Positions 1 through 64,000 of a stretch of 64,000 bases of DNA are shown here, piece by piece (the first letter of the stretch is position 1; every line of letters begins with the position of its first letter). The notes under the pieces are model-generated. The model searched no databases and was not told where the DNA came from. It saw only the letters and a program-made list of their open reading frames with translations. Source of the stretch: Lactobacillus sp. MRS-253-APC-2B (GTDB lineage: Bacteria; Bacillota; Bacilli; Lactobacillales; Lactobacillaceae). The position numbers were made by a program, and so were the translations under genes. Where the stretch lies: contig NZ_JABAFO010000002.1 in the NCBI RefSeq assembly GCF_012843675.1, positions 124,001-188,000 on the forward strand, given 5' to 3'.

Positions 1-173
1 ACTTGCCAAGGGGAACGCGCAGTGGCTTGATCTCAGCCCCGAAGATTTTAAAAGACGTCCCATCGATTGAATTTGTGCGCTTCAGTGCGGCGGATGTGGT
101 TCGGCATCCAGTTGTAGCGCGGATCATTACGGCTTATGAAAATGATGAGCAGCAGACTTTGGAGAAAAAATAA
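1..173 (+). CDS. phoH: PhoH-like ATPase, 3' end only
   Basis: Only the last 56 codons are present (reading frame begins at base 3). The translated tail contains SGLISAPKILKDVP and VVRHPVVARIITAYE, which match the conserved C-terminus of the PhoH family of P-loop ATPases/RNA-associated NTPases; the nucleotide-binding motifs lie upstream of the window. The stop codon TAA shares its last base with the ATG of ybeY (TAATG), the usual phoH-ybeY coupling in Firmicutes. The identification rests on the short tail plus this context. Confidence 0.85.
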   Translation, partial: LPRGTRSGLISAPKILKDVPSIEFVRFSAADVVRHPVVARIITAYENDEQQTLEKK

Positions 174-655
174 TGGATATTGAAATCTACGACCAAACCG
201 ACGATCACGCCGTCAGTCAATCACAATTGCAGCTGGCACATGACATTTTAGACTATGCCGCTAAGTATCTTGAATTAAAGGACAATACGGAGATCTCTTT
301 GACCTTTGTCCATAATCCGCAGATTAGAAAGCTGAATGCCCAGTATCGTGGCGTTGATCGGGCAACCGACGTTTTGAGCTTTGCTTTAGAGGATGACAGC
401 GATGACTCACCAATTTTACTGGATCCAGAATTGGCAGCCCAGATTCCGGAAAATCTAGGCGACTTGTTCATCTCAATTGACAAGGTTGCTGAGCAGGCTA
501 GATTTCTAGGGCACTCTGCCGATCGTGAGCTGGGCTTTTTGATCGTGCATGGCTTTTTGCATCTAAATGGCTATGATCACGAGCAAAAAGACGATGAAGA
601 AAAAATGTTTAAGCTGCAAGAGGAGATTTTAAATGGCTATGGGCTCCCAAGATAA
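173..655 (+). CDS. ybeY: Endoribonuclease YbeY (16S rRNA maturation)
   Basis: 160 residues, normal family length. YbeY is a zinc-dependent single-strand endoribonuclease involved in 16S rRNA 3' end maturation and ribosome quality control. The zinc motif HxxxHxxxxxH is visible as H126, H130 and H136 in VHGFLHLNGYDH, and the upstream RATDVLSF segment is also characteristic. Translation is probably coupled to phoH by the TAATG overlap, and the 3' end overlaps dgkA by 23 bp, consistent with one operon phoH-ybeY-dgkA-era-recO. Confidence 0.97.
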   Translation: MDIEIYDQTDDHAVSQSQLQLAHDILDYAAKYLELKDNTEISLTFVHNPQIRKLNAQYRGVDRATDVLSFALEDDSDDSPILLDPELAAQIPENLGDLFISIDKVAEQARFLGHSADRELGFLIVHGFLHLNGYDHEQKDDEEKMFKLQEEILNGYGLPR

Positions 656-1037
656 GCATCAGGTTGAAAAAAATCGCCATTTCATTCAGGCACTGGGACA
701 TGCCTGGGATGGGGTCAAAGATGTCGTCAAAAAAGAACGCAACATGCGCTTTCACATCGTTGCGGCTATTTTGGTGATAATTGTGGCGTTTTGGCTGCAG
801 GTCAACGTTTTTGAGTGGCTGTGGCTGCTTTCAGCGATTTTTGTTGTGTTTGCCGCTGAATTTGCCAATACGATCGTTGAAGAATTGGTGGACCTGGTCG
901 TGCACCATCATTATGATCTGGATGCCAAGTATGCCAAAGACATTGCTGCGGGGGTCGTTTTATTGGCGGCCTTTTACGCGGTGCTGGTCGGGTTGTTTAT
1001 CTTCTGGCCCAAACTAAGGGCTTTGTTTGGTATTTAA
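633..1037 (+). CDS. dgkA: Diacylglycerol/undecaprenol kinase, DgkA family
   Basis: 134-residue membrane protein. In Gram-positive bacteria this family phosphorylates undecaprenol, recycling the lipid carrier for wall synthesis. Three hydrophobic segments are seen (about residues 41-58, 63-80 and 106-127), and the signature AEFANTIVEELVDL near residues 75-88 matches the family's E-x-N-T-x-x-E active-site block. The start at 633 lies inside ybeY and is preceded by a GGAG at a suitable distance, so the two genes overlap by 23 bp. Substrate preference cannot be told from sequence alone. Confidence 0.93.
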   Translation: MAMGSQDKHQVEKNRHFIQALGHAWDGVKDVVKKERNMRFHIVAAILVIIVAFWLQVNVFEWLWLLSAIFVVFAAEFANTIVEELVDLVVHHHYDLDAKYAKDIAAGVVLLAAFYAVLVGLFIFWPKLRALFGI

Positions 1038-1056
1038 ACGTTAAGAAAGGACAATT

Positions 1057-1965
1057 ATGGACAATCCAAATTTTAAATCTGGTTTTGTAGCTTTGATTGG
1101 TCGGCCCAACGTCGGCAAGTCAACGCTTTTAAACTATGTCGTTGGTCAAAAGGTTGCCATCATGAGTAACGTGGCCCAAACGACGCGCAACAAGATTCAA
1201 GGAATCTATACGACTAATGAGGCGCAGATCGTCTTTATCGATACGCCAGGGGTGCACAAGCCGCAAACCAAGCTGGGCGACTTTATGGAGCGCTCAACGC
1301 TGTCCGCATTGGATGAAGTCGATGCGGTCTTGTACGTGGTCGCAGCTGATGAAAAACGCGGCCCTGGCGACAACTTCATCATGGAACGACTCAAACAGGT
1401 TAAAAAACCGATCTATCTGGTCGTCAACAAAATTGACAAGGTGCACCCTAACGAGCTACCAGGCATCGTTAAGCAGTTTGAAGACGGTACGGTCAAGTTT
1501 GCTGACGTCGTACCCGTTTCGGCATTAAATGGCAACAACGTCAATGCCTTGATTAACAAGCTGGTCGAGCAGCTGCCAAACGGTCCGCAGTATTATCCAA
1601 GCGATCAGATCAGCGACCACCCCGAGCGCTTCGTAATTGCTGAAATGATTAGAGAAAAAGTCTTTATGATGACGCGTCAGGAAGTACCACATTCGGTTGC
1701 CGTCGATGTTATGTCAGTCAAGCGCCAAGATGACGAGACGATTCACATCAATGCCAACATTATCGTGGAGCGTCCTGGTCAAAAAGGCATCATCATTGGC
1801 AAAAAAGGCCAGATGCTTAAACAAATCGGTACCATGGCCAGAAAAGACATCGAGCATTTGTTGGGCGATCGGGTCTACTTGCAGCTGTGGGTCAAGGTCG
1901 TACCCGGCTGGCGGGACAAGTCGGCCATGCTCAAAGACTACGGCTATCGCAACACCGACTATTAA
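1057..1965 (+). CDS. era: GTPase Era
   Basis: 302 residues. Era is an essential GTPase that binds 16S rRNA near its 3' end and couples 30S assembly to cell cycle. The N-terminal GTPase domain shows G1 GRPNVGKST (residues 15-23), G3 DTPG near 63 and G4 NKID near 124. The C-terminal KH RNA-binding domain contains [14 protein letters not shown]. The start is preceded by AAGAAAGGA. Its position between dgkA and recO is the standard Firmicutes arrangement. Confidence 0.98.
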
Positions 1966-1979
1966 AAGGGGCTGAGACC

Positions 1980-2768
1980 ATGGCGCGGGAAAACACGTCC
2001 TTTGCCGGTATCGTTATGTATCGGCGACCATACAAGGAACGTGATCTGCTGGTCAAGTTTTTAACCGATAAGCGCGGACCAATGATGTTTTTCGTGCGGG
2101 GCGGCAATCGCTCCCATGCCAAGATTACCAGCGATATTTTGCCATTTACCCATGGTCAGTATACCGGCTGGCTGGCTGATGACGGGTCGCTGAGCTATTT
2201 GAGCGCGGCTCGCGATACGCGCCAGTACGTGCATCTGGGCGAAGATCCCCTGCGCAGCGCCTATGCAACTTACATTTTGGAGCTGGTCGATGCGACTTTT
2301 GAAGAAGGACGCTCAATTGGCGGCTGGTTTCATCAGGTTGAATCGGCGCTTAATCTAATCGACAAGGGGCAAGATCCGCAAATCGTGGCCAATGTCTTGG
2401 AAGTCCAGTTTTTACCGCTGTTGGGAGCGGCTCAGACCTGGGATCGCTGCACGGTCTGTGGTCAAAATGATCGGCCCCTGGATTTTTCCGAAGCCAATGG
2501 GGGGATGCTGTGCAGTCGGCATTGGAATTTAGATGAGCGAAGGTTTCATCTGGATCGCCGGACGGTTGGCTACCTGCAGCTGTTTGCCGGCTTGAATCTG
2601 GCACAGATCAATCGGATTCAGGTTGATCAAAGCGTCAAAAAGCGCCTGCGCTATACGCTGGATCGTATCTATGACGATGAGCTAGGTCTGCATTTAAAGA
2701 GCAAGCGATTCATTGATCAAATGGCGACCTGGGAAAATCAATTGAAAAATCTTCGCTCTGAAAATTGA
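1980..2768 (+). CDS. recO: DNA repair protein RecO
   Basis: 262 residues from the ATG at 1980, which follows AAAGGGGC; the frame is open further upstream into era but that extension lacks a ribosome binding site and family similarity. RecO mediates RecA loading on SSB-coated DNA in the RecFOR pathway. The N-terminal OB-fold region begins FAGIVMYRRPYKERDLLVKF. A zinc-finger-like set of cysteines (RCTVCG, then MLCSRHW) lies around residues 154-182. The stop codon overlaps the -35 hexamer of the glyQS promoter. Confidence 0.95.
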   Translation: MARENTSFAGIVMYRRPYKERDLLVKFLTDKRGPMMFFVRGGNRSHAKITSDILPFTHGQYTGWLADDGSLSYLSAARDTRQYVHLGEDPLRSAYATYILELVDATFEEGRSIGGWFHQVESALNLIDKGQDPQIVANVLEVQFLPLLGAAQTWDRCTVCGQNDRPLDFSEANGGMLCSRHWNLDERRFHLDRRTVGYLQLFAGLNLAQINRIQVDQSVKKRLRYTLDRIYDDELGLHLKSKRFIDQMATWENQLKNLRSEN

Positions 2769-2793
2769 CAAGTCCAAAGCAGTTGTCTATGAT
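2765..2793 (+). promoter_or_regulatory. Promoter of the glyQS T-box operon
   Basis: TTGACA (2765-2770), 17 bp spacer and TATGAT (2788-2793): a near-consensus vegetative promoter whose -35 box overlaps the recO stop codon. It sits directly ahead of the T-box leader. Confidence 0.85.
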
Positions 2794-2799
2794 AAAGAG

Positions 2800-3026
2800 G
2801 CAACTAAATTTAAATCTAATCGACGATGACAAAGAGTCGCTGTCTACTGTCGAACCAAAGCGATCATGGGATGGTGAAAGCCATGATAACGATCGGGCAG
2901 CGTGGCACTTTAACAGTCGCTTAATTAAGCTGTTCTGTATTTAAGATGCAGAAAAGCAGGGTGGAACCGCGAATTAACTTCGTCCCTGCAATGACCAGTC
3001 CAACTGGCCATTGTGGGGACTTTTTA
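2800..3026 (+). promoter_or_regulatory. T-box leader, glycyl-tRNA responsive (glyQS)
   Basis: A roughly 225-nt untranslated leader between the promoter and glyQ. The invariant T-box sequence AGGGTGGAACCGCG is at 2958-2971, followed by an intrinsic terminator, and GGGATGGTGAAAGCC near 2870 resembles the region preceding the antiterminator in glyQS leaders. Uncharged tRNA-Gly would stabilise the antiterminator and turn on glyQS. The glycine specifier codon was not confidently placed by eye; specificity is inferred from the downstream genes. Confidence 0.93.
2982..3026 (+). terminator. T-box regulated intrinsic terminator
   Basis: GTCCCTGCAATG pairs with CATTGTGGGGAC around a short loop and is followed by a run of T. 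This is the conditional terminator of the glyQS T-box. Confidence 0.88.
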
Positions 3027-3045
3027 CGTTGAAAGGAGTCAGATT

Positions 3046-4029
3046 ATGTCAAAGAAACTCACCGTTCAAGAGATCATTTTTACTCTTGAAAAGTATTGGA
3101 CCGATCAAGGTTGCATGCTGATGCAGGCCTACGACAACGAAAAGGGTGCCGGGACGATGAGCCCATATACCTTCTTGCGGGCAATCGGTCCTGAACCATG
3201 GAACGTAGCCTACGTTGAGCCATCACGGCGGCCTGCCGATGGACGTTATGGTGAAAACCCGAACCGGCTTTACCAGCACCACCAGTTCCAGGTTTTAATG
3301 AAGCCATCACCAGACAATATTCAAGAGCTTTATTTAGGCAGTTTAAAGCAGCTGGGCATTGAGCCATTGGAACATGATATCCGTTTTGTTGAAGACAACT
3401 GGGAAAACCCTTCAATGGGCTGTGCCGGCGTTGGTTGGGAAATCTGGCTTGATGGAATGGAAGTTACGCAGTTTACCTACTTCCAAGTGGTTGGTGAACT
3501 GCAGATGGATCCAGTAGCAGCCGAAGTTACTTATGGTCTGGAACGATTAGCTGAATACATCCAAAACGTTGACAGCGTCTATGATCTGGAATGGGCAGAC
3601 GGCGTTAAGTACGGTGATATCTTTAAAGAACCTGAATACGAGCACTCCAAGTACAGTTTTGAAGAAAGCAACCAAGACATGCTGCTCCAAGAATTCAACG
3701 ACTATGAAGCAGAAGCCAAACGCTTGATCAAGCTTGGTCTGGTACACCCAGCGTACGATTACGTTTTGAAGTGCAGCCACACGTTTAATCTGTTGGATGC
3801 GCGCGGGGCAGTTTCCGTTACCGAGCGGGCCGGCTATCTACACCGGATCCGGATCATGGCCAAGTCGATTGCCAAGGCGTTTGTTGAAGAACGTCGTAAG
3901 CTGGGCTTCCCATTGATTCACGATGAAAAAGAGCGTCAGGCAACGGTTGAAAAGTACACCAAGCTGGCGGAAAAAGCAGCGGCACGGGCAGCTAAGCAGG
4001 CTGCCAAGGCTAAGAAGGAGGACAAGTAA
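3046..4029 (+). CDS. glyQ: Glycyl-tRNA synthetase alpha subunit
   Basis: 327 residues from the ATG at 3046, preceded by GAAAGGAG; an in-frame extension to 3013 runs through the terminator stem and is not used. GlyQ is the catalytic alpha subunit of the bacterial alpha2beta2 glycyl-tRNA synthetase and performs glycine activation. The protein shows the class II core ([35 protein letters not shown]-like segment) and ends in an Ala/Lys-rich tail. It abuts glyS, with the stop and start codons adjacent, so the subunits are co-translated. Confidence 0.97.
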
Positions 4030-6108
4030 ATGGCACATTCATATCTGTTGGAAATTGGGCTTGAAGAAATGCCTGCGCATGTCGTAACGCCAAGCATCAA
4101 GCAACTGCATGAGCGCGTAGCCCAATACTTGAAGGAACAGCGCATTGACTTTGAAAAGATTCAGGAATTTGCCACGCCGCGTCGCTTGGCCCTGCTGATT
4201 TCCGGCCTGGCCGACAAACAGCCCGATGTCAACGAATCCGTAAAGGGCCCGGCCAAAAAGATCGCCCAAGACGCTGATGGCAACTGGACCAAGGCGGCAA
4301 TCGGCTTTACGCGTGGTCAAGGCGTCAGCGTTGATGACATTGAGTTTAAAGAAATCAAGGGCGTCGAATATGTCTACGTTGAAAAGCATGTTGCCGGTAA
4401 GCCGGTAGACCAAGTGCTGCCGGGCTTAAAGAATGTCATCGAATCCATGAACTTCCCAACCATGATGAAGTGGGGCCACCACTCGCTGCAGTTCGTACGG
4501 CCAATTCGCTGGCTGGTATCGCTTTTGGATGACGAGGTCGTGCCATTTGCCATCCTGGACGTTATCGCTGACCGCGAGACGCGGGGTCACCGTTTCTTGG
4601 GCCACGATATCGAGATCAAGAATGCCGAGGACTACGAAGCCGCTTTGCATGATGATTTTGTCATTGCCAACCAAAAGCAGCGCAAGGCTTTGATCAAGTC
4701 GCAAATTGACCAGATCCTGGCTGAAAACGACTGGGTTATCGACTGGGATGAAGAACTGCTGGAAGAAGTCAACAATCTGGTTGAATGGCCAACCTCATTT
4801 GCCGGTTCGTTTGACGAAAAGTACCTGGTGCTGCCTGAAGAGGTTCTGATTACCTCCATGAAAGACAACCAGCGCTTCTTCTGCGTACGTGATCATGAAG
4901 GCAAGCTTTTGCCACACTTTATTGCGGTCCGCAATGGTAACAGCGAATACCTGGAAAACGTGATCAAGGGTAACGAACGGGTGCTGGTACCACGTTTGGA
5001 AGATGCCAAGTTCTTTTATGAAGAGGACCAAAAGATTACGATCGATCAATACGTGGAACGCTTAAAGAAGGTCAGCTTCCATGACAAGATCAGCTCAATG
5101 TACGATAAGATGGCACGCACGGCAGTATTGGCTCAACTGCTTGGCCAAAAGCTGAACTTTAATGATGCAGAGCTGGCCGATTTAGATCGGGCCGCTCACA
5201 TCTACAAGTTTGACCTGACTACGCAAATGGTTGGTGAATTCTCTGAGCTGCAAGGGATCATGGGTGAGATCTACGCCAAGCTGCTGGGCGAAAAAGCCGA
5301 TGTAGCAGCAGCCATCAAGGAACACTACATGCCAATCTCAGCTGAAGGTGATCTGCCAGAAAGCAAGATTGGTGCCGTACTGGCCATTGCCGACAAGCTC
5401 GACAGCATCATCAGCTTCTTTGCCGTTGATATGATTCCAAGCGGCTCCAACGACCCATATGCACTGCGCCGTCAAGCATACGGGATTGTGCGGATCATTG
5501 CTGCACGCGGCTGGCATCTGCCGGTGATGGGAATGGCTGACGAATTTGCCGCTGCCCTGGCTGCTAAGGAATTGACGCCATCATTTGACGTTCAGCACAA
5601 TGCTGACCAAGTACACGCCTTCTTCTTGGACCGGCTCAAGCAATTCTTCAACACGCAGGATCTGCGCTATGACGTGATCGATGCCGTTGTTGATACTAAA
5701 TCCGAAGACGTTGCCAATGTCTTGGCTGCAGCTGAAACCATTGATGCACACAAGGATGACGAAGGCTTTAAAGAAGATATTGAAGCCTTGACGCGGGTGC
5801 TGCGGATTGCCAAAAAAGCCGACTTCAAGGATGGCGTACCAACTATTGATCCAGCCAAGTTCCAGAACCCATCTGAAAAGCAGCTGTTTGATCGGGTCAA
5901 CGGATTGAACGAAAAGTGGGCTGACCAGACTCTGGAGCAAAACTTTGCCGATCTGCGGGCCATGGCACCGGTAATCACCAGCTACTTCGAAGAAAACATG
6001 ATTATGGACAAGGACGAAGACATCCGCAACAACCGGCTGGCACTATTGAAACAGCTGGCTGATGACGTCTACGTACTGGGCAACCTGGATAAGCTGATCG
6101 TTAAATAG
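4030..6108 (+). CDS. glyS: Glycyl-tRNA synthetase beta subunit
   Basis: 692 residues, the usual size for GlyS. The beta subunit supplies tRNA recognition for the alpha2beta2 enzyme. The N-terminus LLEIGLEEMPAHV is the family signature; an HD-like central region (RAAHIYKFDLTTQMVGEFSELQG) and a C-terminal anticodon-binding helical domain follow. The ATG starts immediately after the glyQ stop and uses an AGGAGG inside the glyQ tail. Confidence 0.97.
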   Translation: MAHSYLLEIGLEEMPAHVVTPSIKQLHERVAQYLKEQRIDFEKIQEFATPRRLALLISGLADKQPDVNESVKGPAKKIAQDADGNWTKAAIGFTRGQGVSVDDIEFKEIKGVEYVYVEKHVAGKPVDQVLPGLKNVIESMNFPTMMKWGHHSLQFVRPIRWLVSLLDDEVVPFAILDVIADRETRGHRFLGHDIEIKNAEDYEAALHDDFVIANQKQRKALIKSQIDQILAENDWVIDWDEELLEEVNNLVEWPTSFAGSFDEKYLVLPEEVLITSMKDNQRFFCVRDHEGKLLPHFIAVRNGNSEYLENVIKGNERVLVPRLEDAKFFYEEDQKITIDQYVERLKKVSFHDKISSMYDKMARTAVLAQLLGQKLNFNDAELADLDRAAHIYKFDLTTQMVGEFSELQGIMGEIYAKLLGEKADVAAAIKEHYMPISAEGDLPESKIGAVLAIADKLDSIISFFAVDMIPSGSNDPYALRRQAYGIVRIIAARGWHLPVMGMADEFAAALAAKELTPSFDVQHNADQVHAFFLDRLKQFFNTQDLRYDVIDAVVDTKSEDVANVLAAAETIDAHKDDEGFKEDIEALTRVLRIAKKADFKDGVPTIDPAKFQNPSEKQLFDRVNGLNEKWADQTLEQNFADLRAMAPVITSYFEENMIMDKDEDIRNNRLALLKQLADDVYVLGNLDKLIVK

Positions 6109-6131
6109 TTTTGGTTTATCTGGCAAATAAA

Positions 6132-6159
6132 TTGTTTTGTCAAAGACTTGTGGTATCAT
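6132..6159 (+). promoter_or_regulatory. Probable dnaG-rpoD promoter
   Basis: TTGTTT (6132-6137), 16 bp, then TATCAT (6154-6159) with an upstream TG (extended -10). This is the best promoter-like match in the glyS-dnaG gap. Confidence 0.5.
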
Positions 6160-6208
6160 ATTAAATAGGTATATTAGGTAGTGTGTCAAATACTGCCTAG
6201 AGTCGTCG

Positions 6209-6239
6209 AAGGTCGCATTCCTAATGGAGGCGACCTTTT
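6209..6239 (+). terminator. Terminator-like hairpin in the dnaG leader
   Basis: AAGGTCGC (6209-6216) pairs perfectly with GCGACCTT (6230-6237) around a 13-nt loop and is followed by TTTT. It lies about 30 bp ahead of the dnaG start and downstream of the likely promoter, so it could terminate glyS read-through or attenuate dnaG-rpoD. Confidence 0.6.
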
Positions 6240-6269
6240 GCTACTATTCGTGAGAAATGGGGTGAACGA

Positions 6270-8249
6270 ATGGCGCGACTTTCACAGGAACTGATTGACC
6301 AGGTGCGGCAGTCCGTTGATATTGCTGATGTCATCAGCCAAGACGTGCAGCTGCAGCGGCAGGGAAAGAATCTGGTTGGGCACTGTCCGTTTCACGAGGA
6401 CAATACGCCATCGTTTTCAGTCAGCGAGCAAAAGCAGTTCTTTTATTGCTTTAGCTGTCATCGATCAGGATCGGTTTTTGATTTTTTGATGGAGCTGCAT
6501 CACCTATCGTTTCCGCAAGCTGTCGAGCAGGTGGCCAAACTTGGCAGCGTGACTTTGCCAAGTGATTTTCAGGCTAATGACGAGGCGCGGCAAAGTCAAG
6601 CACCTGACTCGCAGCAAAGCCAGTTGATCAAGCTGCATCAAACGGCAATGCGACTCTATCACCATATTTTGATGAATACGCCAGCTGGTGAACCCGCGCG
6701 GCGCTATCTCAAAAAACGGGGGCTGACCCAGGAACTGATTGACCAATTCAACCTTGGATATGCACCCAAAGAAGAAGTCCTAAAGGTCGTTTTGGAAAAA
6801 GAGGGCCACGACTATCAGCTGCTGCGACGCTCGGGATTGTTTACTGAGAATCGGGATGGCAGCCTGCATGATCGCTTTTTTGATCGTGTCATGTTCCCAC
6901 TAAAGGATGGTCAGGGAAGACCGGTTGCCTTTTCGGGACGATTGCTGCAAAAGAGTGCTGATTCACCTAAGTATCTCAACAGTCCAGAGACACCGATCTT
7001 CAACAAGCGGCGTCTGATCTTTAATTTTGATCTTGCCAAGAAGGCAGCCAGAGAGAATGGGAAACTGTTGCTTTTTGAAGGCTACATGGACGTGATCTCG
7101 GCATATGGAGCCGGGGTTTCAAATGGAATTGCCTCAATGGGGACCAGCCTGACTGATGAGCAGCTGTCAATGATCGTCAAGACCACCAATCAGCTGGACA
7201 TTTGCTATGATGGCGATGCCCCAGGACAAAACGCCATTGAACGGGCCCTAAAGCTGATCGAGGCCAGCCCGGTTGCCAATCAGCTTAGGCTGCGGGTCGT
7301 TCAATTGCCAACCGGGCAGGACCCGGATGAATACATCCAGCAAAATGGTGGGGCGCGGTTTCGGGAATATCTCAAGAATACCGAAGAGACGCCAACGGCA
7401 TTTCGACTGCGCTATCTAAGGCAAGGGCTGAATCTGAGCAATCAGGCTGAGCTGTTGAGCTATCTGAATGCAGCTATTGGCGTAATTGCCAAGGTTAGCG
7501 ACCCAGTAGCCCGCGATGTGTATATTCAGCAATTGGCCAAGGAATTTCAACTCAGCCCACAAAACCTGCAGCAGCAGCTGGCCGTGCAAGTGAAAAAACA
7601 GCCGCCAGTTGCTGTGCCAAATCCAACACCACCAGGGGAACAGTGGTCTGATGATTCAGCGGTCATACCAGGACGGCGACAGTTTAATGGCAGCCAAGGT
7701 CAGCGTTATGGCCGCTATAATCGAAAAAAACACCAGGCTACGGCCCAACCAGCACCACAGGCCGTTGTGCTGACGGCCAGCGAACAGCAGTCATTGGCGC
7801 TTGATCAAACGGAACGAGCCGAACGCCTGTTATTGGTGGCCGTGCTGCATGATTATGGCGTCAGAGCTCAGCTGAAGGCTATGCCTGATTTTGACTTTAT
7901 TCATGACCAGTATCGTCATCTGTACCAGTTGGCATTGAATTATTTTACTGAGCATGATGAATACGAATTGGCCAGCTTTTTGGACTATGTTGATGATCCG
8001 GCCCTTAAAGCAACGTTAACGCAGTTAGATGGACTAGATGCGCAAGCGGCGCTGTCGCCAGAAGCAATTGATGACTGTCTGCGCATCATTATGCAAAAAA
8101 CACCCTTAACACAAAAGATTGCTCAGGTTAAACTGTCGCTGCAGGAAGCCAAGGCACGGAGCAATCAAGAACTAATCACCCAGTTGACTGTAGAGCTGAT
8201 TGAGCTTTATGGCCAAAAGCAACGATTAAAAACGGAGGAGACCAGTTAA
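6270..8249 (+). CDS. dnaG: DNA primase DnaG
   Basis: 659 residues. DnaG makes RNA primers for chromosome replication. The N-terminal CHC2 zinc finger is complete (C39, H42, C60, C63 in [12 protein letters not shown] and FYCFSC). The TOPRIM catalytic core follows, with [17 protein letters not shown] around residues 266-282 and [11 protein letters not shown] near 313. A Q/P-rich linker at about 440-500 leads to the C-terminal DnaB-interaction domain. The start follows GGGGTGAACGA. It is co-directional with rpoD two bases downstream (the macromolecular synthesis operon; rpsU is not present here). Confidence 0.97.
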
Positions 8250-8251
8250 TA

Positions 8252-9394
8252 ATGGCAAACAGCAAAAAGAAAGACATGGTAATTTCCAACAAAGCCGACT
8301 TTGATCAAACTGAATACGACAAAGCTGTCGGCAAGCTGATCAGAAGCTACAAGAAGGCCAAGGAAATTCAGTACGATGACTTGACTGACCAGATCGCGAC
8401 TCCGTTTGGCTTAAATGCCCAGGGGATGGACAATCTGCTGCAAAACGTTGAAGATGCCGGAATCAGCGTCGTTGACGAAAAGGGTGATCCGGATCCACGT
8501 GCGCTCAAGGCAACGGAAAAACTGTCCAATAAAGCCTTAAAGGACACGTCAGCGCCAACCAACGTCAAGATCAATGATCCGGTGCGGATGTACTTAAAAG
8601 AAATTGGTCGGGTCAACCTGTTGACGGCTGATGAAGAAATTGCCCTGGCTCAGCGCATCGAAAAAGGCGACGAGCAGGCTAAACAGGAACTGGCCGAAGC
8701 CAACCTGCGTCTGGTAGTTTCCATTGCCAAGCGCTACGTAGGGCGTGGCATGCAGTTCTTGGATCTGATTCAAGAAGGGAACATGGGGCTGATGAAGGCC
8801 GTTGAAAAGTTCGACTATCGGAAAGGATTCAAGTTCTCGACCTACGCTACCTGGTGGATTCGTCAGGCCATTACGCGGGCCATTGCCGACCAGGCGCGGA
8901 CGATTCGGATTCCGGTACACATGGTTGAAACCATCAACAAGCTGATCCGGATTCAGCGTCAACTGCTGCAGGATCTTGGCCGGGAACCATTACCAGAAGA
9001 AATCGGTGCCGAAATGGACATGCCAACCAAGAAGGTACGTGAAATTCTCAAGATTGCGCAAGAACCGGTCTCTTTGGAAACGCCAATCGGTGAAGAGGAC
9101 GACTCGCACCTGGGTGACTTTATCGAAGACCAGGATGCTACCAGTCCGGCTGACCATGCTGCTTATGAAATGATGAAAAAACAGCTGGAAAACGTACTGG
9201 ATACGCTGACTGACCGTGAAGAAAATGTCTTACGGCTGCGTTTTGGTCTTGATGATGGCCGGACGCGCACGCTGGAAGAAGTCGGTAAGGTCTTTGGCGT
9301 TACGCGGGAACGGATTCGTCAAATCGAGGCCAAAGCTTTGCGTAAGCTGCGCCACCCATCACGTTCCAAGCAATTAAAGGACTTCTTGGAATAA
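8252..9394 (+). CDS. rpoD: Primary sigma factor RpoD (SigA)
   Basis: 380 residues, typical of the short SigA proteins of Firmicutes. Region 1.2 and 2 include [20 protein letters not shown], and the -10 recognition helix contains [19 protein letters not shown]. Region 4 carries the [21 protein letters not shown] for -35 contact. Start ATG at 8252 follows GGAGGAG in the dnaG tail. It is the vegetative sigma factor and presumably reads all the promoters noted here. Confidence 0.98.
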
Positions 9395-9441
9395 TCCGAG
9401 TTATAAAGGATCTTTATCAGGTCGAATTGATGAAGATCGAT

Positions 9442-9474
9442 TCCCTGCTTCAAAATTGAAGTGGGGATTTTTTT
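9442..9474 (+). terminator. Terminator after rpoD
   Basis: TCCC-tg-CTTC stem pairs with GAAG-tg-GGGA around AAAATT, followed by seven T. Confidence 0.82.
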
Positions 9475-9580
9475 GCAAATTGGCATGAATTGATTAGACG
9501 ATGACGCGTAAAGATGTTCAGAAACAGGATGATTTTATCTAAAATGAAATCATCAAATCTAACTATAAAAGAAAAAATTC

Positions 9581-10009
9581 ATGTCTAATCAAACTACAAT
9601 TCTTTTAGGCGCTACGGGTGAAGTTGGCGGTCATATTCTGCGAGAACTACTGAACAGTCCCGCTTATCAAACAATTACAGAATTGATCAAGCAAAAGTAC
9701 CACGTGAAACCGGATTTTCCTTGGCATTCTAAACAGAATCAAGATAACGGCGTTTTTCGTCATCTTGATTCAGGCAAGTGGTTTGGATTGATCATGAATA
9801 TTAAGCGCAGTCTATTGACCAAGGATAATGATGAACAATTTGTTGATGTGATCAACTTAAAGAGCAATTCGTTGCCAATTGATGCCAAAAGCGTTTTTCC
9901 AGCGTACCATATGAATCATCGCTACTGGATCTCAGTGGTGTTAGATGATCGGTTGAGTGATGATACCATAATGAAAATGATCGGTGAAAGCTTCGTGCTG
10001 ACAGGCTAA
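9581..10009 (+). CDS. Chimeric protein: Rossmann-type N-terminal stub joined to an MmcQ/YjbR domain
   Basis: 142 residues. Residues 1-28 (TTILLGATGEVGGHIL, ELLNSPAY) look like the dinucleotide-binding start of an NAD(P)-dependent epimerase/dehydratase. Residues from about 32 on (ELIKQKYHVKPDFPW, KWFGLIMNI, PAYHMNHRYWISVVLDD) match the MmcQ/YjbR family, a small CyaY-fold protein of uncertain function. The Rossmann part stops just after its first strand-helix, so it cannot be an active oxidoreductase. No good ribosome binding site precedes ATG 9581, and a GATGATTT/AAATCATC hairpin lies 27 bp upstream. An in-frame deletion fusing two neighbouring genes is the simplest reading; the gene may be poorly expressed. 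Confidence 0.65.
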   Translation: MSNQTTILLGATGEVGGHILRELLNSPAYQTITELIKQKYHVKPDFPWHSKQNQDNGVFRHLDSGKWFGLIMNIKRSLLTKDNDEQFVDVINLKSNSLPIDAKSVFPAYHMNHRYWISVVLDDRLSDDTIMKMIGESFVLTG

Positions 10010-10040
10010 GCAGCCAATCAATAACATCACACCCATTTCC

Positions 10041-10079
10041 AATATAAAACCCGCCGTCCGAAAGCTTGGATGGCGGGTT
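10041..10079 (-). terminator. Terminator of the codBA operon
   Basis: AACCCGCC-GTCC pairs with GGAT-GGCGGGTT; on the minus strand the stem is followed by TTTTATATT. It sits between two convergent genes and may also stop plus-strand transcripts. Confidence 0.75.
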
Positions 10080-10097
10080 ATTTAGTGTTTGTAAGTC

Positions 10098-11348
10098 TTA
10101 TTTCAAACTGTCTGGCAGGTTAAGCGTCGTCTCGGCAGGCGTCGTCTTAGCCAGTACCTTGCCATGACGAATATTGTAGAGGACTTCGACATGCTTGTTT
10201 AAGGCGTTGTAGAAGTCTTCAGCGTTTAACAGGATACAGTTGGCATCAAGGCCTTCTTTGATACCATATTGATCAGCAATGTGCAGAGTCTTGGCAGCGT
10301 TGTAGGTCACAAACTTAAATGAGTCCTGCAGCTGGCTGTAGCCCATCAAGTGAGCAGCATAAACACCCATTGAGACCGAATCGAGCATGTTGCCATTGCC
10401 AAGCGGATTCCATGGATCTTGAATGTCATCTTCACCAAATGAGACGTTGATGTTGGCTGCATCCAGTTCCTTGATCCGTGTCAGTCCACGGCGCTTTGGA
10501 TAGGTGTCAAAACGGCCGCCCAGGTGCATGTTGACCAATGGATTGGAGACAAAGTTGATGTTTGACATCTTTAATAAGCGGAACAGCTTGTAGGTGTAAG
10601 CATCGTTATATGATCCCATGGCCGTGGTGTGGCTGGCGGTGACCATATCGGTAAGACCGGTTTTGTAGGCCATCGTTGCTAATACTTCCAGATTGCGGGA
10701 GGCAGGATCGTCAATCTCATCACAGTGAACGTCAACCAGCTTGTTGTATTTTTCGGCTAGCTTGACTAGGAACTTGACTGATTTCCAGCCATATTCGGTC
10801 GTAAATTCAAAGTGCGGAATGCCACCAACGACATCGGCACCTTCTTTAACGGCCTGCTTCATCAGCTTTTTACCGTGTGGGTAAGAGAGGATGCCTTCTT
10901 GAGGGAAAGCGACCAGCTGCAGATCAACAACGTCTTGCATCTCATGCTTTAATTCCAAAAGTGCCTGCAAAGCAATCAGGTGAGGATCAGTAACGTCAAC
11001 GTGGCTGCGGACGTGTTGAATCCCATGACTTACCATGTTGAGCAGCGTCTTTTTGGCCCGTTCTTTGACGTCTTGAATCGTCAGGTCCTTTTTACGCTCC
11101 GACCAGATACGAATCCCGTCAAACAAGGTTCCCGTTTCGTTCCATTCAGGCTGACCGGCTGTCAGCGTGGCATCCAAGTGAACATGCGAGTCGATAAATG
11201 GCGGCAATAATACCTTGCCTTGGCCATCGATGACTTCTTCGCCAGGGTTAGCAATTAGACCGACCTTGATTTCTTTAAACTTGCCGTCTTCAATCCGGAC
11301 GTCAACAGCATTTTTTTGATTGTCTACATGAACGTTTTTAATCAGCAT
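10098..11348 (-). CDS. codA: Cytosine deaminase (amidohydrolase family)
   Basis: 416 residues. Metal-dependent amidohydrolase: the HVHLD motif (H55, H57) follows the beta-barrel segment LPPFIDS, a zinc-ligand His is in VDVHCDEIDDP and the catalytic Asp in SFGEDDIQDPWNP, the last being typical of CodA. It would convert cytosine to uracil and ammonia in pyrimidine salvage. It lies three bases downstream of the codB permease gene, which supports the substrate assignment; isocytosine or related purine/pyrimidine activities cannot be excluded. Confidence 0.88.
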   Translation of the reverse strand: MLIKNVHVDNQKNAVDVRIEDGKFKEIKVGLIANPGEEVIDGQGKVLLPPFIDSHVHLDATLTAGQPEWNETGTLFDGIRIWSERKKDLTIQDVKERAKKTLLNMVSHGIQHVRSHVDVTDPHLIALQALLELKHEMQDVVDLQLVAFPQEGILSYPHGKKLMKQAVKEGADVVGGIPHFEFTTEYGWKSVKFLVKLAEKYNKLVDVHCDEIDDPASRNLEVLATMAYKTGLTDMVTASHTTAMGSYNDAYTYKLFRLLKMSNINFVSNPLVNMHLGGRFDTYPKRRGLTRIKELDAANINVSFGEDDIQDPWNPLGNGNMLDSVSMGVYAAHLMGYSQLQDSFKFVTYNAAKTLHIADQYGIKEGLDANCILLNAEDFYNALNKHVEVLYNIRHGKVLAKTTPAETTLNLPDSLK

Positions 11349-11351
11349 AGA

Positions 11352-12713
11352 TTACGCGACCTTTCGATTAAACATAAGCATTAAGACATAATAAATGGCA
11401 CCACTGATCAACATAACCAAGAACGTTGCCCCGATCGTGTTCTTGAGGGCAGCAACGTTGTGCAGAATCAAGAACAGTACCGTGCCGATGACCCAGGTAG
11501 CCACGGCTGACCAGTTGATCCCGTGGGAATACCAGTAGCTGCCGTTTTTCTTGGCCAGCTGAGTGACATCGTATTTCTTGTGGCAGCGCAGGTAAAAGTC
11601 GGTACAGATAATGGCAATGATTGGTCCCAGTACCATACCTACATAATCCAAGAAAGCGGTAAACGTGTCAAGAAAACTACCGATAATCATTGGAATAAAC
11701 GTAACAATGGTAGCAACGATGGCAACGATCCAAAGTGAGTACTTCAGTTTGATTTTGGTAAAGATATTGGAAAGTGCCGAACCGGCTGCCAAGAGGTTAA
11801 CGGCATTGGCAGTCATCGAAGTTAAGATGATAACCAAAAGGGCTACGACCCCCAGCCCTAATTGACTGGCGATGGTACTTGGATCGGAGTTGTTGGCATT
11901 ATAGGCACCAGAGGTAATGGCGATACTGATGGTTGAGATCAGACCGATAAAGGCAAACCAGATCACACCGACCATGGCACCGAAAAACGGCGTCAGCGTG
12001 GAGTTGTGCTTTTTTGGCGTGAAACGGGTAAAGTCCGCCCCAGCGGTTACCCAAGCCAGGTTGAAGGCGGCAACGTAGTCAACAGCGGCCCCAGTTGCCA
12101 TTTTAGCGCTGGCTGGCACCTTCCAAGAAACAATGTGTGAGAATGGCACGGTCTTTAATACGACTACCGATTCCCAGATGACAAAGATCAAAACCAAGAT
12201 GATTCCCAAGCGCTCAATCATCTGTACGGAACGCGAACCGCTGGCGATACTGATGATGTGTAAAATGCTCATGACGACGATCCCGGCAACGATGCCTTTC
12301 CAACCGCCTGGCTTCCCCCAGACTGGCCAGCCAAGCAGATCGTTTAAAAGCAGACTGACGGATTGGGCCGCGATAAACGTATTGACGGCCGTCCAGCCAA
12401 TAAACTGCGTCAGGTTGACTAAAGATGGCAGATAGCTGCCGCGAACCCCAAATGAGGCTCGGCTGACGGCCATGGTTGATACGCCGGTCTGATAGCCAAT
12501 GTAGCCAATTAGACTCAAAAAGACGTAGGAAAGTGCCGATGACAGAACTAGCACGTTCATGGCGACTGAAAAGCCGCAAGCTGCCAAAACCCCGCCAACG
12601 AACCACGTGCCATTGTTGGCATTGGCGCCAACCCAGGTCGCAAACATATCCCAGGTTGAGGTCTTGCGTTGATGCATCGCGATGCTGGTAATCTGATCAT
12701 TGTCGTTTTGCAT
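11352..12713 (-). CDS. codB: Cytosine permease, NCS1 family
   Basis: 453 residues from the ATG whose complement is at 12711-12713, preceded by GGGGG at seven bases; a ten-codon upstream extension would run into the terminator stem. About twelve hydrophobic segments and the NCS1 N-terminal block (TWDMFATWVGANANNGTWFVG) identify a nucleobase:cation symporter-1 transporter. With codA immediately downstream, cytosine is the likely substrate. Expression is probably set by the attenuator just upstream. Confidence 0.9.
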   Translation of the reverse strand: MQNDNDQITSIAMHQRKTSTWDMFATWVGANANNGTWFVGGVLAACGFSVAMNVLVLSSALSYVFLSLIGYIGYQTGVSTMAVSRASFGVRGSYLPSLVNLTQFIGWTAVNTFIAAQSVSLLLNDLLGWPVWGKPGGWKGIVAGIVVMSILHIISIASGSRSVQMIERLGIILVLIFVIWESVVVLKTVPFSHIVSWKVPASAKMATGAAVDYVAAFNLAWVTAGADFTRFTPKKHNSTLTPFFGAMVGVIWFAFIGLISTISIAITSGAYNANNSDPSTIASQLGLGVVALLVIILTSMTANAVNLLAAGSALSNIFTKIKLKYSLWIVAIVATIVTFIPMIIGSFLDTFTAFLDYVGMVLGPIIAIICTDFYLRCHKKYDVTQLAKKNGSYWYSHGINWSAVATWVIGTVLFLILHNVAALKNTIGATFLVMLISGAIYYVLMLMFNRKVA

Positions 12714-12728
12714 GGTGTTACCCCCAAA

Positions 12729-12767
12729 GAAAAAAATCGTCACTGGCCAAGTGAGACCAGTGACGAT
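12729..12767 (-). terminator. Attenuator terminator ahead of codB
   Basis: On the minus strand ATCGTCACTGG (12757-12767) pairs perfectly with CCAGTGACGAT (12736-12746) around a 10-nt loop, followed by seven T. It lies between the leader and the codB ribosome binding site, so it is a conditional terminator rather than an end-of-gene one. Confidence 0.9.
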
Positions 12768-12850
12768 GCAAATAATGTCCTCCCTAAAAAGGGCGAAGAT
12801 TTTATTTTAACGAACATCCTTGGAGGCCTCACGGGACCAGATTAAAGGTT
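12768..12850 (-). promoter_or_regulatory. PyrR-type binding loop / attenuator leader of codBA
   Basis: Minus-strand leader RNA contains GGTCCCGTGAGGCC (12825-12838), which fits the PyrR recognition consensus ARUCCNGNGAGGYU, followed by CCAAGGATG. A GCCCTTTTTAGGGAGGAC block precedes the terminator, as in pyr operon leaders where an anti-antiterminator, antiterminator and terminator compete. PyrR with bound UMP would stabilise the binding loop and favour termination, so codBA would be repressed when pyrimidines are plentiful. The pairing scheme was judged by eye. Confidence 0.8.
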
Positions 12851-12900
12851 GAATAATAATTGATAAACTAAGTGTAAACAATATTAATGTTCGTTGTCAA
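12850..12900 (-). promoter_or_regulatory. Promoter region of codBA
   Basis: Two overlapping candidates on the minus strand: TTTACA (12873-12878), 17 bp, TATTCA (12850-12855); or TTGACA (12895-12900), 18 bp, TACACT. Either would start transcription just ahead of the PyrR-type loop. Confidence 0.55.
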
Positions 12901-12903
12901 TGC

Positions 12904-13908
12904 TTATTTTCCAATTTGTAGATCGTTAACGTGCGGTAAATCCGCAACAAACTTTTCATAAGCCGTTTCTTCACCAGTTGCGCTGGTTTGAGCATCCGCA
13001 AAGCTTGCTTGATGCAGCGCGGCTTCGGCAACCGTAACATGATGCGTGAAGGTGGCATTGCCGACCAGTTCAATCCAGTAGTGATCAGCTTGATGGTGAA
13101 CGATGGTCTTGACCATGCCGCCAGGGTTGTAGATGGTCATTGGCACGTCGAAATGCGCCAGTTCAGGATGTGTCAGCGCGAAGGCCAATGAGGTTGCTGA
13201 CATCCCGGTCCCGCAGGCATTGGTAAAGCCGACGCCGCGTTCAAACGTCCGTACGAATAGCTCGTTTTCATTCAGAATCTGGGCAAAGTTTACGTTGACG
13301 CCATCAGGGAAATATGGGTTTTGACCATTCAGTCGTTCACCTAAGACGCCTAAAACGTTATCGGACAATTCAGCGGCTGAAACAAAACTGATCAGATGTG
13401 GATTAGGAACCGCGATGCTGGTAAAACGCAGTCCAGGAATAAACTCGGGAACCAGCGTATCAAGCAGCCGTTCATGGCCCAGATTGTCAAACGGCAAGGC
13501 TTCTTTGTTAAAGCGGACGGGTGAGATCTCAACGGCAAAAGCAGGTACGCCCGGCGCAAAATCAGGCTGGCGCCGAACAAGCAGGTTGGCATCGCGCGTA
13601 TCAACCTGGAACTCGTCTTGATCAAATTTTTCTGCCAGATAGCGGGCCACGGTACGCAGCCCATTACCGCACATAGATGCCTCGCTGCCATCGGCGTTGA
13701 TGACACGCATTTGTGCCAGGGCTCCGGCTTTAGTTGGCTGATTGACAACCAGGATGCCATCCGCGCCGCCTAAAAGGCCAGTCTGGGGATTGGTGATTCT
13801 AGGAGCAAGTGTCTGTAGCTCAGCATCGGTGAGTGGTTGTTCCAGCGTTGTCTGATCCAGGATAAAGAACTGATTTTGCGATCCGTGAACCTTTAGTAGC
13901 TCTGTCAT
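12904..13908 (-). CDS. dapF: Diaminopimelate epimerase
   Basis: 334 residues. Interconverts LL- and meso-diaminopimelate, the last step before LysA and peptidoglycan precursor use. The two catalytic cysteines are in MCGNGLR and NACGTGMSAT. It is longer than the ~275-residue average because of a C-terminal extension of about 50 residues (from about VAEAALHQ on), which has no recognised motif. It follows lysC by 20 bp on the minus strand and shares its promoter. Confidence 0.95.
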   Translation of the reverse strand: MTELLKVHGSQNQFFILDQTTLEQPLTDAELQTLAPRITNPQTGLLGGADGILVVNQPTKAGALAQMRVINADGSEASMCGNGLRTVARYLAEKFDQDEFQVDTRDANLLVRRQPDFAPGVPAFAVEISPVRFNKEALPFDNLGHERLLDTLVPEFIPGLRFTSIAVPNPHLISFVSAAELSDNVLGVLGERLNGQNPYFPDGVNVNFAQILNENELFVRTFERGVGFTNACGTGMSATSLAFALTHPELAHFDVPMTIYNPGGMVKTIVHHQADHYWIELVGNATFTHHVTVAEAALHQASFADAQTSATGEETAYEKFVADLPHVNDLQIGK

Positions 13909-13928
13909 AAAAATACCTCTTTGTCTAA

Positions 13929-15287
13929 TTAGTTTGCGAAGAATTGGTGATAGATGACCTGAACGGCTTTATCAGCATCTGCTCGCTTGGTCCCCAGCAT
14001 GATTGAGATCTGAGAGGCCCCTTGGTTGATCATCTGCAGCGAGATGTGGGCATCGGCTAATGGCTGCAAAATGCCGGCAGCAGCGCCAACGCGATCACGC
14101 ATTCCTTCACCGACGATCATGGTAATGGAGTAGTCGTCAATCCATTCCAGACGATCGGGATTGATCTTATTTTGAATCTCATCGCACAAAACGTCAATCA
14201 ATTGATCATTCAAAAACTTTTTGTCAAAGATAATCGAAATATCATCGATCCCAGATGGCATGTGCTCATAAGGAACGTTGTGCTTTTCCAGAATATCCAG
14301 AATGCGCAGGGTGAAGCCGGCTTCTTTGTTTAAGAGATACTTGTGCAGATAAAGTGCCGAAAAATGCTTGCCCGAAGCGACCCCAGTGATGATGTTTTCC
14401 GGTTTGAATCCTTTTTCAGGAACGATCATGGTACCAGGCTTTTCTGGTGCATGTGTGTTTTTGACGTTAATGGGAATCTGCCCTTGAATGGCGGGAATCA
14501 AGGCCTCGTCATGGAAAACCGAAAAGCCGGCATAGGAAAGTTCACGCATTTCACGATAAGTCATCGTCCGGATTGGTTCAGGATTGTCAACGACATTTGG
14601 ATTGGCCGAAAAGATTGCATCCACATCGGTAAAGTTCTCATACAGCCGAGCATGGAATCCACGAGCCAGGATCGCGCCGGTAATATCGGAGCCGCCCCGT
14701 GAGAACGTTGCGATATGACCGGAAGGCGTGATGCCGAAAAATCCTGGAAAGACCAGCCGATCGTAGACTTCATACTTGAAATTGGCCAGGTTGCGGTAAG
14801 TTTCAGGATTGACGATTGCATCGTTGGGAGCCCCGGTAACCATAATGCCGGCTTCAGTTGGATCAACGAACCGTGCCTTGATGCCCAAATGATTCATTAC
14901 CATAGCAATCAAACGAGCATTGAGTCGCTCGCCATGAGCCTTGAAAGCCGCCATAAGGTATTCATCATTAGGGTATTCCTTTTTGGGTAGGTCAGCCAGC
15001 AGCTCTTTGATGACCTTAAGCTTTTCATCCGGCAAATCAAAAAAGTGACCGATTGCTTCATAGCGTTCAAAAATTTCTTGAACGGTTTTAGCGGTGTCTT
15101 CGCCATTGATCGTTTCATTGGCATAGCGAATCAAAAGGTCGGTTACTTTGATATCGCCATCGTGTCGTTTACCAGGAGCCGAAACCACAATGATTTGACG
15201 AGCTGGGTCAGCCGTGATGATGTTCAATGCCTGCTTAACGGCGGCACCCGTAGCTAATGACGTGCCACCGAACTTTACAACTTTCAT
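13929..15287 (-). CDS. lysC: Aspartate kinase
   Basis: 452 residues. Phosphorylates L-aspartate, committing carbon to lysine/threonine/DAP. The N-terminus VVKFGGTSLATG is the aspartokinase signature; FSRGGSDITGAILA is in the kinase core. Two C-terminal ACT domains (about residues 310-450) suggest allosteric feedback by lysine and/or threonine. The ATG follows AGGAG at eight bases. It is transcribed divergently from the lysine operon; no lysine riboswitch was seen on its own leader. Confidence 0.95.
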   Translation of the reverse strand: MKVVKFGGTSLATGAAVKQALNIITADPARQIIVVSAPGKRHDGDIKVTDLLIRYANETINGEDTAKTVQEIFERYEAIGHFFDLPDEKLKVIKELLADLPKKEYPNDEYLMAAFKAHGERLNARLIAMVMNHLGIKARFVDPTEAGIMVTGAPNDAIVNPETYRNLANFKYEVYDRLVFPGFFGITPSGHIATFSRGGSDITGAILARGFHARLYENFTDVDAIFSANPNVVDNPEPIRTMTYREMRELSYAGFSVFHDEALIPAIQGQIPINVKNTHAPEKPGTMIVPEKGFKPENIITGVASGKHFSALYLHKYLLNKEAGFTLRILDILEKHNVPYEHMPSGIDDISIIFDKKFLNDQLIDVLCDEIQNKINPDRLEWIDDYSITMIVGEGMRDRVGAAAGILQPLADAHISLQMINQGASQISIMLGTKRADADKAVQVIYHQFFAN

Positions 15288-15345
15288 ATTACAGACTCCT
15301 TTGTGCGTTGAAAATAGTCTAAAGAACGCGAATTAATTTAATAGG

Positions 15346-15373
15346 ATTCTAACATTTATTGGCATCCTTGCAA
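15346..15373 (-). promoter_or_regulatory. Promoter of lysC-dapF
   Basis: Minus strand TTGCAA (15368-15373), 16 bp, TAGAAT (15346-15351) with an extended-10 TG. The transcript would have a leader of about 50 nt without obvious structure. Confidence 0.6.
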
Positions 15374-15456
15374 GCCTGCTTTTTTGAATTCTGATAGCAT
15401 AAACGTTTTACAAATCATAGTAGAAAAAATAAATGAGAAAAATTATTAGAATTGTC

Positions 15457-15483
15457 TTGACGATTATGAAACTTAATTATAGA
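15457..15483 (+). promoter_or_regulatory. Promoter of the lysine operon
   Basis: TTGACG (15457-15462) and TATAGA (15478-15483), spacer 15 bp, directly ahead of the lysine riboswitch. Spacing is short, so the assignment is tentative. Between this and lysC (15288-15456) nothing but the divergent promoters is seen. Confidence 0.45.
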
Positions 15484-15495
15484 CTTACTAGTAAA

Positions 15496-15668
15496 TCGAA
15501 GAGGCGCAGTCAACATTAGTACCGTATGTTAGTCGCAGACCAGACATTGATCGTACGGGAAAGGGACGACTGCCGAAGCTTTCAGACTGGGTCGCAGCCT
15601 GATTGCTGGGGCGTGGCTGAACAAGTCACGGACTGTCGCGGAGAAAAACTTCGCGGAGCGCTATCGAC
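15496..15668 (+). promoter_or_regulatory. Lysine riboswitch (L box)
   Basis: Conserved L-box segments appear in order: AGAGGCGCAG, GGAAAGGGACGACTGCCGAAGC, GCTGGGGCGTGGCTGAACAAG and the closing GGAGCGCTATC; TCGA at each end can form P1. Lysine binding should favour the terminator that follows and shut down the seven-gene operon. Confidence 0.95.
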
Positions 15669-15720
15669 CAATCAGATTAAATTTGACAACAGCCGCAGTG
15701 GGTGGCTTTTTGAAAATGGG

Positions 15721-15759
15721 ATCCGTTGTTTGTGCGCGCACGAACAATGGATTTTTTCT
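15721..15759 (+). terminator. Riboswitch-controlled terminator before lysA
   Basis: ATCCGTTGTTTGTGCG pairs along its length (two G-U pairs) with CGCACGAACAATGGAT and is followed by TTTTTCTT. It is the expression platform of the lysine riboswitch, about 40 bp ahead of lysA. Confidence 0.9.
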
Positions 15760-15797
15760 TAGCGTTTTCCCCGTCAAAACAACGGAGGTTTTAGATT

Positions 15798-17111
15798 ATG
15801 AATTCTCAGATTGCACCGGATCAGATCAATGCCGCAGGTCATTTGACCATTGGCGGCGTTGACTCGCTCGAACTAGCCAAGGAATATGGCACGCCGCTGG
15901 TAGTTTACGACGTGGCCCAGATTCGTCGCCAGATTCGTGCTTTTAAAAAGGTGTTTGAGCAGCGTCAGGTTGACTACGCGGTCAGCTATGCCAGCAAGGC
16001 GTTTGCCGCGATTGCCATGTACCAGGTTGTAGCTCATGAAGGCGGTCATGTCGATGTGGTTTCGGCCGGTGAGCTCTATACGGCAATCAAAGCCAACTTC
16101 CCAATGGAAAACGTATCTTTTCATGGCAACAACAAATCGCGGGCCGAATTGGAAATGGCCGTTGATCACCATGTCGGCATGATCGTGATCGACAACTTCC
16201 ATGAAATTGAGCTGCTTAATGAAGTACTGGCCAGCCGTGATCAGTCAATCGACGTTATGATGCGGATCACACCGGGGATTTCCGCACATACGAATAAGTA
16301 TATTCAAACTGGTCAGGTCGACAGCAAGTTTGGCTTTGATCTGCAATCGGGTCAGGCTGATGAAGCCTTGCAAAAGATTCTGGCCAGTCCACGGATGAAT
16401 ATGAAGGGACTGCATGCTCACATCGGCTCGCAGATTTTTGAATTAAATGGCTTTCAGATGGCGGCTGCCAAACTGGTTGAGATTGCAGCTCACTGGCGTG
16501 ACAAGTTTGGCTATGAGCCAGAAATCGTCAATGTTGGTGGTGGTTTCGGGATTCGCTATGTCAGTGCTGATCATCCATTAAAACCGGAAGATTTTGTAGC
16601 AGCAATCATCGAAACTATTAAGGAAGAAACCCAAAAGCTGAACTTAAAGATGCCCGCGGTTTGGATCGAACCAGGTCGCTCAATCGCTGGTCCGGCCGGC
16701 TATAATCTTTACACGGTCGGTTCGCGTAAAGACGTTCCTGGTTTGATGCCATATGTCATGATCGATGGCGGGATGGGTGACAATATTCGTCCAGCATTGT
16801 ATGAAGCCGAGTATGAAACGGTTCTGGCAGCTGATCCACAGGCTGAAAACGAAGAAACGGTTCGCTTAGCCGGGAAGTATTGTGAATCCGGCGATATCTT
16901 GAGTCAGCATCAGCCATTGCCAAAAACCAAGCCAGGCGATGTTTTGGCAATGCTGGATACGGGAGCCTATGGATATGCGATGGCTTCTAATTATAACCGT
17001 AATCCGCGGCCGGCAGTGGTCTTTGCTGAAAATGGTCAGGCTCACCTGGTAATTGAACGCGAATCGCTTGATGATCTGGTTCATCTTGACCGTTCCTACC
17101 CACAAGCCTAA
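15798..17111 (+). CDS. lysA: Diaminopimelate decarboxylase
   Basis: 437 residues, PLP-dependent fold-type III decarboxylase converting meso-diaminopimelate to lysine. The PLP lysine lies in AVSYASKAFAA (about residue 63), the phosphate-binding glycine-rich stretch is NVGGGFGIRY, and the C-terminal active-site block is CESGDIL. ATG follows AACGGAGG. First gene of the riboswitch operon, so lysine shuts off its own final step most directly. Confidence 0.97.
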   Translation: MNSQIAPDQINAAGHLTIGGVDSLELAKEYGTPLVVYDVAQIRRQIRAFKKVFEQRQVDYAVSYASKAFAAIAMYQVVAHEGGHVDVVSAGELYTAIKANFPMENVSFHGNNKSRAELEMAVDHHVGMIVIDNFHEIELLNEVLASRDQSIDVMMRITPGISAHTNKYIQTGQVDSKFGFDLQSGQADEALQKILASPRMNMKGLHAHIGSQIFELNGFQMAAAKLVEIAAHWRDKFGYEPEIVNVGGGFGIRYVSADHPLKPEDFVAAIIETIKEETQKLNLKMPAVWIEPGRSIAGPAGYNLYTVGSRKDVPGLMPYVMIDGGMGDNIRPALYEAEYETVLAADPQAENEETVRLAGKYCESGDILSQHQPLPKTKPGDVLAMLDTGAYGYAMASNYNRNPRPAVVFAENGQAHLVIERESLDDLVHLDRSYPQA

Positions 17112-17156
17112 ATAGATATTAATAATATAGTAGAAAAAAGATTGGAGTTAATCTAA

Positions 17157-17867
17157 ATGGCACAATTAGACGCACAAAGTATCATCAACTACATTGGCAA
17201 TGCCCCTAAAAAGACGCCCGTAAAAGTATTCGTTAAGGGTAATCTGACAGCTTTAAACGTTCCTGAAACGATTCAAAGTTTCTTAGAAGCCCATACCGGC
17301 GTTTTGTTTGGCGACTGGGCCGATGTTAAGCCATTTTTGGATGCCAATGCAGCCCAAATCGAAGACTACCGCGTGGAAAACGATGCGCGCAACTCGGCGG
17401 TACCATTGCTGGATCTCAAGGGGATCAATGCTCGGATCGAACCGGGCGCCTTGATTCGCGACCAAGTACTGATTGGCGACAATGCCGTTATCATGATGGG
17501 CGCAATCATCAACATTGGTGCTGAAATCGGTGCCGATTCCATGATCGACATGGGAGCCGTGCTTGGTGGCCGGGCCATCGTTGGCAAGCACTGTCACGTC
17601 GGTGCGGGAGCTGTCTTGGCTGGTGTGATCGAACCTGCATCAGCTGAACCGGTCCGAATCGATGACAACGTTTTGATTGGTGCCAATGCCGTTGTGATCG
17701 AAGGCGTGCATGTTGGGGAAGGGGCCGTCATTGCTGCCGGTGCCGTCGTAACCCAAGACGTTGCGCCACATACGGTTGTAGCCGGCGTGCCAGCCAAGTT
17801 CATCAAAAACGTTGACGACAAGACCGAATCAAAGACCGGTCTGGAAGAAGATCTGCGGAAGCTGTGA
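17157..17867 (+). CDS. dapH: Tetrahydrodipicolinate N-acetyltransferase
   Basis: 236 residues. Left-handed beta-helix acyltransferase: repeated hexapeptides ([50 protein letters not shown]) occupy about residues 90-220. N-terminal helical region matches the DapH (acetyl rather than succinyl) family. It acetylates tetrahydrodipicolinate; the presence of dapL and patA downstream confirms the acetylase branch. The start follows ATTGGAGTT. Confidence 0.95.
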
Positions 17868-17873
17868 TGAACA

Positions 17874-19025
17874 ATGACCGAATTAAATGAAGCACAATTA
17901 ATCAAGATTCGTCGCGATCTGCACCAGATTCCGGAATTGGCACTTAAAGAATTTCAGACGCATGACTACTTATTGGATACGATCAGAGGGTTAGACCAGA
18001 CTCATCTGGAAATTCGCCAACCGGAAAAACTGCCGACTGCATTGATGGTTTTAGTGCACGGCAGTCAGCCAACCAGAACGATCGGCTATCGAACCGATAT
18101 TGATGCCTTGCCGGTTGAGGAAAAAACGGGATTGCCGTTTGCTTCCAAGCATCCGGGCGTTATGCATGCCTGTGGCCACGATATCCACATGACGGTTGCT
18201 TTGGGTGTCTTAAGCTGGTTTAGCGAGCATCAGCCTAAAGACAATCTGCTGTTTTTCTTTCAGCCGGCGGAGGAAAGCGAAAATGGCGGTAAGCTGGCCT
18301 ATGAACAAGGGCTGTTTGAAGGCAAGTGGAAGCCTGATGAATTTTATGGTTTGCACGACAACCCGGATCTGCCGGCCGGAGCGATTGGCTGCCGCATGGG
18401 GACGCTGTTTGCTGGCACGACTGAAGTCAACATTGATATTACCGGTAAAGGCGGTCACGCGGCCTTCCCACAGGATGCCAATGATACGGTCGTGGCGATG
18501 GCGTCTTTGATCATGCAGGTTCAGACGATCATTTCACGCAGCATTGATCCGATTCAAAGCGGCGTGATCACGCTGGGCAAGGTACAAGCCGGTACGATTC
18601 GCAACGTGATTGCCGGTCATGCCCATCTGGAAGGCACGATTCGCGGCCTGACGCAGGAAATGATTTTGAAGATCGATCAGCGTTTAAAAGACGTCTGTGA
18701 AGGAATTGCCAAAAGTTTTAACGTTGAAGTTGACCTGCAGTTGAATCAAGGTGGCTACTGGCCCGTTGAAAACAATCCCGAACTGACCAAACGCTTTATT
18801 GAATATATGAAACAGGCTGCTGGCGTTGAATTTATCGAAACTGCGCCAGCCATGACCGGTGAAGACTTTGGCTATCTGCTGGCCAAGTTTCCCGGCACCA
18901 TGTTTTGGCTGGGAGTTGAAGATGACTCACAGTTGCATTCGGCAACCTTAAAACCGGATGAACGCGCTATTAAACGGGGCGTGGATGCTATTACCGGATT
19001 TTTGAACTATCGTATGCAAAACTAG
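17874..19025 (+). CDS. dapL: N-acetyl-LL-diaminopimelate deacetylase
   Basis: 383 residues, peptidase M20D fold. Metal ligands are visible in MHACGHDIHMT and QPAEESENGG, and in the C-terminal TGEDFGYL. It removes the acetyl group from N-acetyl-LL-diaminopimelate. The gene begins six bases after dapH; GCTGTGATGA at the junction suggests tight coupling. Family members also deacylate hippurate or other amino acids, but the operon context supports the DAP role. The symbol ykuR/dapL is used for this family; dapE-type enzymes are distinct. Confidence 0.92.
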   Translation: MTELNEAQLIKIRRDLHQIPELALKEFQTHDYLLDTIRGLDQTHLEIRQPEKLPTALMVLVHGSQPTRTIGYRTDIDALPVEEKTGLPFASKHPGVMHACGHDIHMTVALGVLSWFSEHQPKDNLLFFFQPAEESENGGKLAYEQGLFEGKWKPDEFYGLHDNPDLPAGAIGCRMGTLFAGTTEVNIDITGKGGHAAFPQDANDTVVAMASLIMQVQTIISRSIDPIQSGVITLGKVQAGTIRNVIAGHAHLEGTIRGLTQEMILKIDQRLKDVCEGIAKSFNVEVDLQLNQGGYWPVENNPELTKRFIEYMKQAAGVEFIETAPAMTGEDFGYLLAKFPGTMFWLGVEDDSQLHSATLKPDERAIKRGVDAITGFLNYRMQN

Positions 19026-19037
19026 GGGGATTTAACT

Positions 19038-19970
19038 ATGAATTTACAAGATGCTGATTTGTTAACTGCCATCGTAACACCATTTAATGAACAAAATGAA
19101 TTGGACTTTGCCAGTTTGGCCAAGCTGACCAACCATTTGATCGAACAGGGCAGCAATGGTTTTGTCATTGGCGGTACGACTGGTGAGACGCCAACGCTCA
19201 GCCATGACGAAAAGCTCGCTCTGTATCGTGAGTTTGCTAAGATCATTGATGGCCGCGTTCCGGTAATTGCCGGCACTGGCAGCAACAATACTGCCGAAAC
19301 GATTGCCTTCACCAATGAAGTAGCTGAGATCGAAGGCATTGACTATGCGCTGGTCGTGGTACCGCCATACAACAAGCCTAATCAGCGTGGCATGATTGCC
19401 CACTTTACGGCGGTAGCAGATCAGTCCAAGTTGCCAATCGTGATCTATAACATTCCTGGCCGAACCGGCGTTAAGATGGCCGCCGAAACGATCGTGGAGC
19501 TTTCACATCATGAAAACATCAAGGCCGTTAAGCAATGCGCCTCGTTAGAAGAAATGCAGTACGTGATCGATCACAAGGATGAGGATTTCCAAGTCTTTAC
19601 CGGTGAGGACGCTCAAGCATTGACGGCCCGCGTTTTAGGAGCTAATGGTGTAATCTCGGTTGCCTCGCATAATTATTGTGCCCAGATGCGGGAAATGTAT
19701 GATCAATTGTATAATGGTAATTGGCAGGCTGCCGCCCGTCTGCAGCGTTGGCTGACGCCAAGGATGGCTGCGCTGTTTATGTATCCATCGCCATCGCCGG
19801 TCAAGGCAGTCTTGAACGCACAAGGCTTTGGCGTGGGTGGCTGCCGTCTGCCAATCGCTACTTTGAATGACGATGAGAAGCAGGCGCTGGCTAAGGCACT
19901 GTCTTTGCCTGAAGACGCGCTGTTTCATGAATTGCCATTAGATCTTGGAAAGGGTGATGTTGATGACTAG
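19038..19970 (+). CDS. dapA: 4-Hydroxy-tetrahydrodipicolinate synthase
   Basis: 310 residues, TIM-barrel aldolase of the DHDPS/NAL superfamily. [10 protein letters not shown] is the substrate/feedback loop, [11 protein letters not shown] and [13 protein letters not shown] supply active-site Thr/Tyr/Arg, and the Schiff-base lysine should be in KAVKQCAS. It condenses pyruvate with aspartate semialdehyde. The start follows GGGGGAT. Its 3' end overlaps dapB by 8 bp. Confidence 0.96.
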
Positions 19971-20742
19971 TGTACTGATCGCTGGGTTTGCTGGTGCAAT
20001 GGGACAAAAGGCCGTTGATCTGGTCAATGGCATGACGGATTTTCAAATCGTTGCCGCGTTTTCGCCACAAGTCGACCGTGACGATCCGGAACGCTACAAT
20101 CTAAATGATGACGTACAGATTTTTAATGACTTAGTAGCGATTCCCGATCAAGTAGCTGATGTCTGGATTGACTTTACCGTGCCCAGCGCGGTTTACGAAA
20201 ACGTCAAGTTCGCATTGAGTCACGGCATGCGGCCAATCGTCGGCACGACAGGACTGACTGATGAGCAAGAAGCTGAGTTAAAGAACCTTGCTAAAGCCAA
20301 TCAGCTGGGTGGCTTGATTGCACCAAACTTTGGTATGTCGGCCGTATTGCTGATGAAGTTTGCCAAGGAGGCTGCCAAGTATTTCCCAGACGTGGAAGTA
20401 ATCGAAATGCACCATGCTGATAAAAAAGATGCACCATCCGGAACAGCTTTGAGTACGGCTAAGATGATCGCCCAAAATCGCAAGCCGCACCAAAGCAATC
20501 CAGACGAGGTTGAAACGCTGGCCAACGTCCGTGGTGGCGACTATCAAGGTATTCGGATTCATTCCGTTCGGCTGCCTGGCTACATTGCCCATGAGCAGGT
20601 GCTGTTTGGCGGCATGGGCGAGGCATTGACCATTCGTCAGGATTCATTTGATCGGGGCTCGTTTATGAGCGGCGTTAAGGTAGCCTTGCAAAAGGTTGCG
20701 TCGCTGAATGAACTGGTTGTCGGTTTGGAAAATATTCTTTGA
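19963..20742 (+). CDS. dapB: 4-Hydroxy-tetrahydrodipicolinate reductase
   Basis: 259 residues from ATG 19963, chosen because GGAAAGGG lies eight bases upstream; an in-frame TTG at 19945 and ATG at 19957 are too close to that site. NAD(P)H binding motif is [15 protein letters not shown] and the family signature is [13 protein letters not shown] (catalytic His/Lys). It reduces the DapA product to tetrahydrodipicolinate. The dapA stop is inside its second-third codon, so translation is coupled. Confidence 0.96.
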
Positions 20743-20762
20743 TGTAAAGGGGAAATTTGTTT

Positions 20763-21956
20763 ATGCCAACTCTAGCAAAAGATCTTAATGAAACGGTCAA
20801 CCCACGCGTGGCCGCAATCTCACCATCTGGAATCCGCTCTTTTGATGCTCACGTGTCCAAGATTCCAGGCATCGTTAAGCTGACGATTGGCGAACCTGAT
20901 CTTAACGTTCCTGAACACGTTAAGCAGGCAGCCGTGCAAAGCATCGTTGACAACGACTCGCACTACACGTCCAACCGCGGCAAGATTGAGCTGCGTGAAG
21001 CCATCAGCGGCTATCTGGAACGGACACGCGGCGTGCACTATGATCCAGAAACGGAAATCGTTGCTACGGTTGGTGCGACCGAGGCCCTGGCAGCAACGAT
21101 CTTTTCTCTGATCAATGAAGGCGACAAGGTGATTATTCCAACGCCGGCCTTTTCACTGTACTTCCCGCTGGTTTCTCTGGCAGGTGGGACGCCAGTGCAG
21201 GTTGACGTTTCTGAGGACGATTTCGTCTTGACGCCAGAGCTGTTGGAAAACGTTTTGAAAAAAGAAGGTCCTGCCGTTAAGGCGGTTTTGCTCAACTACC
21301 CAGTCAACCCAACCGGTCGCGAATACCCACGCGACGTGCTGGAAGGTTTGGCCAAGGTGATTGCGGATCATCATCTGTACGTTTTTGCCGATGAAATCTA
21401 CAGTGACCTGGTCTACGGCGTTGAGCACACCTCGATGGCTACATTGCTGCCAGACCGGACGATCTTTATCTCTGGTTTGTCTAAGTCACATGCCATGACC
21501 GGCTACCGAATGGGTTACTTTGCCGGTCCTAAAGAAGCCATTGACAACATTACCAAGCTGCACTCATTCTTGGTAACCTCAATTACCGACTCAACGCAGG
21601 CTGCGGCTATTGAAGCCTACAACAACGGGGAAGAAGATCCGGTCAAGGCCCGGGCCATCTACCAAAAACGGCGGGACTATGTTTTGAAGTCCTTAAACGA
21701 CATGGGCATCGAAACGGTTCCACCACAAGGCGCGTTCTACATCTTCGCTAAGATTCCAGCCAGCTATGGTACGGACGACATGCAGTTCGCCTTGGATCTG
21801 GCCAAGGAGGCTCAAGTCGGCGTAACGCCAGGCAACGCATTTGGTGCTGGTGGTGCTGGCTGGGTTCGGCTGTCATACGCGGCTTCTGATGAGGATCTGC
21901 ACACGGCCATGGAACGCATGAAGCCATTTATTGAAAAGGTTAACGCAAAGAACTAA
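20763..21956 (+). CDS. patA: PLP aminotransferase, probable N-acetyl-LL-DAP aminotransferase
   Basis: 397 residues, class I/II aminotransferase. The PLP lysine is in SGLSKSHAMTGYRMGY and the cofactor-binding block is ADEIYSDLVYG. In this operon it fills the one otherwise missing step, transamination of N-acetyl-2-amino-6-oxopimelate, as PatA does in Firmicutes. ATG 20763 follows AAAGGGGAAA; an in-frame TTG six bases upstream is less well placed. Function is inferred from the context because family members have broad specificity. Confidence 0.9.
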   Translation: MPTLAKDLNETVNPRVAAISPSGIRSFDAHVSKIPGIVKLTIGEPDLNVPEHVKQAAVQSIVDNDSHYTSNRGKIELREAISGYLERTRGVHYDPETEIVATVGATEALAATIFSLINEGDKVIIPTPAFSLYFPLVSLAGGTPVQVDVSEDDFVLTPELLENVLKKEGPAVKAVLLNYPVNPTGREYPRDVLEGLAKVIADHHLYVFADEIYSDLVYGVEHTSMATLLPDRTIFISGLSKSHAMTGYRMGYFAGPKEAIDNITKLHSFLVTSITDSTQAAAIEAYNNGEEDPVKARAIYQKRRDYVLKSLNDMGIETVPPQGAFYIFAKIPASYGTDDMQFALDLAKEAQVGVTPGNAFGAGGAGWVRLSYAASDEDLHTAMERMKPFIEKVNAKN

Positions 21957-21971
21957 AGGAGCGATTCTAAT

Positions 21972-23030
21972 ATGAGTAAGCAATACAATGTCGCAATTCT
22001 GGGTGCCACGGGGGCGGTTGGCACGCGGATGATTGAACAATTAGCCCAGTCCACGATTCCTGTCAAGCACGTTAAGCTGTTGGCATCCAAGAAATCAGCC
22101 GGTAAGACCCTGCAGTTTAAGGGCCAGCCGGTAACTGTTGAAGAAACCACTCCGGAATCATTTGATGGTGTCGACATTGTATTGTCCTCAGCTGGCGGAT
22201 CGGTTTCCAAAAAGTTCTTGCCAGAAGCCGTTAAGCGCGGGGCGGTCTGTGTTGACAACACCAGTGCCTTTCGGATGGAGCCGGATGTGCCGTTGGTCGT
22301 ACCAGAAGTCAACGAAGCAGCTTTGAAGGGTCACCATGGCATCGTGGCCAATCCTAACTGTTCCACGATTCAAATGGTAATGGCTTTGGAACCAGTTCGC
22401 CGCAACTTCGGCTTAAAGCAGATCGTGGTTTCCACTTATCAGGCAGCCTCTGGTGCTGGTCAATCCGCTTTAAACGAAATGTATCAAGAAGCCCAAGACT
22501 TTTTGGATGGCAAGGACATGCAGGCAGATGCTCATATTCTGCCAACTAAAGGCGACAAGAAGCACTATCCACTGGCTTTCAACCTGTTGCCACAGATTGA
22601 CGTTTTGGAGGAATCCGGCTACTCACACGAAGAATGGAAGATGATTCATGAAACCAAGAAGATCATGCTTGGCGACATGAACTCACAAGACATTAAGGTT
22701 ACGGCTACTTGTGTCCGGGTACCGGTTCCGATCGCACACGGCGAAAGCGTCTACTTTACGGTTGAGGATGAATCGGCTACGGCTCAAGATATTATGCGGG
22801 TTGTGGCTGACTTCCCTGGCAACGTTTTGGAAGATGACATTGCTCATCAGATCTACCCACAGCCAATCAATGCGGTTGGCAAGCGGGAAACGTTTGTTGG
22901 TCGGATTCGTCCTGATTATGAAAACAAGGGTGCCTTCAACATGTGGGTTGTAGCTGACAATCTGTTGAAGGGAGCTGCCTGGAACACGGTTGAAAATGCC
23001 GAGCGCCTGGTAGCACTGGGTCTGGTCTAA
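21972..23030 (+). CDS. asd: Aspartate-semialdehyde dehydrogenase
   Basis: 352 residues. Reduces aspartyl phosphate to the semialdehyde that DapA uses. N-terminal NADP site is [14 protein letters not shown]; the catalytic cysteine is in [11 protein letters not shown] and a C-terminal catalytic His in [11 protein letters not shown]. The start follows AAAGGAG. Last gene of the lysine operon and followed by a strong terminator. Confidence 0.97.
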
Positions 23031-23067
23031 TTAAGATACGTTGAACTCAGAAACTGCCTTAAATTGA

Positions 23068-23103
23068 AAATCCGTCTTGCTGATTGCGGGACGGATTTTT
23101 TTG
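23068..23103 (+). terminator. Terminator of the lysine operon
   Basis: AATCCGTC pairs with GACGGATT around a 13-nt loop and is followed by seven T. Confidence 0.88.
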
Positions 23104-23147
23104 TTATACTGGAAATATAATTTGGAATCAGGAAGGAAGATTTATTT

Positions 23148-23843
23148 ATGGATGCCAACCATCTTTCATTACGATTGGCGCGTGTTGCCAGCTATGTGCC
23201 TAAAGGAGCCCGCATGGCTGATATCGGCTCAGATCATGCCTATTTGCCGGCCCATCTGGCATTGAATCACCAGATTGAGTATGCCGTAGCCGGTGAGGTC
23301 GTCAAAGGTCCCTACGAAAATGCTGCCCATGAGATCAACCAGTTAGGGCTGACCGATGTGATTCAGCCACGCTTAGCCGATGGACTGGCTGCTATCCATC
23401 CTGCTGATCATGTTGATACGATTACGATTGCCGGAATGGGTGGAACCTTGATTGCCAAGATTTTAGATGCCGATCAAAGCAAGCTTTCCGGCGTCAAGCG
23501 GCTGGTCCTGCAGCCTAACGTTGGCGGCGAGCGCGTCCGAGAATGGCTGTTGACCAATCGCTGGCAGATCATGGCTGAAGAAGTTGTCGAAGAAGACGAT
23601 CACATCTATGAAATTATTATGGCTGAGCCATCGATTGTGCCGTTTGCCTATAACGACCGTGAGCTCAAGTTTGGTCCATTTCTACTGGAGCAGGACAGTC
23701 CGGCCTTTAAAAAGGAATGGCAGGCTGAATTAGCGCGGCAGGAAACGGCGATCAAGCAGATGCAAAAAGCTGCCCAGCCGCCAGTTGAAAAGATTCGCGA
23801 ATTTGAAAAAGAGATGCAGATGATCAAAGAGGTGATCAAATGA
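23148..23843 (+). CDS. trmK: tRNA (adenine(22)-N1)-methyltransferase TrmK
   Basis: 231 residues. SAM-dependent Rossmann methyltransferase that modifies A22 of tRNAs. Motif I is RMADIGSDHAYLPAHL, and TITIAGMGGTLIAKIL is the characteristic TrmK block; the C-terminal coiled coil ends in EFEKEMQMIKEV. The start follows AGGAAG. In many Firmicutes trmK directly follows rpoD; here about 13.7 kb of salvage and lysine genes separate them. The 3' end overlaps nif3 by 4 bp (ATGA). Confidence 0.95.
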   Translation: MDANHLSLRLARVASYVPKGARMADIGSDHAYLPAHLALNHQIEYAVAGEVVKGPYENAAHEINQLGLTDVIQPRLADGLAAIHPADHVDTITIAGMGGTLIAKILDADQSKLSGVKRLVLQPNVGGERVREWLLTNRWQIMAEEVVEEDDHIYEIIMAEPSIVPFAYNDRELKFGPFLLEQDSPAFKKEWQAELARQETAIKQMQKAAQPPVEKIREFEKEMQMIKEVIK

Positions 23844-24664
23844 CAACCGTTAATGATATCATTCAACGCTTTGAACTGTTTGCCAATCCTAAACTAGCCG
23901 AGTCTTGGGATCATGTTGGCCTGCAGCTGGGCAATCCCGAGCGCAAGGTTAGGCGGGTCATGGTAGCGCTGGACTGTCGCCCTGAGGTAGTTAAAGAAGC
24001 TATCGAAAAACAGGTTGATTTTATCTTCAACCATCATCCCGCTATGTTTCATGCCGTTAAGACCTTGGATGTACGCGACCCCCAGATTGCCATGTACCAA
24101 GCGCTTTTGAATCATGATATTACGGTCTATGCTGCGCATACCAATCTTGACAATGCCAATGGCGGTATGAACGATTGGCTGGCTGATCAATTAGAATTAA
24201 CTGACGTTGAGCCACTGCAGCTGACGGGTGTTGATCCCATCTCGGGTCGCGATTATGGCATGGGCCGTATTGGTGAGCTGGTGCAGCCGATGAGCCCAGC
24301 GGCGTTTGGTCAATGGTGCCTAGAAAAGCTTGATCTAAAGGGTGCACGACTGATTGTCAACCCAATGGATCAAAAGCAGCTGATCAAGCGGGTAGCCGTT
24401 TTAGGCGGTTCGGGACAGGATTTTTGGCAGCTGGCTAAAAAACGTGGTGCCGATGCCTATGTAACTGGAGATGTCAGCTATCACTTTGCCCATGATATGA
24501 TTGCCAATCACTTAACGGTTGTGGATGCTGGACATCATATTGAGGTCGTTTGCCAAGATCGTTTAGCAGCTTTGCTTGAAAAGTGGCGTCAAGAAAACGG
24601 CTGGGACTTTGAGGTCATTACTTCTGAGGTTAATACGGAACCTTTTGAATTTATTGTCAGATAG
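23840..24664 (+). CDS. Nif3-like dinuclear metal-centre protein
   Basis: 274 residues, NIF3/YqfO family (GTP cyclohydrolase 1 type 2 homologue). Metal-binding motifs seen are WDHVGLQLG, FNHHPAMFH and AHTNLD, then a C-terminal VTGDVSYHFAHD and DAGHHIE. It is the short form without the PII-like insert found in Bacillus YqfO. Its molecular function is not settled. It is translationally coupled to trmK by an ATGA overlap, a conserved pairing. Confidence 0.93.
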   Translation: MTTVNDIIQRFELFANPKLAESWDHVGLQLGNPERKVRRVMVALDCRPEVVKEAIEKQVDFIFNHHPAMFHAVKTLDVRDPQIAMYQALLNHDITVYAAHTNLDNANGGMNDWLADQLELTDVEPLQLTGVDPISGRDYGMGRIGELVQPMSPAAFGQWCLEKLDLKGARLIVNPMDQKQLIKRVAVLGGSGQDFWQLAKKRGADAYVTGDVSYHFAHDMIANHLTVVDAGHHIEVVCQDRLAALLEKWRQENGWDFEVITSEVNTEPFEFIVR

Positions 24665-24752
24665 ATCAAAAAAGTCCAACATAACTGTCAAAAAGTGCTA
24701 AAGTTGATTTAATCGATAGTAGTGATTGATTTGTAAAGAAAAGGTGATAGAT

Positions 24753-25997
24753 TTGACAGAACAAACATATCCTGAACTGTTGCCGCGGTTTTTAAAGTAC
24801 GTCAAAGTTGAAACACGCTCTGATCCAAAGTCAGATACGGTACCTTCCAGCCCTAAGGAAACGGCCTTTTTAAATCAGCTGGCCCAAGAGCTTAAGGAAT
24901 TGGGATTAAGCAACGTGCGGATTCATCCCAAGAATTCGTATCTTCTGGCAACGATTCCAAGCAATCTGGATCATGATGCGCCGGTTGTTGGTTTCATTGC
25001 TCATGTTGATACGGCTGATTTCAATGCTGATCATGTTTTGCCACAGGTTGTGGAAGACTATGATGGTCAATCAGATATTGCACTTTCTGATAGCGGCTAC
25101 CAGCTTTCACCAGCTGAGTTCCCATCGTTAAAAAAGTATGCTCATGATACTTTGATTACCACGGATGGCCGGACGCTGCTGGGTGCTGATGACAAATCAG
25201 GCGTGGCCGAGATTGTTACAATGGCTTCGTATCTTTTGCAGCATCCTGAAATCAAGCATGGTACGATTCAAATTGGGCTGGGTCCGGATGAAGAAATCGG
25301 AACCGGAGCCGATCACTTTGACGTCAAGGACTTTGGCGCTGACTTTGCCTACACGGTCGATGGCGGTCCACTGGGTGAGCTGGAATACGAAACGTTTAAT
25401 GCTGCTCAGGCTGAGATCACGATTACGGGCAAAGACGTGCACACTGGGGTCGCTAAAGGAACGATGATCAATGCCATTCAAGTCGGTATTGATCTGCATA
25501 ATCGTCTGCCAGAACATGACCGTGCCGAAGAAACTGAAGGTCGTGAAGGCTTTTATCACCTTTACAAGTTTAATGGCGGTGTTGATCATGCCGAGATGAC
25601 CTATCTGATTCGCGATCATGACCGGCAAAAGTTTGAGAATCGTAAAAAGAATCTAATGCAGATCGTGGCACAGCTGAATCAAAAGCTGGGTGAGGATCGC
25701 ATTCAGATGAAGCTGTACGATCAATACTACAACTTAAAAGATGCGCTCAAAGATCACATGGAAGTCGTTGAAATTGCCAAGCAGGCGATGGAAAATCTGG
25801 ATATCAAACCAGTGATCTATCCGGTTCGTGGCGGCACGGATGGTTCGACAATCTCCTATTTAGGATTACCAACGCCAAACCTGTTTGCTGGTGGCGAGAA
25901 CATGCACTCACGCTTTGAGTACGTTTCTTTGCAGACCATGGAAAAAGCATTGGATGTCTTGGTTGAAATCGCCAAGCTGACGGCACAAGAAAAATAG
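24753..25997 (+). CDS. pepT: Peptidase T (tripeptide aminopeptidase)
   Basis: 414 residues with a TTG start at 24753, selected because AAGGTGA lies eight bases upstream and the product then begins TEQTYPELLPRFLKYVKVETRS, as in other PepT proteins; a nine-codon upstream extension has no site. M20B metallopeptidase: IAHVDTADF, LGADDKSG, GPDEEIGTGA and a C-terminal GENMHSRFEY provide the two-zinc site. It releases N-terminal residues from tripeptides in the cytoplasm, part of lactobacillar peptide use. Own terminator follows. Confidence 0.95.
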   Translation: MTEQTYPELLPRFLKYVKVETRSDPKSDTVPSSPKETAFLNQLAQELKELGLSNVRIHPKNSYLLATIPSNLDHDAPVVGFIAHVDTADFNADHVLPQVVEDYDGQSDIALSDSGYQLSPAEFPSLKKYAHDTLITTDGRTLLGADDKSGVAEIVTMASYLLQHPEIKHGTIQIGLGPDEEIGTGADHFDVKDFGADFAYTVDGGPLGELEYETFNAAQAEITITGKDVHTGVAKGTMINAIQVGIDLHNRLPEHDRAEETEGREGFYHLYKFNGGVDHAEMTYLIRDHDRQKFENRKKNLMQIVAQLNQKLGEDRIQMKLYDQYYNLKDALKDHMEVVEIAKQAMENLDIKPVIYPVRGGTDGSTISYLGLPTPNLFAGGENMHSRFEYVSLQTMEKALDVLVEIAKLTAQEK

Positions 25998-26000
25998 TTA

Positions 26001-26034
26001 AAAAGCCCGTCGCAAACTCGCGGCGGGCTTTTTA
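26001..26034 (+). terminator. Terminator of pepT
   Basis: GCCCGTCGC pairs with GCGGCGGGC around a 6-nt loop (AAACTC), flanked by AAAAA and TTTTTA. Confidence 0.9.
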
Positions 26035-26117
26035 ACTGAATTTTAGAAAACGCTGTCATCATTTGGCCAACGGTGATAAGCTGAAACAAACAACCTCAAT
26101 CAGAAAGGATGATGAAG

Positions 26118-26966
26118 ATGCAAACCGTTACGATTAATCAACGCGTCTTGCCAGCAGTTGGTCTGGGTACCTGGCATATGGGAGATGATCCTGTTAAAAC
26201 CGAACAAGAAATCAAGGCGCTGCAAGCTGGTATCAAAGCAGGAGCTCGGGCAATTGATACGGCCGAAATGTATGGCAACGGCAACGCGGAACGACTGGTT
26301 GCTCAAGCTATCAAACCGTTTGAACGGGAAGATTTGTTTATCATCGACAAGGTACTGCCGCAAAATGCCGGCCGTGCGCAGTTGGAAAAAAGTCTGGATC
26401 GCAGTTTGAAAAACGTTGGTACCGATTATTTTGATCTGTATCTATTGCACTGGCGCGGGCAGATTCCGTTGGCTGAAACCGTGGCTGAATTAGAACGGGT
26501 TAAGCAGGCAGGCAAGATTCGCGCTTGGGGCGTTTCCAATTTCGATGTGGCCGATCTCAAAGAGCTCTTTGCCTTGCCAAATGGCATCAACTGCGCGGCT
26601 AATGAAGATCTTTACAATCTAGATCGCCGTGGTATTGAGTATGATCTGCTGGCCTGGCAAAAGGATCATCAACTGCCATTGATTGCTTATTCACCGGTTG
26701 CGCAAGCTGATTCGCTTAGTGGACGCTTGAGTAATAATCCAACGCTTAAGAAGCTGGCGGCAGTCCATCATGCTACGGTTTATCAGATCATGCTGGCCTG
26801 GACCATTCGCTGCGGCAACACGTTAACGATTCCACAATCCAGCAATCCAAAACATGCCGAACAAAACGTGGCTGCGGGTGAGATTGAATTTAGTGACGCC
26901 GAGCTTTTAAAATTAGAGCAGGCCTTTCCGTCACCAAAGCAAAAGCAGCCATTGGCAACGATCTAG
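26118..26966 (+). CDS. Aldo/keto reductase
   Basis: 282 residues from ATG 26118, nine bases after AGAAAGG; two upstream in-frame ATGs are too near the site. NADPH-dependent AKR: the catalytic tetrad is present (Asp in AIDTAEMYGNG, Tyr in the same block, Lys in FIIDKVLP, His in YLLHW), and the C-terminal IPQSSNPKHAEQN binds cofactor. Substrate unknown. Its last 77 bp are overlapped antisense by the phosphatase gene. Confidence 0.9.
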   Translation: MQTVTINQRVLPAVGLGTWHMGDDPVKTEQEIKALQAGIKAGARAIDTAEMYGNGNAERLVAQAIKPFEREDLFIIDKVLPQNAGRAQLEKSLDRSLKNVGTDYFDLYLLHWRGQIPLAETVAELERVKQAGKIRAWGVSNFDVADLKELFALPNGINCAANEDLYNLDRRGIEYDLLAWQKDHQLPLIAYSPVAQADSLSGRLSNNPTLKKLAAVHHATVYQIMLAWTIRCGNTLTIPQSSNPKHAEQNVAAGEIEFSDAELLKLEQAFPSPKQKQPLATI

Positions 26967-27474
26967 CAGCCGAATTGACGCGTCTGACTTTTAGTTGTGA
27001 TATTATAACAGCCATCTCTTTAAGCCCGATTCGTTTCAGCCAGGCTGGCAGTGCTTCGCTTAATGACTCGTACGTATCATGGAAACGATGCGTAATCCAA
27101 GGATCGACAATCCAGTGATCCTCTTTGCCAGCTACAGCCATATAGATTCCATGAACCTTGTCAGCCAAACCAGCTGGTGCCATGGAGCGGGCATCCAGCA
27201 TATTCATCTGATCCATTACCAAAATGTAGTCGGCATCATAAAAGTCTTGATCATTTAACTGCCGCGCAATCAGTCCATCTGCTGATAAATCGTGTTCGGC
27301 AAGGACGGCCTTGGTTCTGGAGTCAGCTGGCGAGCCGGCTGCAATGTCGCTGGTACCGGCTGAGTCAATCTGAATCTGATCAGCCAATCCGGCATCAATC
27401 ACCACTTGATGAAACATGGATTCAGCCATTGGTGAGCGGCAGATGTTGCCTAAGCAGACAAAAATAACCTTCAT
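26890..27474 (-). CDS. Low-molecular-weight protein-tyrosine phosphatase with extended tail
   Basis: 194 residues from an ATG eight to nine bases after GAGG. The P-loop is CLGNICRS (residues 7-14) and the general-acid region is IVDPW. The usual domain of about 155 residues ends near LKRIGLKEM; the final 40 or so residues, rich in Arg and Ala, have no family counterpart. About 25 of them are encoded antisense to the aldo/keto reductase gene, which suggests that the ancestral stop codon was lost. Core catalytic residues are intact, so activity is plausible. Confidence 0.85.
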   Translation of the reverse strand: MKVIFVCLGNICRSPMAESMFHQVVIDAGLADQIQIDSAGTSDIAAGSPADSRTKAVLAEHDLSADGLIARQLNDQDFYDADYILVMDQMNMLDARSMAPAGLADKVHGIYMAVAGKEDHWIVDPWITHRFHDTYESLSEALPAWLKRIGLKEMAVIISQLKVRRVNSAARSLPMAAFALVTERPALILKARRH

Positions 27475-27591
27475 TAAAAGCTGCCTCACTTACTTTTGTT
27501 TAGGCATTATAACAGCTGGTTAGTCTAAATTGGTTCAAAATAGAAAAGAGTCGCGGGATTGCTGAAAATGTGTTACTCTAAAATTAGAGAT

Positions 27592-27622
27592 GGAGCGATT
27601 GAAATAAGATCGCTCCTTTTTT
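27592..27622 (+). terminator. Terminator-like hairpin in the nuclease leader
   Basis: GGAGCGAT pairs perfectly with ATCGCTCC around a 9-nt loop, followed by TTTTTT, only 22 bp ahead of the nuclease start. No plus-strand gene ends nearby, so it is either an attenuator or a barrier to antisense read-through. Confidence 0.7.
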
Positions 27623-27644
27623 GTTGATTCTGGGGGAGTGTTCA

Positions 27645-28631
27645 ATGGAAAATAAAATTCTAAAGATAATGTTGGTGCCGTTGCTGGCCTTGGGAGTCGG
27701 TCTATCGTTACCGCAGCCTTCAATGACAAGCTCGGTTCAGTCGACTGTCGCTTTGGCCGCCAAAAAGCAGGCAAAGCATCAGTCGCAGCGGGTCAAAAAG
27801 CAGGCAGCTGCGTCTTCCAGTCAATCTGATGAGCAGCTGGCTCAGCTCGATTATCAAGGTACTCAGACAATCAGCGTTAATAACGGCCAGCCGACGTTTA
27901 GCAATGAGGACTTAGATACCAGTCATGGTGCCTGGCAGCAGTATGGCAATTTAGATCGTTTGAACCGGGCCACGCAGGCTAATGCACTGCTTAATCGTTC
28001 TTTGATGCCAAAGGCCAAGCGCGAGCCGCTGACTGTTGATCCAACCGGTTGGCACAACAAAAAAATCAAGGGCGGCTATTTATATAATCGATCGCATCTG
28101 ATTGGCTACCAGCTGACGGGTCAAAACAACAACTGGAAAAATCTGATTACGGGAACGCGCTCGCTGAATGATCCCGAGATGGTACGCTATGAAGACGAGG
28201 TAGCCGACTATCTGCGGGCTAATCCAAATGATTATGTGCGTTATCAGGTTACGCCGGTTTTTCGAGGCGATGAGCTGTTGGCGCGCGGCGTGCACATGCA
28301 GGCACAATCGGTTAACAGCCAGGCGGTCAGCTTTAACGTTTATATCTTTAACGTTCAAGATGGCGTCACGCTCAACTATGCTGACGGTACCAGTACGGTT
28401 GATAGTAATGCTCAGGCAGCCAGCTCTGCGCCAGCGGTGGTTTCAAAGGTCAGCGATACGACTGCAGAGCAGGGCAGCAATGATCAGGCAACCGTCTACG
28501 TTACGCCAAACGGTACCAAGTATCATTTGAATCGCAACTGTCGGGCATTGTCTCGCTCCAAAACGGTTGAGACGATGACACAGGGACAAGCAATTGCTGA
28601 CGGCTATACGCTGTGCGGTTTTGAACGATAA
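27645..28631 (+). CDS. Secreted DNA/RNA non-specific endonuclease (EndA/NucA type)
   Basis: 328 residues from ATG 27645 after GGGGGAG. An N-terminal signal peptide is clear (MENKILKIMLVPLLALGVGL, Ala-rich cleavage region near residue 38). A Lys/Gln/Ser-rich linker precedes the beta-beta-alpha-metal nuclease domain with NRSHLIGYQLTGQNNNWKNL (catalytic His) and ITGTRSLNDPEM. The C-terminal 45 residues (TKYHLNRNCRALS, GYTLCGFER) form a small two-cysteine module seen on other lactobacillar surface nucleases. Likely role is extracellular DNA degradation or uptake. Confidence 0.88.
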   Translation: MENKILKIMLVPLLALGVGLSLPQPSMTSSVQSTVALAAKKQAKHQSQRVKKQAAASSSQSDEQLAQLDYQGTQTISVNNGQPTFSNEDLDTSHGAWQQYGNLDRLNRATQANALLNRSLMPKAKREPLTVDPTGWHNKKIKGGYLYNRSHLIGYQLTGQNNNWKNLITGTRSLNDPEMVRYEDEVADYLRANPNDYVRYQVTPVFRGDELLARGVHMQAQSVNSQAVSFNVYIFNVQDGVTLNYADGTSTVDSNAQAASSAPAVVSKVSDTTAEQGSNDQATVYVTPNGTKYHLNRNCRALSRSKTVETMTQGQAIADGYTLCGFER

Positions 28632-28634
28632 AAA

Positions 28635-28667
28635 AGAGCACCGAGATGAATTCTCAGTGCTCTTTTT
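28635..28667. terminator. Bidirectional terminator between nuclease and DUF2929 genes
   Basis: AGAGCACCGAGA pairs with TCTCAGTGCTCT; the stem is flanked by AAAAAA and TTTTT, so it serves the convergent genes on both strands. Confidence 0.88.
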
Positions 28668-28684
28668 ATAATTGCAGAAATAAA

Positions 28685-28888
28685 TTATTTAGCAGCCTTG
28701 TCTGGGTTAGCCTGCTTTGAAATCAGGGAAATGCAGTTGGTTGCCAATAATGCTACAACTACGGCAACGATCCCAGCGGTTGTGTAGTTGACCGTGGCGC
28801 CTTCCAGTTGACCAGCGATGTAGCCCAAAACGTCACCCAGGATAAAGCTCCAGATAATGATCATGATTTCTTTGCCAATTGTACGCAT
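28685..28888 (-). CDS. Small membrane protein, DUF2929 family
   Basis: 67 residues with two hydrophobic segments (about 8-26 and 38-57) and the family motif WSFILGDVLGYI. Function unknown. The start follows AGGGGTGAA at a good distance. In related lactobacilli this gene lies next to dnaE, so the mobile element has entered the interval between this gene and the hydrolase-dnaE block. Confidence 0.85.
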   Translation of the reverse strand: MRTIGKEIMIIIWSFILGDVLGYIAGQLEGATVNYTTAGIVAVVVALLATNCISLISKQANPDKAAK

Positions 28889-29219
28889 TTTAGTTCACCC
28901 CTTAGTTATATACAAGAATATTTTATCATAAAAAGATTGAATTGAGTATCGTGAATCAAAAGCTTTTCGGCTCAGCTGTCGCAGTAAACATCGTGGGCAA
29001 TCCGTCTGAGTTGGTGATGTCTGATTCTCAGCGATCAGCCCCGACCCATTGGATGATTGAACGGCTCATGATTTGATTGACAAAACTTTCTAAAGATTAA
29101 CGTCCTAAATGTGAAAATGATGTTATGAATCTAATTCTCATTACACGAATGCCTTTATATCAATGCTTTCAACGGTTACAGACCGGTTAAAAAGATGCGA
29201 GAGACATTGAAGGGGAAAA
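28889..29219. other. Intergenic region holding the presumed left junction of the element
   Basis: No ORF or tRNA seen. It should contain the DUF2929 promoter (AT-rich TATGATAAAAT on the minus strand near 28918-28930) and the left attachment site. AAGGGGAAA at 29210-29218, beside the integrase stop codon, recurs at 37620-37628 and is the best, though short, candidate for an attachment core. Confidence 0.4.
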
Positions 29220-30359
29220 TTATACGTCAAGACTATTAATCAGACCGCTGTATCGTTCAGCGGTCTTTTTTGTTACATGCAGATAGATCTGGCGCGTAAT
29301 GGCGGAATCTTTATGACCCAACCGTTTTGAGATCAGCTCAATTGGGACGCCTAGCTCAGCTAACTTGGAAGCGTGGGTGTGGCGAAAAATATGAGTCGAC
29401 AGCGGTTTGTCTAATTCCAAAATTTCTTGAACGATTTTAAGCCGATTATCTATTGAAAGGGGGTGAATAAAAACACCGGTTTTAGTTTGAATACTAAATA
29501 AAAGGTCATCAGGCTGCTTGCCCAAACTATAAAGGCGATAAATTCTGACTGCTTCATCTGGTAGAAGAATGGTACGGTTGCTGCTTTGAGTTTTGGGCGT
29601 GCTGCTAATTGTAAACTCGCTTTTTTGCCTTTTGGAATATTCAAGAGTGCAGTCAATTTTGACAAACCACTTGCCATCCTCTTGAAAAATTTTCTTGGCT
29701 TGTAAGGCGAGAACCTCACCGATCCGCATACCCGTAAGATATTGCCACAACAAGACATCAGCGTACATTGGATTGACGGATCTAACAGCTTCTAGGACCT
29801 GTTTAACCTCTTCATCATCAAGGTACTTGTCTTCAATGCTTTTCGCTGAGTTATTGCGTTTCCAATTGATCTCAAGCTGACCAATTGGGGCTGCGATATA
29901 GTCATGCCGGTACGCATAGCGCATTATCTGATTGATTTTGGACTTGATCGCGCCAACGTAAGCATTGTTATATCCGCGCTGATAGATCATGGCTTCTAGC
30001 GTGTTGGTCAGATATTTATTGGTGATTTTAGAAACTAAGATATCAGAATTAAAGTTTTTTAAAACACAAGCTTTGAAAACTTTCCAAGATGCAAAAGTTG
30101 AAGGCTTAACCGTACGTTTGTAGTATTGATCAAATTCTTCAATCAGCTCACCGAATGTAACACCTTCTTTGATCTGACCGTCTGCAAGATGACGAAGCTT
30201 CTCTTCAATTCGCTTGTTTAGGGTCTGCTGCGCCAGCTTGCGCGTAGTATTGGTTTCTTTGTCCATTGTAATTGATACGCGCGTGTACTTGAGCGTCAGA
30301 GGGTTTTTGAATTGTTCGACAAACTTTACTTTGCCGGTTTTTGTGGGTTCAGTCCACAT
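29220..30359 (-). CDS. int: Tyrosine integrase of the mobile element
   Basis: 379 residues, phage/ICE-type tyrosine recombinase. An N-terminal arm-binding domain (about 1-70) precedes a SAM-like core-binding domain and the catalytic domain, where YLTGMRIGEVLAL supplies Arg I, HIFRHTHASKLAELG the His-x-x-Arg, and LGHKDSAITRQIYLHV the His and nucleophilic Tyr. The set is complete, so the enzyme is probably active. It runs outward to the left end of the element. The ribosome binding site AAGGATC lies in a predicted leader stem, and a plus-strand terminator is embedded in its last codons. Confidence 0.95.
   Translation of the reverse strand: MWTEPTKTGKVKFVEQFKNPLTLKYTRVSITMDKETNTTRKLAQQTLNKRIEEKLRHLADGQIKEGVTFGELIEEFDQYYKRTVKPSTFASWKVFKACVLKNFNSDILVSKITNKYLTNTLEAMIYQRGYNNAYVGAIKSKINQIMRYAYRHDYIAAPIGQLEINWKRNNSAKSIEDKYLDDEEVKQVLEAVRSVNPMYADVLLWQYLTGMRIGEVLALQAKKIFQEDGKWFVKIDCTLEYSKRQKSEFTISSTPKTQSSNRTILLPDEAVRIYRLYSLGKQPDDLLFSIQTKTGVFIHPLSIDNRLKIVQEILELDKPLSTHIFRHTHASKLAELGVPIELISKRLGHKDSAITRQIYLHVTKKTAERYSGLINSLDV
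29242..29272 (+). terminator. Plus-strand terminator embedded in the 3' coding end of int
   Basis: AGACCGCTG pairs perfectly with CAGCGGTCT around TATCGTT, followed by TTTTTT on the plus strand. On the minus strand the same bases encode the last residues of the integrase. It would block host transcripts running antisense into int. Confidence 0.75.
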
Positions 30360-30421
30360 GATTGATCCTTCTTTCTATGAATTTACGGCTGCCGGGCACG
30401 CGCATAGCTAAAGGATCAATC
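30360..30421 (-). promoter_or_regulatory. Leader stem-loop that sequesters the int ribosome binding site
   Basis: On the minus strand GATTGATCCTT (30411-30421) is perfectly complementary to AAGGATCAATC (30360-30370), which holds the int Shine-Dalgarno immediately before the ATG. An inner CTATG/CATAG pair sits inside the loop. If transcription starts upstream, int translation should be held off by an 11-bp stem. Confidence 0.65.
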
Positions 30422-30462
30422 AAAATTCTATTGATTTAATTCAATGATACTACTTTTGCCGC

Positions 30463-30490
30463 AACCTCGTTCCAAGGTTGGAACGAGGTT
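30463..30490. promoter_or_regulatory. 28-bp perfect palindrome between int and xis-rep
   Basis: Half-site AACCTCGTTCCAA is mirrored exactly around a central GG. It lies in the divergent control region and has no T run on either side, so an operator or recombination directionality site is more likely than a terminator. Confidence 0.7.
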
Positions 30491-30568
30491 AAACAAAAAG
30501 AACGTGGCGAAACTTGTCGCCCATCAATTTTTATTTAAATTAAATAAAAAAGAAAGGAGATGTGAGAT

Positions 30569-30754
30569 ATGGAGCAAGAATATTTTAGCCTGACTGATGC
30601 TGCTAAGTACCTTGGATATGGCTCAAAGCACGTCGTATATGACTTGATCAAAGCGGGAATGCCAGTCATCAAGGTTGGTAAAACAATGAGGGTTAGCAAA
30701 ACAGCTATTGATAGCTTTATGAAAGCTCATGAAGTTGTTACTGACGAAAAGTAA
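30569..30754 (+). CDS. xis: Excisionase-like small HTH protein
   Basis: 61 residues. The pattern FSLTDAAKYLGYG, VYDLIKAGMPVIKVGKTMRVSKTAIDSFM is the MerR-like/HTH_17 winged helix of excisionases. It would bend the attachment DNA and steer Int towards excision, or act as a transcriptional regulator. ATG follows AGAAAGGAGATG. First gene of the rightward element operon. Confidence 0.82.
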   Translation: MEQEYFSLTDAAKYLGYGSKHVVYDLIKAGMPVIKVGKTMRVSKTAIDSFMKAHEVVTDEK

Positions 30755-30758
30755 GCAA

Positions 30759-30816
30759 GAAGGCAATAAAAAAGCCGAGTTACGCAAGCACTCGACCAGA
30801 CACATTTATTGCCTTC
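30759..30816 (+). repeat. Long inverted repeat between xis and rep
   Basis: GAAGGCAATAAA (30759-30770) and TTTATTGCCTTC (30805-30816) are perfectly complementary, with an inner CGAGT/ACTCG pair. The structure stands between the two genes and ends 32 bp before the rep start; it could set differential expression. Confidence 0.7.
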
Positions 30817-30847
30817 ATTTTACAAGAAAATGGAGGAAAAAACAACA

Positions 30848-32302
30848 ATGGAGAAAAAGAAGAATAATAAAGTAATTGTTATTAACAATTGGCTGTACAC
30901 CAAAGACGAGGACGGCAAGATCAAGGTTAAATTACTTAATTTAGCTAATTATTTGATGAACAAATATCATTTTACTTTTAATCTCTTCGACCCCCACGGC
31001 TTCTGGTGGGAGCCAAATAAAAAGCAATGGCATACACACGCTGATCGTCATTTGAAAAAAATTATTCCGGAAGTACTTGAAAGTGAAATTGGTATTATGT
31101 CGGGTAGCGTGGTTTCAGCGATCGTGTCGAATATCACCACGAGCAAGGGTGTTGATGAAAGCTTAACAGATAAATTTGCTCTCGAAAGCAGAAATAGACA
31201 CCTGGTCGTTTTTAAAAACGGAACATACGATTTGGATAAGGATAAAATATTGCCCAACAAGTATGACAATTATATTCTGCAGAATCACGAATATGACCTG
31301 GGTGAAATTTCTGAAGAAGAGACAGTATGGGATCGGTGGCTTAAAGAATCAATTGTTGATCCCAATGCTAAGCGCGATGATCAAGGACTTTTGAGAAGCG
31401 AAGGGGATCAAAAAGCTGTAGAAGTATTTAAAGCATATATCGGTTGGGCCATGGCCGGAAGCTACAAGGAATTCCAACATTTTTTGCTGATTTATGGAAA
31501 TGGCGGTGAAGGTAAGTCAACCATGCTTAATATGGTTGAGAATTTATTCGGGCAAGGCAATGTAGCGAATGTTGACTTAGGCGCTTTAGGAGACAGCGAT
31601 AAGGCACGTTTTAACTTAGCGAAGCTCAACCGAAAAGAGTTGAACTACTCAGATGATATAGGTAACGGTTTTATAAAAGAAACTAATATTTTAAAGCGGC
31701 TGACCGGCGGTAATCGTATGACAGCCGAATATAAAGGTAAGGATCCGTTCGAATTTACAAATGAAGCCAAGCTGATCTTTACATGCAACAATCTGCCTTC
31801 ATTCAGTGATACTTCACACGGAATGGAGCGACGGCCAATTATCATTGAATGGCGTCGTATCAAGGGCTTCAAAGAAAAATACTCAATGGATCAATTCGAG
31901 CGCGATAAGCCAGCATTCGTGCGTGAATGCTTGGTTGCTTACAAATCTGCGTTGCAAAACGCCAAGAATATGGTAGAGCCAAGACTGCCAATGACTGAAT
32001 TCATGGAGCAGCGGGCCAAGGAATGGATCCAGGCAAACGACGTAATTGGCAACTGGCTTGCTGAAAACTGTGAACTTGGCGAAGATCAAAAAGTATATCG
32101 TGAGCAAACGGCGATGCTATACAACAACTATGTTCGTTACTGTAAAGATAGCGGCGTGCAGCACCTTGGTATAACAAAATTCAACGTTGAAATGAAAAAC
32201 CGAGGTATTGAACCGAATAAGAACGTTCGTATCAACGGCAAGCAGCACAAATGTTATGTTGGCGTTCGTCGAATTGAAAAATATGGATCCGATCTATATT
32301 GA
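30848..32302 (+). CDS. P4/D5-type replication helicase (Rep)
   Basis: 484 residues from ATG 30848, eleven bases after GGAGG; an upstream in-frame extension lies in the inverted repeat. The D5-N/RNG region (VVFKNGTYDLDKDK) near residue 122 is followed by a superfamily 3 helicase domain with Walker A GNGGEGKST around 217, a Walker B-like YSDDI, and LIFTCNNLPSF. A C-terminal winged-helix (from about 395) probably reads the origin repeats that lie directly downstream. It is the phage/plasmid primase-helicase family used by phage-inducible islands and IMEs; a primase catalytic domain is not evident. Confidence 0.88.
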   Translation: MEKKKNNKVIVINNWLYTKDEDGKIKVKLLNLANYLMNKYHFTFNLFDPHGFWWEPNKKQWHTHADRHLKKIIPEVLESEIGIMSGSVVSAIVSNITTSKGVDESLTDKFALESRNRHLVVFKNGTYDLDKDKILPNKYDNYILQNHEYDLGEISEEETVWDRWLKESIVDPNAKRDDQGLLRSEGDQKAVEVFKAYIGWAMAGSYKEFQHFLLIYGNGGEGKSTMLNMVENLFGQGNVANVDLGALGDSDKARFNLAKLNRKELNYSDDIGNGFIKETNILKRLTGGNRMTAEYKGKDPFEFTNEAKLIFTCNNLPSFSDTSHGMERRPIIIEWRRIKGFKEKYSMDQFERDKPAFVRECLVAYKSALQNAKNMVEPRLPMTEFMEQRAKEWIQANDVIGNWLAENCELGEDQKVYREQTAMLYNNYVRYCKDSGVQHLGITKFNVEMKNRGIEPNKNVRINGKQHKCYVGVRRIEKYGSDLY

Positions 32303-32800
32303 ATTGAGTGTTACCAATTGTTACCAATTACTTTTGCTGTTACTAATCATTTTCACTGTTACCAATATCATTTGAGTTGGTAACAATGGCTATAAACGTT
32401 GATATGACGGCATTCATGAACGTTTTTGCTATTAACACAATCAGCACTTTTCACGCCACGGCACAACAACTGAACGAATCGGTAACTTGGTAACAATAGC
32501 TATAAACGTTGATATGACGGCATTTATCTGTTACCAATAATCGGTAACTGTTACCAATTGTTTTTTAGCGCTAGGACTAAAAGGTAACAGCTACCAATTA
32601 AAAGTAACAAATTTAGTCCTACAAACGTTGATATGACGGCATTTCGTTTCGCTGTTACCAAGTTACCAATTTCTAGAGTTTCTCCGCGCTACAAAAGCAT
32701 AATTCATTTTGATCATCAACAAACGTTGATATGACGGCATTCTTGGTTTGCTGAATTTTCTTTCAGTGCTTCGCCTGAAATCAATTGGTAACACCAAAAA
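32303..32800. repeat. Presumptive replication origin with two interleaved repeat families
   Basis: Family A: AAACGTTGATATGACGGCAT occurs four times without change, starting at 32394, 32504, 32623 and 32721 (spacing 110, 119 and 98 bp). Family B: TGTTACCAA or its complement occurs at 32309, 32319, 32357, 32377 (reverse), 32487 (reverse), 32529, 32549, 32653 and 32785 (reverse), plus near copies. No ORF is present. The position directly after rep is that of the origin in SaPI-type elements, where Rep binds short iterons. Confidence 0.8.
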
Positions 32801-32884
32801 TTAAAACCACCAAGATGATGATTATGGCTATACGTCAAGACGGGTTCCAGACGTCAACCAGGCGATTAAATTTAAAAAAATCCG

Positions 32885-33105
32885 TAAAAAGCGGTGAGGC
32901 GGTGAGGTTTTCGCCAAAACCCATGGGAGAGTAAGCGCTAGGTACATTACCGGCGCGGTGAGGTTTGGTGAGGTAGTGTATTGTTTTGGTGAGGGTTTTC
33001 GCCAAAACCCTTGGGAGAGTAAGTGTTAGGCACATTACTGGAGCGGTGAGGTTGAACATAAAACCTCACCGAATCTTATTGAACATTACCGAACCTCACC
33101 GCATT
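32885..33105. repeat. GGTGAGG array with an 87-bp duplicated unit
   Basis: GGTGAGG is found six times forward (32893, 32901, 32957, 32967, 32988, 33045) and twice inverted (33064, 33094). Units starting at 32901 and 32988 are imperfect 87-bp direct repeats, each including the palindrome GGTTTTCGCCAAAACC, GGGAGAGTAAG and ACATTAC. Non-coding; a second protein-binding array distinct from the upstream one. Confidence 0.75.
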
Positions 33106-33187
33106 ACCATATTTATCTAGAATTTTTTCAAATATTTACCTACCAAGAGATATTTGGTTACCTTCTGCTATAAAAATAGCGTCTGAT

Positions 33188-33258
33188 CCGGCGTGATCGC
33201 CGGAATACCCCTCAATGAGACCGGTGTTGCGTGTGCAAACCTAACCTCATTGAGGGGT
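33188..33258. other. Candidate oriT or mob-operon control region
   Basis: CCGGCG-TGAT-CGCCGG (33188-33203) is followed by a perfect 13-bp inverted repeat, ACCCCTCAATGAG (33207-33219) and CTCATTGAGGGGT (33246-33258), with GTGTTGCGTGTGC in the loop. It lies 21 bp ahead of the mob operon, a usual oriT location. The nick site was not recognised. Confidence 0.45.
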
Positions 33259-33279
33259 GAAAGAGAGAGGAGCAAAAAA

Positions 33280-33849
33280 ATGTATCGTGAAATCATAATC
33301 AAAGATGAAAAAGGCAATATTAAGAGGCATACGTATGAACATCTTCTCACGGAAAAGCAATGGCTGAAGAAGCAGCGGCAGTTGCGAAAGAACGCGACGG
33401 GAGAGTTAATAAGTTGGTCTAACCATTATGGCGGCGGTCAGGCCTTATATTTTGAAGAAGCCGAAACAAAAGTAATGAGTAAGACAGAGCGCATGCGACG
33501 CGAGAAAGCTAAGAAAAAGGCAAAACTGGAGGAAGAGAAAAAACGACAGCTGGAGCTTGAGTATGAGAATGCAAGGACCTCATATCAATGGCTGCATGAT
33601 TGTCACCGTAAGATTATTAATTCTGATAACGGCTTTCATGTTGAAAAATACCGTTATGACAATGACAACAGCGCAGATGATCCATTCTATTTGGCCGAAA
33701 TGCCATACTTCTATTATTTGGAGCGCGATACAAAACCCGTAGATGAAGCTGAGTATGAACGCCTGAAGCAGCTTTATATCAAAAAATATGGGGGCTGGGA
33801 GCATATTGATTTAGACAATACCAAATATAATGGGAAGCCATGGTATTAA
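33280..33849 (+). CDS. Unknown mobile-element protein with charged coiled coil
   Basis: 189 residues from ATG 33280, preceded by AGAGGAG; the frame is open upstream into the inverted repeat but without a start site. Not recognised. The middle (about residues 66-100, MSKTERMRREKAKKKAK, KLEEEKKRQLELEYE) is a highly charged predicted coiled coil; the C-terminal part is rich in Tyr, Asp and Glu. It is first in a run with mobC and mobA (15-bp gap to mobC), so a role in relaxosome function or its control is plausible. Confidence 0.7.
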   Translation: MYREIIIKDEKGNIKRHTYEHLLTEKQWLKKQRQLRKNATGELISWSNHYGGGQALYFEEAETKVMSKTERMRREKAKKKAKLEEEKKRQLELEYENARTSYQWLHDCHRKIINSDNGFHVEKYRYDNDNSADDPFYLAEMPYFYYLERDTKPVDEAEYERLKQLYIKKYGGWEHIDLDNTKYNGKPWY

Positions 33850-33863
33850 GAGGAGGCAGGAAG

Positions 33864-34196
33864 ATGCCAAGAACTGATAATCATCAGGTTAATATTAGGG
33901 TTAACGAGGCCGAGTATGCTAAAATCCAGGCTTCGGCACGCATTATGGGCTTGTCTGTGCCTAAGTATTGTAAGCACTTAGTAATGCGCTCAAAATTGAA
34001 AGAACCGAAGCTGGCGGACGACGAATACCATAAGATAATCGTTGATCTATCCCGTATAGGCAACAATATCAACCAGATTGCCAGGCGTCTGAATCAGTCC
34101 AAAAGCGAAGTCGCAGAGGAGGAATGGATTGCTGTTAAAGACCAGTTGGAAGCACTAGATAAGGAGGTGGCTCATGTTTGGCTACGATTAAGATGA
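33864..34196 (+). CDS. mobC: Relaxosome accessory protein MobC
   Basis: 110 residues from ATG 33864, seven bases after AGGAGG; the longer frame lacks a site. N-terminal ribbon-helix-helix-like segment (VNIRVNEAEYAKIQASARIMGLSVPKYC) binds oriT DNA in this family, and the C-terminal signature DLSRIGNNINQIARRLNQ is diagnostic of MobC. It assists the relaxase in melting and nicking oriT. The 3' end overlaps mobA by 19 bp. Confidence 0.93.
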   Translation: MPRTDNHQVNIRVNEAEYAKIQASARIMGLSVPKYCKHLVMRSKLKEPKLADDEYHKIIVDLSRIGNNINQIARRLNQSKSEVAEEEWIAVKDQLEALDKEVAHVWLRLR

Positions 34197-35755
34197 ACCG
34201 AGCTAAGAGTGCAGCAGCAGCCATCAGCTATGCTTTAGGGTCTAATCGAATGAAACAGGAGACTAAAGACTGGTTGATTAAGCATGGCTGCCCGCCTGGA
34301 GCATTGAAAAACAATGATCGGGCGGTTGTCAGAAGCGGTATTAACATCAGTCCAACCTATGCGAATGCTGAAATGAAGGCAGTGAGACAGCATGCTAATG
34401 GCGATACGGTAAAAAATCAAGCGGTCAGAATCATACAATCATTCTCGGCTGATGACCTGGACATCACAAGCCCTGAGAATTGGCAAATATGCAATGATAT
34501 TGGTTATGAATTTGCCAGGCGGGCTTTCGGCGGGCTTGATGATGAAAACCAAGACGGCTATTATCCTCCTTATCAAATTGCTGTATATACACATGTTGAC
34601 GGAAAAGGCCATAAGCTGCACAACCATATCATTGTAAATAAAACCAATCTTCATGATAGCAAGCAGTGGACGGTTGACAACCTGGATCAAGAGTGGCGTA
34701 GCTTTCGTGAGATCAATGATGCTGTCTGTCGTGAATATGGCCTTAAGATTACTCAGGAACGTTCCAAAAAAGTTAAAAAGACGATTAGCGAGCGCGAATT
34801 GGAGCTAAAGGGCCAATACGTGTGGAAGAATGACCTTAGGACTAGAATTGATGAAGCGCTGGCTGAGATCAGGAAGAAGAACATCAATCTAGAAGATGCC
34901 CTGAAAGCAAGAGGCGTTGACGTGAGACGACGCGGGCAGAATGGAATAAGCTATGCCTTCATTGACGAAGAGGGTAAAAAGCGGATCAGCCGTGGGAAGC
35001 GCCTGGGCACGAATTACGAGAGGGAGAGTGTAGATGGATATGAACAAGAAATCAAACAGCAACGAGAACAACAAGAGCGAGCAAGAGAAGCTGCTAGATC
35101 AGTTCGTCTTGACGTTAGACGATCAACAATTGATGCAGTTCAAAACCATCAGCAGCAATTGGAACAGAGCGTTGGAGATGCAGGAGAAAGAGTTGAGCGA
35201 GTTGGAGCTAGAAAACAAGCGGTTATTGAGCTTGTTAGAAGCATTCAACAAGCAGTTGACCGATCAATTGCCTTAATGAAGCATCTGAGAGCCGATTTTG
35301 AACGTCGAAAAGCTGAAATGAAACGCTTTCAAAATAAAATAAGACAATTTGACGTTAAAAGCTATAAGGATCTGGAACAACAAATGTGTTTGGTTGCTAA
35401 GGTGGCTGAGCAATCGAAAAAGACTGCTGCGCCTAAAGCAATCGTGGCTGTAACGCTGAGGGACGAGTTGCCGGAGAACAGTAGCAATCCGCTAATAGCT
35501 GCTACGGCCGATATGACGCAGTACCTGGTCATGATTGATCAAGGCGTATGGTCAGGAAGGCAGTTTGAATTTTCAGGTAGAGAGAAAGAGGCCCTGGAGA
35601 AAGCAACGCCGGAGCAGTTGAAGAAAATCAACGGTATTGCCAAACGACAGGCTAAAAGGCTATCTGGCATTGTTGATGAGGCTGTTGAGAGACAGAAAAA
35701 GAATGCTGAACGGCTTAGAGCTGTTAGAAATCGAGGAAAGAGGTACAGAAGATGA
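34178..35755 (+). CDS. mobA: Relaxase/mobilization nuclease (MobP-like)
   Basis: 525 residues with a TTG start at 34178, ten bases after AAGGAGG inside mobC. The N-terminal relaxase domain has the histidine triad THVDGKGHKLHNHIIVN (about residues 138-154) and a catalytic Tyr probably among YALGS near residue 19 or the NISPTYAN region. It would nick oriT and pilot the strand into a recipient using a conjugation system from another element. The C-terminal 250 residues are Lys/Arg/Gln-rich and coiled-coil; a second ORF is nested there in another frame. The stop overlaps the next ORF (ATGA). Confidence 0.9.
   Translation: MATIKMNRAKSAAAAISYALGSNRMKQETKDWLIKHGCPPGALKNNDRAVVRSGINISPTYANAEMKAVRQHANGDTVKNQAVRIIQSFSADDLDITSPENWQICNDIGYEFARRAFGGLDDENQDGYYPPYQIAVYTHVDGKGHKLHNHIIVNKTNLHDSKQWTVDNLDQEWRSFREINDAVCREYGLKITQERSKKVKKTISERELELKGQYVWKNDLRTRIDEALAEIRKKNINLEDALKARGVDVRRRGQNGISYAFIDEEGKKRISRGKRLGTNYERESVDGYEQEIKQQREQQERAREAARSVRLDVRRSTIDAVQNHQQQLEQSVGDAGERVERVGARKQAVIELVRSIQQAVDRSIALMKHLRADFERRKAEMKRFQNKIRQFDVKSYKDLEQQMCLVAKVAEQSKKTAAPKAIVAVTLRDELPENSSNPLIAATADMTQYLVMIDQGVWSGRQFEFSGREKEALEKATPEQLKKINGIAKRQAKRLSGIVDEAVERQKKNAERLRAVRNRGKRYRR
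35034..35276 (+). CDS. Nested ORF inside mobA, MobB/MbeD-like coiled-coil protein
   Basis: 80 residues in a frame different from mobA and wholly contained in it. A good site, AGGGAGAG, precedes ATG 35034 by five to six bases (a second ATG lies two codons later). The protein is acidic-helical with heptad-like Leu spacing (LDQFVLTLDDQQLMQFK, KELSELELENKRLLSLLEAF). ColE1-type plasmids nest mbeB and mbeD in mbeA the same way, and small coiled-coil proteins of this kind act in mobilization. Family assignment is an inference from architecture. Confidence 0.6.
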   Translation: MDMNKKSNSNENNKSEQEKLLDQFVLTLDDQQLMQFKTISSNWNRALEMQEKELSELELENKRLLSLLEAFNKQLTDQLP

Positions 35756-36051
35756 CATCCAGATATGATATTGCGGCGATCAAAAAGCAACTAGCAGCCG
35801 CGGAAAAGCATGACAAGGAAATTTATGGCGAAAAAGTCCGCAAGATGCTGTTGGAAAAGACAAATTTAGACAGCTTAAAGGACGTATTGCATGACTATGA
35901 TATTATTGTTCTACCAAAAAAGAAAAATGACGTACCAGAAAAAACAGAGAAGCCCCATTTGAAGTCTAAAAATATTCCATCTGTTGATGAATGGAATAAT
36001 AGGAAAGATATTTCAGAAACAGATTTTGGAACGGAGGAAAAACTTTTCTAA
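35752..36051 (+). CDS. Unknown small element protein
   Basis: 99 residues, starting in an ATGA overlap with the mobA stop, so it is translationally coupled to the mob operon. Not recognised. N-terminal half is helical and charged (IAAIKKQLAAAEKHDKEIYG), the C-terminal half is Lys/Glu/Asn-rich and probably disordered. Its position suggests an accessory of mobilization or a remnant. Confidence 0.6.
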   Translation: MTSRYDIAAIKKQLAAAEKHDKEIYGEKVRKMLLEKTNLDSLKDVLHDYDIIVLPKKKNDVPEKTEKPHLKSKNIPSVDEWNNRKDISETDFGTEEKLF

Positions 36052-36121
36052 CTTTTTAAAAGTACACAATTGTAGTCATTTGTTAAAAATAGGACTTTTA
36101 ATAATTATTTTAGTCATTATG

Positions 36122-36130
36122 TGGTATACT
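36122..36130 (+). promoter_or_regulatory. Extended -10 promoter of the peptide/GtrA-like pair
   Basis: TGGTATACT gives an extended -10 (TATACT at 36125-36130); no good -35 is seen. TAGTCATT occurs as a direct repeat at 36073-36080 and 36111-36118, the second copy just upstream of the -10, and may be an activator or repressor site. The pair thus seems transcribed apart from the mob genes. Confidence 0.6.
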
Positions 36131-36155
36131 TTCAGAATTAAGGAGGTGAGTAATC

Positions 36156-36332
36156 TTGAAACTGAATAAAATGAGTAAGGCTTGCATTGTTGCCGTTATG
36201 GTTGCTGTTTTTGCAGTTGTCCCATTAGTGCAACTTAATGCTGGACAAAACGCTAACTATGTTAGTGCTTCTTCTAAAAAAGTAATGAAGCATTACTGGG
36301 GCGCAGGTTGGCAATGGTTTCATGGTATTTAG
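36156..36332 (+). CDS. Small secreted Trp-rich cationic peptide (candidate bacteriocin or signal)
   Basis: 58 residues with a TTG start nine bases after a perfect AGGAGG (36141-36146). Residues 1-38 form a classical Sec signal peptide: Lys-containing n-region, hydrophobic core CIVAVMVAVFAVVPLV, and a VSA cleavage motif. The predicted mature peptide is about 20 residues, ending KHYWGAGWQWFHGI, with three Lys, two His, three Trp and no Cys. There is no YGNG motif, double-Gly leader or lanthionine pattern, so it fits no bacteriocin class known to me. The stop is three bases from the next start, a membrane protein that could give immunity. Confidence 0.72.
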   Translation: MKLNKMSKACIVAVMVAVFAVVPLVQLNAGQNANYVSASSKKVMKHYWGAGWQWFHGI

Positions 36333-36335
36333 ATC

Positions 36336-36821
36336 TTGTCAGTAAATAAACCTGTACTTAAGCTTATCAAGAATGAAAAGATAAAGTATTTATTCTGGGG
36401 AATTGTAACAACAGTATTTTATTTTGTCGTCAGATTATTATTAGATACATTTGTAACACCTGTTCTTTCAGCAACAATCACTGAAATTTTGACTATTTTC
36501 TTTGCTTTTTATGTAAATAGGAGATTTGTTTTTACTAAACAAAAATCAAAATCTCTAGTTTACCAGCTAATTACATTTTTTAGCGGACGAATAGTTGTTA
36601 TGTTTGCTGATATGTTAATTACCTTTTTAGCAATAGAAAAGTACTATGCTTTTTTTATCGCTGTGTTTAAATTAAATACGTTGGCTTATGCTTTGGATTC
36701 TATTATAGGTATTAATTATTTGACAGGTTATAGATTGAATAATTTATTTTGGATATGCATAATCCAGATCTTTGCAATAGTGTTCAACTTTATAGTATCA
36801 AAATATTTATCATTTAAATGA
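36336..36821 (+). CDS. GtrA-like four-helix membrane protein
   Basis: 161 residues, TTG start three bases after the peptide stop; no independent ribosome binding site, so translation is coupled to the peptide. Four hydrophobic segments (about 18-38, 42-62, 82-108 and 132-156) and the loop FYVNRRFVFTKQ are characteristic of the GtrA/DPMS-associated family, whose members are linked to polyprenyl-phosphate sugar transfer. Pairing with a secreted peptide on a mobile element suggests immunity or a change of surface. A glycolipid-related function remains possible. Base composition is strongly A+T-rich. Confidence 0.78.
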   Translation: MSVNKPVLKLIKNEKIKYLFWGIVTTVFYFVVRLLLDTFVTPVLSATITEILTIFFAFYVNRRFVFTKQKSKSLVYQLITFFSGRIVVMFADMLITFLAIEKYYAFFIAVFKLNTLAYALDSIIGINYLTGYRLNNLFWICIIQIFAIVFNFIVSKYLSFK

Positions 36822-36866
36822 TGACAGAACATAAGAGGCTGAGAAACAGTCTCAAAACAAAAAATG

Positions 36867-36911
36867 TTAGAAATTACGTTGCTGAAAACGTTGATTTCTA
36901 GCGTTTTTTTT
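36867..36911 (+). terminator. Terminator after the cargo genes
   Basis: TAGAAAT-x-ACGTT pairs with AACGT-x-ATTTCTA around GCTGAA, followed by GCG and eight T. T-rich sequence flanks the other side too, so it may work in both directions. Confidence 0.75.
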
Positions 36912-37010
36912 ATTCAACTGAAATTATGACGAAACTTTGACGCTAGAATCTCTTTATTCGGGATCATAACACTTCTAATTATCTATTGATTTAAAAGAAT
37001 ACGACGCCTG

Positions 37011-37192
37011 AACGCTCATTACGCAATCGCGTTCCTGCTTAGCGTTCTAAGCCCTCAGCACTCGCTTTTCGCTCATGCTGCTGGCAAGAACGAAGCACCT
37101 TAACGCTCATTATTCAATCGCGTTCTTGTGCTAGTGTTCTTAATCTCCAAGCTTCGCTAACCGCTCGCTTGTCAATAAAGAACACTATATTG
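37011..37192. repeat. Tandem imperfect 91-bp repeat in the element's right end
   Basis: Copies begin at 37011 and 37102 with AACGCTCATTA, then CAATCGCGTTC and TAGnGTTCT. In each copy AACGCT can pair with AGCGTT or AGTGTT, so the fold is retained although bases changed. No ORF covers it. Confidence 0.65.
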
Positions 37193-37193
37193 A

Positions 37194-37315
37194 AGGCAAG
37201 CACCCTCTTTTGTAGACTATATTACATATAGCTACAAAGAATGCTTGCAAAGGGACTGCTTCGCTCCCCTTGACCCCTTAGACAAACTTTTTAACAAAAA
37301 GTTTGATCAAAAAGC
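37194..37315. repeat. Nested inverted repeats; second oriT candidate
   Basis: GCAAGCA...TGCTTGC encloses CTTTTGTAG...CTACAAAG and CTATAT...ATAG (about 37197-37252). Then AAGGGACTGCTTCGCTCCCCTTGACCCCTTAGACAAAC leads into CAAACTTTTT-AAC-AAAAAGTTTG, a perfect 10-bp inverted repeat near 37284-37306. Dense pairing plus a G/C-rich hinge resembles oriT or single-strand origins. Confidence 0.45.
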
Positions 37316-37355
37316 TCGGCCTAATTGACTTTTCAAGCCAATTACTAGCCTCGCT

Positions 37356-37415
37356 AACGACAACAATTTGCGCGAAGTGATTTCATCACTTCAGCAAAAA
37401 AAGTTGTCGTTTTTT
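37356..37415 (+). terminator. Two-tier terminator-like stem-loop
   Basis: AACGACAAC (37356-37364) pairs with GTTGTCGTT (37403-37411); the inside carries GAAGTGAT-TTC-ATCACTTC, also perfect. TTTTTT follows. No gene is close upstream, so it may end a non-coding transcript. Confidence 0.6.
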
Positions 37416-37417
37416 CG

Positions 37418-37479
37418 GCTGCAACCAAGATCAAATATGCTATACTGGTTGCAGCTGATCAACGAACAATTCGTTGATA
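37418..37479 (+). promoter_or_regulatory. Promoter flanked by a 10-bp inverted repeat
   Basis: TGCTATACT gives an extended -10 (37441-37446) lying between GCTGCAACCA (37418-37427) and TGGTTGCAGC (37446-37455). Downstream, ATCAACGAA-CAA-TTCGTTGAT forms another perfect hairpin at the 5' end of any transcript. No ORF follows; a short RNA or a regulator site is possible. Confidence 0.45.
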
Positions 37480-37496
37480 AATCTATCTATACGTAA

Positions 37497-37529
37497 CAAA
37501 AAAACCGTTACCTTAATTTCAGGTAACGG
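37497..37529 (-). terminator. Minus-strand terminator near the element's right end
   Basis: CCGTTACCT (37505-37513) pairs with AGGTAACGG (37521-37529); on the minus strand the stem is followed by seven T. It would stop leftward transcription entering the element from the hydrolase side. From here to the hydrolase gene (37530-37778) no ORF is seen. Confidence 0.75.
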
Positions 37530-37736
37530 CCGTGCCCGACAGTTTGATTCATTAAAATTTCTCTAATAATCTCAGAAAACTACCAAGTTTGGCCGTACAG
37601 AGAGCGCTTAAGGGGGAAAAAGGGGAAATTTTTGATAAGGTATTACATCATTTGATGATTTGGGTAGTTAATAGAAGCTTATAATATCAGCGCTTTGATA
37701 TTCTTTGACAGTATATGATTTACTCCCTCGGAATTA

Positions 37737-37745
37737 TGTTATAAT
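37737..37745 (+). promoter_or_regulatory. Extended -10 promoter of the hydrolase gene
   Basis: TGTTATAAT with TATAAT at 37740-37745; no good -35 at the right distance (TTGACA at 37705 is too far). CTCCCTC upstream mirrors GAGGGAG at the ribosome binding site. Confidence 0.55.
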
Positions 37746-37778
37746 TTTAATGATTTTCTAATTGAGGGAGGAAGAACT

Positions 37779-38600
37779 ATGTCAGAAGCGATCGGTGAAT
37801 CTCAGCTGCTGATTAAGACCCCAGATCATCAGCAGTTGTTTGTAAAACAGAATCGGCCACTGGCACTACAAGCTGTTTTGGTAGTCGTGCATGGTCTAGG
37901 TGGACATCAAGGGCGCTATGACTATCTGACCAACTGGTTTGTTGCCCATCATGTTGCCGTTTACCGCTATGATCATCGCGGTCATGGTCAGACTCCTGGG
38001 GCACATGGCGTTTATGGCGACTTTAACCATTTTCCCGATGATCTTAAAACCGTTGTCGATTGGGCCAAAAAAAACACGCCGCATCTGCCAATCTTTGTCG
38101 TTGGTCACAGTCTGGGCGGCGGCACGGCGATGGCATTTGGTGCCAAATATCCAGCAACGGTCAATGGCATTATTTCCGTTGGGGCCTTAACGAGATATCA
38201 TAATCAGATCTTTGGACCAGTTCATCATTTTAAAACTGATGAGACAATCAGTGGCAGTTTTGGTGATCGAAGCAACAGCAGTGCCTGGATGCGAAAAGAC
38301 TATCAAGACGATCCCTTGAATCTAACCGTAATTAAAGGATCACTGCTGAATGCGGCTTTGGATCTGGTTGCGTTTAATAAATCGCATGCTGCTGATTTTG
38401 TGGATCCGGTTTTGGTTCTGCATGGTGCCGAAGATGGCGTGGTCAGTGTCGATGACTCAATGGACAGTTATCGTGAAATCGCTTCGGTAGATAAAGAACT
38501 GCATGTTTACCCATGTTTAAGACATCAGGTTTTAAACGAACCATCGCGCCGTCGAGAAGTATATCAAGAAATCTTGAACTGGATGAAAAAACATGGCTAA
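37779..38600 (+). CDS. Alpha/beta hydrolase (monoacylglycerol lipase-like, S33 family)
   Basis: 273 residues. Serine hydrolase fold: nucleophile elbow GHSLGGG (Ser near 112), oxyanion-region VVHGLGGHQGRY, DHRGHGQTPG, catalytic Asp in VLHGAEDGVV and His in CLRHQVLNEP. Closest in look to monoacylglycerol/lysophospholipid lipases; real substrate unknown. ATG follows GAGGGAGGAAG. It is the first chromosomal gene to the right of the mobile element. Confidence 0.88.
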   Translation: MSEAIGESQLLIKTPDHQQLFVKQNRPLALQAVLVVVHGLGGHQGRYDYLTNWFVAHHVAVYRYDHRGHGQTPGAHGVYGDFNHFPDDLKTVVDWAKKNTPHLPIFVVGHSLGGGTAMAFGAKYPATVNGIISVGALTRYHNQIFGPVHHFKTDETISGSFGDRSNSSAWMRKDYQDDPLNLTVIKGSLLNAALDLVAFNKSHAADFVDPVLVLHGAEDGVVSVDDSMDSYREIASVDKELHVYPCLRHQVLNEPSRRREVYQEILNWMKKHG

Positions 38601-38639
38601 ACGAGTTAAAGAGATCAATTGCCTAACTATTTTATAGAT

Positions 38640-38713
38640 AATATTGCCCCAGCATGTTAGCCTGGCGGGCCAAACGCTGAAAATCAGTTTGCTACCGATT
38701 TTCGACGTTTTTT
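38640..38713 (+). terminator. Terminator and intergenic repeat fragment after the hydrolase
   Basis: TGAAAATC pairs with GATTTTCG inside CG...CG (38675-38707), followed by TTTTTT. The preceding stretch (TTGCCCCAGCA, TAGCCTGGC) resembles part of the intergenic element at 57.9 kb. Confidence 0.65.
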
Positions 38714-38795
38714 CTTACTCCCTTTTATTGATGCAACGGTACGTTTTTTGGCGGCGGCTTCTGCTATAATTTTTAAGTGAAAGGATGGATCACGA

Positions 38796-41700
38796 ATGGA
38801 ACTAGTGCCGCTTAACGTAATCAGCACCTATAGTCTATTGCAGAGTCCGTTGCGCCCGCAAGAGCTGGTGCAAGGAGCCAAGGCCAAGGGGTATCATGCC
38901 GTAGCTTTGGCTGATTGGAACGTGATGTATGGTGCGATTGATTTTTACAATGCCGCCAAAGCAGCCGGTATCAAGCCTTTATTGGGACTACGGCTGCATC
39001 TAAAGACTGCGGCCATGACCACTAGAGGCCTGGAAGTCTTGTTTTTGGCGCGGACGCAGGCAGGCTATCTCAATTTGATGCAGCTGTCGACGCTCAAACA
39101 GACGCAGGCACAAACACGATTTTTGACGCATCAGGAGATCAAGCCTTATCTAAACGATCTGGATTTGATCCTACCCGCGCAGCCATTGACACTTGACCAG
39201 TCATTGATTGATCAGTGGCTGCCGGCAATGATTGAAGCTACGGCCGGGCATCTTTGGCTGGGCGTTGATCTGGAACTTGATGCCATTCAGCGTGAGCAGA
39301 TCAAACAAACGGCACAACATTATGATGTATCGTTGGCAGCTGCACCACGGGTTGAATATTTAGAAGACGACGATGCATTTGCGGCTGATGTGTTGCGCCA
39401 TATTGATGCGGGAACTAAGATGGCCAATCCGTTTTTTCAGGCACATCAATCAATCAGTCGCGCACTGCCTGAACAAGAAAAGCTCAGCCAGGCATTCTTG
39501 GATTCGGGATTTGAAAATGCAGTTGAACAAACGACTAGAATCGCTCAAGAATGCGCTGTTGAGGTTCGGTTTCAAAAGCCTGTCTTACCCAAGTTTCCAA
39601 CACCAGATCAGCAGAGTGCCGCGGATTATCTAAAGTCACTGTGTCAGGCGGGACTTCAGAAACGACCATTGGCACCAGGATATACCTTGGCTGACTATCA
39701 AAAGCGGCTGCAAAGTGAGCTGACGACGATTCATGAAATGGGGTTTGACGATTATTTTCTGATTGTCTGGGACGTTATGCGCTTCGTTCACCAGCAGAAA
39801 ATGGCGACTGATCCAGGACGAGGCTCGGCGGCTGGTTCGCTGGTTGCCTATGTTTTGGCGATTACCGAGGTTGATCCATTAAAATACCAATTGCTGTTCG
39901 AACGGTTCTTAAATCCGGAACGGGCGCAGATGCCGGATATCGACCTTGACCTGCCTGACAATCGGCGTGATGAGGTGTTGGCTTATGTTCACCAAAAGTA
40001 TGGTCATAGCCGAGTTGCTCAGATCATCACGTTTGGGACGTTTGGTGCCAAGCAGGCTGTCAGGGACGTGGGCCGGGTTTTTGGCATGCCAGTCTATGCT
40101 ATCGATGAGCTGGCCCGCGCCGTTCCCAATCTGCCCAAGATTACGTTGCAGCAAGCCTTAAATGAATCGCGATCGCTCAATAATCTGCTCAGCGATTCTT
40201 CACAAAACGCGCTTTTAATGAAAACCGCACTGCGGATTGAGGGACTACCGCGTCATTATTCCACGCACGCGGCCGGAATCGTTTTGTCCCAGGATCCTTT
40301 GAATCAACTGGTACCATTGCAAAACGGCAGTGATGGCCTGTTGATGACGCAGTTTCCCAAAGATACGGTTGAGGCATTGGGCCTTTTGAAGATGGACTTT
40401 TTGGGATTGCGAAACCTGTCGATCATGGATGCGGCTTTGCGACTGGTCGAAAAGAGCCAACCAGATTTTAATCTGCGAAAAATCAGTCTCAATGATCCAT
40501 TGACCCTTCAGCTGTTTCAAAAAGGAGCAACGGAAGGAATTTTTCAATTTGAGTCAAGCGGGATTCGGCAGGTATTGATACGGCTGCATCCCGAAAACTT
40601 TGAAATGATCGTGGCCGTCAACGCGCTGTATCGTCCTGGACCAATGGACAACATTACGCATTTTATCGCCCGTAAAGAGGGTCGTGAAAAGGTCAGTCTG
40701 CCTGATCCATCGCTGGCACCGATTCTGGCACCAACCTATGGGATTTTGGTCTATCAAGAGCAGGTCATGCAACTGGCAGCTAAGATGGCTGGCTTTACAC
40801 TGGGGCAGGCCGATCTTTTGCGGCGGGCGATGAGCAAGAAAAAGCAAGATGTAATGGAAAAAATGCGTGGTCGCTTTGTGCAAGGCGCGATTGCCAATGG
40901 CTATTCCAAGACGGTTGCCGAGCAGGTCTTTGATTATATTGATCGTTTTGCCAACTATGGCTTCAATCGTTCCCATGCCGTGGCTTATTCGATGATGGCC
41001 TTTGAAATGGCTTATTTGAAGTGTCATTTTACACCAGCGTTTTTTGCCGCATTATTGAATGCCCATGCTGGTTCAGAAAAAATGCGCGCCTATTTTGAGG
41101 ATGCCAGATCGTTTGGCGTGGCAATTATCGGTCCCAATATCAACTTCAGCCAGGCCGACTTTAGTCTGTACCAGGGTCGGGTCTTGTTTGGCCTTGCAAT
41201 GATTAAGGGCATCCGACGCGATCTGATCAAAGCGGTTATCGATCAGCGAAAACAAAAACCGTTTGCCAATCTGGCCGACTTTATTGGCCGCATCGACGTT
41301 AAATTTAGAAAAGTCGAACTGATTGCGCCGCTGATTTATGCCGGTGCTTTTGATCATTTGGGCAGCAACCGGGCTGAGATGATTGATGCCTTGCCGGACT
41401 TGATTGACGGAGCTGAGTTTAATCAAGCGCTGATGGGCAACGATACTTTTCAGACGACGATCCCGGCGCGGCCGGAGTATCCTTTGGCACAGCGGCTGGA
41501 AAAAGAGCATGAGTATCTGGGCATCTACTTGTCGGGACATCCCGTCAGCCAGTATCGGGCTTTGGCCAATCAGCTGCATGCGGTCAAGGTCACTCAGCTT
41601 AAAGAGGGGATGAATGCGACTTTGATCTTATATGTCAGTCGCGTTAAGACGATCAATACCAAAAAAACGCGTCAGCCCATGGCATTTATCAGTGCCTCTG

Positions 41701-42122
41701 ATGAAACCGGCAGTATTGAGGTAACGGTTTTTCCAAAACAGTTCCAGCGCTACCAAGAACTGGTTGCTGCGCGCAATGTCTTGATTATCAGCGGCCGAGT
41801 GGAAAATCGTAATGGCAGTCTGCAGCTGCTGGCCAGTCGAATTCAGCTGGCTTCGGCTGCTGATGAGCGTGGATCGGCGCCAGCCAAGACGCGCTGGTTT
41901 CTGCAGTTGCGACCTGGTGTCTTGACACCGCAGCTTTCTGCTCAGCTGCAGGAATTTATCAAGCTTCACCATGGCAATGTACCAGTAATGGTTTATTATC
42001 CTGAAAAAAAGCAGACGCAGCTGCTGCCGCGCAGTCAGTGGCTCAATGGGGATGAAGCTACTAAAAAGGGACTGATTGATCTTTTGGGAGTCAGCAACGT
42101 GGTTTATCAATCCGTGCCATGA
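38796..42122 (+). CDS. dnaE: DNA polymerase III alpha subunit, DnaE type
   Basis: 1108 residues, family C polymerase. In Gram-positives DnaE extends primers before PolC takes over and takes part in repair synthesis. The PHP domain (about 1-240) starts VPLNVISTYSLLQSP; the catalytic palm has GRGSAAGSLVAYVL and PDIDLDLPDNRR (two Asp), followed by the YRPGPMDNI finger block, the RSHAVAYSMMAF beta-binding region and an OB fold near 960-1040. Several canonical PHP metal ligands look degenerate. An extended -10, TGCTATAAT, lies about 30 bp upstream. Confidence 0.96.
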   Translation: MELVPLNVISTYSLLQSPLRPQELVQGAKAKGYHAVALADWNVMYGAIDFYNAAKAAGIKPLLGLRLHLKTAAMTTRGLEVLFLARTQAGYLNLMQLSTLKQTQAQTRFLTHQEIKPYLNDLDLILPAQPLTLDQSLIDQWLPAMIEATAGHLWLGVDLELDAIQREQIKQTAQHYDVSLAAAPRVEYLEDDDAFAADVLRHIDAGTKMANPFFQAHQSISRALPEQEKLSQAFLDSGFENAVEQTTRIAQECAVEVRFQKPVLPKFPTPDQQSAADYLKSLCQAGLQKRPLAPGYTLADYQKRLQSELTTIHEMGFDDYFLIVWDVMRFVHQQKMATDPGRGSAAGSLVAYVLAITEVDPLKYQLLFERFLNPERAQMPDIDLDLPDNRRDEVLAYVHQKYGHSRVAQIITFGTFGAKQAVRDVGRVFGMPVYAIDELARAVPNLPKITLQQALNESRSLNNLLSDSSQNALLMKTALRIEGLPRHYSTHAAGIVLSQDPLNQLVPLQNGSDGLLMTQFPKDTVEALGLLKMDFLGLRNLSIMDAALRLVEKSQPDFNLRKISLNDPLTLQLFQKGATEGIFQFESSGIRQVLIRLHPENFEMIVAVNALYRPGPMDNITHFIARKEGREKVSLPDPSLAPILAPTYGILVYQEQVMQLAAKMAGFTLGQADLLRRAMSKKKQDVMEKMRGRFVQGAIANGYSKTVAEQVFDYIDRFANYGFNRSHAVAYSMMAFEMAYLKCHFTPAFFAALLNAHAGSEKMRAYFEDARSFGVAIIGPNINFSQADFSLYQGRVLFGLAMIKGIRRDLIKAVIDQRKQKPFANLADFIGRIDVKFRKVELIAPLIYAGAFDHLGSNRAEMIDALPDLIDGAEFNQALMGNDTFQTTIPARPEYPLAQRLEKEHEYLGIYLSGHPVSQYRALANQLHAVKVTQLKEGMNATLILYVSRVKTINTKKTRQPMAFISASDETGSIEVTVFPKQFQRYQELVAARNVLIISGRVENRNGSLQLLASRIQLASAADERGSAPAKTRWFLQLRPGVLTPQLSAQLQEFIKLHHGNVPVMVYYPEKKQTQLLPRSQWLNGDEATKKGLIDLLGVSNVVYQSVP

Positions 42123-42156
42123 AATGGTTTGTTGCCAGCGTCAAAAATAATTAAAG

Positions 42157-42213
42157 TGTTAGCGTTTTCTTAATGCAATTAGTAAAGACAACGAATTTAA
42201 AAAGTGCTATGAT
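42157..42213 (+). promoter_or_regulatory. pyk promoter with possible CcpA (cre) site
   Basis: AAGACA (42185-42190), 17 bp, TATGAT (42208-42213) with TG extension. Upstream TGTTAGCGTTTTCT (42157-42170) matches the cre consensus TGWAARCGYTWNCA at 12 of 14 positions. Carbon catabolite control of pyk is common in lactic acid bacteria; the site is a candidate. Confidence 0.5.
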
Positions 42214-42280
42214 AAGTGTTGTGCAAATGAGGTGCGCAATGGCGCAGTTTCTGCATTAATGCAAAGGAGAGATGTCACTT

Positions 42281-43702
42281 ATGAAGAAAACCAAGATTGT
42301 AAGTACCCTTGGTCCTGCAAGTACTGATGTTGACACGATTGTAAAGCTGATCAATGCTGGTGCCAACATTTTCCGTTTCAACTTCTCACACGGTGATCAC
42401 CCAGAACACCTGGGCCGGATGAACAATGTTAAGAAGGCTCAAGAAATCACCGGTAAGCACGTTGGTCTGATGTTGGACACTAAGGGTGCTGAAATTCGTA
42501 CTACTGTTGAAAAAGACGGTAAGATCGAATTCAATGCTGGTGACAAGGTTCGGATCTCAATGGACGACTCCATTGAAGGTACGCACGAAAAGATTGCTGT
42601 TACCTACCCAGGTCTGTACGATGACGTTCACGTTGGCGGCCACGTTCTGTTTGATGATGGTCTGATCGACATGATCATCGACGAAAAGGACGAAGCTAAC
42701 CATGAACTGGTCTGCACGGTTCAAAACCATGGTCTGCTGGGTTCACGCAAGGGTGTCAACGCACCTGGCGTTTCCATCAACCTGCCTGGTATCACGGAAA
42801 AGGACTCTAGCGACATTCGTTTTGGTCTGGAACAAGGTATCAACTACATCGCCGCTTCCTTCGTTCGTAAGCCAGAAGATATCGAAGACATTCGTGCACT
42901 GCTGAAGGAAAAGAACATGGAAGACGTTCAAATCTTCCCTAAGATCGAATCTCAAGAAGGTATCGACAACTTCGAAGCAATTATGCAAGTTGCTGATGGT
43001 CTGATGGTTCCACGTGGTGACATGGGTGTTGAAATCCCAGCTGAAAACGTGCCATTGGTACAAAAGAAGATGATTCGCCGCTGCAACGAAATGGGCAAGC
43101 CAGTTATCACGGCTACCCAAATGCTGGACTCCATGGAAGAAAACCCACGCCCAACGCGTGCCGAAGTTTCTGACGTTGCCAACGCTGTCTTTGATGGTAC
43201 TGATGCAACGATGCTGTCTGGTGAAAGTGCCAACGGTGACTGGCCAGTAGAAGCCGTTTCTACGATGGCTCGCATCGACGTTAAGGCTGAAAACAACCTG
43301 GACCTGTTCGGTACGGAAACGTTCAACTTTGACAAGAGCGACGTTACGGAAACGATCGGTTCTGCAGTTGCCCAAGCCGCTAAGGACCTTGACATCAAGG
43401 TTATCGTAGCCGCTACTTCTTCAGGCTACACGGCCCGTATGATCTCCAAGTACCGTCCAAACGCCGACATTCTGGCTTTGACGTTTGATGAACGGACTGA
43501 ACGTGGTCTGATGGTTAACTGGGGTGTTCAACCATACGTTGTTGACAAGCCAGCTGACACTGATGAAATGTTTGCTCTGGCTGCTAAGAAGGCAGTTGAA
43601 CTTGGTTTTGCCAAGAAGGGCGACAAGATCATCGTGGTTGCCGGTGTTCCTATGGGCACGCCAGGTGCAACCAACCTGATGCGGGTTGAAACGATCAAGT
43701 AG
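42281..43702 (+). CDS. pyk: Pyruvate kinase
   Basis: 473 residues from ATG 42281, eleven bases after AAAGGAG; an ATG nine bases earlier is too close. Converts PEP and ADP to pyruvate and ATP. Signature blocks: KIVSTLGPAS, FRFNFSHG, the active-site FPKIESQEG (catalytic Lys), MVPRGDMGVEIP and VITATQMLDSM. It ends after the allosteric domain, without the PEP-utiliser C-terminal extension of Bacillus enzymes. Codon use is strongly biased (GAA, GGT, AAG), as for a highly expressed gene. The direct dnaE-pyk order without pfkA fits a heterofermentative lactobacillus. Confidence 0.97.
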   Translation: MKKTKIVSTLGPASTDVDTIVKLINAGANIFRFNFSHGDHPEHLGRMNNVKKAQEITGKHVGLMLDTKGAEIRTTVEKDGKIEFNAGDKVRISMDDSIEGTHEKIAVTYPGLYDDVHVGGHVLFDDGLIDMIIDEKDEANHELVCTVQNHGLLGSRKGVNAPGVSINLPGITEKDSSDIRFGLEQGINYIAASFVRKPEDIEDIRALLKEKNMEDVQIFPKIESQEGIDNFEAIMQVADGLMVPRGDMGVEIPAENVPLVQKKMIRRCNEMGKPVITATQMLDSMEENPRPTRAEVSDVANAVFDGTDATMLSGESANGDWPVEAVSTMARIDVKAENNLDLFGTETFNFDKSDVTETIGSAVAQAAKDLDIKVIVAATSSGYTARMISKYRPNADILALTFDERTERGLMVNWGVQPYVVDKPADTDEMFALAAKKAVELGFAKKGDKIIVVAGVPMGTPGATNLMRVETIK

Positions 43703-43725
43703 TCTTGATTATTTCATCCGCAAAA

Positions 43726-43755
43726 ACCGTCTGTCATTAGACAGGCGGTTTTTTT
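43726..43755 (+). terminator. Terminator of pyk
   Basis: ACCGTCTGTC pairs with GACAGGCGGT around ATTA, then seven T. Confidence 0.9.
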
Positions 43756-43832
43756 ACTCCTTTGCTTTTATTTTGTTCTAATATTATGTAAAATAGGCTA
43801 GATACCCAACTGAGAAAATTAAGGATGATAAA

Positions 43833-44720
43833 ATGATAAATTCAGTACTTGGCAAAGTCGTCGATGCCGTAATGATCGACGAAAACGACCATGATTATTT
43901 CGTACAGCCTGCGCGCAACGGTCAAACCTATCGCCTGCCCAAGGATGAAAGCCCTCAAGTTCTGCATATTGGTGGTTCCGTTCGCGGCTTTGTCTATGAA
44001 AATGAAAATCACCAGCTGCAAATGACCTGCCAGCATATTCCAACGGTGCAAGTTGATCATTATGATTTTGGGACGGTTGTTGGTGTTCGGCGCGACTTGG
44101 GCGTCTTTGTCGATATTGGTCTGCCTAATAAAGACATCGTTGTTTCATTGGATGATCTGCCAAGTCTCAAGCATCTATGGCCGCAAAAAGGCGATCGCTT
44201 GATGATGGCGCTTAAGGTTGACGATAAAAATCGAATCTGGGGCCAGTTGGCAGATGAGAGCGTTTTTGAAGCCATCGCCAATCGCCCGGATCCCCGGATG
44301 AAAAACAAGGACGTTAAGGCAACTGTCTATCGCTTGAAGATGGCAGGAACGTTTGTGATTACAGATGACTACTGCCTGGGCTTCATTCACCCAAGCGAGC
44401 GTGATCAAGAGCCTAGATTAGGTCAGCGAATCTCGGCACGAGTAATCGGTCTATCAAGTCATGGCAGTCTTAATCTTTCGTTAAAGCCGCGTGCCTACCA
44501 GGCAATCGGCGAAGATGCTCAGATGCTTTTGGAGATGCTGCGTCGCACGCCTGACCATACGCTGCCGTTTACTGACAAGAGTGATCCCGAGGCAATTCGG
44601 CAAGAGTTTGGCATCAGCAAGGGCCAGTTCAAACGCGCGGTTGGTCATCTCTTGAAGGCAAGAATGGTCAGCATGGTCAATGGCAAGCTGATTTTAATTA
44701 AGGATCCAGATGATAAATAA
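43833..44720 (+). CDS. cvfB: S1 RNA-binding protein, CvfB/YitL family
   Basis: 295 residues. Tandem S1-like OB domains (about 5-65, 70-140 with FGTVVGVRRDLGVFVDIGLPNKD, and 150-215) and a C-terminal winged helix (LPFTDKSDPEAIRQEFGISKGQFKRAVGHL). The family binds RNA and influences virulence and growth in staphylococci; role here unknown. ATG follows AAGGATG. The gene shares its last base with the xerD start (TAATG). Confidence 0.93.
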   Translation: MINSVLGKVVDAVMIDENDHDYFVQPARNGQTYRLPKDESPQVLHIGGSVRGFVYENENHQLQMTCQHIPTVQVDHYDFGTVVGVRRDLGVFVDIGLPNKDIVVSLDDLPSLKHLWPQKGDRLMMALKVDDKNRIWGQLADESVFEAIANRPDPRMKNKDVKATVYRLKMAGTFVITDDYCLGFIHPSERDQEPRLGQRISARVIGLSSHGSLNLSLKPRAYQAIGEDAQMLLEMLRRTPDHTLPFTDKSDPEAIRQEFGISKGQFKRAVGHLLKARMVSMVNGKLILIKDPDDK

Positions 44721-45631
44721 TGAGTAAAGCACCGCTGCAACCGGCTGCTGCCGACTATATCAAACAACTGAAAATCGAAAATCGGCTGGCCCAAAATACT
44801 ATCACCAGTTACCAGCGTGATCTTTTGGATGCCGTTCGCTATTTACAAGATACGCATGCTGACTGGCAAGATGTTGATCAAACGGCAGTCATGGCTTTTT
44901 TGGATCAGCTAAAACAACAGGGCGTGGCTAGAGAAACCATCAATCGTCATATCGTCAGTCTGCGTCAGCTCTATAAGTATCTGCGTCAGATGGGTCGGGT
45001 TGATGTTGACCCTTTGGCTAATTTGACGACTGCGGCTATTCCGGCTAAACAGACCCCCGTTATGTCGACCAGCCAGATTGCGGCTCTTTTAGCCGTACCA
45101 AACGTTAACAATCGAACCGGACTGCGGGATCGAGCAATTTTTGAGCTGCTGTATGCAACCGGAATGCGCGTCAACGAACTGCTGAGTCTTAAGGTAGCAG
45201 ATATTGACCTAAATGCACAGCTGGTTATGCCGCATGATCGATCAGGACGCACCAGGGTCGTGCCAATCAGTGATGAATGCACGAAATGGCTCAAGCGCTA
45301 CGCTGATGAGTCTCGTTTTAAACTGATGCGTGATGACACCGACGTTTTCTTCTTGAACAATCGGGGTCAGTCCTTGACTCGTCAAGCAATCTGGCAAAAA
45401 TTGCGCTCAGCCGGTAGCCGGGCTGAATTGGAATTGGACGTAACGCCGGATGTCTTAAGGGCCACTTTTGCCCACGAAATGCTGGTCAATGGGGCCGATC
45501 TCAGGGCCGTTCAAATAATGCTTGGTCATCAGTCGCTGAGTACGACGGAACGCTATGCACCAAGCGATGACGTTCACCTGGCTGCTCAGTATCGGCAGTA
45601 TCATCCCCAATCAATAAACGAGGTGGAATAA
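44720..45631 (+). CDS. xerD: Site-specific tyrosine recombinase XerD
   Basis: 303 residues. Catalytic residues are complete: ATGMRVNELLSL (Arg), Lys in the beta-hairpin SGRTRVVPIS, a PDVLRATFAHEML box (Arg present, the usual His replaced by Asp-Val context), LGHQSLSTTERYAP (His, Tyr). It resolves chromosome dimers at dif. The chromosomal setting cvfB-xerD-ribT-scpA matches other lactobacilli and marks it as a housekeeping recombinase rather than an element integrase. Confidence 0.92.
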   Translation: MSKAPLQPAAADYIKQLKIENRLAQNTITSYQRDLLDAVRYLQDTHADWQDVDQTAVMAFLDQLKQQGVARETINRHIVSLRQLYKYLRQMGRVDVDPLANLTTAAIPAKQTPVMSTSQIAALLAVPNVNNRTGLRDRAIFELLYATGMRVNELLSLKVADIDLNAQLVMPHDRSGRTRVVPISDECTKWLKRYADESRFKLMRDDTDVFFLNNRGQSLTRQAIWQKLRSAGSRAELELDVTPDVLRATFAHEMLVNGADLRAVQIMLGHQSLSTTERYAPSDDVHLAAQYRQYHPQSINEVE

Positions 45632-45633
45632 TT

Positions 45634-45996
45634 ATGCTGGTGCCATATCGCAAGGACTATCGTAAAATCATTCTGGGTATTTTGTCATTTATTCCCAGCC
45701 TGCATGATTATGATCGCGTGGCTGAGGAAGTGGATTGGTCACTGGGGGTCGGCAACCCGATTTATCTGTGGCAAAATGATGAGGATGGCGATTTCAGCGG
45801 TGCGGCCATTATCGAACTGGGACCAGAGTATGTTTTGATTCGCCGAATTTCGTTTCTGCCCAGCGAGCGTTCAGGCAAAAACGTCTATGCCTTTTTAACG
45901 GCGCTGCACCAAAAGTATGCCAATCGGCGCTTGATGGGAACCATGGCTACGCAGCCTTTGATTACAAATTGGGAGAAAACGAATGAAAAACAATGA
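45634..45996 (+). CDS. ribT: RibT-like GNAT family protein
   Basis: 120 residues, resembling RibT, a GNAT-fold protein found with riboflavin genes in Bacillus. Conserved start LVPYRKDYRKIILGILSFIP and the segment AAIIELGPEYVLIRRISFLP fit the family; the acetyl-CoA loop is not clear. It lies directly upstream of scpA as in Bacillus; no other rib biosynthesis gene is nearby. ATG follows GAGGTGG. Its end overlaps scpA by 14 bp. Confidence 0.78.
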   Translation: MLVPYRKDYRKIILGILSFIPSLHDYDRVAEEVDWSLGVGNPIYLWQNDEDGDFSGAAIIELGPEYVLIRRISFLPSERSGKNVYAFLTALHQKYANRRLMGTMATQPLITNWEKTNEKQ

Positions 45997-46753
45997 AAAT
46001 CAGCTGCTGCAGCACCCATACCAGCCCAACATCAAGCTTGCGGATTTTGAGGGCCCACTTGATCTATTGCTGCATTTGATTCGTCAGTCTGAAATGGATA
46101 TCTATGACATTCAGATTGCTGAGATTACGGGACAATACATGCAATATCTGCGTCAGATGCAGCAGCATCAACTAGAGGTTGCCGGTGAGTATTTCGTCAT
46201 GGCAGCAACTTTAATGGCGATTAAGAGCCAGATGCTTTTGCCTAAGCCGTCCGTACCAGAAGATGAGGAACCAATTGAAGAGGATCCACGTGAAGAGCTG
46301 GTTGAACAGCTGCTGGAATATCAGCGTTACAAACAGGCTGCTGAAAAGCTCAAGGATAAAGAGGCTTTTCGGCAAAAAGAGTTTACGCGTACAGCGATGG
46401 CGGTGCCAGCGGAATTTATTCACTCTCAAACGGCACCTGGAACAACGCTCGAACAGCTCAAAGAAGCTTTTGAGCAGGTTTTGAAACGACACCAGGCACT
46501 TGAGCCCGAAACGGCTACCGTGGCGCCAGAAAAGACGACCGTTGAAGAGCGAATTCAGTTTGTCATGCAGCGAGTCAGACAAGGAGCAGTTGCTTTTGAG
46601 GAACTGTTTGAGGATCTAAAAACGCGTGATAATCTGGTGACGACGTTTTTAGCCGTTTTAGAACTGGCCAAACATCGCCGCGTCGTTTTGCATCAAGCGG
46701 CCCGGTTTGCACCATTGATTTTGACGCCTGGAAAAATAAGTGAGGAAGATTAA
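45983..46753 (+). CDS. scpA: Segregation and condensation protein A (kleisin)
   Basis: 256 residues. Kleisin bridging the SMC dimer heads; forms the condensin complex with ScpB. N-terminal signature LADFEGPLDLLLHLIRQSEMDIYDI binds the SMC neck, middle is acidic (PSVPEDEEPIEEDPREEL), and the C-terminal winged helix contacts the SMC cap. ATG follows GGGAG inside ribT. Two bases separate it from scpB. Confidence 0.95.
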   Translation: MKNNENQLLQHPYQPNIKLADFEGPLDLLLHLIRQSEMDIYDIQIAEITGQYMQYLRQMQQHQLEVAGEYFVMAATLMAIKSQMLLPKPSVPEDEEPIEEDPREELVEQLLEYQRYKQAAEKLKDKEAFRQKEFTRTAMAVPAEFIHSQTAPGTTLEQLKEAFEQVLKRHQALEPETATVAPEKTTVEERIQFVMQRVRQGAVAFEELFEDLKTRDNLVTTFLAVLELAKHRRVVLHQAARFAPLILTPGKISEED

Positions 46754-46755
46754 GC

Positions 46756-47376
46756 TTGAACCCATTAGCTGAAATTGAAGGTCTGCTGTTTATCAGTGGC
46801 GATGAAGGCATCTCGCTAGGAGATCTGTCTAAGGTTACGGGATATTTGAAACCGGCAGTTCTGGAGATGATTGCGCAGTTAAAAGAAAAATATCAGCAAG
46901 ATGAAAACTGTGCCTTAACGCTTTTGGACAGCGACTCGGTCTATCGATTGGCAACCAAGGCCCAATTGGCCGACGTCATGCAGCACTACTTTGAAGAGCC
47001 GCTGACAACGCCGCTTACCCAAACGTTGCTGGAGGTATTGGCCATCGTTGCTTATAAGCAGCCATTGACGCGTCTTGAAATTGATGAGATTCGTGGCGTA
47101 CAAAGCTCTGGATCGCTTCAAAAGCTGACGGCGCGCGGCTTGGTTGAGACGCACGGTCGCCTGGCAGTTCCAGGACGTCCGTTTTTATATGTTACGACGC
47201 CGGCCTTTTTGGACTACTTTGGTTTGACGACATTGGATGAGCTGCCGGCTCTAGACAAAAATCTGCAGCCAGAAGACTTGGATGGCGATATCTTCTTGCG
47301 GGCACTGCAGTCGCGACAAATGAGAAAGGAAATATCAGAAAATGAAGATGGAAAGACTCCAAAAAGCAATGGCTGA
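46756..47376 (+). CDS. scpB: Segregation and condensation protein B
   Basis: 206 residues with a TTG start (46756) after GTGAGGAAG. ScpB has two winged helices; the blocks IEGLLFISGDEGISL and LLEVLAIVAYKQPLTRLEIDEIRGV are conserved. It dimerises and binds the ScpA middle region. The 3' end overlaps rluB by 35 bp. Confidence 0.95.
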   Translation: MNPLAEIEGLLFISGDEGISLGDLSKVTGYLKPAVLEMIAQLKEKYQQDENCALTLLDSDSVYRLATKAQLADVMQHYFEEPLTTPLTQTLLEVLAIVAYKQPLTRLEIDEIRGVQSSGSLQKLTARGLVETHGRLAVPGRPFLYVTTPAFLDYFGLTTLDELPALDKNLQPEDLDGDIFLRALQSRQMRKEISENEDGKTPKSNG

Positions 47377-48064
47377 GGCCGGCGTGGCCAGTCGACGGGC
47401 CTCGGAGAAACTGATTGCTCAAGGCCACGTCAAGGTCAATGGCAAGCTGGTTACTGAACTGGGCACCAAGGTCAGCTCCAGTGATCAGGTAACGGTTGAC
47501 GGCGTTCCACTAGAGCGTGAGCAGCCGGAATACTACCTGCTCAATAAGCCGCGGGGTGTTATCACGTCAGCTCATGATGAGCATGGTCGCCGCACCGTGG
47601 TCGATATTTTAAAAGACGGCGGCGTAACCTCGCGTATTTATCCGGTTGGACGACTGGATTACGATACGACGGGCGTTTTGCTGCTGACCAATGATGGCGC
47701 ACTGGCCAACAAGCTCATGCATCCTAAGTTTGAGATTGAAAAGACCTACGTTGCCAAGGTTAAGGGCTTGATTTCCAACCATGATCTGGAACAGCTGCGT
47801 CATGGCGTGATGATCGATGGTAAAAAGACCAAAGAGGCCAAACCCAAGCTGCTTAAAGTTGACAAGGAACATCGTGTCTCGGTCGTGCGGCTGACGATTC
47901 ACGAAGGCCGCTATCACCAGGTTAAAAAGATGTTTAAGGCGGTCGGTCACCCGGTTCAAAAACTGACGCGGGAAAGTGATGGCATTCTAAATCTAAAGGG
48001 ACTGCCAGGCGGTCAATGGCGTGAGCTGAAGATGGATGAGATCAATGCCTTAAAAAAACTATAA
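47342..48064 (+). CDS. rluB: Ribosomal large-subunit pseudouridine synthase B
   Basis: 240 residues. RsuA-family synthase modifying 23S rRNA. N-terminal S4 RNA-binding domain (MERLQKAMAEAGVASRRASEKLIAQG) and catalytic block YPVGRLDYDTTGVLLLTNDG with the essential Asp. ATG 47342 follows AAAGGA by 11 bases. Last gene of the cvfB-xerD-ribT-scpA-scpB-rluB run. Confidence 0.95.
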   Translation: MKMERLQKAMAEAGVASRRASEKLIAQGHVKVNGKLVTELGTKVSSSDQVTVDGVPLEREQPEYYLLNKPRGVITSAHDEHGRRTVVDILKDGGVTSRIYPVGRLDYDTTGVLLLTNDGALANKLMHPKFEIEKTYVAKVKGLISNHDLEQLRHGVMIDGKKTKEAKPKLLKVDKEHRVSVVRLTIHEGRYHQVKKMFKAVGHPVQKLTRESDGILNLKGLPGGQWRELKMDEINALKKL

Positions 48065-48072
48065 GCATCAAA

Positions 48073-48101
48073 TTGAAGAAAAAGTTTGCTTATGCTATAG
48101 T
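48073..48101 (+). promoter_or_regulatory. Promoter of the FMN riboswitch-ribU unit
   Basis: TTGAAG (48073-48078), 17 bp, TATAGT (48096-48101) with a TG one base upstream. Confidence 0.78.
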
Positions 48102-48136
48102 GTAATCGTTCATGAAATTAATTTAATAATAGGTTT

Positions 48137-48259
48137 ATCTTCAAGGCAGGGTGTGATTCCCGACCGGCGGTAAAAGCCCGCAACCCGATGACAGATTGGT
48201 TATCGGTGGAACCTGGCGTAATTCCAGGTGCCGACAGTATAGTCTGGTATATAGAAGAT
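48137..48259 (+). promoter_or_regulatory. FMN riboswitch (RFN element)
   Basis: Typical RFN order: AGGGTGTGATTCCCGACCGGCGGT, AAAGCCCGC, GATTGGTTATCGGTGGAACC, AATTCCAGGTGCCGACAGT; ATCTTC/GAAGAT close P1. FMN binding should promote the downstream terminator and reduce riboflavin uptake. Confidence 0.96.
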
Positions 48260-48283
48260 TTTCGCTTATACGAAATCAATGAC

Positions 48284-48319
48284 AGCCGCTGATGAACCGT
48301 TTTCATCAGCGGCTTTTTT
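48284..48319 (+). terminator. FMN riboswitch-controlled terminator
   Basis: AGCCGCTGATGA pairs with TCATCAGCGGCT around a 7-nt loop, followed by TTTTT. It precedes ribU by 50 bp. Confidence 0.92.
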
Positions 48320-48370
48320 CGTTGGGCGAGCAGCCCCGGAGATGACCTTCAATTTTGGGAGGTTTTAATC

Positions 48371-48946
48371 ATGACAGTTTCTCGTATCCGTATCCAGCGC
48401 CTGGCTGGGATCGCCTGCTTGAGCGCACTGGCATTTGTATTGATGATGCTGGAGTTTCCAATCGTTCCGGTTGCCGCTTATCTAAAGCTGGACTTTTCTG
48501 ACATACCCGTATTGCTGGGAACGCTGATCTATGGTCCAGTCGGCGGTATCATTATCGCAGCCATCAAGTGCTTGATTCATGCATTGGTCTACGGCTTTTC
48601 GATTGGTGAGCTGCTGGGGGTCGGCAGTGACTTTATTTCTTCTTTGGCCTTGATGCTGCCATTTGCCTGGGCAGCTAAGAAGGCCTCGCTGAAGCCGGCA
48701 CGTCGCTACTTGCTGGGAACCGTATCCGGGACGCTGGTTTTGACGGTTGTAATGTCTTTACTTAATCTGTGGGTTCTGACGCCGCTTTACATGAAGATTT
48801 GGGGCTGGAAGCCAACGATGCCGATCGCTTCTTTGGTGGCATTGGGTGTAGTACCTTTTAACCTTATCAAAGGCCTTTTGGTTGGCGGGGTCTCCTCGCT
48901 TTTGGCAATGCGCCTGTCCAATTGGCTGGCTAAGCATCAAATGTAA
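48371..48946 (+). CDS. ribU: Riboflavin ECF transporter substrate-binding protein RibU
   Basis: 191 residues, S component of an energy-coupling-factor transporter. Six hydrophobic helices; the N-terminal LACLSALAFVLMMLEFPIVP and LDFSDIPVLLGTLIYGP blocks are the RibU flavin-site signature. It binds riboflavin outside and works with a shared EcfAA'T module that is not in this window. The FMN riboswitch upstream confirms the substrate. ATG follows GGGAGG. Confidence 0.95.
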   Translation: MTVSRIRIQRLAGIACLSALAFVLMMLEFPIVPVAAYLKLDFSDIPVLLGTLIYGPVGGIIIAAIKCLIHALVYGFSIGELLGVGSDFISSLALMLPFAWAAKKASLKPARRYLLGTVSGTLVLTVVMSLLNLWVLTPLYMKIWGWKPTMPIASLVALGVVPFNLIKGLLVGGVSSLLAMRLSNWLAKHQM

Positions 48947-48955
48947 CATTAACCA

Positions 48956-49027
48956 GACGACTGCTAACGGAGGATCCAAGACCAATTTTAATTGGCATGC
49001 GGATAAGACGGTGGCAGTCTTTTTTTG
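48956..49027 (+). terminator. Multi-stem structured terminator between ribU and ypbB
   Basis: GACTGC (48959) pairs with GCAGTC (49014), ATCC with GGAT, and CCAATT with AATTGG, in a nested series, followed by seven T. It is more elaborate than a simple terminator and could be a regulated leader of ypbB-recQ. Confidence 0.7.
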
Positions 49028-49078
49028 TTTGATGAAATTTCGTAAAATCAGCATATAGTATCTTGAGGGGGTGAAACA

Positions 49079-50140
49079 ATGAAGAGCTATTTTATTGAAA
49101 TGTTGACCGATCAGCCCAGAAGAACGGCGGTCCTGCGCAATACCGTCAAAAACAAGCGGACGGTGGCAACATTGTTTTGGGCACGCGAATACGGTATTTT
49201 AAAGTGGCTGGGAGCTGCTCCGAGACTGACGGTCAATGACTTTGAACAATGGCTCGCTCAAATGACGCAGGCAGGCTTGGTCAAAGTAGATGATCAGCTG
49301 GCTTGGCTCACCCCCAATGGCATTGCTGAAAAAGAAAAATTTTTAAAGACACATTATCAGCCGCGGCTCGGTGACTGGTTTTGGCTGGGCAGAACTGATC
49401 AGCTGGCTCCGCGCGTCTTATTGGCAACGCAAGCGGTCAGTCAATTTGCCTACCACCAGAACCATTATGTTCCATTGAATCTGGCACCGGCCGAACTTTA
49501 TTTTGTCCGCCAGTGGTTTTATAAAAACCGAGTTCAAATCATCGATAATTGGGATCAGGAACTACAGCAGGCGGCTTTTAATCTGGCCAAGCTGGATGAA
49601 AGGCTGGCCAAACTGCTGGTTTTTTCCTTACCTGGTTATCAAGCAACGGGCTGGACGCTTGACCAGGCAGCTTTGGCCCTGGATGCTTCGACTGATGAGA
49701 TTATGGTTATGGAGCGCGATATCTGGCTGGGAATTGGCTATCTGGCACTCAATCAGCCTGGCAGCTTAATGAATCAATTATTGGCTGATCGCCTGCATGA
49801 AACGCCGCTTAATCATAGTGCTGCAGTAACGCTGCAAATGTTTGAGCAGGGGATGTCTATTGATCGGATCAGTCAAAAAAGGCGGCTAAAACTGGGAACG
49901 ATTCGTGAACACATCTTGGAAGCAGCGATCTTTATGCCACGTTTAATCGATCTTAAGCGTTTGATTGATCCCAAACAGGTTCGGCAACTGACTGAACGCT
50001 ATCATGGCGTACCGGCTGACTGGACGTTTATGCCACCGGTTGCTGAGCCATTAACCACAGCTGACAAAGCCCAAAATGAGCAGGCCTTTTTTGAGTATCG
50101 GCTTTTCCAGATTATCAAAGGGGGCCAAAATGATGAATGA
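49079..50140 (+). CDS. YpbB-like HTH protein of the recQ operon
   Basis: 353 residues, homologous in layout to Bacillus YpbB, which lies before the RecQ-type helicase gene. The C-terminal part holds a HTH_40 domain (VTLQMFEQGMSIDRISQKRRLKLGTIREHILEAA, about residues 255-290), a domain elsewhere fused to RecQ helicases, so it may act as the helicase's accessory module. N-terminal two-thirds are unassigned. Start follows AGGGGGTG. It overlaps recQ by 11 bp. Confidence 0.82.
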   Translation: MKSYFIEMLTDQPRRTAVLRNTVKNKRTVATLFWAREYGILKWLGAAPRLTVNDFEQWLAQMTQAGLVKVDDQLAWLTPNGIAEKEKFLKTHYQPRLGDWFWLGRTDQLAPRVLLATQAVSQFAYHQNHYVPLNLAPAELYFVRQWFYKNRVQIIDNWDQELQQAAFNLAKLDERLAKLLVFSLPGYQATGWTLDQAALALDASTDEIMVMERDIWLGIGYLALNQPGSLMNQLLADRLHETPLNHSAAVTLQMFEQGMSIDRISQKRRLKLGTIREHILEAAIFMPRLIDLKRLIDPKQVRQLTERYHGVPADWTFMPPVAEPLTTADKAQNEQAFFEYRLFQIIKGGQNDE

Positions 50141-51581
50141 AGATATACTTTATCAAACACTCAAGCAGCGATTTGGCTTTGACGAATTTCGACCTGGTCA
50201 AAAAGAGACAATTGAGGCCGTCTTAAAGCGAGAAGACGTCCTGGCAGTACTGCCAACCGGCGCGGGTAAGACGCTGCTTTATCAACTACCGGGTTATTTA
50301 ATGGCTGGCAGCGTCTTGATCGTTTCGCCGCTGATCTCTTTAATGCAGGATCAAGTTGATCGGTTGCGTCAGCGAGGTGAGCGCAGCGTTGTGATGCTGA
50401 ATGCCACATTGACTGGCCGATCAAGGCAGCAGGTCTTAAAGAATCTGCGCAGCTATCGCTTTATTTTTGCTTCACCAGAGATTTTGGCTCAGCCGCCGAT
50501 TAAACAAGCGCTAAGAAATTGTCAGATCAGTCTGTTGGTAATTGACGAAGCACACTGTATTTCACAATGGGGGCCGGATTTTCGTCCTGAGTACCTATTG
50601 CTCAAAAATATTAAAAAAGAACTGCAAAATCCACCGATCCTGTTGTTAACGGCCACGGCGACGCCACGCGTTCAAGCTGATATTTTACAAAAGATGGATC
50701 TTAATTACGAACGGGTCAAAAAAGTAATTCGTTCGGTCAATCGTCCCAACATCTTTTTGGCAGTCGATCGGGTAGCCAACGATCAAGAAAAGCGCAAGCA
50801 TCTGTCTCAGTGGCTGCATCAGCTGGGTGGTGGTGGGATCGTCTACTTTTCCAGCCGCCGCTTAGCTAATGAACTGGCTGGTGAGCTGGCAGCAGCAACT
50901 GGATTTGGGGTTGCGGCATATCACGCTGGCATCTCGGCAATCGATCGGTTTCGCATACAACAACAGTTCATGCATGGCCAGCTGCAGATTGTCTGTGCCA
51001 CCAGTGCGTTTGGGATGGGTATTGATAAGGATGATATTCGCTATGTCATTCATTATCATTTGCCGGGCAGTCTGGAAAGCTACGTTCAAGAAATTGGGCG
51101 CGCCGGCCGTAATCAAAAACCGGCGCTGGCCTTGCTGATGTACGCACCTGGTGATGAACAGATCCCAAGACAGCTTAGCCAAATTGAGCTGCCCAGTCAG
51201 ATAGTCGTTGAAAAGGTGCAAAAACATGAGCTGCCAAGTCAGGCACTGGGCCCACAGGCTGAACTGATCGAGTTTTATCTAGCGCATGGCTGGGCTTATG
51301 CAAAGCTTTACACCATGCTTAAAAAAAGAAGCCAGCTTACGGAGCGGCAGTTAGGGGCAATGCTTGACTACGTTAATGAAACACGGTGCCGGCGGGCCAA
51401 GATCATGCGTTATTTTGGTGAACGGCCGGTTGAAGAAAATGTTTGCTGTGATTGTCATCAAAATGACTGGCAGCTGAGTGACCTCAAACTACCAACTCCC
51501 CCAGCTCTAGTTATCGCTGATCAATGGGACTGGCAAAAGCAGCTGCGAATTCTGTTTGCCAAGGAATCGAAATCTGGCTAG
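50130..51581 (+). CDS. recQ: RecQ-family ATP-dependent DNA helicase (RecS-like)
   Basis: 483 residues from ATG 50130 after AAAGGGGG; the longer frame lies in ypbB. Superfamily 2: motif 0 FGFDEFRPGQ, Walker A LPTGAGKTLLYQLP, DEAH in VIDEAHCISQWGPDFR, motif III LLTATATP, motif VI QEIGRAGRNQKPA. A C-terminal zinc-binding remnant has CRRAKIMRYFGE and CCDCHQ. No HRDC domain, as in short Firmicutes RecQ/RecS proteins. Likely role in replication-fork repair with YpbB. Confidence 0.93.
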   Translation: MMNEDILYQTLKQRFGFDEFRPGQKETIEAVLKREDVLAVLPTGAGKTLLYQLPGYLMAGSVLIVSPLISLMQDQVDRLRQRGERSVVMLNATLTGRSRQQVLKNLRSYRFIFASPEILAQPPIKQALRNCQISLLVIDEAHCISQWGPDFRPEYLLLKNIKKELQNPPILLLTATATPRVQADILQKMDLNYERVKKVIRSVNRPNIFLAVDRVANDQEKRKHLSQWLHQLGGGGIVYFSSRRLANELAGELAAATGFGVAAYHAGISAIDRFRIQQQFMHGQLQIVCATSAFGMGIDKDDIRYVIHYHLPGSLESYVQEIGRAGRNQKPALALLMYAPGDEQIPRQLSQIELPSQIVVEKVQKHELPSQALGPQAELIEFYLAHGWAYAKLYTMLKKRSQLTERQLGAMLDYVNETRCRRAKIMRYFGERPVEENVCCDCHQNDWQLSDLKLPTPPALVIADQWDWQKQLRILFAKESKSG

Positions 51582-51644
51582 ACAGGCATGGCTTTTTTGC
51601 GCTACAATCGATTCAATCACTGAAATATAAAGGAGCGTTCGTTA

Positions 51645-52238
51645 ATGAGTGAACGACGTGAGGACCATCGTCAGGAGGCCGGTAAGCTTTGGGACAAGAC
51701 CTTTGAGGACAATCAAGATCTTGATGATTCCGGTCACCTGTCGCGTACGGCCCATCGTAAGCAAAGCTCGCATAATTCACGAATCACGACGATTCTGATC
51801 GTTTTAATCGTGATTTTGGCAGCAACCCCAATCATTTATTGGGTACATCATGAGCAGTCCTTCAATCATCCGCAGCAAACGGAAAAGGTTGCTCAAGCCA
51901 CATCGAGCAAGGTAAAAAAAGCGTCCAGCCACGCGAAGTCTAAAACAAAAGCTAAATCCCAGTCCAAGACAGCCTCTGCCAAGTCGCAGGCCAAAAGCAG
52001 CGAGAATGAGGCTGAGCCAACCAGCATTACCAGTACTCAGAGCAGCTCAACGTCAAGTACGGCTGCCAGTACCTCATCAACCAGTCAAAGTGGTGCTAAG
52101 TATGCCACGGTTGAATCAGGACAGGGTATCTATCGCGTGGCGGCTAATAATGGACTGACGGTTGCGGAACTGGCCAGTCTCAACAACATATCACCCAATG
52201 CACCGCTGCATCCAGGCCAGCGGCTGCGGGTCAAATAA
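51645..52238 (+). CDS. Membrane-anchored LysM protein
   Basis: 197 residues. A charged cytoplasmic N-terminus (1-45) precedes one transmembrane helix (about 47-67, ITTILIVLIVILAATPIIYW), then a Lys/Ser/Ala- and Ser/Thr-rich wall-spanning linker (about 85-150) and a C-terminal LysM domain (ATVESGQGIYRVAANNGLTV, LHPGQRLRVK). Probable peptidoglycan-binding protein; function unknown. The start follows AAAGGAGCG. Confidence 0.88.
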   Translation: MSERREDHRQEAGKLWDKTFEDNQDLDDSGHLSRTAHRKQSSHNSRITTILIVLIVILAATPIIYWVHHEQSFNHPQQTEKVAQATSSKVKKASSHAKSKTKAKSQSKTASAKSQAKSSENEAEPTSITSTQSSSTSSTAASTSSTSQSGAKYATVESGQGIYRVAANNGLTVAELASLNNISPNAPLHPGQRLRVK

Positions 52239-52257
52239 AAGGGGAATTTGAATTTTT

Positions 52258-52938
52258 ATGGAAAAAGGATTGCAAGTGGCCATTGATGGTCCAGCTTCAT
52301 CGGGCAAAAGCACGGTTGCCAAAATCATTGCCAAGCGATTTGGCTATGTTTACTGTGATACGGGTGCCATGTATCGGTCAGTAACGTGGGCGGCATTGAA
52401 AAATGGGATTGCCGTCAGTGATACCAAGGACGTTATTGAGCTGGCTCGCCAGATCAAGATTACGTTTGAACCTGGTGAGCCGGATCAGCGCGTGTTCGTT
52501 GACGGTCATGAAGTCACCAAAGACATCCGCACTGAACAAATTGCAGCCAACGTTTCGGCAGTAGCCGCGATTCCTGAGGTTCGCGAGCAAATGGTTGAAC
52601 AGCAGCGTCAAATCGCGCAGGCTGGTGGTATCGTAATGGACGGCCGTGACATTGGAACAACGGTGCTCCCTAATGCGCAGGTCAAGGTATTTTTGGTTGC
52701 CAGTGCTCATGAGCGGGCACGGCGTCGTTATGAAGAAAACCTGCAAAAAGGCTTAGCTACGCAATCATTGGCTGAACTGGAAGCAGCCATCAAGCTGCGG
52801 GATCAAAAAGATTCTACGCGCAAAGTCTCGCCGCTGACCCAGGCCAAAGATGCGATTTTAATTGATACGACGAGCTTAACGATTGATCAGGTAGTTGATG
52901 AAATCAGCGCACTGATCAAAAAAAACCAGGACAATTAA
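52258..52938 (+). CDS. cmk: Cytidylate kinase
   Basis: 226 residues. Phosphorylates CMP and dCMP. P-loop is IDGPASSGKSTVAK, CMP-binding CDTGAMYRSVTWAA and VMDGRDIGTTVLP; the lid has RDQKDSTRK. Start follows AAAGGGG. The cmk-rpsA-der order is conserved in lactobacilli. Confidence 0.96.
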   Translation: MEKGLQVAIDGPASSGKSTVAKIIAKRFGYVYCDTGAMYRSVTWAALKNGIAVSDTKDVIELARQIKITFEPGEPDQRVFVDGHEVTKDIRTEQIAANVSAVAAIPEVREQMVEQQRQIAQAGGIVMDGRDIGTTVLPNAQVKVFLVASAHERARRRYEENLQKGLATQSLAELEAAIKLRDQKDSTRKVSPLTQAKDAILIDTTSLTIDQVVDEISALIKKNQDN

Positions 52939-53016
52939 TTCTAAACACTGGTAAACTTGGTTCAACTCTAGTAAAATAGTGCCTAGAGTTGATTGTTGCA
53001 AGGAGGATTTTTTTTA

Positions 53017-54246
53017 ATGGCTGAAAACGAAAACAAAGACGCGATGTTAGAAGCGCTCGACAGCATCAAAGAAGTTAAGGTTGGCGATGTTGTTAAGGGC
53101 AAGGTACTGCAAATTGATGATCGTCAAGCGATCGTTGGTATTGAAGACTCAGGTGTTGAAGGGGTTGTCCCGGCTAACCAACTGTCTTCCAAGCCCGTTG
53201 AAGACATCAACACGGTTGTGAAGGTCGGCGACGAACTGGACCTGGTTGTCATCTCCAAGATTGGCAGCGACAAGGAAAACGGCAGTTACCTGCTTTCACA
53301 CCGGCGCTTGGAAGCCATGAAGGTATGGGACGATCTGGAAAAGAAATTCGAAGCTGGTGAAACGATCACGGCTAAGGTTACCCAAGCTGTTAAGGGTGGT
53401 CTGGTTGTAGATGCCGGCGTTCGTGGTTTCGTACCTGCCTCAATGATTACTGACCACTACGTTGAAGACTTGAACCAATTCAAAGGTCAAGAACTTGAAT
53501 TCAAGATTGTTGAAATCGAACCAAGCGACAATCGCCTGATTCTTTCTCACAAGGAAATCGTTCAAGCTCAACACGAAGAAGCTGCTAAGAAGGTCTTCTC
53601 TGAACTGCAACCTGGCGACGTTGTCGAAGGTAAGGTAGCTCGGATGACCAACTTTGGTGCCTTCATCGACCTTGGTGGCGTAGACGGTCTGGTTCACGTT
53701 TCTGAAATTTCCTACGACCACGTTGACAAGCCATCTGACGTTCTGGAAGTTGGCCAAGACGTTAAGGTTAAGGTTCTGAGCGTTGACCCAGAACGCGAAC
53801 GTATTTCCCTGTCCATCAAGCAAACGCTGCCTGGACCATGGGATGACATTCAAGACAAGGCTCCAGTTGGCGCAGTTCTGACTGGTACTGTTAAGCGCCT
53901 GACCAGCTTTGGTGCTTTTGTTGAAGTATTCCCTGGCGTTGAAGGTTTGGTACACATTTCCCAAATCTCCCACAAGCACATTGCTACGCCAGCTGATGTT
54001 CTGAAGCCAGGCGAAGAAGTCAAGGTTAAGGTTCTGAACGTTGACCCTGAACACCAACGTCTTGGTCTGTCCATCAAGGCACTGGAAGAAAAGCCAGCTG
54101 GTTCTGACAACAACGAAGGCCACCGTGGCGGCAACCGTCGCCCTCGTCGTCGTAACAACGACTACAAGGCCAACATGCCAGAAGAAGAAAACGGCTTTAC
54201 GCTGGGCGATCTGATCGGTGACGAACTGAAGAACGCTCGCAAGTAA
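53017..54246 (+). CDS. rpsA: 30S ribosomal protein S1-like (four S1 domains)
   Basis: 409 residues from ATG 53017 after AAGGAGG. Four S1 OB repeats start near residues 15, 103, 188 and 273 (GDVVKGKVLQIDDRQAIVG, ITAKVTQAVKGGLVVDA, GDVVEGKVARMTNFGAFID, GAVLTGTVKRLTSFGAFVE). An Arg/Asn-rich basic tail follows. It helps mRNA binding in the Gram-positive ribosome. Codon use is strongly biased, suggesting high expression. Confidence 0.95.
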   Translation: MAENENKDAMLEALDSIKEVKVGDVVKGKVLQIDDRQAIVGIEDSGVEGVVPANQLSSKPVEDINTVVKVGDELDLVVISKIGSDKENGSYLLSHRRLEAMKVWDDLEKKFEAGETITAKVTQAVKGGLVVDAGVRGFVPASMITDHYVEDLNQFKGQELEFKIVEIEPSDNRLILSHKEIVQAQHEEAAKKVFSELQPGDVVEGKVARMTNFGAFIDLGGVDGLVHVSEISYDHVDKPSDVLEVGQDVKVKVLSVDPERERISLSIKQTLPGPWDDIQDKAPVGAVLTGTVKRLTSFGAFVEVFPGVEGLVHISQISHKHIATPADVLKPGEEVKVKVLNVDPEHQRLGLSIKALEEKPAGSDNNEGHRGGNRRPRRRNNDYKANMPEEENGFTLGDLIGDELKNARK

Positions 54247-54265
54247 TTTAACATTGCGTTAAGAG

Positions 54266-54297
54266 CAAAGCTGGGATTTTTCCCAGCTTTGTTTTTT
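54266..54297 (+). terminator. Terminator of rpsA
   Basis: CAAAGCTGGGA pairs perfectly with TCCCAGCTTTG around TTTT, followed by TTTTTT. Confidence 0.93.
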
Positions 54298-54387
54298 CGT
54301 TAGGGCCCTTTGGCAATCGGTTGAAGGGAACGCTAAAATATCTGAGATCAATCAAAATAAATCTAATTAGAAAGAAGGTGCCGATTT

Positions 54388-55698
54388 ATGGCAAATCCAA
54401 TCGTAGCCATCGTTGGTCGCCCCAACGTTGGTAAATCTACGCTGTTTAATCGAATTGCCGGCGAACGAATCTCAATCGTTGAGGATACGCCAGGTGTGAC
54501 GCGCGACCGGATCTATGCGCATGGTGAATGGCTGGGCAAGCATTTTAGTCTGATCGATACTGGTGGGATTGAGATGTCCGATCAACCGTTGTCGACTCAG
54601 ATTAGAGAGCAGGCCGAAGTGGCGATTGACGAGGCTGATGTTATCGTAATGGTGGTCGACGTGCGTAGCGGCGTTACCGATGCCGATGAGCAGGTTGCTC
54701 AAATTCTGTACCGGTCTGACAAGCCAGTTGTTTTGGCGGTCAATAAGGTCGACAATCCAGAGCGACGTTCCGATGTGTATGACTTTTATTCACTGGGCCT
54801 GGGCGAGCCATATCCAGTTTCCAGCGTGCATGGAGTCGGCGTTGGGGATTTGTTGGATGCCGTCATCAAAAACTTCCCTGAAAATGTCGCCAACGATGAA
54901 GACGACACGATTCACTTTAGTTTGATTGGCCGGCCCAACGTTGGCAAGTCTTCGATCGTCAATGCCATGCTGGGTGAGGATCGAGTTATTGTATCCAATA
55001 TTGCTGGGACAACGCGTGATGCCATTGATACGCATTTTAAGGCGGATGGCCGTGAATTTACGATGGTCGATACGGCCGGAATTAAGAAAAAAGGCAAGCT
55101 CTATGAAAATACCGAACGATATGCTCTGATGCGTTCGATGCGGGCGATTGACGGCAGTGATGTCGTGCTGGTCGTTTTGAATGCCGAAGAGGGGATTCGC
55201 GAGCTGGACAAGCACATTGCTGGGTATGCTCATGAAGCTGGCAAGGGGATCATCATCGTAGTCAACAAGTGGGATACGATTCCTGACCGTGATCAACGTA
55301 CGATGACCGACTTTACCAACCTGATTCGTCAAGAATTCCAATACCTTAGCTATGCCCCAATCATCTTTGTTTCCGCTAAGACGCGGCAACGGCTGCTCAA
55401 ATTGCCTAAGATGATTGAGGAGGTCTACGATCACAGTCGGCGTCGTATTCAGTCATCCGTACTTAACGATGTAATCATGGATGCCATTGCAGCCAACCCA
55501 ACGCCAAGTACGAATGGTCGGCGGCTGCGCGTCTACTATGCAACCCAGGTGGCGATTGAACCGCCAACGTTTGTTATTTTTGTCAACGATCCGGATCTGA
55601 TGCACTTCTCATATGCGCGTTATCTGGAAAACCAGATTCGTCAAGCATTTGATTTCTCAGGAACGCCGATTCATTTGATTAAACGTAAGCGTAAATAG
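54388..55698 (+). CDS. der: GTPase Der (EngA)
   Basis: 436 residues. Double-GTPase required for 50S assembly. The first G domain has GRPNVGKST (residues 9-17) and NKVDNPE; the second has GRPNVGKSS (near 184), [10 protein letters not shown] and [10 protein letters not shown]-terminal KH-like domain ends in KRKRK. ATG follows AGAAGGTG. Confidence 0.97.
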
Positions 55699-55864
55699 CA
55701 TAATGATGTTTTTTGCATCAAAAATCAAGCCGGACCAGCTTTAGTGAAAAGGGACTTTAAGTCATTTTTTGGCAGCCGAAGCGATCAAAAGAGGCATATG
55801 AACATGATAACGTTCGCAAATCAGCGTTTCATTGAATTTTCATTTAAAAAGTCCTATAAACCGC

Positions 55865-55893
55865 TTGTCAGCGCGGTTTCACTATGCTAATCT
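55865..55893 (+). promoter_or_regulatory. Promoter of hup
   Basis: TTGTCA (55865-55870), 17 bp, TAATCT (55888-55893) with TGC extension. The leader of about 105 nt includes an imperfect GACGGGGAAA/TTTCCATCGTC hairpin just before the ribosome binding site. The rest of the der-hup gap (55699-55864) shows nothing else. Confidence 0.75.
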
Positions 55894-56005
55894 AGTTTTT
55901 GAAATGATGCGTGAAACGTTATTGTTTCGTTAATTTTGGACCACTCAAAATTAACTGATCCTATGACGGGGAAATTTCCATCGTCAATGGTGGGAGGTGA
56001 AACAC

Positions 56006-56281
56006 ATGGCAAACAAAGCACAACTGGTTAGCGACGTTGCTACGGCAACTGGTCTGACGAAGAAGGATGCTACGGCTGCTGTAGACGCTGTCTTCAGTTC
56101 CATCCAAGCATCTCTGGCCAAGGGTGAAAAGGTTCAATTAATCGGTTTTGGTAACTTTGAAGTACGGCAACGTGCCGCACGCAAAGGCCGCAACCCACAA
56201 ACTGGACAAGAAATTGAAATCCCTGCAAGCAAGGTTCCAGCATTCAAGCCGGGCAAAGCTTTGAAGGACGCCGTTAAGTAA
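56006..56281 (+). CDS. hup: DNA-binding protein HU
   Basis: 91 residues from ATG 56006 after GGGAGGTG; an ATG three codons upstream lies too close to the site. HU dimers bend and compact DNA. The signature [21 protein letters not shown] is the beta-arm region. Highly biased codons point to strong expression. Own promoter and terminator. Confidence 0.97.
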
Positions 56282-56303
56282 TTAACGACGGTAAAAAAAA
56301 TGA

Positions 56304-56337
56304 AGCGACGATCGTTTTTGACGGTCGTCGCTTTTTA
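56304..56337 (+). terminator. Terminator of hup
   Basis: GCGACGATC pairs with GGTCGTCGC (one G-U pair) around a short loop, then TTTTT. Confidence 0.88.
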
Positions 56338-56575
56338 TGTCAGCCGTAGTTTTAGATCGCCGCGCCGAATGTGAGCACTGGCGACAGCAATAATAAAGCA
56401 ATGATACCAATTGAAACGCAATGCCCGGTCGGTTACCAAAATCTTGATGACGTTTTAATCATGGATAACATTACTAAGATTAGACCGTCGAGTTGGTCCA
56501 ACGATGCTTTGACAAGGGATTGATGCTGATTTTATGTTAAACTAAATAAGCATGATTAATTAAGGGGGAAATAGC

Positions 56576-57835
56576 GTGACTTTTTCCGAAAAATGTCTCC
56601 AGGCAATTGAAGATGGCGATATGGAAACCGCCCAAAAAGAATTCGCCTGGGCCTTACGCAAAGACGATGATGAGATTTTGTACAATTTGGCGGAGCAGCT
56701 TTATGCACTGGGATTGATGCCCCAAGCTCGCCGTGCCTATCTGAAGCTTTTGGAGCGCTATCCAGATGAAGATGAATTGCGAACGTCTTTGGCCGAGATT
56801 GCCATCGACAATGGTCACAACGATGAGGCGCTGGCCTATTTAACACAGATTGCGCCGGACTCACCAGCCTATGTCCAGGCATTATTGGTGGCAGCTGATC
56901 TTTATCAAACCGAGGGACAGTTTGAAGTAACTGAGACCAAGCTCAAACAGGCTTATCAGGCAGCTCCTGAAGAACCGGCCGTTTTGTTTGCCATGGGTGA
57001 GTTTTATTATCTGGTTGGTCAGTTTGACAAGGCAATTCCATTTTACTTTGCCTTGATTCAAACCGGGGCCGTTGAATTTGCCAAAGTTGATATCGCGGCA
57101 CGGCTGGGGATGGCCTATGCTCAAAGCGGTCACTATGAGCAGGCACTGGGCTATCTCAAACAAGTAGCGCCCGAGTATCAGACCAGCGACGTCCGTTTTC
57201 AGACCGGGCTGACACAGCTCGAATTGGGTGAGCACAAGGATGCGATTCAAACGCTGACCGATCTGATCAAAGATGATGATCAGTATGCCTCGGCCTATCC
57301 AGCATTGGCACGATCCTATGAGCAGACGCAGCAGTATGAGGCTGCTTTAAAGACTGTTCAAGAAGGACTCGGCGTGGATCAGTACAACGAGCATCTCTTT
57401 GAATTGGCTGCCAAAATGGCCAGTCACGTTGACGATCTCAAACTGATGCAAAAGTATCTGCAAAAAGCCCATGAGCTGGATCCAGACAATCTGACGATTA
57501 CTTTGGAATACAGCAATCTGTTGGTTAAACAAGGTGAGCATCAGGCAAACGTTGAATTGATTGCACCGCTGATCAAAGATGATGAGGTTGATCCGCAGCT
57601 CTACTGGAATCTGGCAGTATCATATCAGGCATTGGAGAAATACGATTTAGCAGGGCAATGCTACCAAGCGGCGATGTCAAGCTACAATGAGAATCTGGAT
57701 TTCTTAAAGAATCTCATCAGTTTTTATCAAGAAACCGGTCAGCGCGACTTAATGATCGACGAACTGGAGCATTATGTGCGGCTTAATCCTACCGACAGTG
57801 AAATGCAGGAGCGCTTGGATCAAGAAATGTTTTGA
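56576..57835 (+). CDS. Tetratricopeptide repeat protein
   Basis: 419 residues with a GTG start after GGGGGAAA. At least ten TPR-like helix pairs cover the whole length (YALGLMPQARRAYLKLLERYP, KYLQKAHELDPDNLTI, SYQALEKYDLAGQCYQAA). No signal peptide, so cytoplasmic. The family (YpiA-like in Bacillus) may scaffold protein complexes; function unknown. Confidence 0.88.
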   Translation: MTFSEKCLQAIEDGDMETAQKEFAWALRKDDDEILYNLAEQLYALGLMPQARRAYLKLLERYPDEDELRTSLAEIAIDNGHNDEALAYLTQIAPDSPAYVQALLVAADLYQTEGQFEVTETKLKQAYQAAPEEPAVLFAMGEFYYLVGQFDKAIPFYFALIQTGAVEFAKVDIAARLGMAYAQSGHYEQALGYLKQVAPEYQTSDVRFQTGLTQLELGEHKDAIQTLTDLIKDDDQYASAYPALARSYEQTQQYEAALKTVQEGLGVDQYNEHLFELAAKMASHVDDLKLMQKYLQKAHELDPDNLTITLEYSNLLVKQGEHQANVELIAPLIKDDEVDPQLYWNLAVSYQALEKYDLAGQCYQAAMSSYNENLDFLKNLISFYQETGQRDLMIDELEHYVRLNPTDSEMQERLDQEMF

Positions 57836-57867
57836 TTCAGCCAGTCAAAAATGCACAGCTGCAGTAA

Positions 57868-58039
57868 TTGAAAAGAGGCTGGAAATTAACTCAACCTCTA
57901 TGGATAATAATGCCTCAGCACAGTAGCTGGCTGGCAGTTCAAACACTGATAAATCAGTATTTGAACTACCTAGCCATCCTTGCGGAGGTTCGAAGACAAA
58001 CTCCGAAAATCGGTTGCAAGCTGATTTTCGGAGTTTTTT
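57868..58039 (+). repeat. Intergenic repeat element ending in a strong terminator
   Basis: GTTCAAA-ACTGAT pairs with ATCAGT-TTTGAAC (57937-57967), flanked by TAGCTGGC and CTAGCCA arms. CTCCGAAAATC pairs with GATTTTCGGAG (58001-58033), followed by TTTTTT. GAGGCTGGAAA and TGCCTCAGCA match a sequence style seen after other genes here (38.6 kb, 36.8 kb). It looks like a dispersed non-coding repeat used as a terminator. Confidence 0.6.
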
Positions 58040-58063
58040 CTCACTCTCTTTTGATTGGAAAGT

Positions 58064-58891
58064 TTATTTGATCTGCAGCAGCAGGCGCTGATAGTAGAGC
58101 AGTGATTGTGGATTCAGCCTCAGCATGGTCTGCAGCTCTTGGGGCGTAGCATTGCGATGCTGGGCAAGCTGATAAAGAATATAGCTTTGATGCAGATACT
58201 TGGGTGCCAAGCGGATGCCCAGATATTCCTCATCGGCTTTGAGGTATTTGAACAATCCGGCATTGCTGATCCAGGGATGCTCACGGTTGAGTCGCTGCTT
58301 TAAAAAAATATCCTGACAGTGCTGCAGCTGCTGGATGGGAGCGATATATTCATCAAATGCCGTCATAAATCGTTTTTCAGCCTCGTTTTTCGGCTGGAGA
58401 CTGCGCCAGACATCGCCAAAGCCCGGCTGCAAAAACTCGCTGACCGTATAGCCGCGACTGCTTAAAAACAAAACGGCGCGGGTAAAGTATTGAATCTGAT
58501 CATCAGCCAAAATATCGTCTAATTTAAGCAGCCACTTAGTTGAAAGATGCTGATTGGGCTTGGTGGCCTTGCCGTGAATGGTCAGCGTAGGGTAGGTATC
58601 GATTAATTGATGCGTAAACAAAAAGCGGAAATAGCGACTGAGCTGGGAAAGGACCTTGTTAAAAGTTGCCAGCGTAATGTCTTGCTCATCACGCAGCCAG
58701 TTCAGATAGGCCCGGACGTCGGTTTCGGTAACGTTTTTGGCGCTTGGATCATGGGCATAGCCGGGGCGCTGATCTTCCAAATAGTTGAACAGTTGCCGCA
58801 GTGTGGCATCATAGGCATCAATGGTCATCGGTGCCCGGCCCCTAGCTTTTAATTCACGATGAAACGCCGCTTGGTAAGGGTATTGATCCAA
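58064..58891 (-). CDS. Degenerate Xer-like recombinase family protein
   Basis: 275 residues with a TTG start seven bases after AAAGGAG. The N-terminal SAM-like core-binding domain is good (FHRELKARGRAPMTIDAYDATLRQLFNYL). The catalytic domain is eroded: the Arg I block reads LFLSSRGYTVSEFL instead of TGxRxxEL, the HxLRH box is LAPKYLHQSYILYQL, and only a C-terminal Tyr-Tyr remains. This recalls XerD-like proteins of streptococci that bind DNA but do not recombine. It stands alone beside cca, not on a mobile element. Confidence 0.78.
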   Translation of the reverse strand: MDQYPYQAAFHRELKARGRAPMTIDAYDATLRQLFNYLEDQRPGYAHDPSAKNVTETDVRAYLNWLRDEQDITLATFNKVLSQLSRYFRFLFTHQLIDTYPTLTIHGKATKPNQHLSTKWLLKLDDILADDQIQYFTRAVLFLSSRGYTVSEFLQPGFGDVWRSLQPKNEAEKRFMTAFDEYIAPIQQLQHCQDIFLKQRLNREHPWISNAGLFKYLKADEEYLGIRLAPKYLHQSYILYQLAQHRNATPQELQTMLRLNPQSLLYYQRLLLQIK

Positions 58892-59164
58892 AAGTAAGCT
58901 CCTTTCTGATTTGAATTAAGCAGTATTGATTTACCTTAACAATAACGCCAAACCAAACGCAGAGCAAGCAATCAAACTTAGAATTGCCTAACATTTATCT
59001 GGCTGAGGTTCACGATAGGCTGATCAATTATTATTTGGATTATCGTATTGTTTAATGCCGATCAATAGTAAATCGTAGTTCTCGTTTTCGACTTCTCTAA
59101 AGTTTGCTAAAATAGTTAGGACTGGTTATGACAACCAAATCCACGCAATAAGGAAATGATATCC

Positions 59165-60379
59165 GTGAAAATCGAGAAACTGCCGGCCATCTTTGAACCT
59201 GCGCGTCCAATTTTACAGCGCATTGAGCAGGCCGGTTTTGAGGCATATTTTGTCGGTGGCTGCGTACGTGATACGATCTTGGGTGATGAGATTCACGACA
59301 TTGATATTGCCACCAGTGCCTATCCTGCTGAAATCAAGCATATTTTTACCCGCACGGTCGATACCGGTATTGAGCATGGTACGGTTATGATTTTGGATCA
59401 TGGCGTTGGCTATGAGACCACCACTTTTCGAACTGAATCAGGCTACCAGGACTTTCGGCGTCCCGATTCAGTTACGTTCGTTCGCTCGCTGGCTGAGGAT
59501 CTAAGGCGGCGTGATTTTACGATTAATGCTTTAGCATTGAAGGAAAACGGTGAGGTCATCGATTTGTTTGATGGCCTGGGCGACTTAAAACGGCACTTGA
59601 TCAAGGCAGTCGGTGAGCCAGCCGAACGCTTTCATGAAGACGCGCTGCGCATGATGCGGGCGGTCCGCTTTGCCAGCAAGCTTGACTTTCAGATTGATGA
59701 AAAGACCAGACAAGGCATTCAAGAAAATGCACCGCTCCTAGAAAAGATTGCCATTGAACGGATTCGCGTTGAATTTGAGAAGCTTTTGCTTGGTCAAAAT
59801 CCAACCGCTGGCCTCAAGGACCTGCTCGTTACTGATCTATACCGCTACTGTCCAAGATTGGCCGATCAAAAAACGGCTCTGGAGCGGCTTTTGGACCTTA
59901 AGCAATGGCATCTGAAAACCGAAGCCGAAGCATGGGCAGTGCTGATGCAGGTCATACGGTTTGATCATCCCCAGCGCAATGCATTTTTAAAGGCTTGGAA
60001 GACATCCAATGATCTGATCAGCGACGTCCAAAAAATCGTACCAGCCGTCCAAGCAATCTTAAACGATCAATTGACGCCCAAGCTCTTGTTTGACACTGGC
60101 GACCGACTGCTGCTCAGTGCCAATCGCGTGGCGGCAATGTTTGGTCACAGCCTAGAAGAACTTGATTTGCGCGATCGCTATCAGGCTTTGCCGATTAAAA
60201 GTACAAAAGAGCTGGCAGTTAATGGCGGTCAGCTGATCAAACTGGCGCATGTCAAGCCTGGGCCAAAGATGGGGCAGATTTTGCATCAATTGCAGCAGCG
60301 GGTCTTGGATCGCAGTCTGCCCAATGATCAAAATGCTTTGTTGGCGGCAGCTGCACAATTAGCAAAAGAGGAAGATTAA
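59165..60379 (+). CDS. cca: CCA-adding tRNA nucleotidyltransferase
   Basis: 404 residues with a GTG start at 59165, ten bases after AAGGA; the ATG at 59156 is only a base or two from that site. Class II nucleotidyltransferase: YFVGGCVRDTILG, DIDIATSA metal-binding Asp pair, RRRDFTINALAL, and FHEDALRMMRAVRFASKL. It builds or repairs the tRNA 3' CCA end. Its stop overlaps the next ATG by one base. Confidence 0.96.
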   Translation: MKIEKLPAIFEPARPILQRIEQAGFEAYFVGGCVRDTILGDEIHDIDIATSAYPAEIKHIFTRTVDTGIEHGTVMILDHGVGYETTTFRTESGYQDFRRPDSVTFVRSLAEDLRRRDFTINALALKENGEVIDLFDGLGDLKRHLIKAVGEPAERFHEDALRMMRAVRFASKLDFQIDEKTRQGIQENAPLLEKIAIERIRVEFEKLLLGQNPTAGLKDLLVTDLYRYCPRLADQKTALERLLDLKQWHLKTEAEAWAVLMQVIRFDHPQRNAFLKAWKTSNDLISDVQKIVPAVQAILNDQLTPKLLFDTGDRLLLSANRVAAMFGHSLEELDLRDRYQALPIKSTKELAVNGGQLIKLAHVKPGPKMGQILHQLQQRVLDRSLPNDQNALLAAAAQLAKEED

Positions 60380-62292
60380 TGAAAACATTAAGAGCTGAAA
60401 ATCTAACCAGCACGTATGGCGAAAAAACGCTGTTTAAAGACGTTTCGTTTATTATCAACGAACAGGATCGGATTGGATTGATCGGTACCAACGGCAGCGG
60501 TAAAACCTCGCTATTAAACGTTATCAGTGGGGCAGTCAACGCTGAATCAGGCGAGATCATCAAGCCCAGCGATTATTCGATTGGATATTTGAAGCAGCAG
60601 CCAGATCTCGACGAAGAAAAAACCATCATGGATGCTGTGTTTGCAGGGGGCCAGCCGGTCTTTCAAACGATTCGGCAGTATGAAAAAGCCTTGCTGGATT
60701 TTAGCGCGCATCCTGAAGATCCTAAATTAAGCGATCGTTTTACCAAAATGCAGGCAGCCATGGATCAAGAAGATGCCTGGGAAGCCGACAGCCGCGTCAA
60801 GACGATTTTGACGCAGCTGAAGATCAATGACGCCAACCAAAAAATCAAGGAGCTCTCCGGTGGTCAGCGTAAGCGAGTCGGCTTGGCTCAGGTTTTGATT
60901 CAAGAACCGGATCTTTTGATGCTGGATGAGCCAACCAACCACTTGGATATTGATTCAATCATGTGGCTGCAAGACTATCTGGCCAGCTATCGCGGGGCCG
61001 TGCTGGTCGTTACGCATGACCGTTACTTTTTGGATCAGGTTGCCAATCATGTTTGGGAGCTGTCGTTTGGCAAGCTGTATCACTATGATGGCAACTATCA
61101 AGATTTTGTGGCCCAAAAAGCCGAACGCGTTGAGTTGGCTCAAGAAGGCGAACACAAACGGCAGGCACTTTACAAAAAAGAACTGGCCTGGATGCGGCAT
61201 GGTGCCAAGGCTCGCTCAACCAAGCAAAAAGGACGCATCAATCGTTTCAACGAATTAAAAGACAACCTAGGCAAGCTTAAGGTTGATGAGGACATTTCTA
61301 TTGAATTGGGTTCTCAGCGTCTCGGCAAGGACGTAATCGAGATGAAAGATGCCTGTCTAAAATATGGTGATCATGAGATTTTGGATCACTTTAACTGGCT
61401 GGTACAGGCTGGCGATCGGATCGGCATTACTGGTGAAAATGGTGCCGGCAAGACTTCGCTTTTAAACGTCATTGCGAACCGGACCAAACTTGATTCGGGC
61501 GTTTTAAAGATTGGTGAGACCGTTAAGCTGGGATACTACACGCAGCAGACTGAGGGTATCGATGACGACAAGCGCATGATCAGTTATCTGAGCGAGGTTG
61601 CCGATGACGTGGTTGATAAAAATGGCAATCACGTCAACGTCACGCAGCTGCTGGAGCGTTTCTTGTTCCCACGTTTCATGCATGGTACCTTGATTCGTAA
61701 GCTTTCTGGTGGTGAAAAGCGGCGGCTGTATCTGTTAAAGATCTTAATGCAGCAGCCAAACGTTCTGCTGTTGGATGAACCGACCAATGATTTGGATATC
61801 GGCACACTGACTGTTTTGGAAGACTATTTAGACGACTTTGCAGGTACGGTCATTACCGTTTCTCACGACCGCTACTTCTTGGACAAGGTAGCCGACAACT
61901 TACTGATCTTCCATGGTCAGGGTAAGATTGAACGCTATCGCGGCTATTACACAGAATATCTCAAAAAGGCCCAGGCCGATGCTCAAGCAGCTCAGGCGGC
62001 CAAATTCGCAGCCAAGGCAGCTGCTAAGAAAACAGCAGCTGCCGTTAAGCCTGTTAAAGAAAACAAGGCTAAGACCAAACTGACCTATGCTGAAAAACTG
62101 GAATGGGACCATATTGACGAAGAGATCGATCAGCTAGACGAACGTCAAAAACAAATCGAAAATGAAATGGCCGCAAATGGTGACAACTATGCCAAGTTGG
62201 CTGAGCTGCAAAAAGAATTGAATGAAGTGCAAAAAGCCTTGGCAGACAAGACCGAACGCTGGGAGTATCTTAGCGAATTCGTAGATGAATAG
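60379..62292 (+). CDS. ABC-F family ATPase
   Basis: 637 residues, two ABC domains and no membrane part. Walker A GTNGSGKTS and GENGAGKTS, signatures LSGGQRKRV and LSGGEKRRL, Walker B DLLMLDEPTNHLD and VLLLDEPTNDLD. An arm/linker between the domains (about residues 235-320) and a C-terminal coiled coil (from about 560) fit Uup-type proteins. It acts on ribosomes or DNA structures; antibiotic protection is less likely because the context is housekeeping. Translationally coupled to cca. Confidence 0.92.
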   Translation: MKTLRAENLTSTYGEKTLFKDVSFIINEQDRIGLIGTNGSGKTSLLNVISGAVNAESGEIIKPSDYSIGYLKQQPDLDEEKTIMDAVFAGGQPVFQTIRQYEKALLDFSAHPEDPKLSDRFTKMQAAMDQEDAWEADSRVKTILTQLKINDANQKIKELSGGQRKRVGLAQVLIQEPDLLMLDEPTNHLDIDSIMWLQDYLASYRGAVLVVTHDRYFLDQVANHVWELSFGKLYHYDGNYQDFVAQKAERVELAQEGEHKRQALYKKELAWMRHGAKARSTKQKGRINRFNELKDNLGKLKVDEDISIELGSQRLGKDVIEMKDACLKYGDHEILDHFNWLVQAGDRIGITGENGAGKTSLLNVIANRTKLDSGVLKIGETVKLGYYTQQTEGIDDDKRMISYLSEVADDVVDKNGNHVNVTQLLERFLFPRFMHGTLIRKLSGGEKRRLYLLKILMQQPNVLLLDEPTNDLDIGTLTVLEDYLDDFAGTVITVSHDRYFLDKVADNLLIFHGQGKIERYRGYYTEYLKKAQADAQAAQAAKFAAKAAAKKTAAAVKPVKENKAKTKLTYAEKLEWDHIDEEIDQLDERQKQIENEMAANGDNYAKLAELQKELNEVQKALADKTERWEYLSEFVDE

Positions 62293-62363
62293 TAAAATAG
62301 ACGCGCCTATCGCAGTGATGTGCTAGAATGAAACTTATTTGATGATTGAAAGGAAGATAAGAC

Positions 62364-63326
62364 ATGGCAATCAATGATAATGAGCAGCAGTACCTGGATC
62401 TGGCTCGCTATGTGCTGGAACATGGCCACGAAAAAAGCGACCGGACAGGAACGGGGACGCGCTCAGTATTTGGCTATCAGATGCATTTTGACCTCAACGC
62501 CGGCTTTCCGATTCTGACCACCAAGTTTGTTCCATTTGGCCTGGTAAAAAGCGAGCTGTTGTGGTTTTTGCGCGGTGATACCAATATTCGCTTCCTGCTG
62601 CAGCATAAAAATCATATCTGGGATGAATGGGCCTTTAAAAAATGGGTTGAAAGTCCGGAATATAAGGGCCCTGATATGACGGACTTCGGTCACCGCTGGT
62701 TAAAGGATCCTGAATTTAAAAAGGTTTATTTGGCTGAGAAGAATGCCTTTTGTGAGCGTATCTTAAACGATGACGAGTTTGCTAAAAAATATGGTGATTT
62801 AGGATTGGTCTATGGCTCACAATGGCGCCATTGGAAGACCAGTGATGGACATTACATTGATCAGATTGCCAAAGTCATTGAACAGATCAAGACGACGCCG
62901 GATTCACGGCGGATGATCGTTTCGGCCTGGAATCCTGAAGATGTTGACAGCATGGCATTGCCACCTTGTCACACGATGTTTCAGTTCTACGTCAATGACG
63001 GCAAGCTGAGTTGTCAGCTGTATCAACGCAGTGCCGACATCTTTTTGGGCGTGCCGTTCAACATCGCCAGCTACGCGCTTTTGACCCACATGATTGCCAA
63101 AGAGTGTGGTCTGGGCGTGGGCGAGTTCGTGCACACATTAGGGGATGCCCACATCTACAGCAACCATATCGATCAGATCAAAGAACAGCTTTCCCGGACG
63201 CCACATCCAGCACCAAAACTGATTTTGCCTGATGATCCTAAGCCGGTTGATCAATACGAAATGACCGACATCAAGCTGGAAAACTATGAGCATGAGGCCG
63301 GTATCAAGGCTCCAGTAGCCGTCTAA
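62364..63326 (+). CDS. thyA: Thymidylate synthase
   Basis: 320 residues, the long lactobacillar form with an insert of about 50 residues near 90-140 compared with E. coli. Catalytic Cys in [12 protein letters not shown], folate/dUMP blocks [24 protein letters not shown] and [10 protein letters not shown]. It makes dTMP from dUMP with methylene-tetrahydrofolate. ATG follows AAAGGAAG. Twelve bases from dfrA, which regenerates the folate cofactor. Confidence 0.97.
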
Positions 63327-63337
63327 GAGGTGTTTTT

Positions 63338-63835
63338 ATGAATCAGCTTGACTTTATCTGGGCCCAGGATCCAGATGGCTATATCGGCAAAAATGGTACT
63401 ATGCCATGGCATTTGCCAGCCGATCTGAAGCATTTTAAGGCTGTTACGCTCAATCATCCCGTTATTATGGGGGCCAATACGTTTAAGTCGATTGGCCGGC
63501 CACTGCCCAAGCGTGAAAACATTGTCTTGACTCATCAAGAGCTTGACGATTCTGGGATTACGGTAATTCACAGTGTTGATGAGCTGCAGAAATTGCTCAA
63601 TGATCGATTGGCAGATCAGCACTGCTTTGTTATCGGTGGGGCGCAGATTTATCAAAACTTGCTGCCAATGGCGGGGGATCTTTATCGCACGGTTGTTGAG
63701 CAGCGTTTTGGCGGTGATACCAAGATGCCGGAAATTGACTATCAGGCTTGGCACCTGGTTGATACTGAAAAAATAAAAAGCGATCAGCCAGAAAAGATTC
63801 CTGACTGTCGCTTTGAGCACTGGGTTAAGAACTAA
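63338..63835 (+). CDS. dfrA: Dihydrofolate reductase
   Basis: 165 residues. Reduces dihydrofolate made by ThyA. N-terminal FIWAQDPDGYIGKNGTMPWHLPADLKHFK contains the substrate-binding Asp/Trp region; GANTFKSIGRPLP and VIGGAQIYQ bind NADPH. ATG follows AAGAGGTG. Stop overlaps the end of the convergent gene by about 4 bp. Confidence 0.96.
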   Translation: MNQLDFIWAQDPDGYIGKNGTMPWHLPADLKHFKAVTLNHPVIMGANTFKSIGRPLPKRENIVLTHQELDDSGITVIHSVDELQKLLNDRLADQHCFVIGGAQIYQNLLPMAGDLYRTVVEQRFGGDTKMPEIDYQAWHLVDTEKIKSDQPEKIPDCRFEHWVKN

Positions 63836-64000
63836 ACGTAAAACAAAATTGAAAAGTAGATGAATGCCGTGCCGACCATAACGAAAAGATGCCAGATCAG
63901 ATGCGTGTAGCGCGTTGGCATGCTATAGAGCAGAGCACCCAGAGTATAGGTGATGCCGCCTGCCAAAAGCAGACCAAAGCCAACCGGTCCCAATGCATGC
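63832..64000 (-). CDS. Hemolysin III / TrhA family membrane protein, C-terminal part
   Basis: Only the last 56 codons are in the window. The translation has LLLAGGITYTLGALLYSMP, THLIWHLFVMVGTAFIYFSIL and a terminal FYV, which match the last two helices and the conserved H-x-x-W-H metal-ligand block of the PAQR/hemolysin III (YqfA, TrhA) family. Function in lactobacilli is unclear; relatives affect membrane energetics. Confidence 0.85.
   Translation of the reverse strand, partial: HALGPVGFGLLLAGGITYTLGALLYSMPTRYTHLIWHLFVMVGTAFIYFSILFYV

Follow-up and report, generated by a model that had tools for sequence, protein, structure and literature searches.

Leucocin B is a class IId bacteriocin of Leuconostoc carnosum, and its gene lebB is listed together with the leucocin B immunity gene lebI on plasmids of both strain 4010 and strain AMS1 (accessible sections of PMC10927644). 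LagC and LciM, which are immunity proteins of other class II bacteriocins, are described as four-helix proteins (accessible sections of PMC8538875). Relatives of GtrA are, for their part, thought to flip undecaprenyl-phosphate sugars. In the Listeria homologue GtcA, changes at R95 and N132 impair both LTA and WTA glycosylation, K121 matters for LTA glycosylation, and eight positions are reported to be conserved in >99% of homologues (accessible sections of PMC7389260).

Here, we analysed 64 kb of the genome of Lactobacillus sp. MRS-253-APC-2B (the window), in which a short gene predicted to encode a secreted peptide is directly followed by a gene of the GtrA family. Both lie on an integrative mobilizable element that has a sister in the same genome. 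Candidate cleavage sites of the peptide were placed by the -3,-1 rule of signal peptidase. In window coordinates, the features are as follows:

29109 to 37525, no strand: integrative mobilizable element carrying the pair, about 8.4 kb, its ends being the limits of homology to the sister element
29220 to 30359, minus strand: tyrosine integrase (PF00589, E 2.5e-22; 75% DNA identity to the sister)
30809 to 32302, plus strand: D5-type primase/helicase (PF19263, E 4.9e-22, and PF08706; phrog_864 DNA primase, E 2.9e-81)
33840 to 34196, plus strand: MobC/NikA-like mobilization protein (PF21983, E 3.8e-15; PF05713, E 3.1e-9)
34178 to 35755, plus strand: MobA-type relaxase (PF03432, E 4.1e-18)
35752 to 36051, plus strand: small gene of the mob operon with no assigned function; homology to the sister ends at 35927
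36122 to 36130, plus strand: extended -10 promoter-like sequence TGGTATACT (TG-G-TATACT), seen in the sequence, with no recognisable -35 and unlisted by a consensus scan
36141 to 36146, plus strand: Shine-Dalgarno sequence AGGAGG of the peptide gene, seen in the sequence 9 nt before the start
36156 to 36332, plus strand: predicted gene of a 58-aa secreted peptide, TTG start, stop TAG at 36330-36332
36156 to 36269, plus strand: candidate signal sequence with the cut after VSA, from the sequence and the -3,-1 rule (a QLNA cut would end it at 36242)
36270 to 36329, plus strand: candidate mature Trp-rich peptide of 20 residues for the VSA cut (2433.8 Da, pI 10.0)
36336 to 36821, plus strand: GtrA-family four-helix membrane protein, the proposed immunity protein (Pfam, tree, AlphaFold model)
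36859 to 36909, plus strand: terminator, a 22-bp hairpin with a T run, from folding of the 3′ region
36996 to 37525, no strand: right end of the element, common to the sister (89% over the first 465 aligned columns)

The host genome measures 2.0 Mb and the contig with the element 217,503 bases. The original prediction had assigned the pair to a mobile element, and the integrase, primase, MobC and relaxase genes confirm it. Chromosomal, with integrase, relaxase and MobC and with no mating-pair genes seen by eye, it belongs to the integrative mobilizable elements. Named by eye, its flanking genes are a secreted-nuclease-like one, which ends at 28631, and a lysophospholipase-like one, which begins at 37779. 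The presumed ends share no repeat of at least 10 bases that could mark att sites. A profile scan of six larger element proteins found no glycosyltransferase, and no exporter gene was seen by eye in the list of open reading frames (ORFs) around the element. In most of the kilobases profiled to the left and right of the element, the GC content is 45-52%, and in the integrase and mob genes 42-44%; it is 29% in the segment 36052-36921, with 39% for the peptide gene and 26% for the GtrA gene.

The sister element, on another contig of the same genome (C23; L106 2592-9036), is an integrative mobilizable element without the peptide-GtrA pair. The two are 75% identical in DNA over 1,290 columns of the integrase region and 72% identical over 1,478 columns of the mobilization region. 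Homology stops at 35927, within the last gene of the mob operon, and resumes at 36996. The non-homologous gap holds the tail of the mob gene, the pair and the terminator, and the sister has a longer version of the mob gene in that place. The peptide-GtrA pair is thus cargo of the integrative mobilizable element. A copy that had lost the peptide and kept the GtrA gene, the case named beforehand as telling against a functional pair, was not seen; the single other copy lacks both genes. The relaxase itself was found only in its own genome among 50 genomes of the genus (1e-20) and in 13/396 genomes of the family sample (1e-30), where all matches but the two own ones are 34-42% identical. It matches 699 plasmid records, all below 60% identity, and no viral contig.

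Two further observations concern the surroundings of these elements. On C23, in the stretch L106 9124-12759, a methyltransferase-like ORF (9124-10194) is followed, about 1.8 kb beyond the right end of the sister, by a 639-residue ORF that resembles a tetracycline ribosomal protection protein. Moreover, a repeat of about 80 bp that includes the terminator hairpin (window 36832-36909) is dispersed in the genus, with four places in the host genome. It has matches in 4/115 genus genomes, the host included, and also on two L. mucosae plasmids. The copies lie on contigs C51, C24 and C1 of the host genome and in genomes G197, G302 and G723 (L146-L152), and the sequence looks like a mobile terminator-like repeat. 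Together with the GC content, the sharing of this repeat with the L. mucosae plasmids leads us to place the host in or close to Limosilactobacillus.

The 58-codon ORF with a TTG start behind a perfect AGGAGG is present as predicted (36156-36332). By inspection of the sequence, its N-terminus has a basic start, a hydrophobic core (15-residue mean of 3.08) and VSA and LNA sites. A cut after VSA would leave the candidate mature peptide SSKKVMKHYWGAGWQWFHGI, whose three Trp, three Lys and two His and lack of Cys agree with the predicted composition; the sole Cys of the 58 residues lies within the signal part. The other plausible cut, QLNA|GQ, would give a product of 29 aa with a mass of about 3339 Da. 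We evaluated the likelihood of such a gene arising by chance with 20,000 dinucleotide shuffles of the 284 nt before the GtrA gene (36052-36335). ORFs with 50 or more codons occurred in 1,729 shuffles, with an AGGAGG in six, with a signal-like N-terminus in 169, and with both in two. As the stretch had been picked by a reader from 64 kb, 2/20,000 does not apply to the whole window and the chance of finding such an ORF somewhere in it is larger; we estimate it at a few per cent at most.

The pair had also been credited with its own promoter and terminator, of which the latter stands. The 3′ region of the pair folds at -31.1 kcal/mol (z -5.6), and none of 200 shuffles folds as well; a simple scanner that also omitted the promoter did not list this hairpin. 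On the other hand, an extended -10 without a -35, absent from the consensus scan, makes the promoter a weak claim; the scan itself found five promoter-like sites against 4.9 in shuffles.

A tblastn search of 72,556 plasmid records (E <=1) returned no relative of the peptide. Pattern searches returned 297 stretches in the genome contig collection, none of them confirmed, and 12 in viral contigs, none of which is a relative. In the family sample, 94/396 genomes gave a match at E <=1, the best one besides the own copy (E 8e-4) lying inside a 291-aa ORF. One weak match (L009) overlaps an ABC ATPase gene on the opposite strand, and the other weak matches were judged from the match table. In the class sample, the matches at E <=0.01 in 2/200 genomes are the own copy and a sequence with internal stops. 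NCBIfam, PHROGs and PADLOC contain no match, and a Pfam hit to the eukaryote-named family Jiraiya (E 0.053, below the family cut-off) was taken as chance. With no relative found, the ORF may be young or non-functional.

The peptide was said to fit no bacteriocin class, which is right as far as its sequence goes; a broad definition would place it with linear non-pediocin single peptides (class IId). It lacks the YGNGV motif of the pediocin-like class IIa and, having no Cys after the signal, also the disulfide of that class, and it carries a signal-type N-terminus in place of a double-glycine leader. It matches neither an NCBIfam model nor a Pfam bacteriocin family, collections that presumably include a model of the lactococcin 972 family. 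No BLASTP alignment with leucocin B and no PF04369 match were obtained. Without leucocin B homology and without a double-glycine leader, the pair is not filed in the leucocin B family, but it may work like leucocin B. If active, it would rank among the linear bacteriocins of the non-pediocin type, accompanied by an immunity protein in the membrane.

The downstream gene is arranged as the original prediction described it. Its TTG start at 36336 lies 3 nt after the stop of the peptide gene, no Shine-Dalgarno sequence is seen before it, and this spacing implies translational coupling of the two genes. The junction RNA has no notable structure (z -0.06). The 161-aa product matches Pfam PF04138 (GtrA_DPMS_TM, E 1.4e-9, 38.6 bits against a cut-off of 26.1). 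An AlphaFold model, built from a five-sequence alignment without the short L069, predicts the four helices that had been claimed (14-37, 42-65, 74-102 and 131-159; mean pLDDT 78) and an additional helical stretch at 104-124. The top three PDB matches of this model in Foldseek are dolichyl-phosphate mannose synthases (prob 0.92-1.00, E 0.06-1.6), the first two with prob 1.00 and E 0.06 and 0.11. By sequence, no PDB match was found at E <=1. The model matches nothing at E <=0.001 in a viral fold library, and the protein has no PADLOC or PHROGs match.

We mapped the conserved GtcA positions on this protein by motif spacing, with the accessible description in PMC7389260 as the only source for GtcA. 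By this mapping, it retains the equivalents of A65, N69, V73, F74, F91, R95 and N132 (7/8 positions), as do the GtrA proteins of L. carnosum and of genome G338. At the eighth position, K121, the window protein has Ile; eight of 12 canonical rows have Lys there and none of the 47 others, so that this Lys is missing across the whole non-canonical subfamily, with or without peptides. The R95-N132 spacing is 66 residues here vs 37-41 in the 12 canonical rows. Judging from the retained lipid-handling core, the window protein may still be a flippase. The host genome also holds a second, stronger GtrA match (E 1.4e-20).

GtrA relatives were found on three plasmid records at E <=1e-5 (two of L. carnosum and one of Streptococcus salivarius), in 40/396 genomes of the family sample at 1e-8, nearly full-length in 19 of them including the host, and in 93/395 genomes of the order sample at 1e-12. 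None occurs among 201 stretches of viral contigs, and none in phages. On the S. salivarius plasmid, the gene is flanked by those of an IS3 transposase and an Abi protein, and no peptide was seen beside it (L004 2520-4399). In Lactococcus hircilactis, a lone GtrA gene directly follows a tyrosine integrase gene (L067 2733-4444). Lone GtrA genes behind an integrase or transposase gene thus recur on mobile DNA.

The expectation that the two genes always co-occur fails for the membrane protein. A bacteriocin-like ORF, judged by eye, lies just upstream of GtrA in only one (G338) of the 18 other family genomes with a near-full-length relative. Likewise, when 59 GtrA loci were scanned upstream with a ribosome-site filter, such an ORF was recognised by eye at L002 and L040 only; at many other loci, the GtrA gene is alone or behind a glycosyltransferase-like gene. 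A stricter small-ORF scan of ten GtrA loci showed nothing bacteriocin-like, a result of low weight since it also missed the known peptide of L121 and the GtrA gene of L045. Of the 19 genomes with a GtrA relative, four match leucocin B at E <=0.1. The G338 match is strong (1.1e-15), and the other three are weak (0.008-0.08) and lie on contigs other than that of the GtrA gene.

In a careful maximum-likelihood tree of 60 proteins, the window GtrA falls in a 15-row clade (97/99) with the L. carnosum protein, eight chromosomal rows of the Leuconostoc group (g16) and five rows from three other genera. Three of the 15 rows (window, L. carnosum and G338) have a peptide partner. The trees left out L062, which is partial, and L065 and L066, which are the same loci as L039 and L038. 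The window protein has a long branch (2.09), and a first quick tree left its placement unresolved. In clade tests, its position among the Leuconostoc-like rows was not rejected, and better trees were found with that placement. Such a branch might reflect a fast-changing immunity protein, while long branches are easily misplaced.

On the plasmids of both L. carnosum 4010 and AMS1, the leucocin B gene, whose product matches the Pfam family Lactococcin (PF04369, E 6.6e-8), is followed after 58 nt by a GtrA relative (37% identity, tblastn). Genome G338 has the same arrangement, with a leucocin B-like peptide (PF04369, E 4.3e-6) encoded 69 nt before the GtrA gene. Its mature sequence is that of Leuc. 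kimchii IMSNU 11154 as listed in the accessible part of PMC5471241. Upstream of this peptide gene lies a gene for an HTH protein (L040 934-1209), and the first ~20 residues of this HTH protein resemble a double-glycine bacteriocin leader (PF10439, E 0.065, below the cut-off).

These loci raise the question of which gene is lebI. On pLC4010-2, the two leucocin A/C-type genes each have their own adjacent annotated immunity gene. A 93-aa protein is encoded 360 nt upstream of lebB, and in AMS1 an insertion sequence separates the two. This protein gave no match in G338, which has the GtrA gene (one genome, with no positive control), nor did a local tblastn against the 14 kb surrounding its locus. 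As the leucocin A-type immunity genes are accounted for and the 93-aa protein is unmatched in G338, elimination leaves the GtrA gene, and its identification as lebI fits best. Position next to a bacteriocin gene is no proof of an immunity role, since mesH, the named immunity gene of the mesentericin B105 cluster, is listed ahead of mesB, the bacteriocin gene (accessible sections of PMC11433673). MesG was also considered as a GtrA protein and excluded by its size: a 60-bp loss left 77% of mesG, which makes it about 260 bp (same source).

The Leuconostoc-group chromosomes also differ among themselves. L039 and L040 differ by a segment carrying an HTH gene and a bacteriocin gene, which is placed after an SDR-like gene and before the GtrA gene. 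In L039, from a genome related to G338, the GtrA gene is retained at the same site without the peptide. It is either an orphan immunity gene or the state that preceded the arrival of the peptide, and the difference between the two chromosomes offers a natural test bed for orphan immunity.

Compared with these loci, the window pair shares with the leucocin B locus a gene for a short, cationic, Trp-containing peptide followed on the same strand by a 161-aa GtrA gene, a location on mobile DNA and membership of the same GtrA clade. It differs by its Sec-like signal, its direct coupling, the lack of an exporter gene in view nearby and the lack of any alignment between the peptides. For leucocin B, the leader is of the double-glycine type, the product has 31 residues, pLC4010-2 encodes an ABC exporter, and a hairpin lies within the 58-nt gap to the GtrA gene. 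The G338 locus also has the peptide gene before the GtrA gene on the same strand, but it is on a chromosomal contig of 2.0 Mb, its peptide has a double-glycine leader, an HTH gene precedes it, and the related genome keeps GtrA without a peptide. LagC and LciM, which guard against the class II peptides of lactococcin G and lactococcin MN, resemble the window protein in their four transmembrane segments (accessible sections of PMC8538875). This likeness is one of description, and both serve two-peptide bacteriocins. Finally, the profile match, the four predicted helices and 7/8 mapped positions tie the protein to the GtrA/GtcA flippases (PF04138; accessible sections of PMC7389260), from which the missing Lys at position 121, the longer R95-N132 stretch and the lack of an adjoining glycosyltransferase gene set it apart.

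Several other explanations deserve consideration. The GtrA protein could be a working C55-P-sugar flippase that serves glycosyltransferases of the host and alters the sugars of the wall or of teichoic acids, for instance to keep out phages or competing elements; the small ORF would then be a helper or an accident. The seven retained positions, among them the two on which LTA and WTA glycosylation both depend, the existence of established phage gtr cassettes with GtrA (accessible sections of PMC7389260) and the dolichyl-phosphate mannose synthases at the head of the Foldseek matches all speak for it. However, gtr cassettes comprise three proteins whereas the scan of the element proteins brought up no GtrB-like gene, Ile occupies the K121 position in the window protein and none of the 47 non-canonical relatives has Lys there, and a well-formed, coupled ORF with a signal peptide would be left without explanation. 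We therefore see this role as unlikely, though the most serious of the alternatives. We are more doubtful still that the peptide serves the element as a signal, either pheromone-like or transfer-inhibiting, with the membrane protein as its sensor or shut-off partner. The mobile setting and the association of a short signal-sequence peptide with a membrane partner would suit this role, and enterococcal plasmids, which carry pheromone-inhibitor pairs, provide a precedent. Yet no regulator gene was recognised by eye beside the pair, we know of no GtrA protein that acts as a sensor, and the Trp-rich cationic end is more like that of a membrane-active peptide.

The remaining two explanations deny the peptide a role outside the cell. 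The small ORF might mainly load ribosomes onto the GtrA gene or regulate it, which would account for a GtrA gene that lacks a ribosome site and begins 3 nt behind the peptide stop. A leader would need neither a signal sequence nor 58 codons, the structure of the junction RNA is unremarkable, and we find this explanation just as improbable as the preceding one. Very improbable, in our view, is that the 58-codon frame is no gene at all. It is indeed present as a single copy with no relatives found and with weak promoter evidence, but its combination of features arose in only 2/20,000 shuffles, and without it the GtrA gene would have no ribosome site.

On balance, we consider it rather probable that the pair consists of a Sec-exported mini-bacteriocin and a LebI-like immunity protein of the GtrA fold; export, cleavage, killing and protection are what we infer. 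A strong start site, the 3-nt coupling, the terminator, the presence and absence of the pair between sister elements and the place of the GtrA protein in the clade of the leucocin B partner argue for such a cassette. We count against it the 17/18 other near-full-length GtrA relatives without a bacteriocin-like ORF upstream and the lack of an alignment with leucocin B. Thus, of the peptide and membrane immunity protein originally proposed, the organisation as one unit, the status as cargo and a positional precedent, namely GtrA genes behind leucocin B and leucocin B-like genes, hold, while their activities are expected on this reading only. The signal sequence would send the peptide through the Sec pathway and signal peptidase would free a cationic, Trp-rich peptide of 20 or 29 residues, which would damage or block the membrane of Gram-positive relatives. 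The GtrA-fold protein, translated from that same mRNA, would sit in the membrane of the producer and prevent this, whether it binds the peptide or shields the membrane component that the peptide targets. Loss of the element would leave a cell unprotected. With an export route as universal as Sec, the pair could function in a recipient that lacks the ABC exporter found next to leucocin B, which suits a small mobile element.

In the papers searched, judged by title and start of abstract, we found no report linking GtrA to bacteriocin immunity. Nor did we find, judging mostly from listings, the combination of a Sec signal, a Trp-rich product of about 20 residues, translational coupling and a GtrA partner. 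A broader proposal, which we put forward as speculative and rather unlikely, is that GtrA-fold proteins form a recurrent class of bacteriocin immunity proteins derived from C55-P-sugar flippases, that the undecaprenyl-phosphate carrier, or a protein handling it, is where the Trp-rich peptides countered by them act, and that the pair represents the smallest version, free of an exporter and disseminated by mobilizable elements. The reported receptor of lactococcin G is undecaprenyl-pyrophosphate phosphatase (accessible sections of PMC8538875). If the cassette works as we propose, a family of flippases of lipid-linked sugars would be tied to bacteriocin immunity, and a target in the undecaprenyl-phosphate pathway would become directly testable. 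Two coupled genes and the universal Sec pathway would then make a complete, portable bacteriocin unit, and the locus would show how a mobilizable element can reward the cells that retain it.
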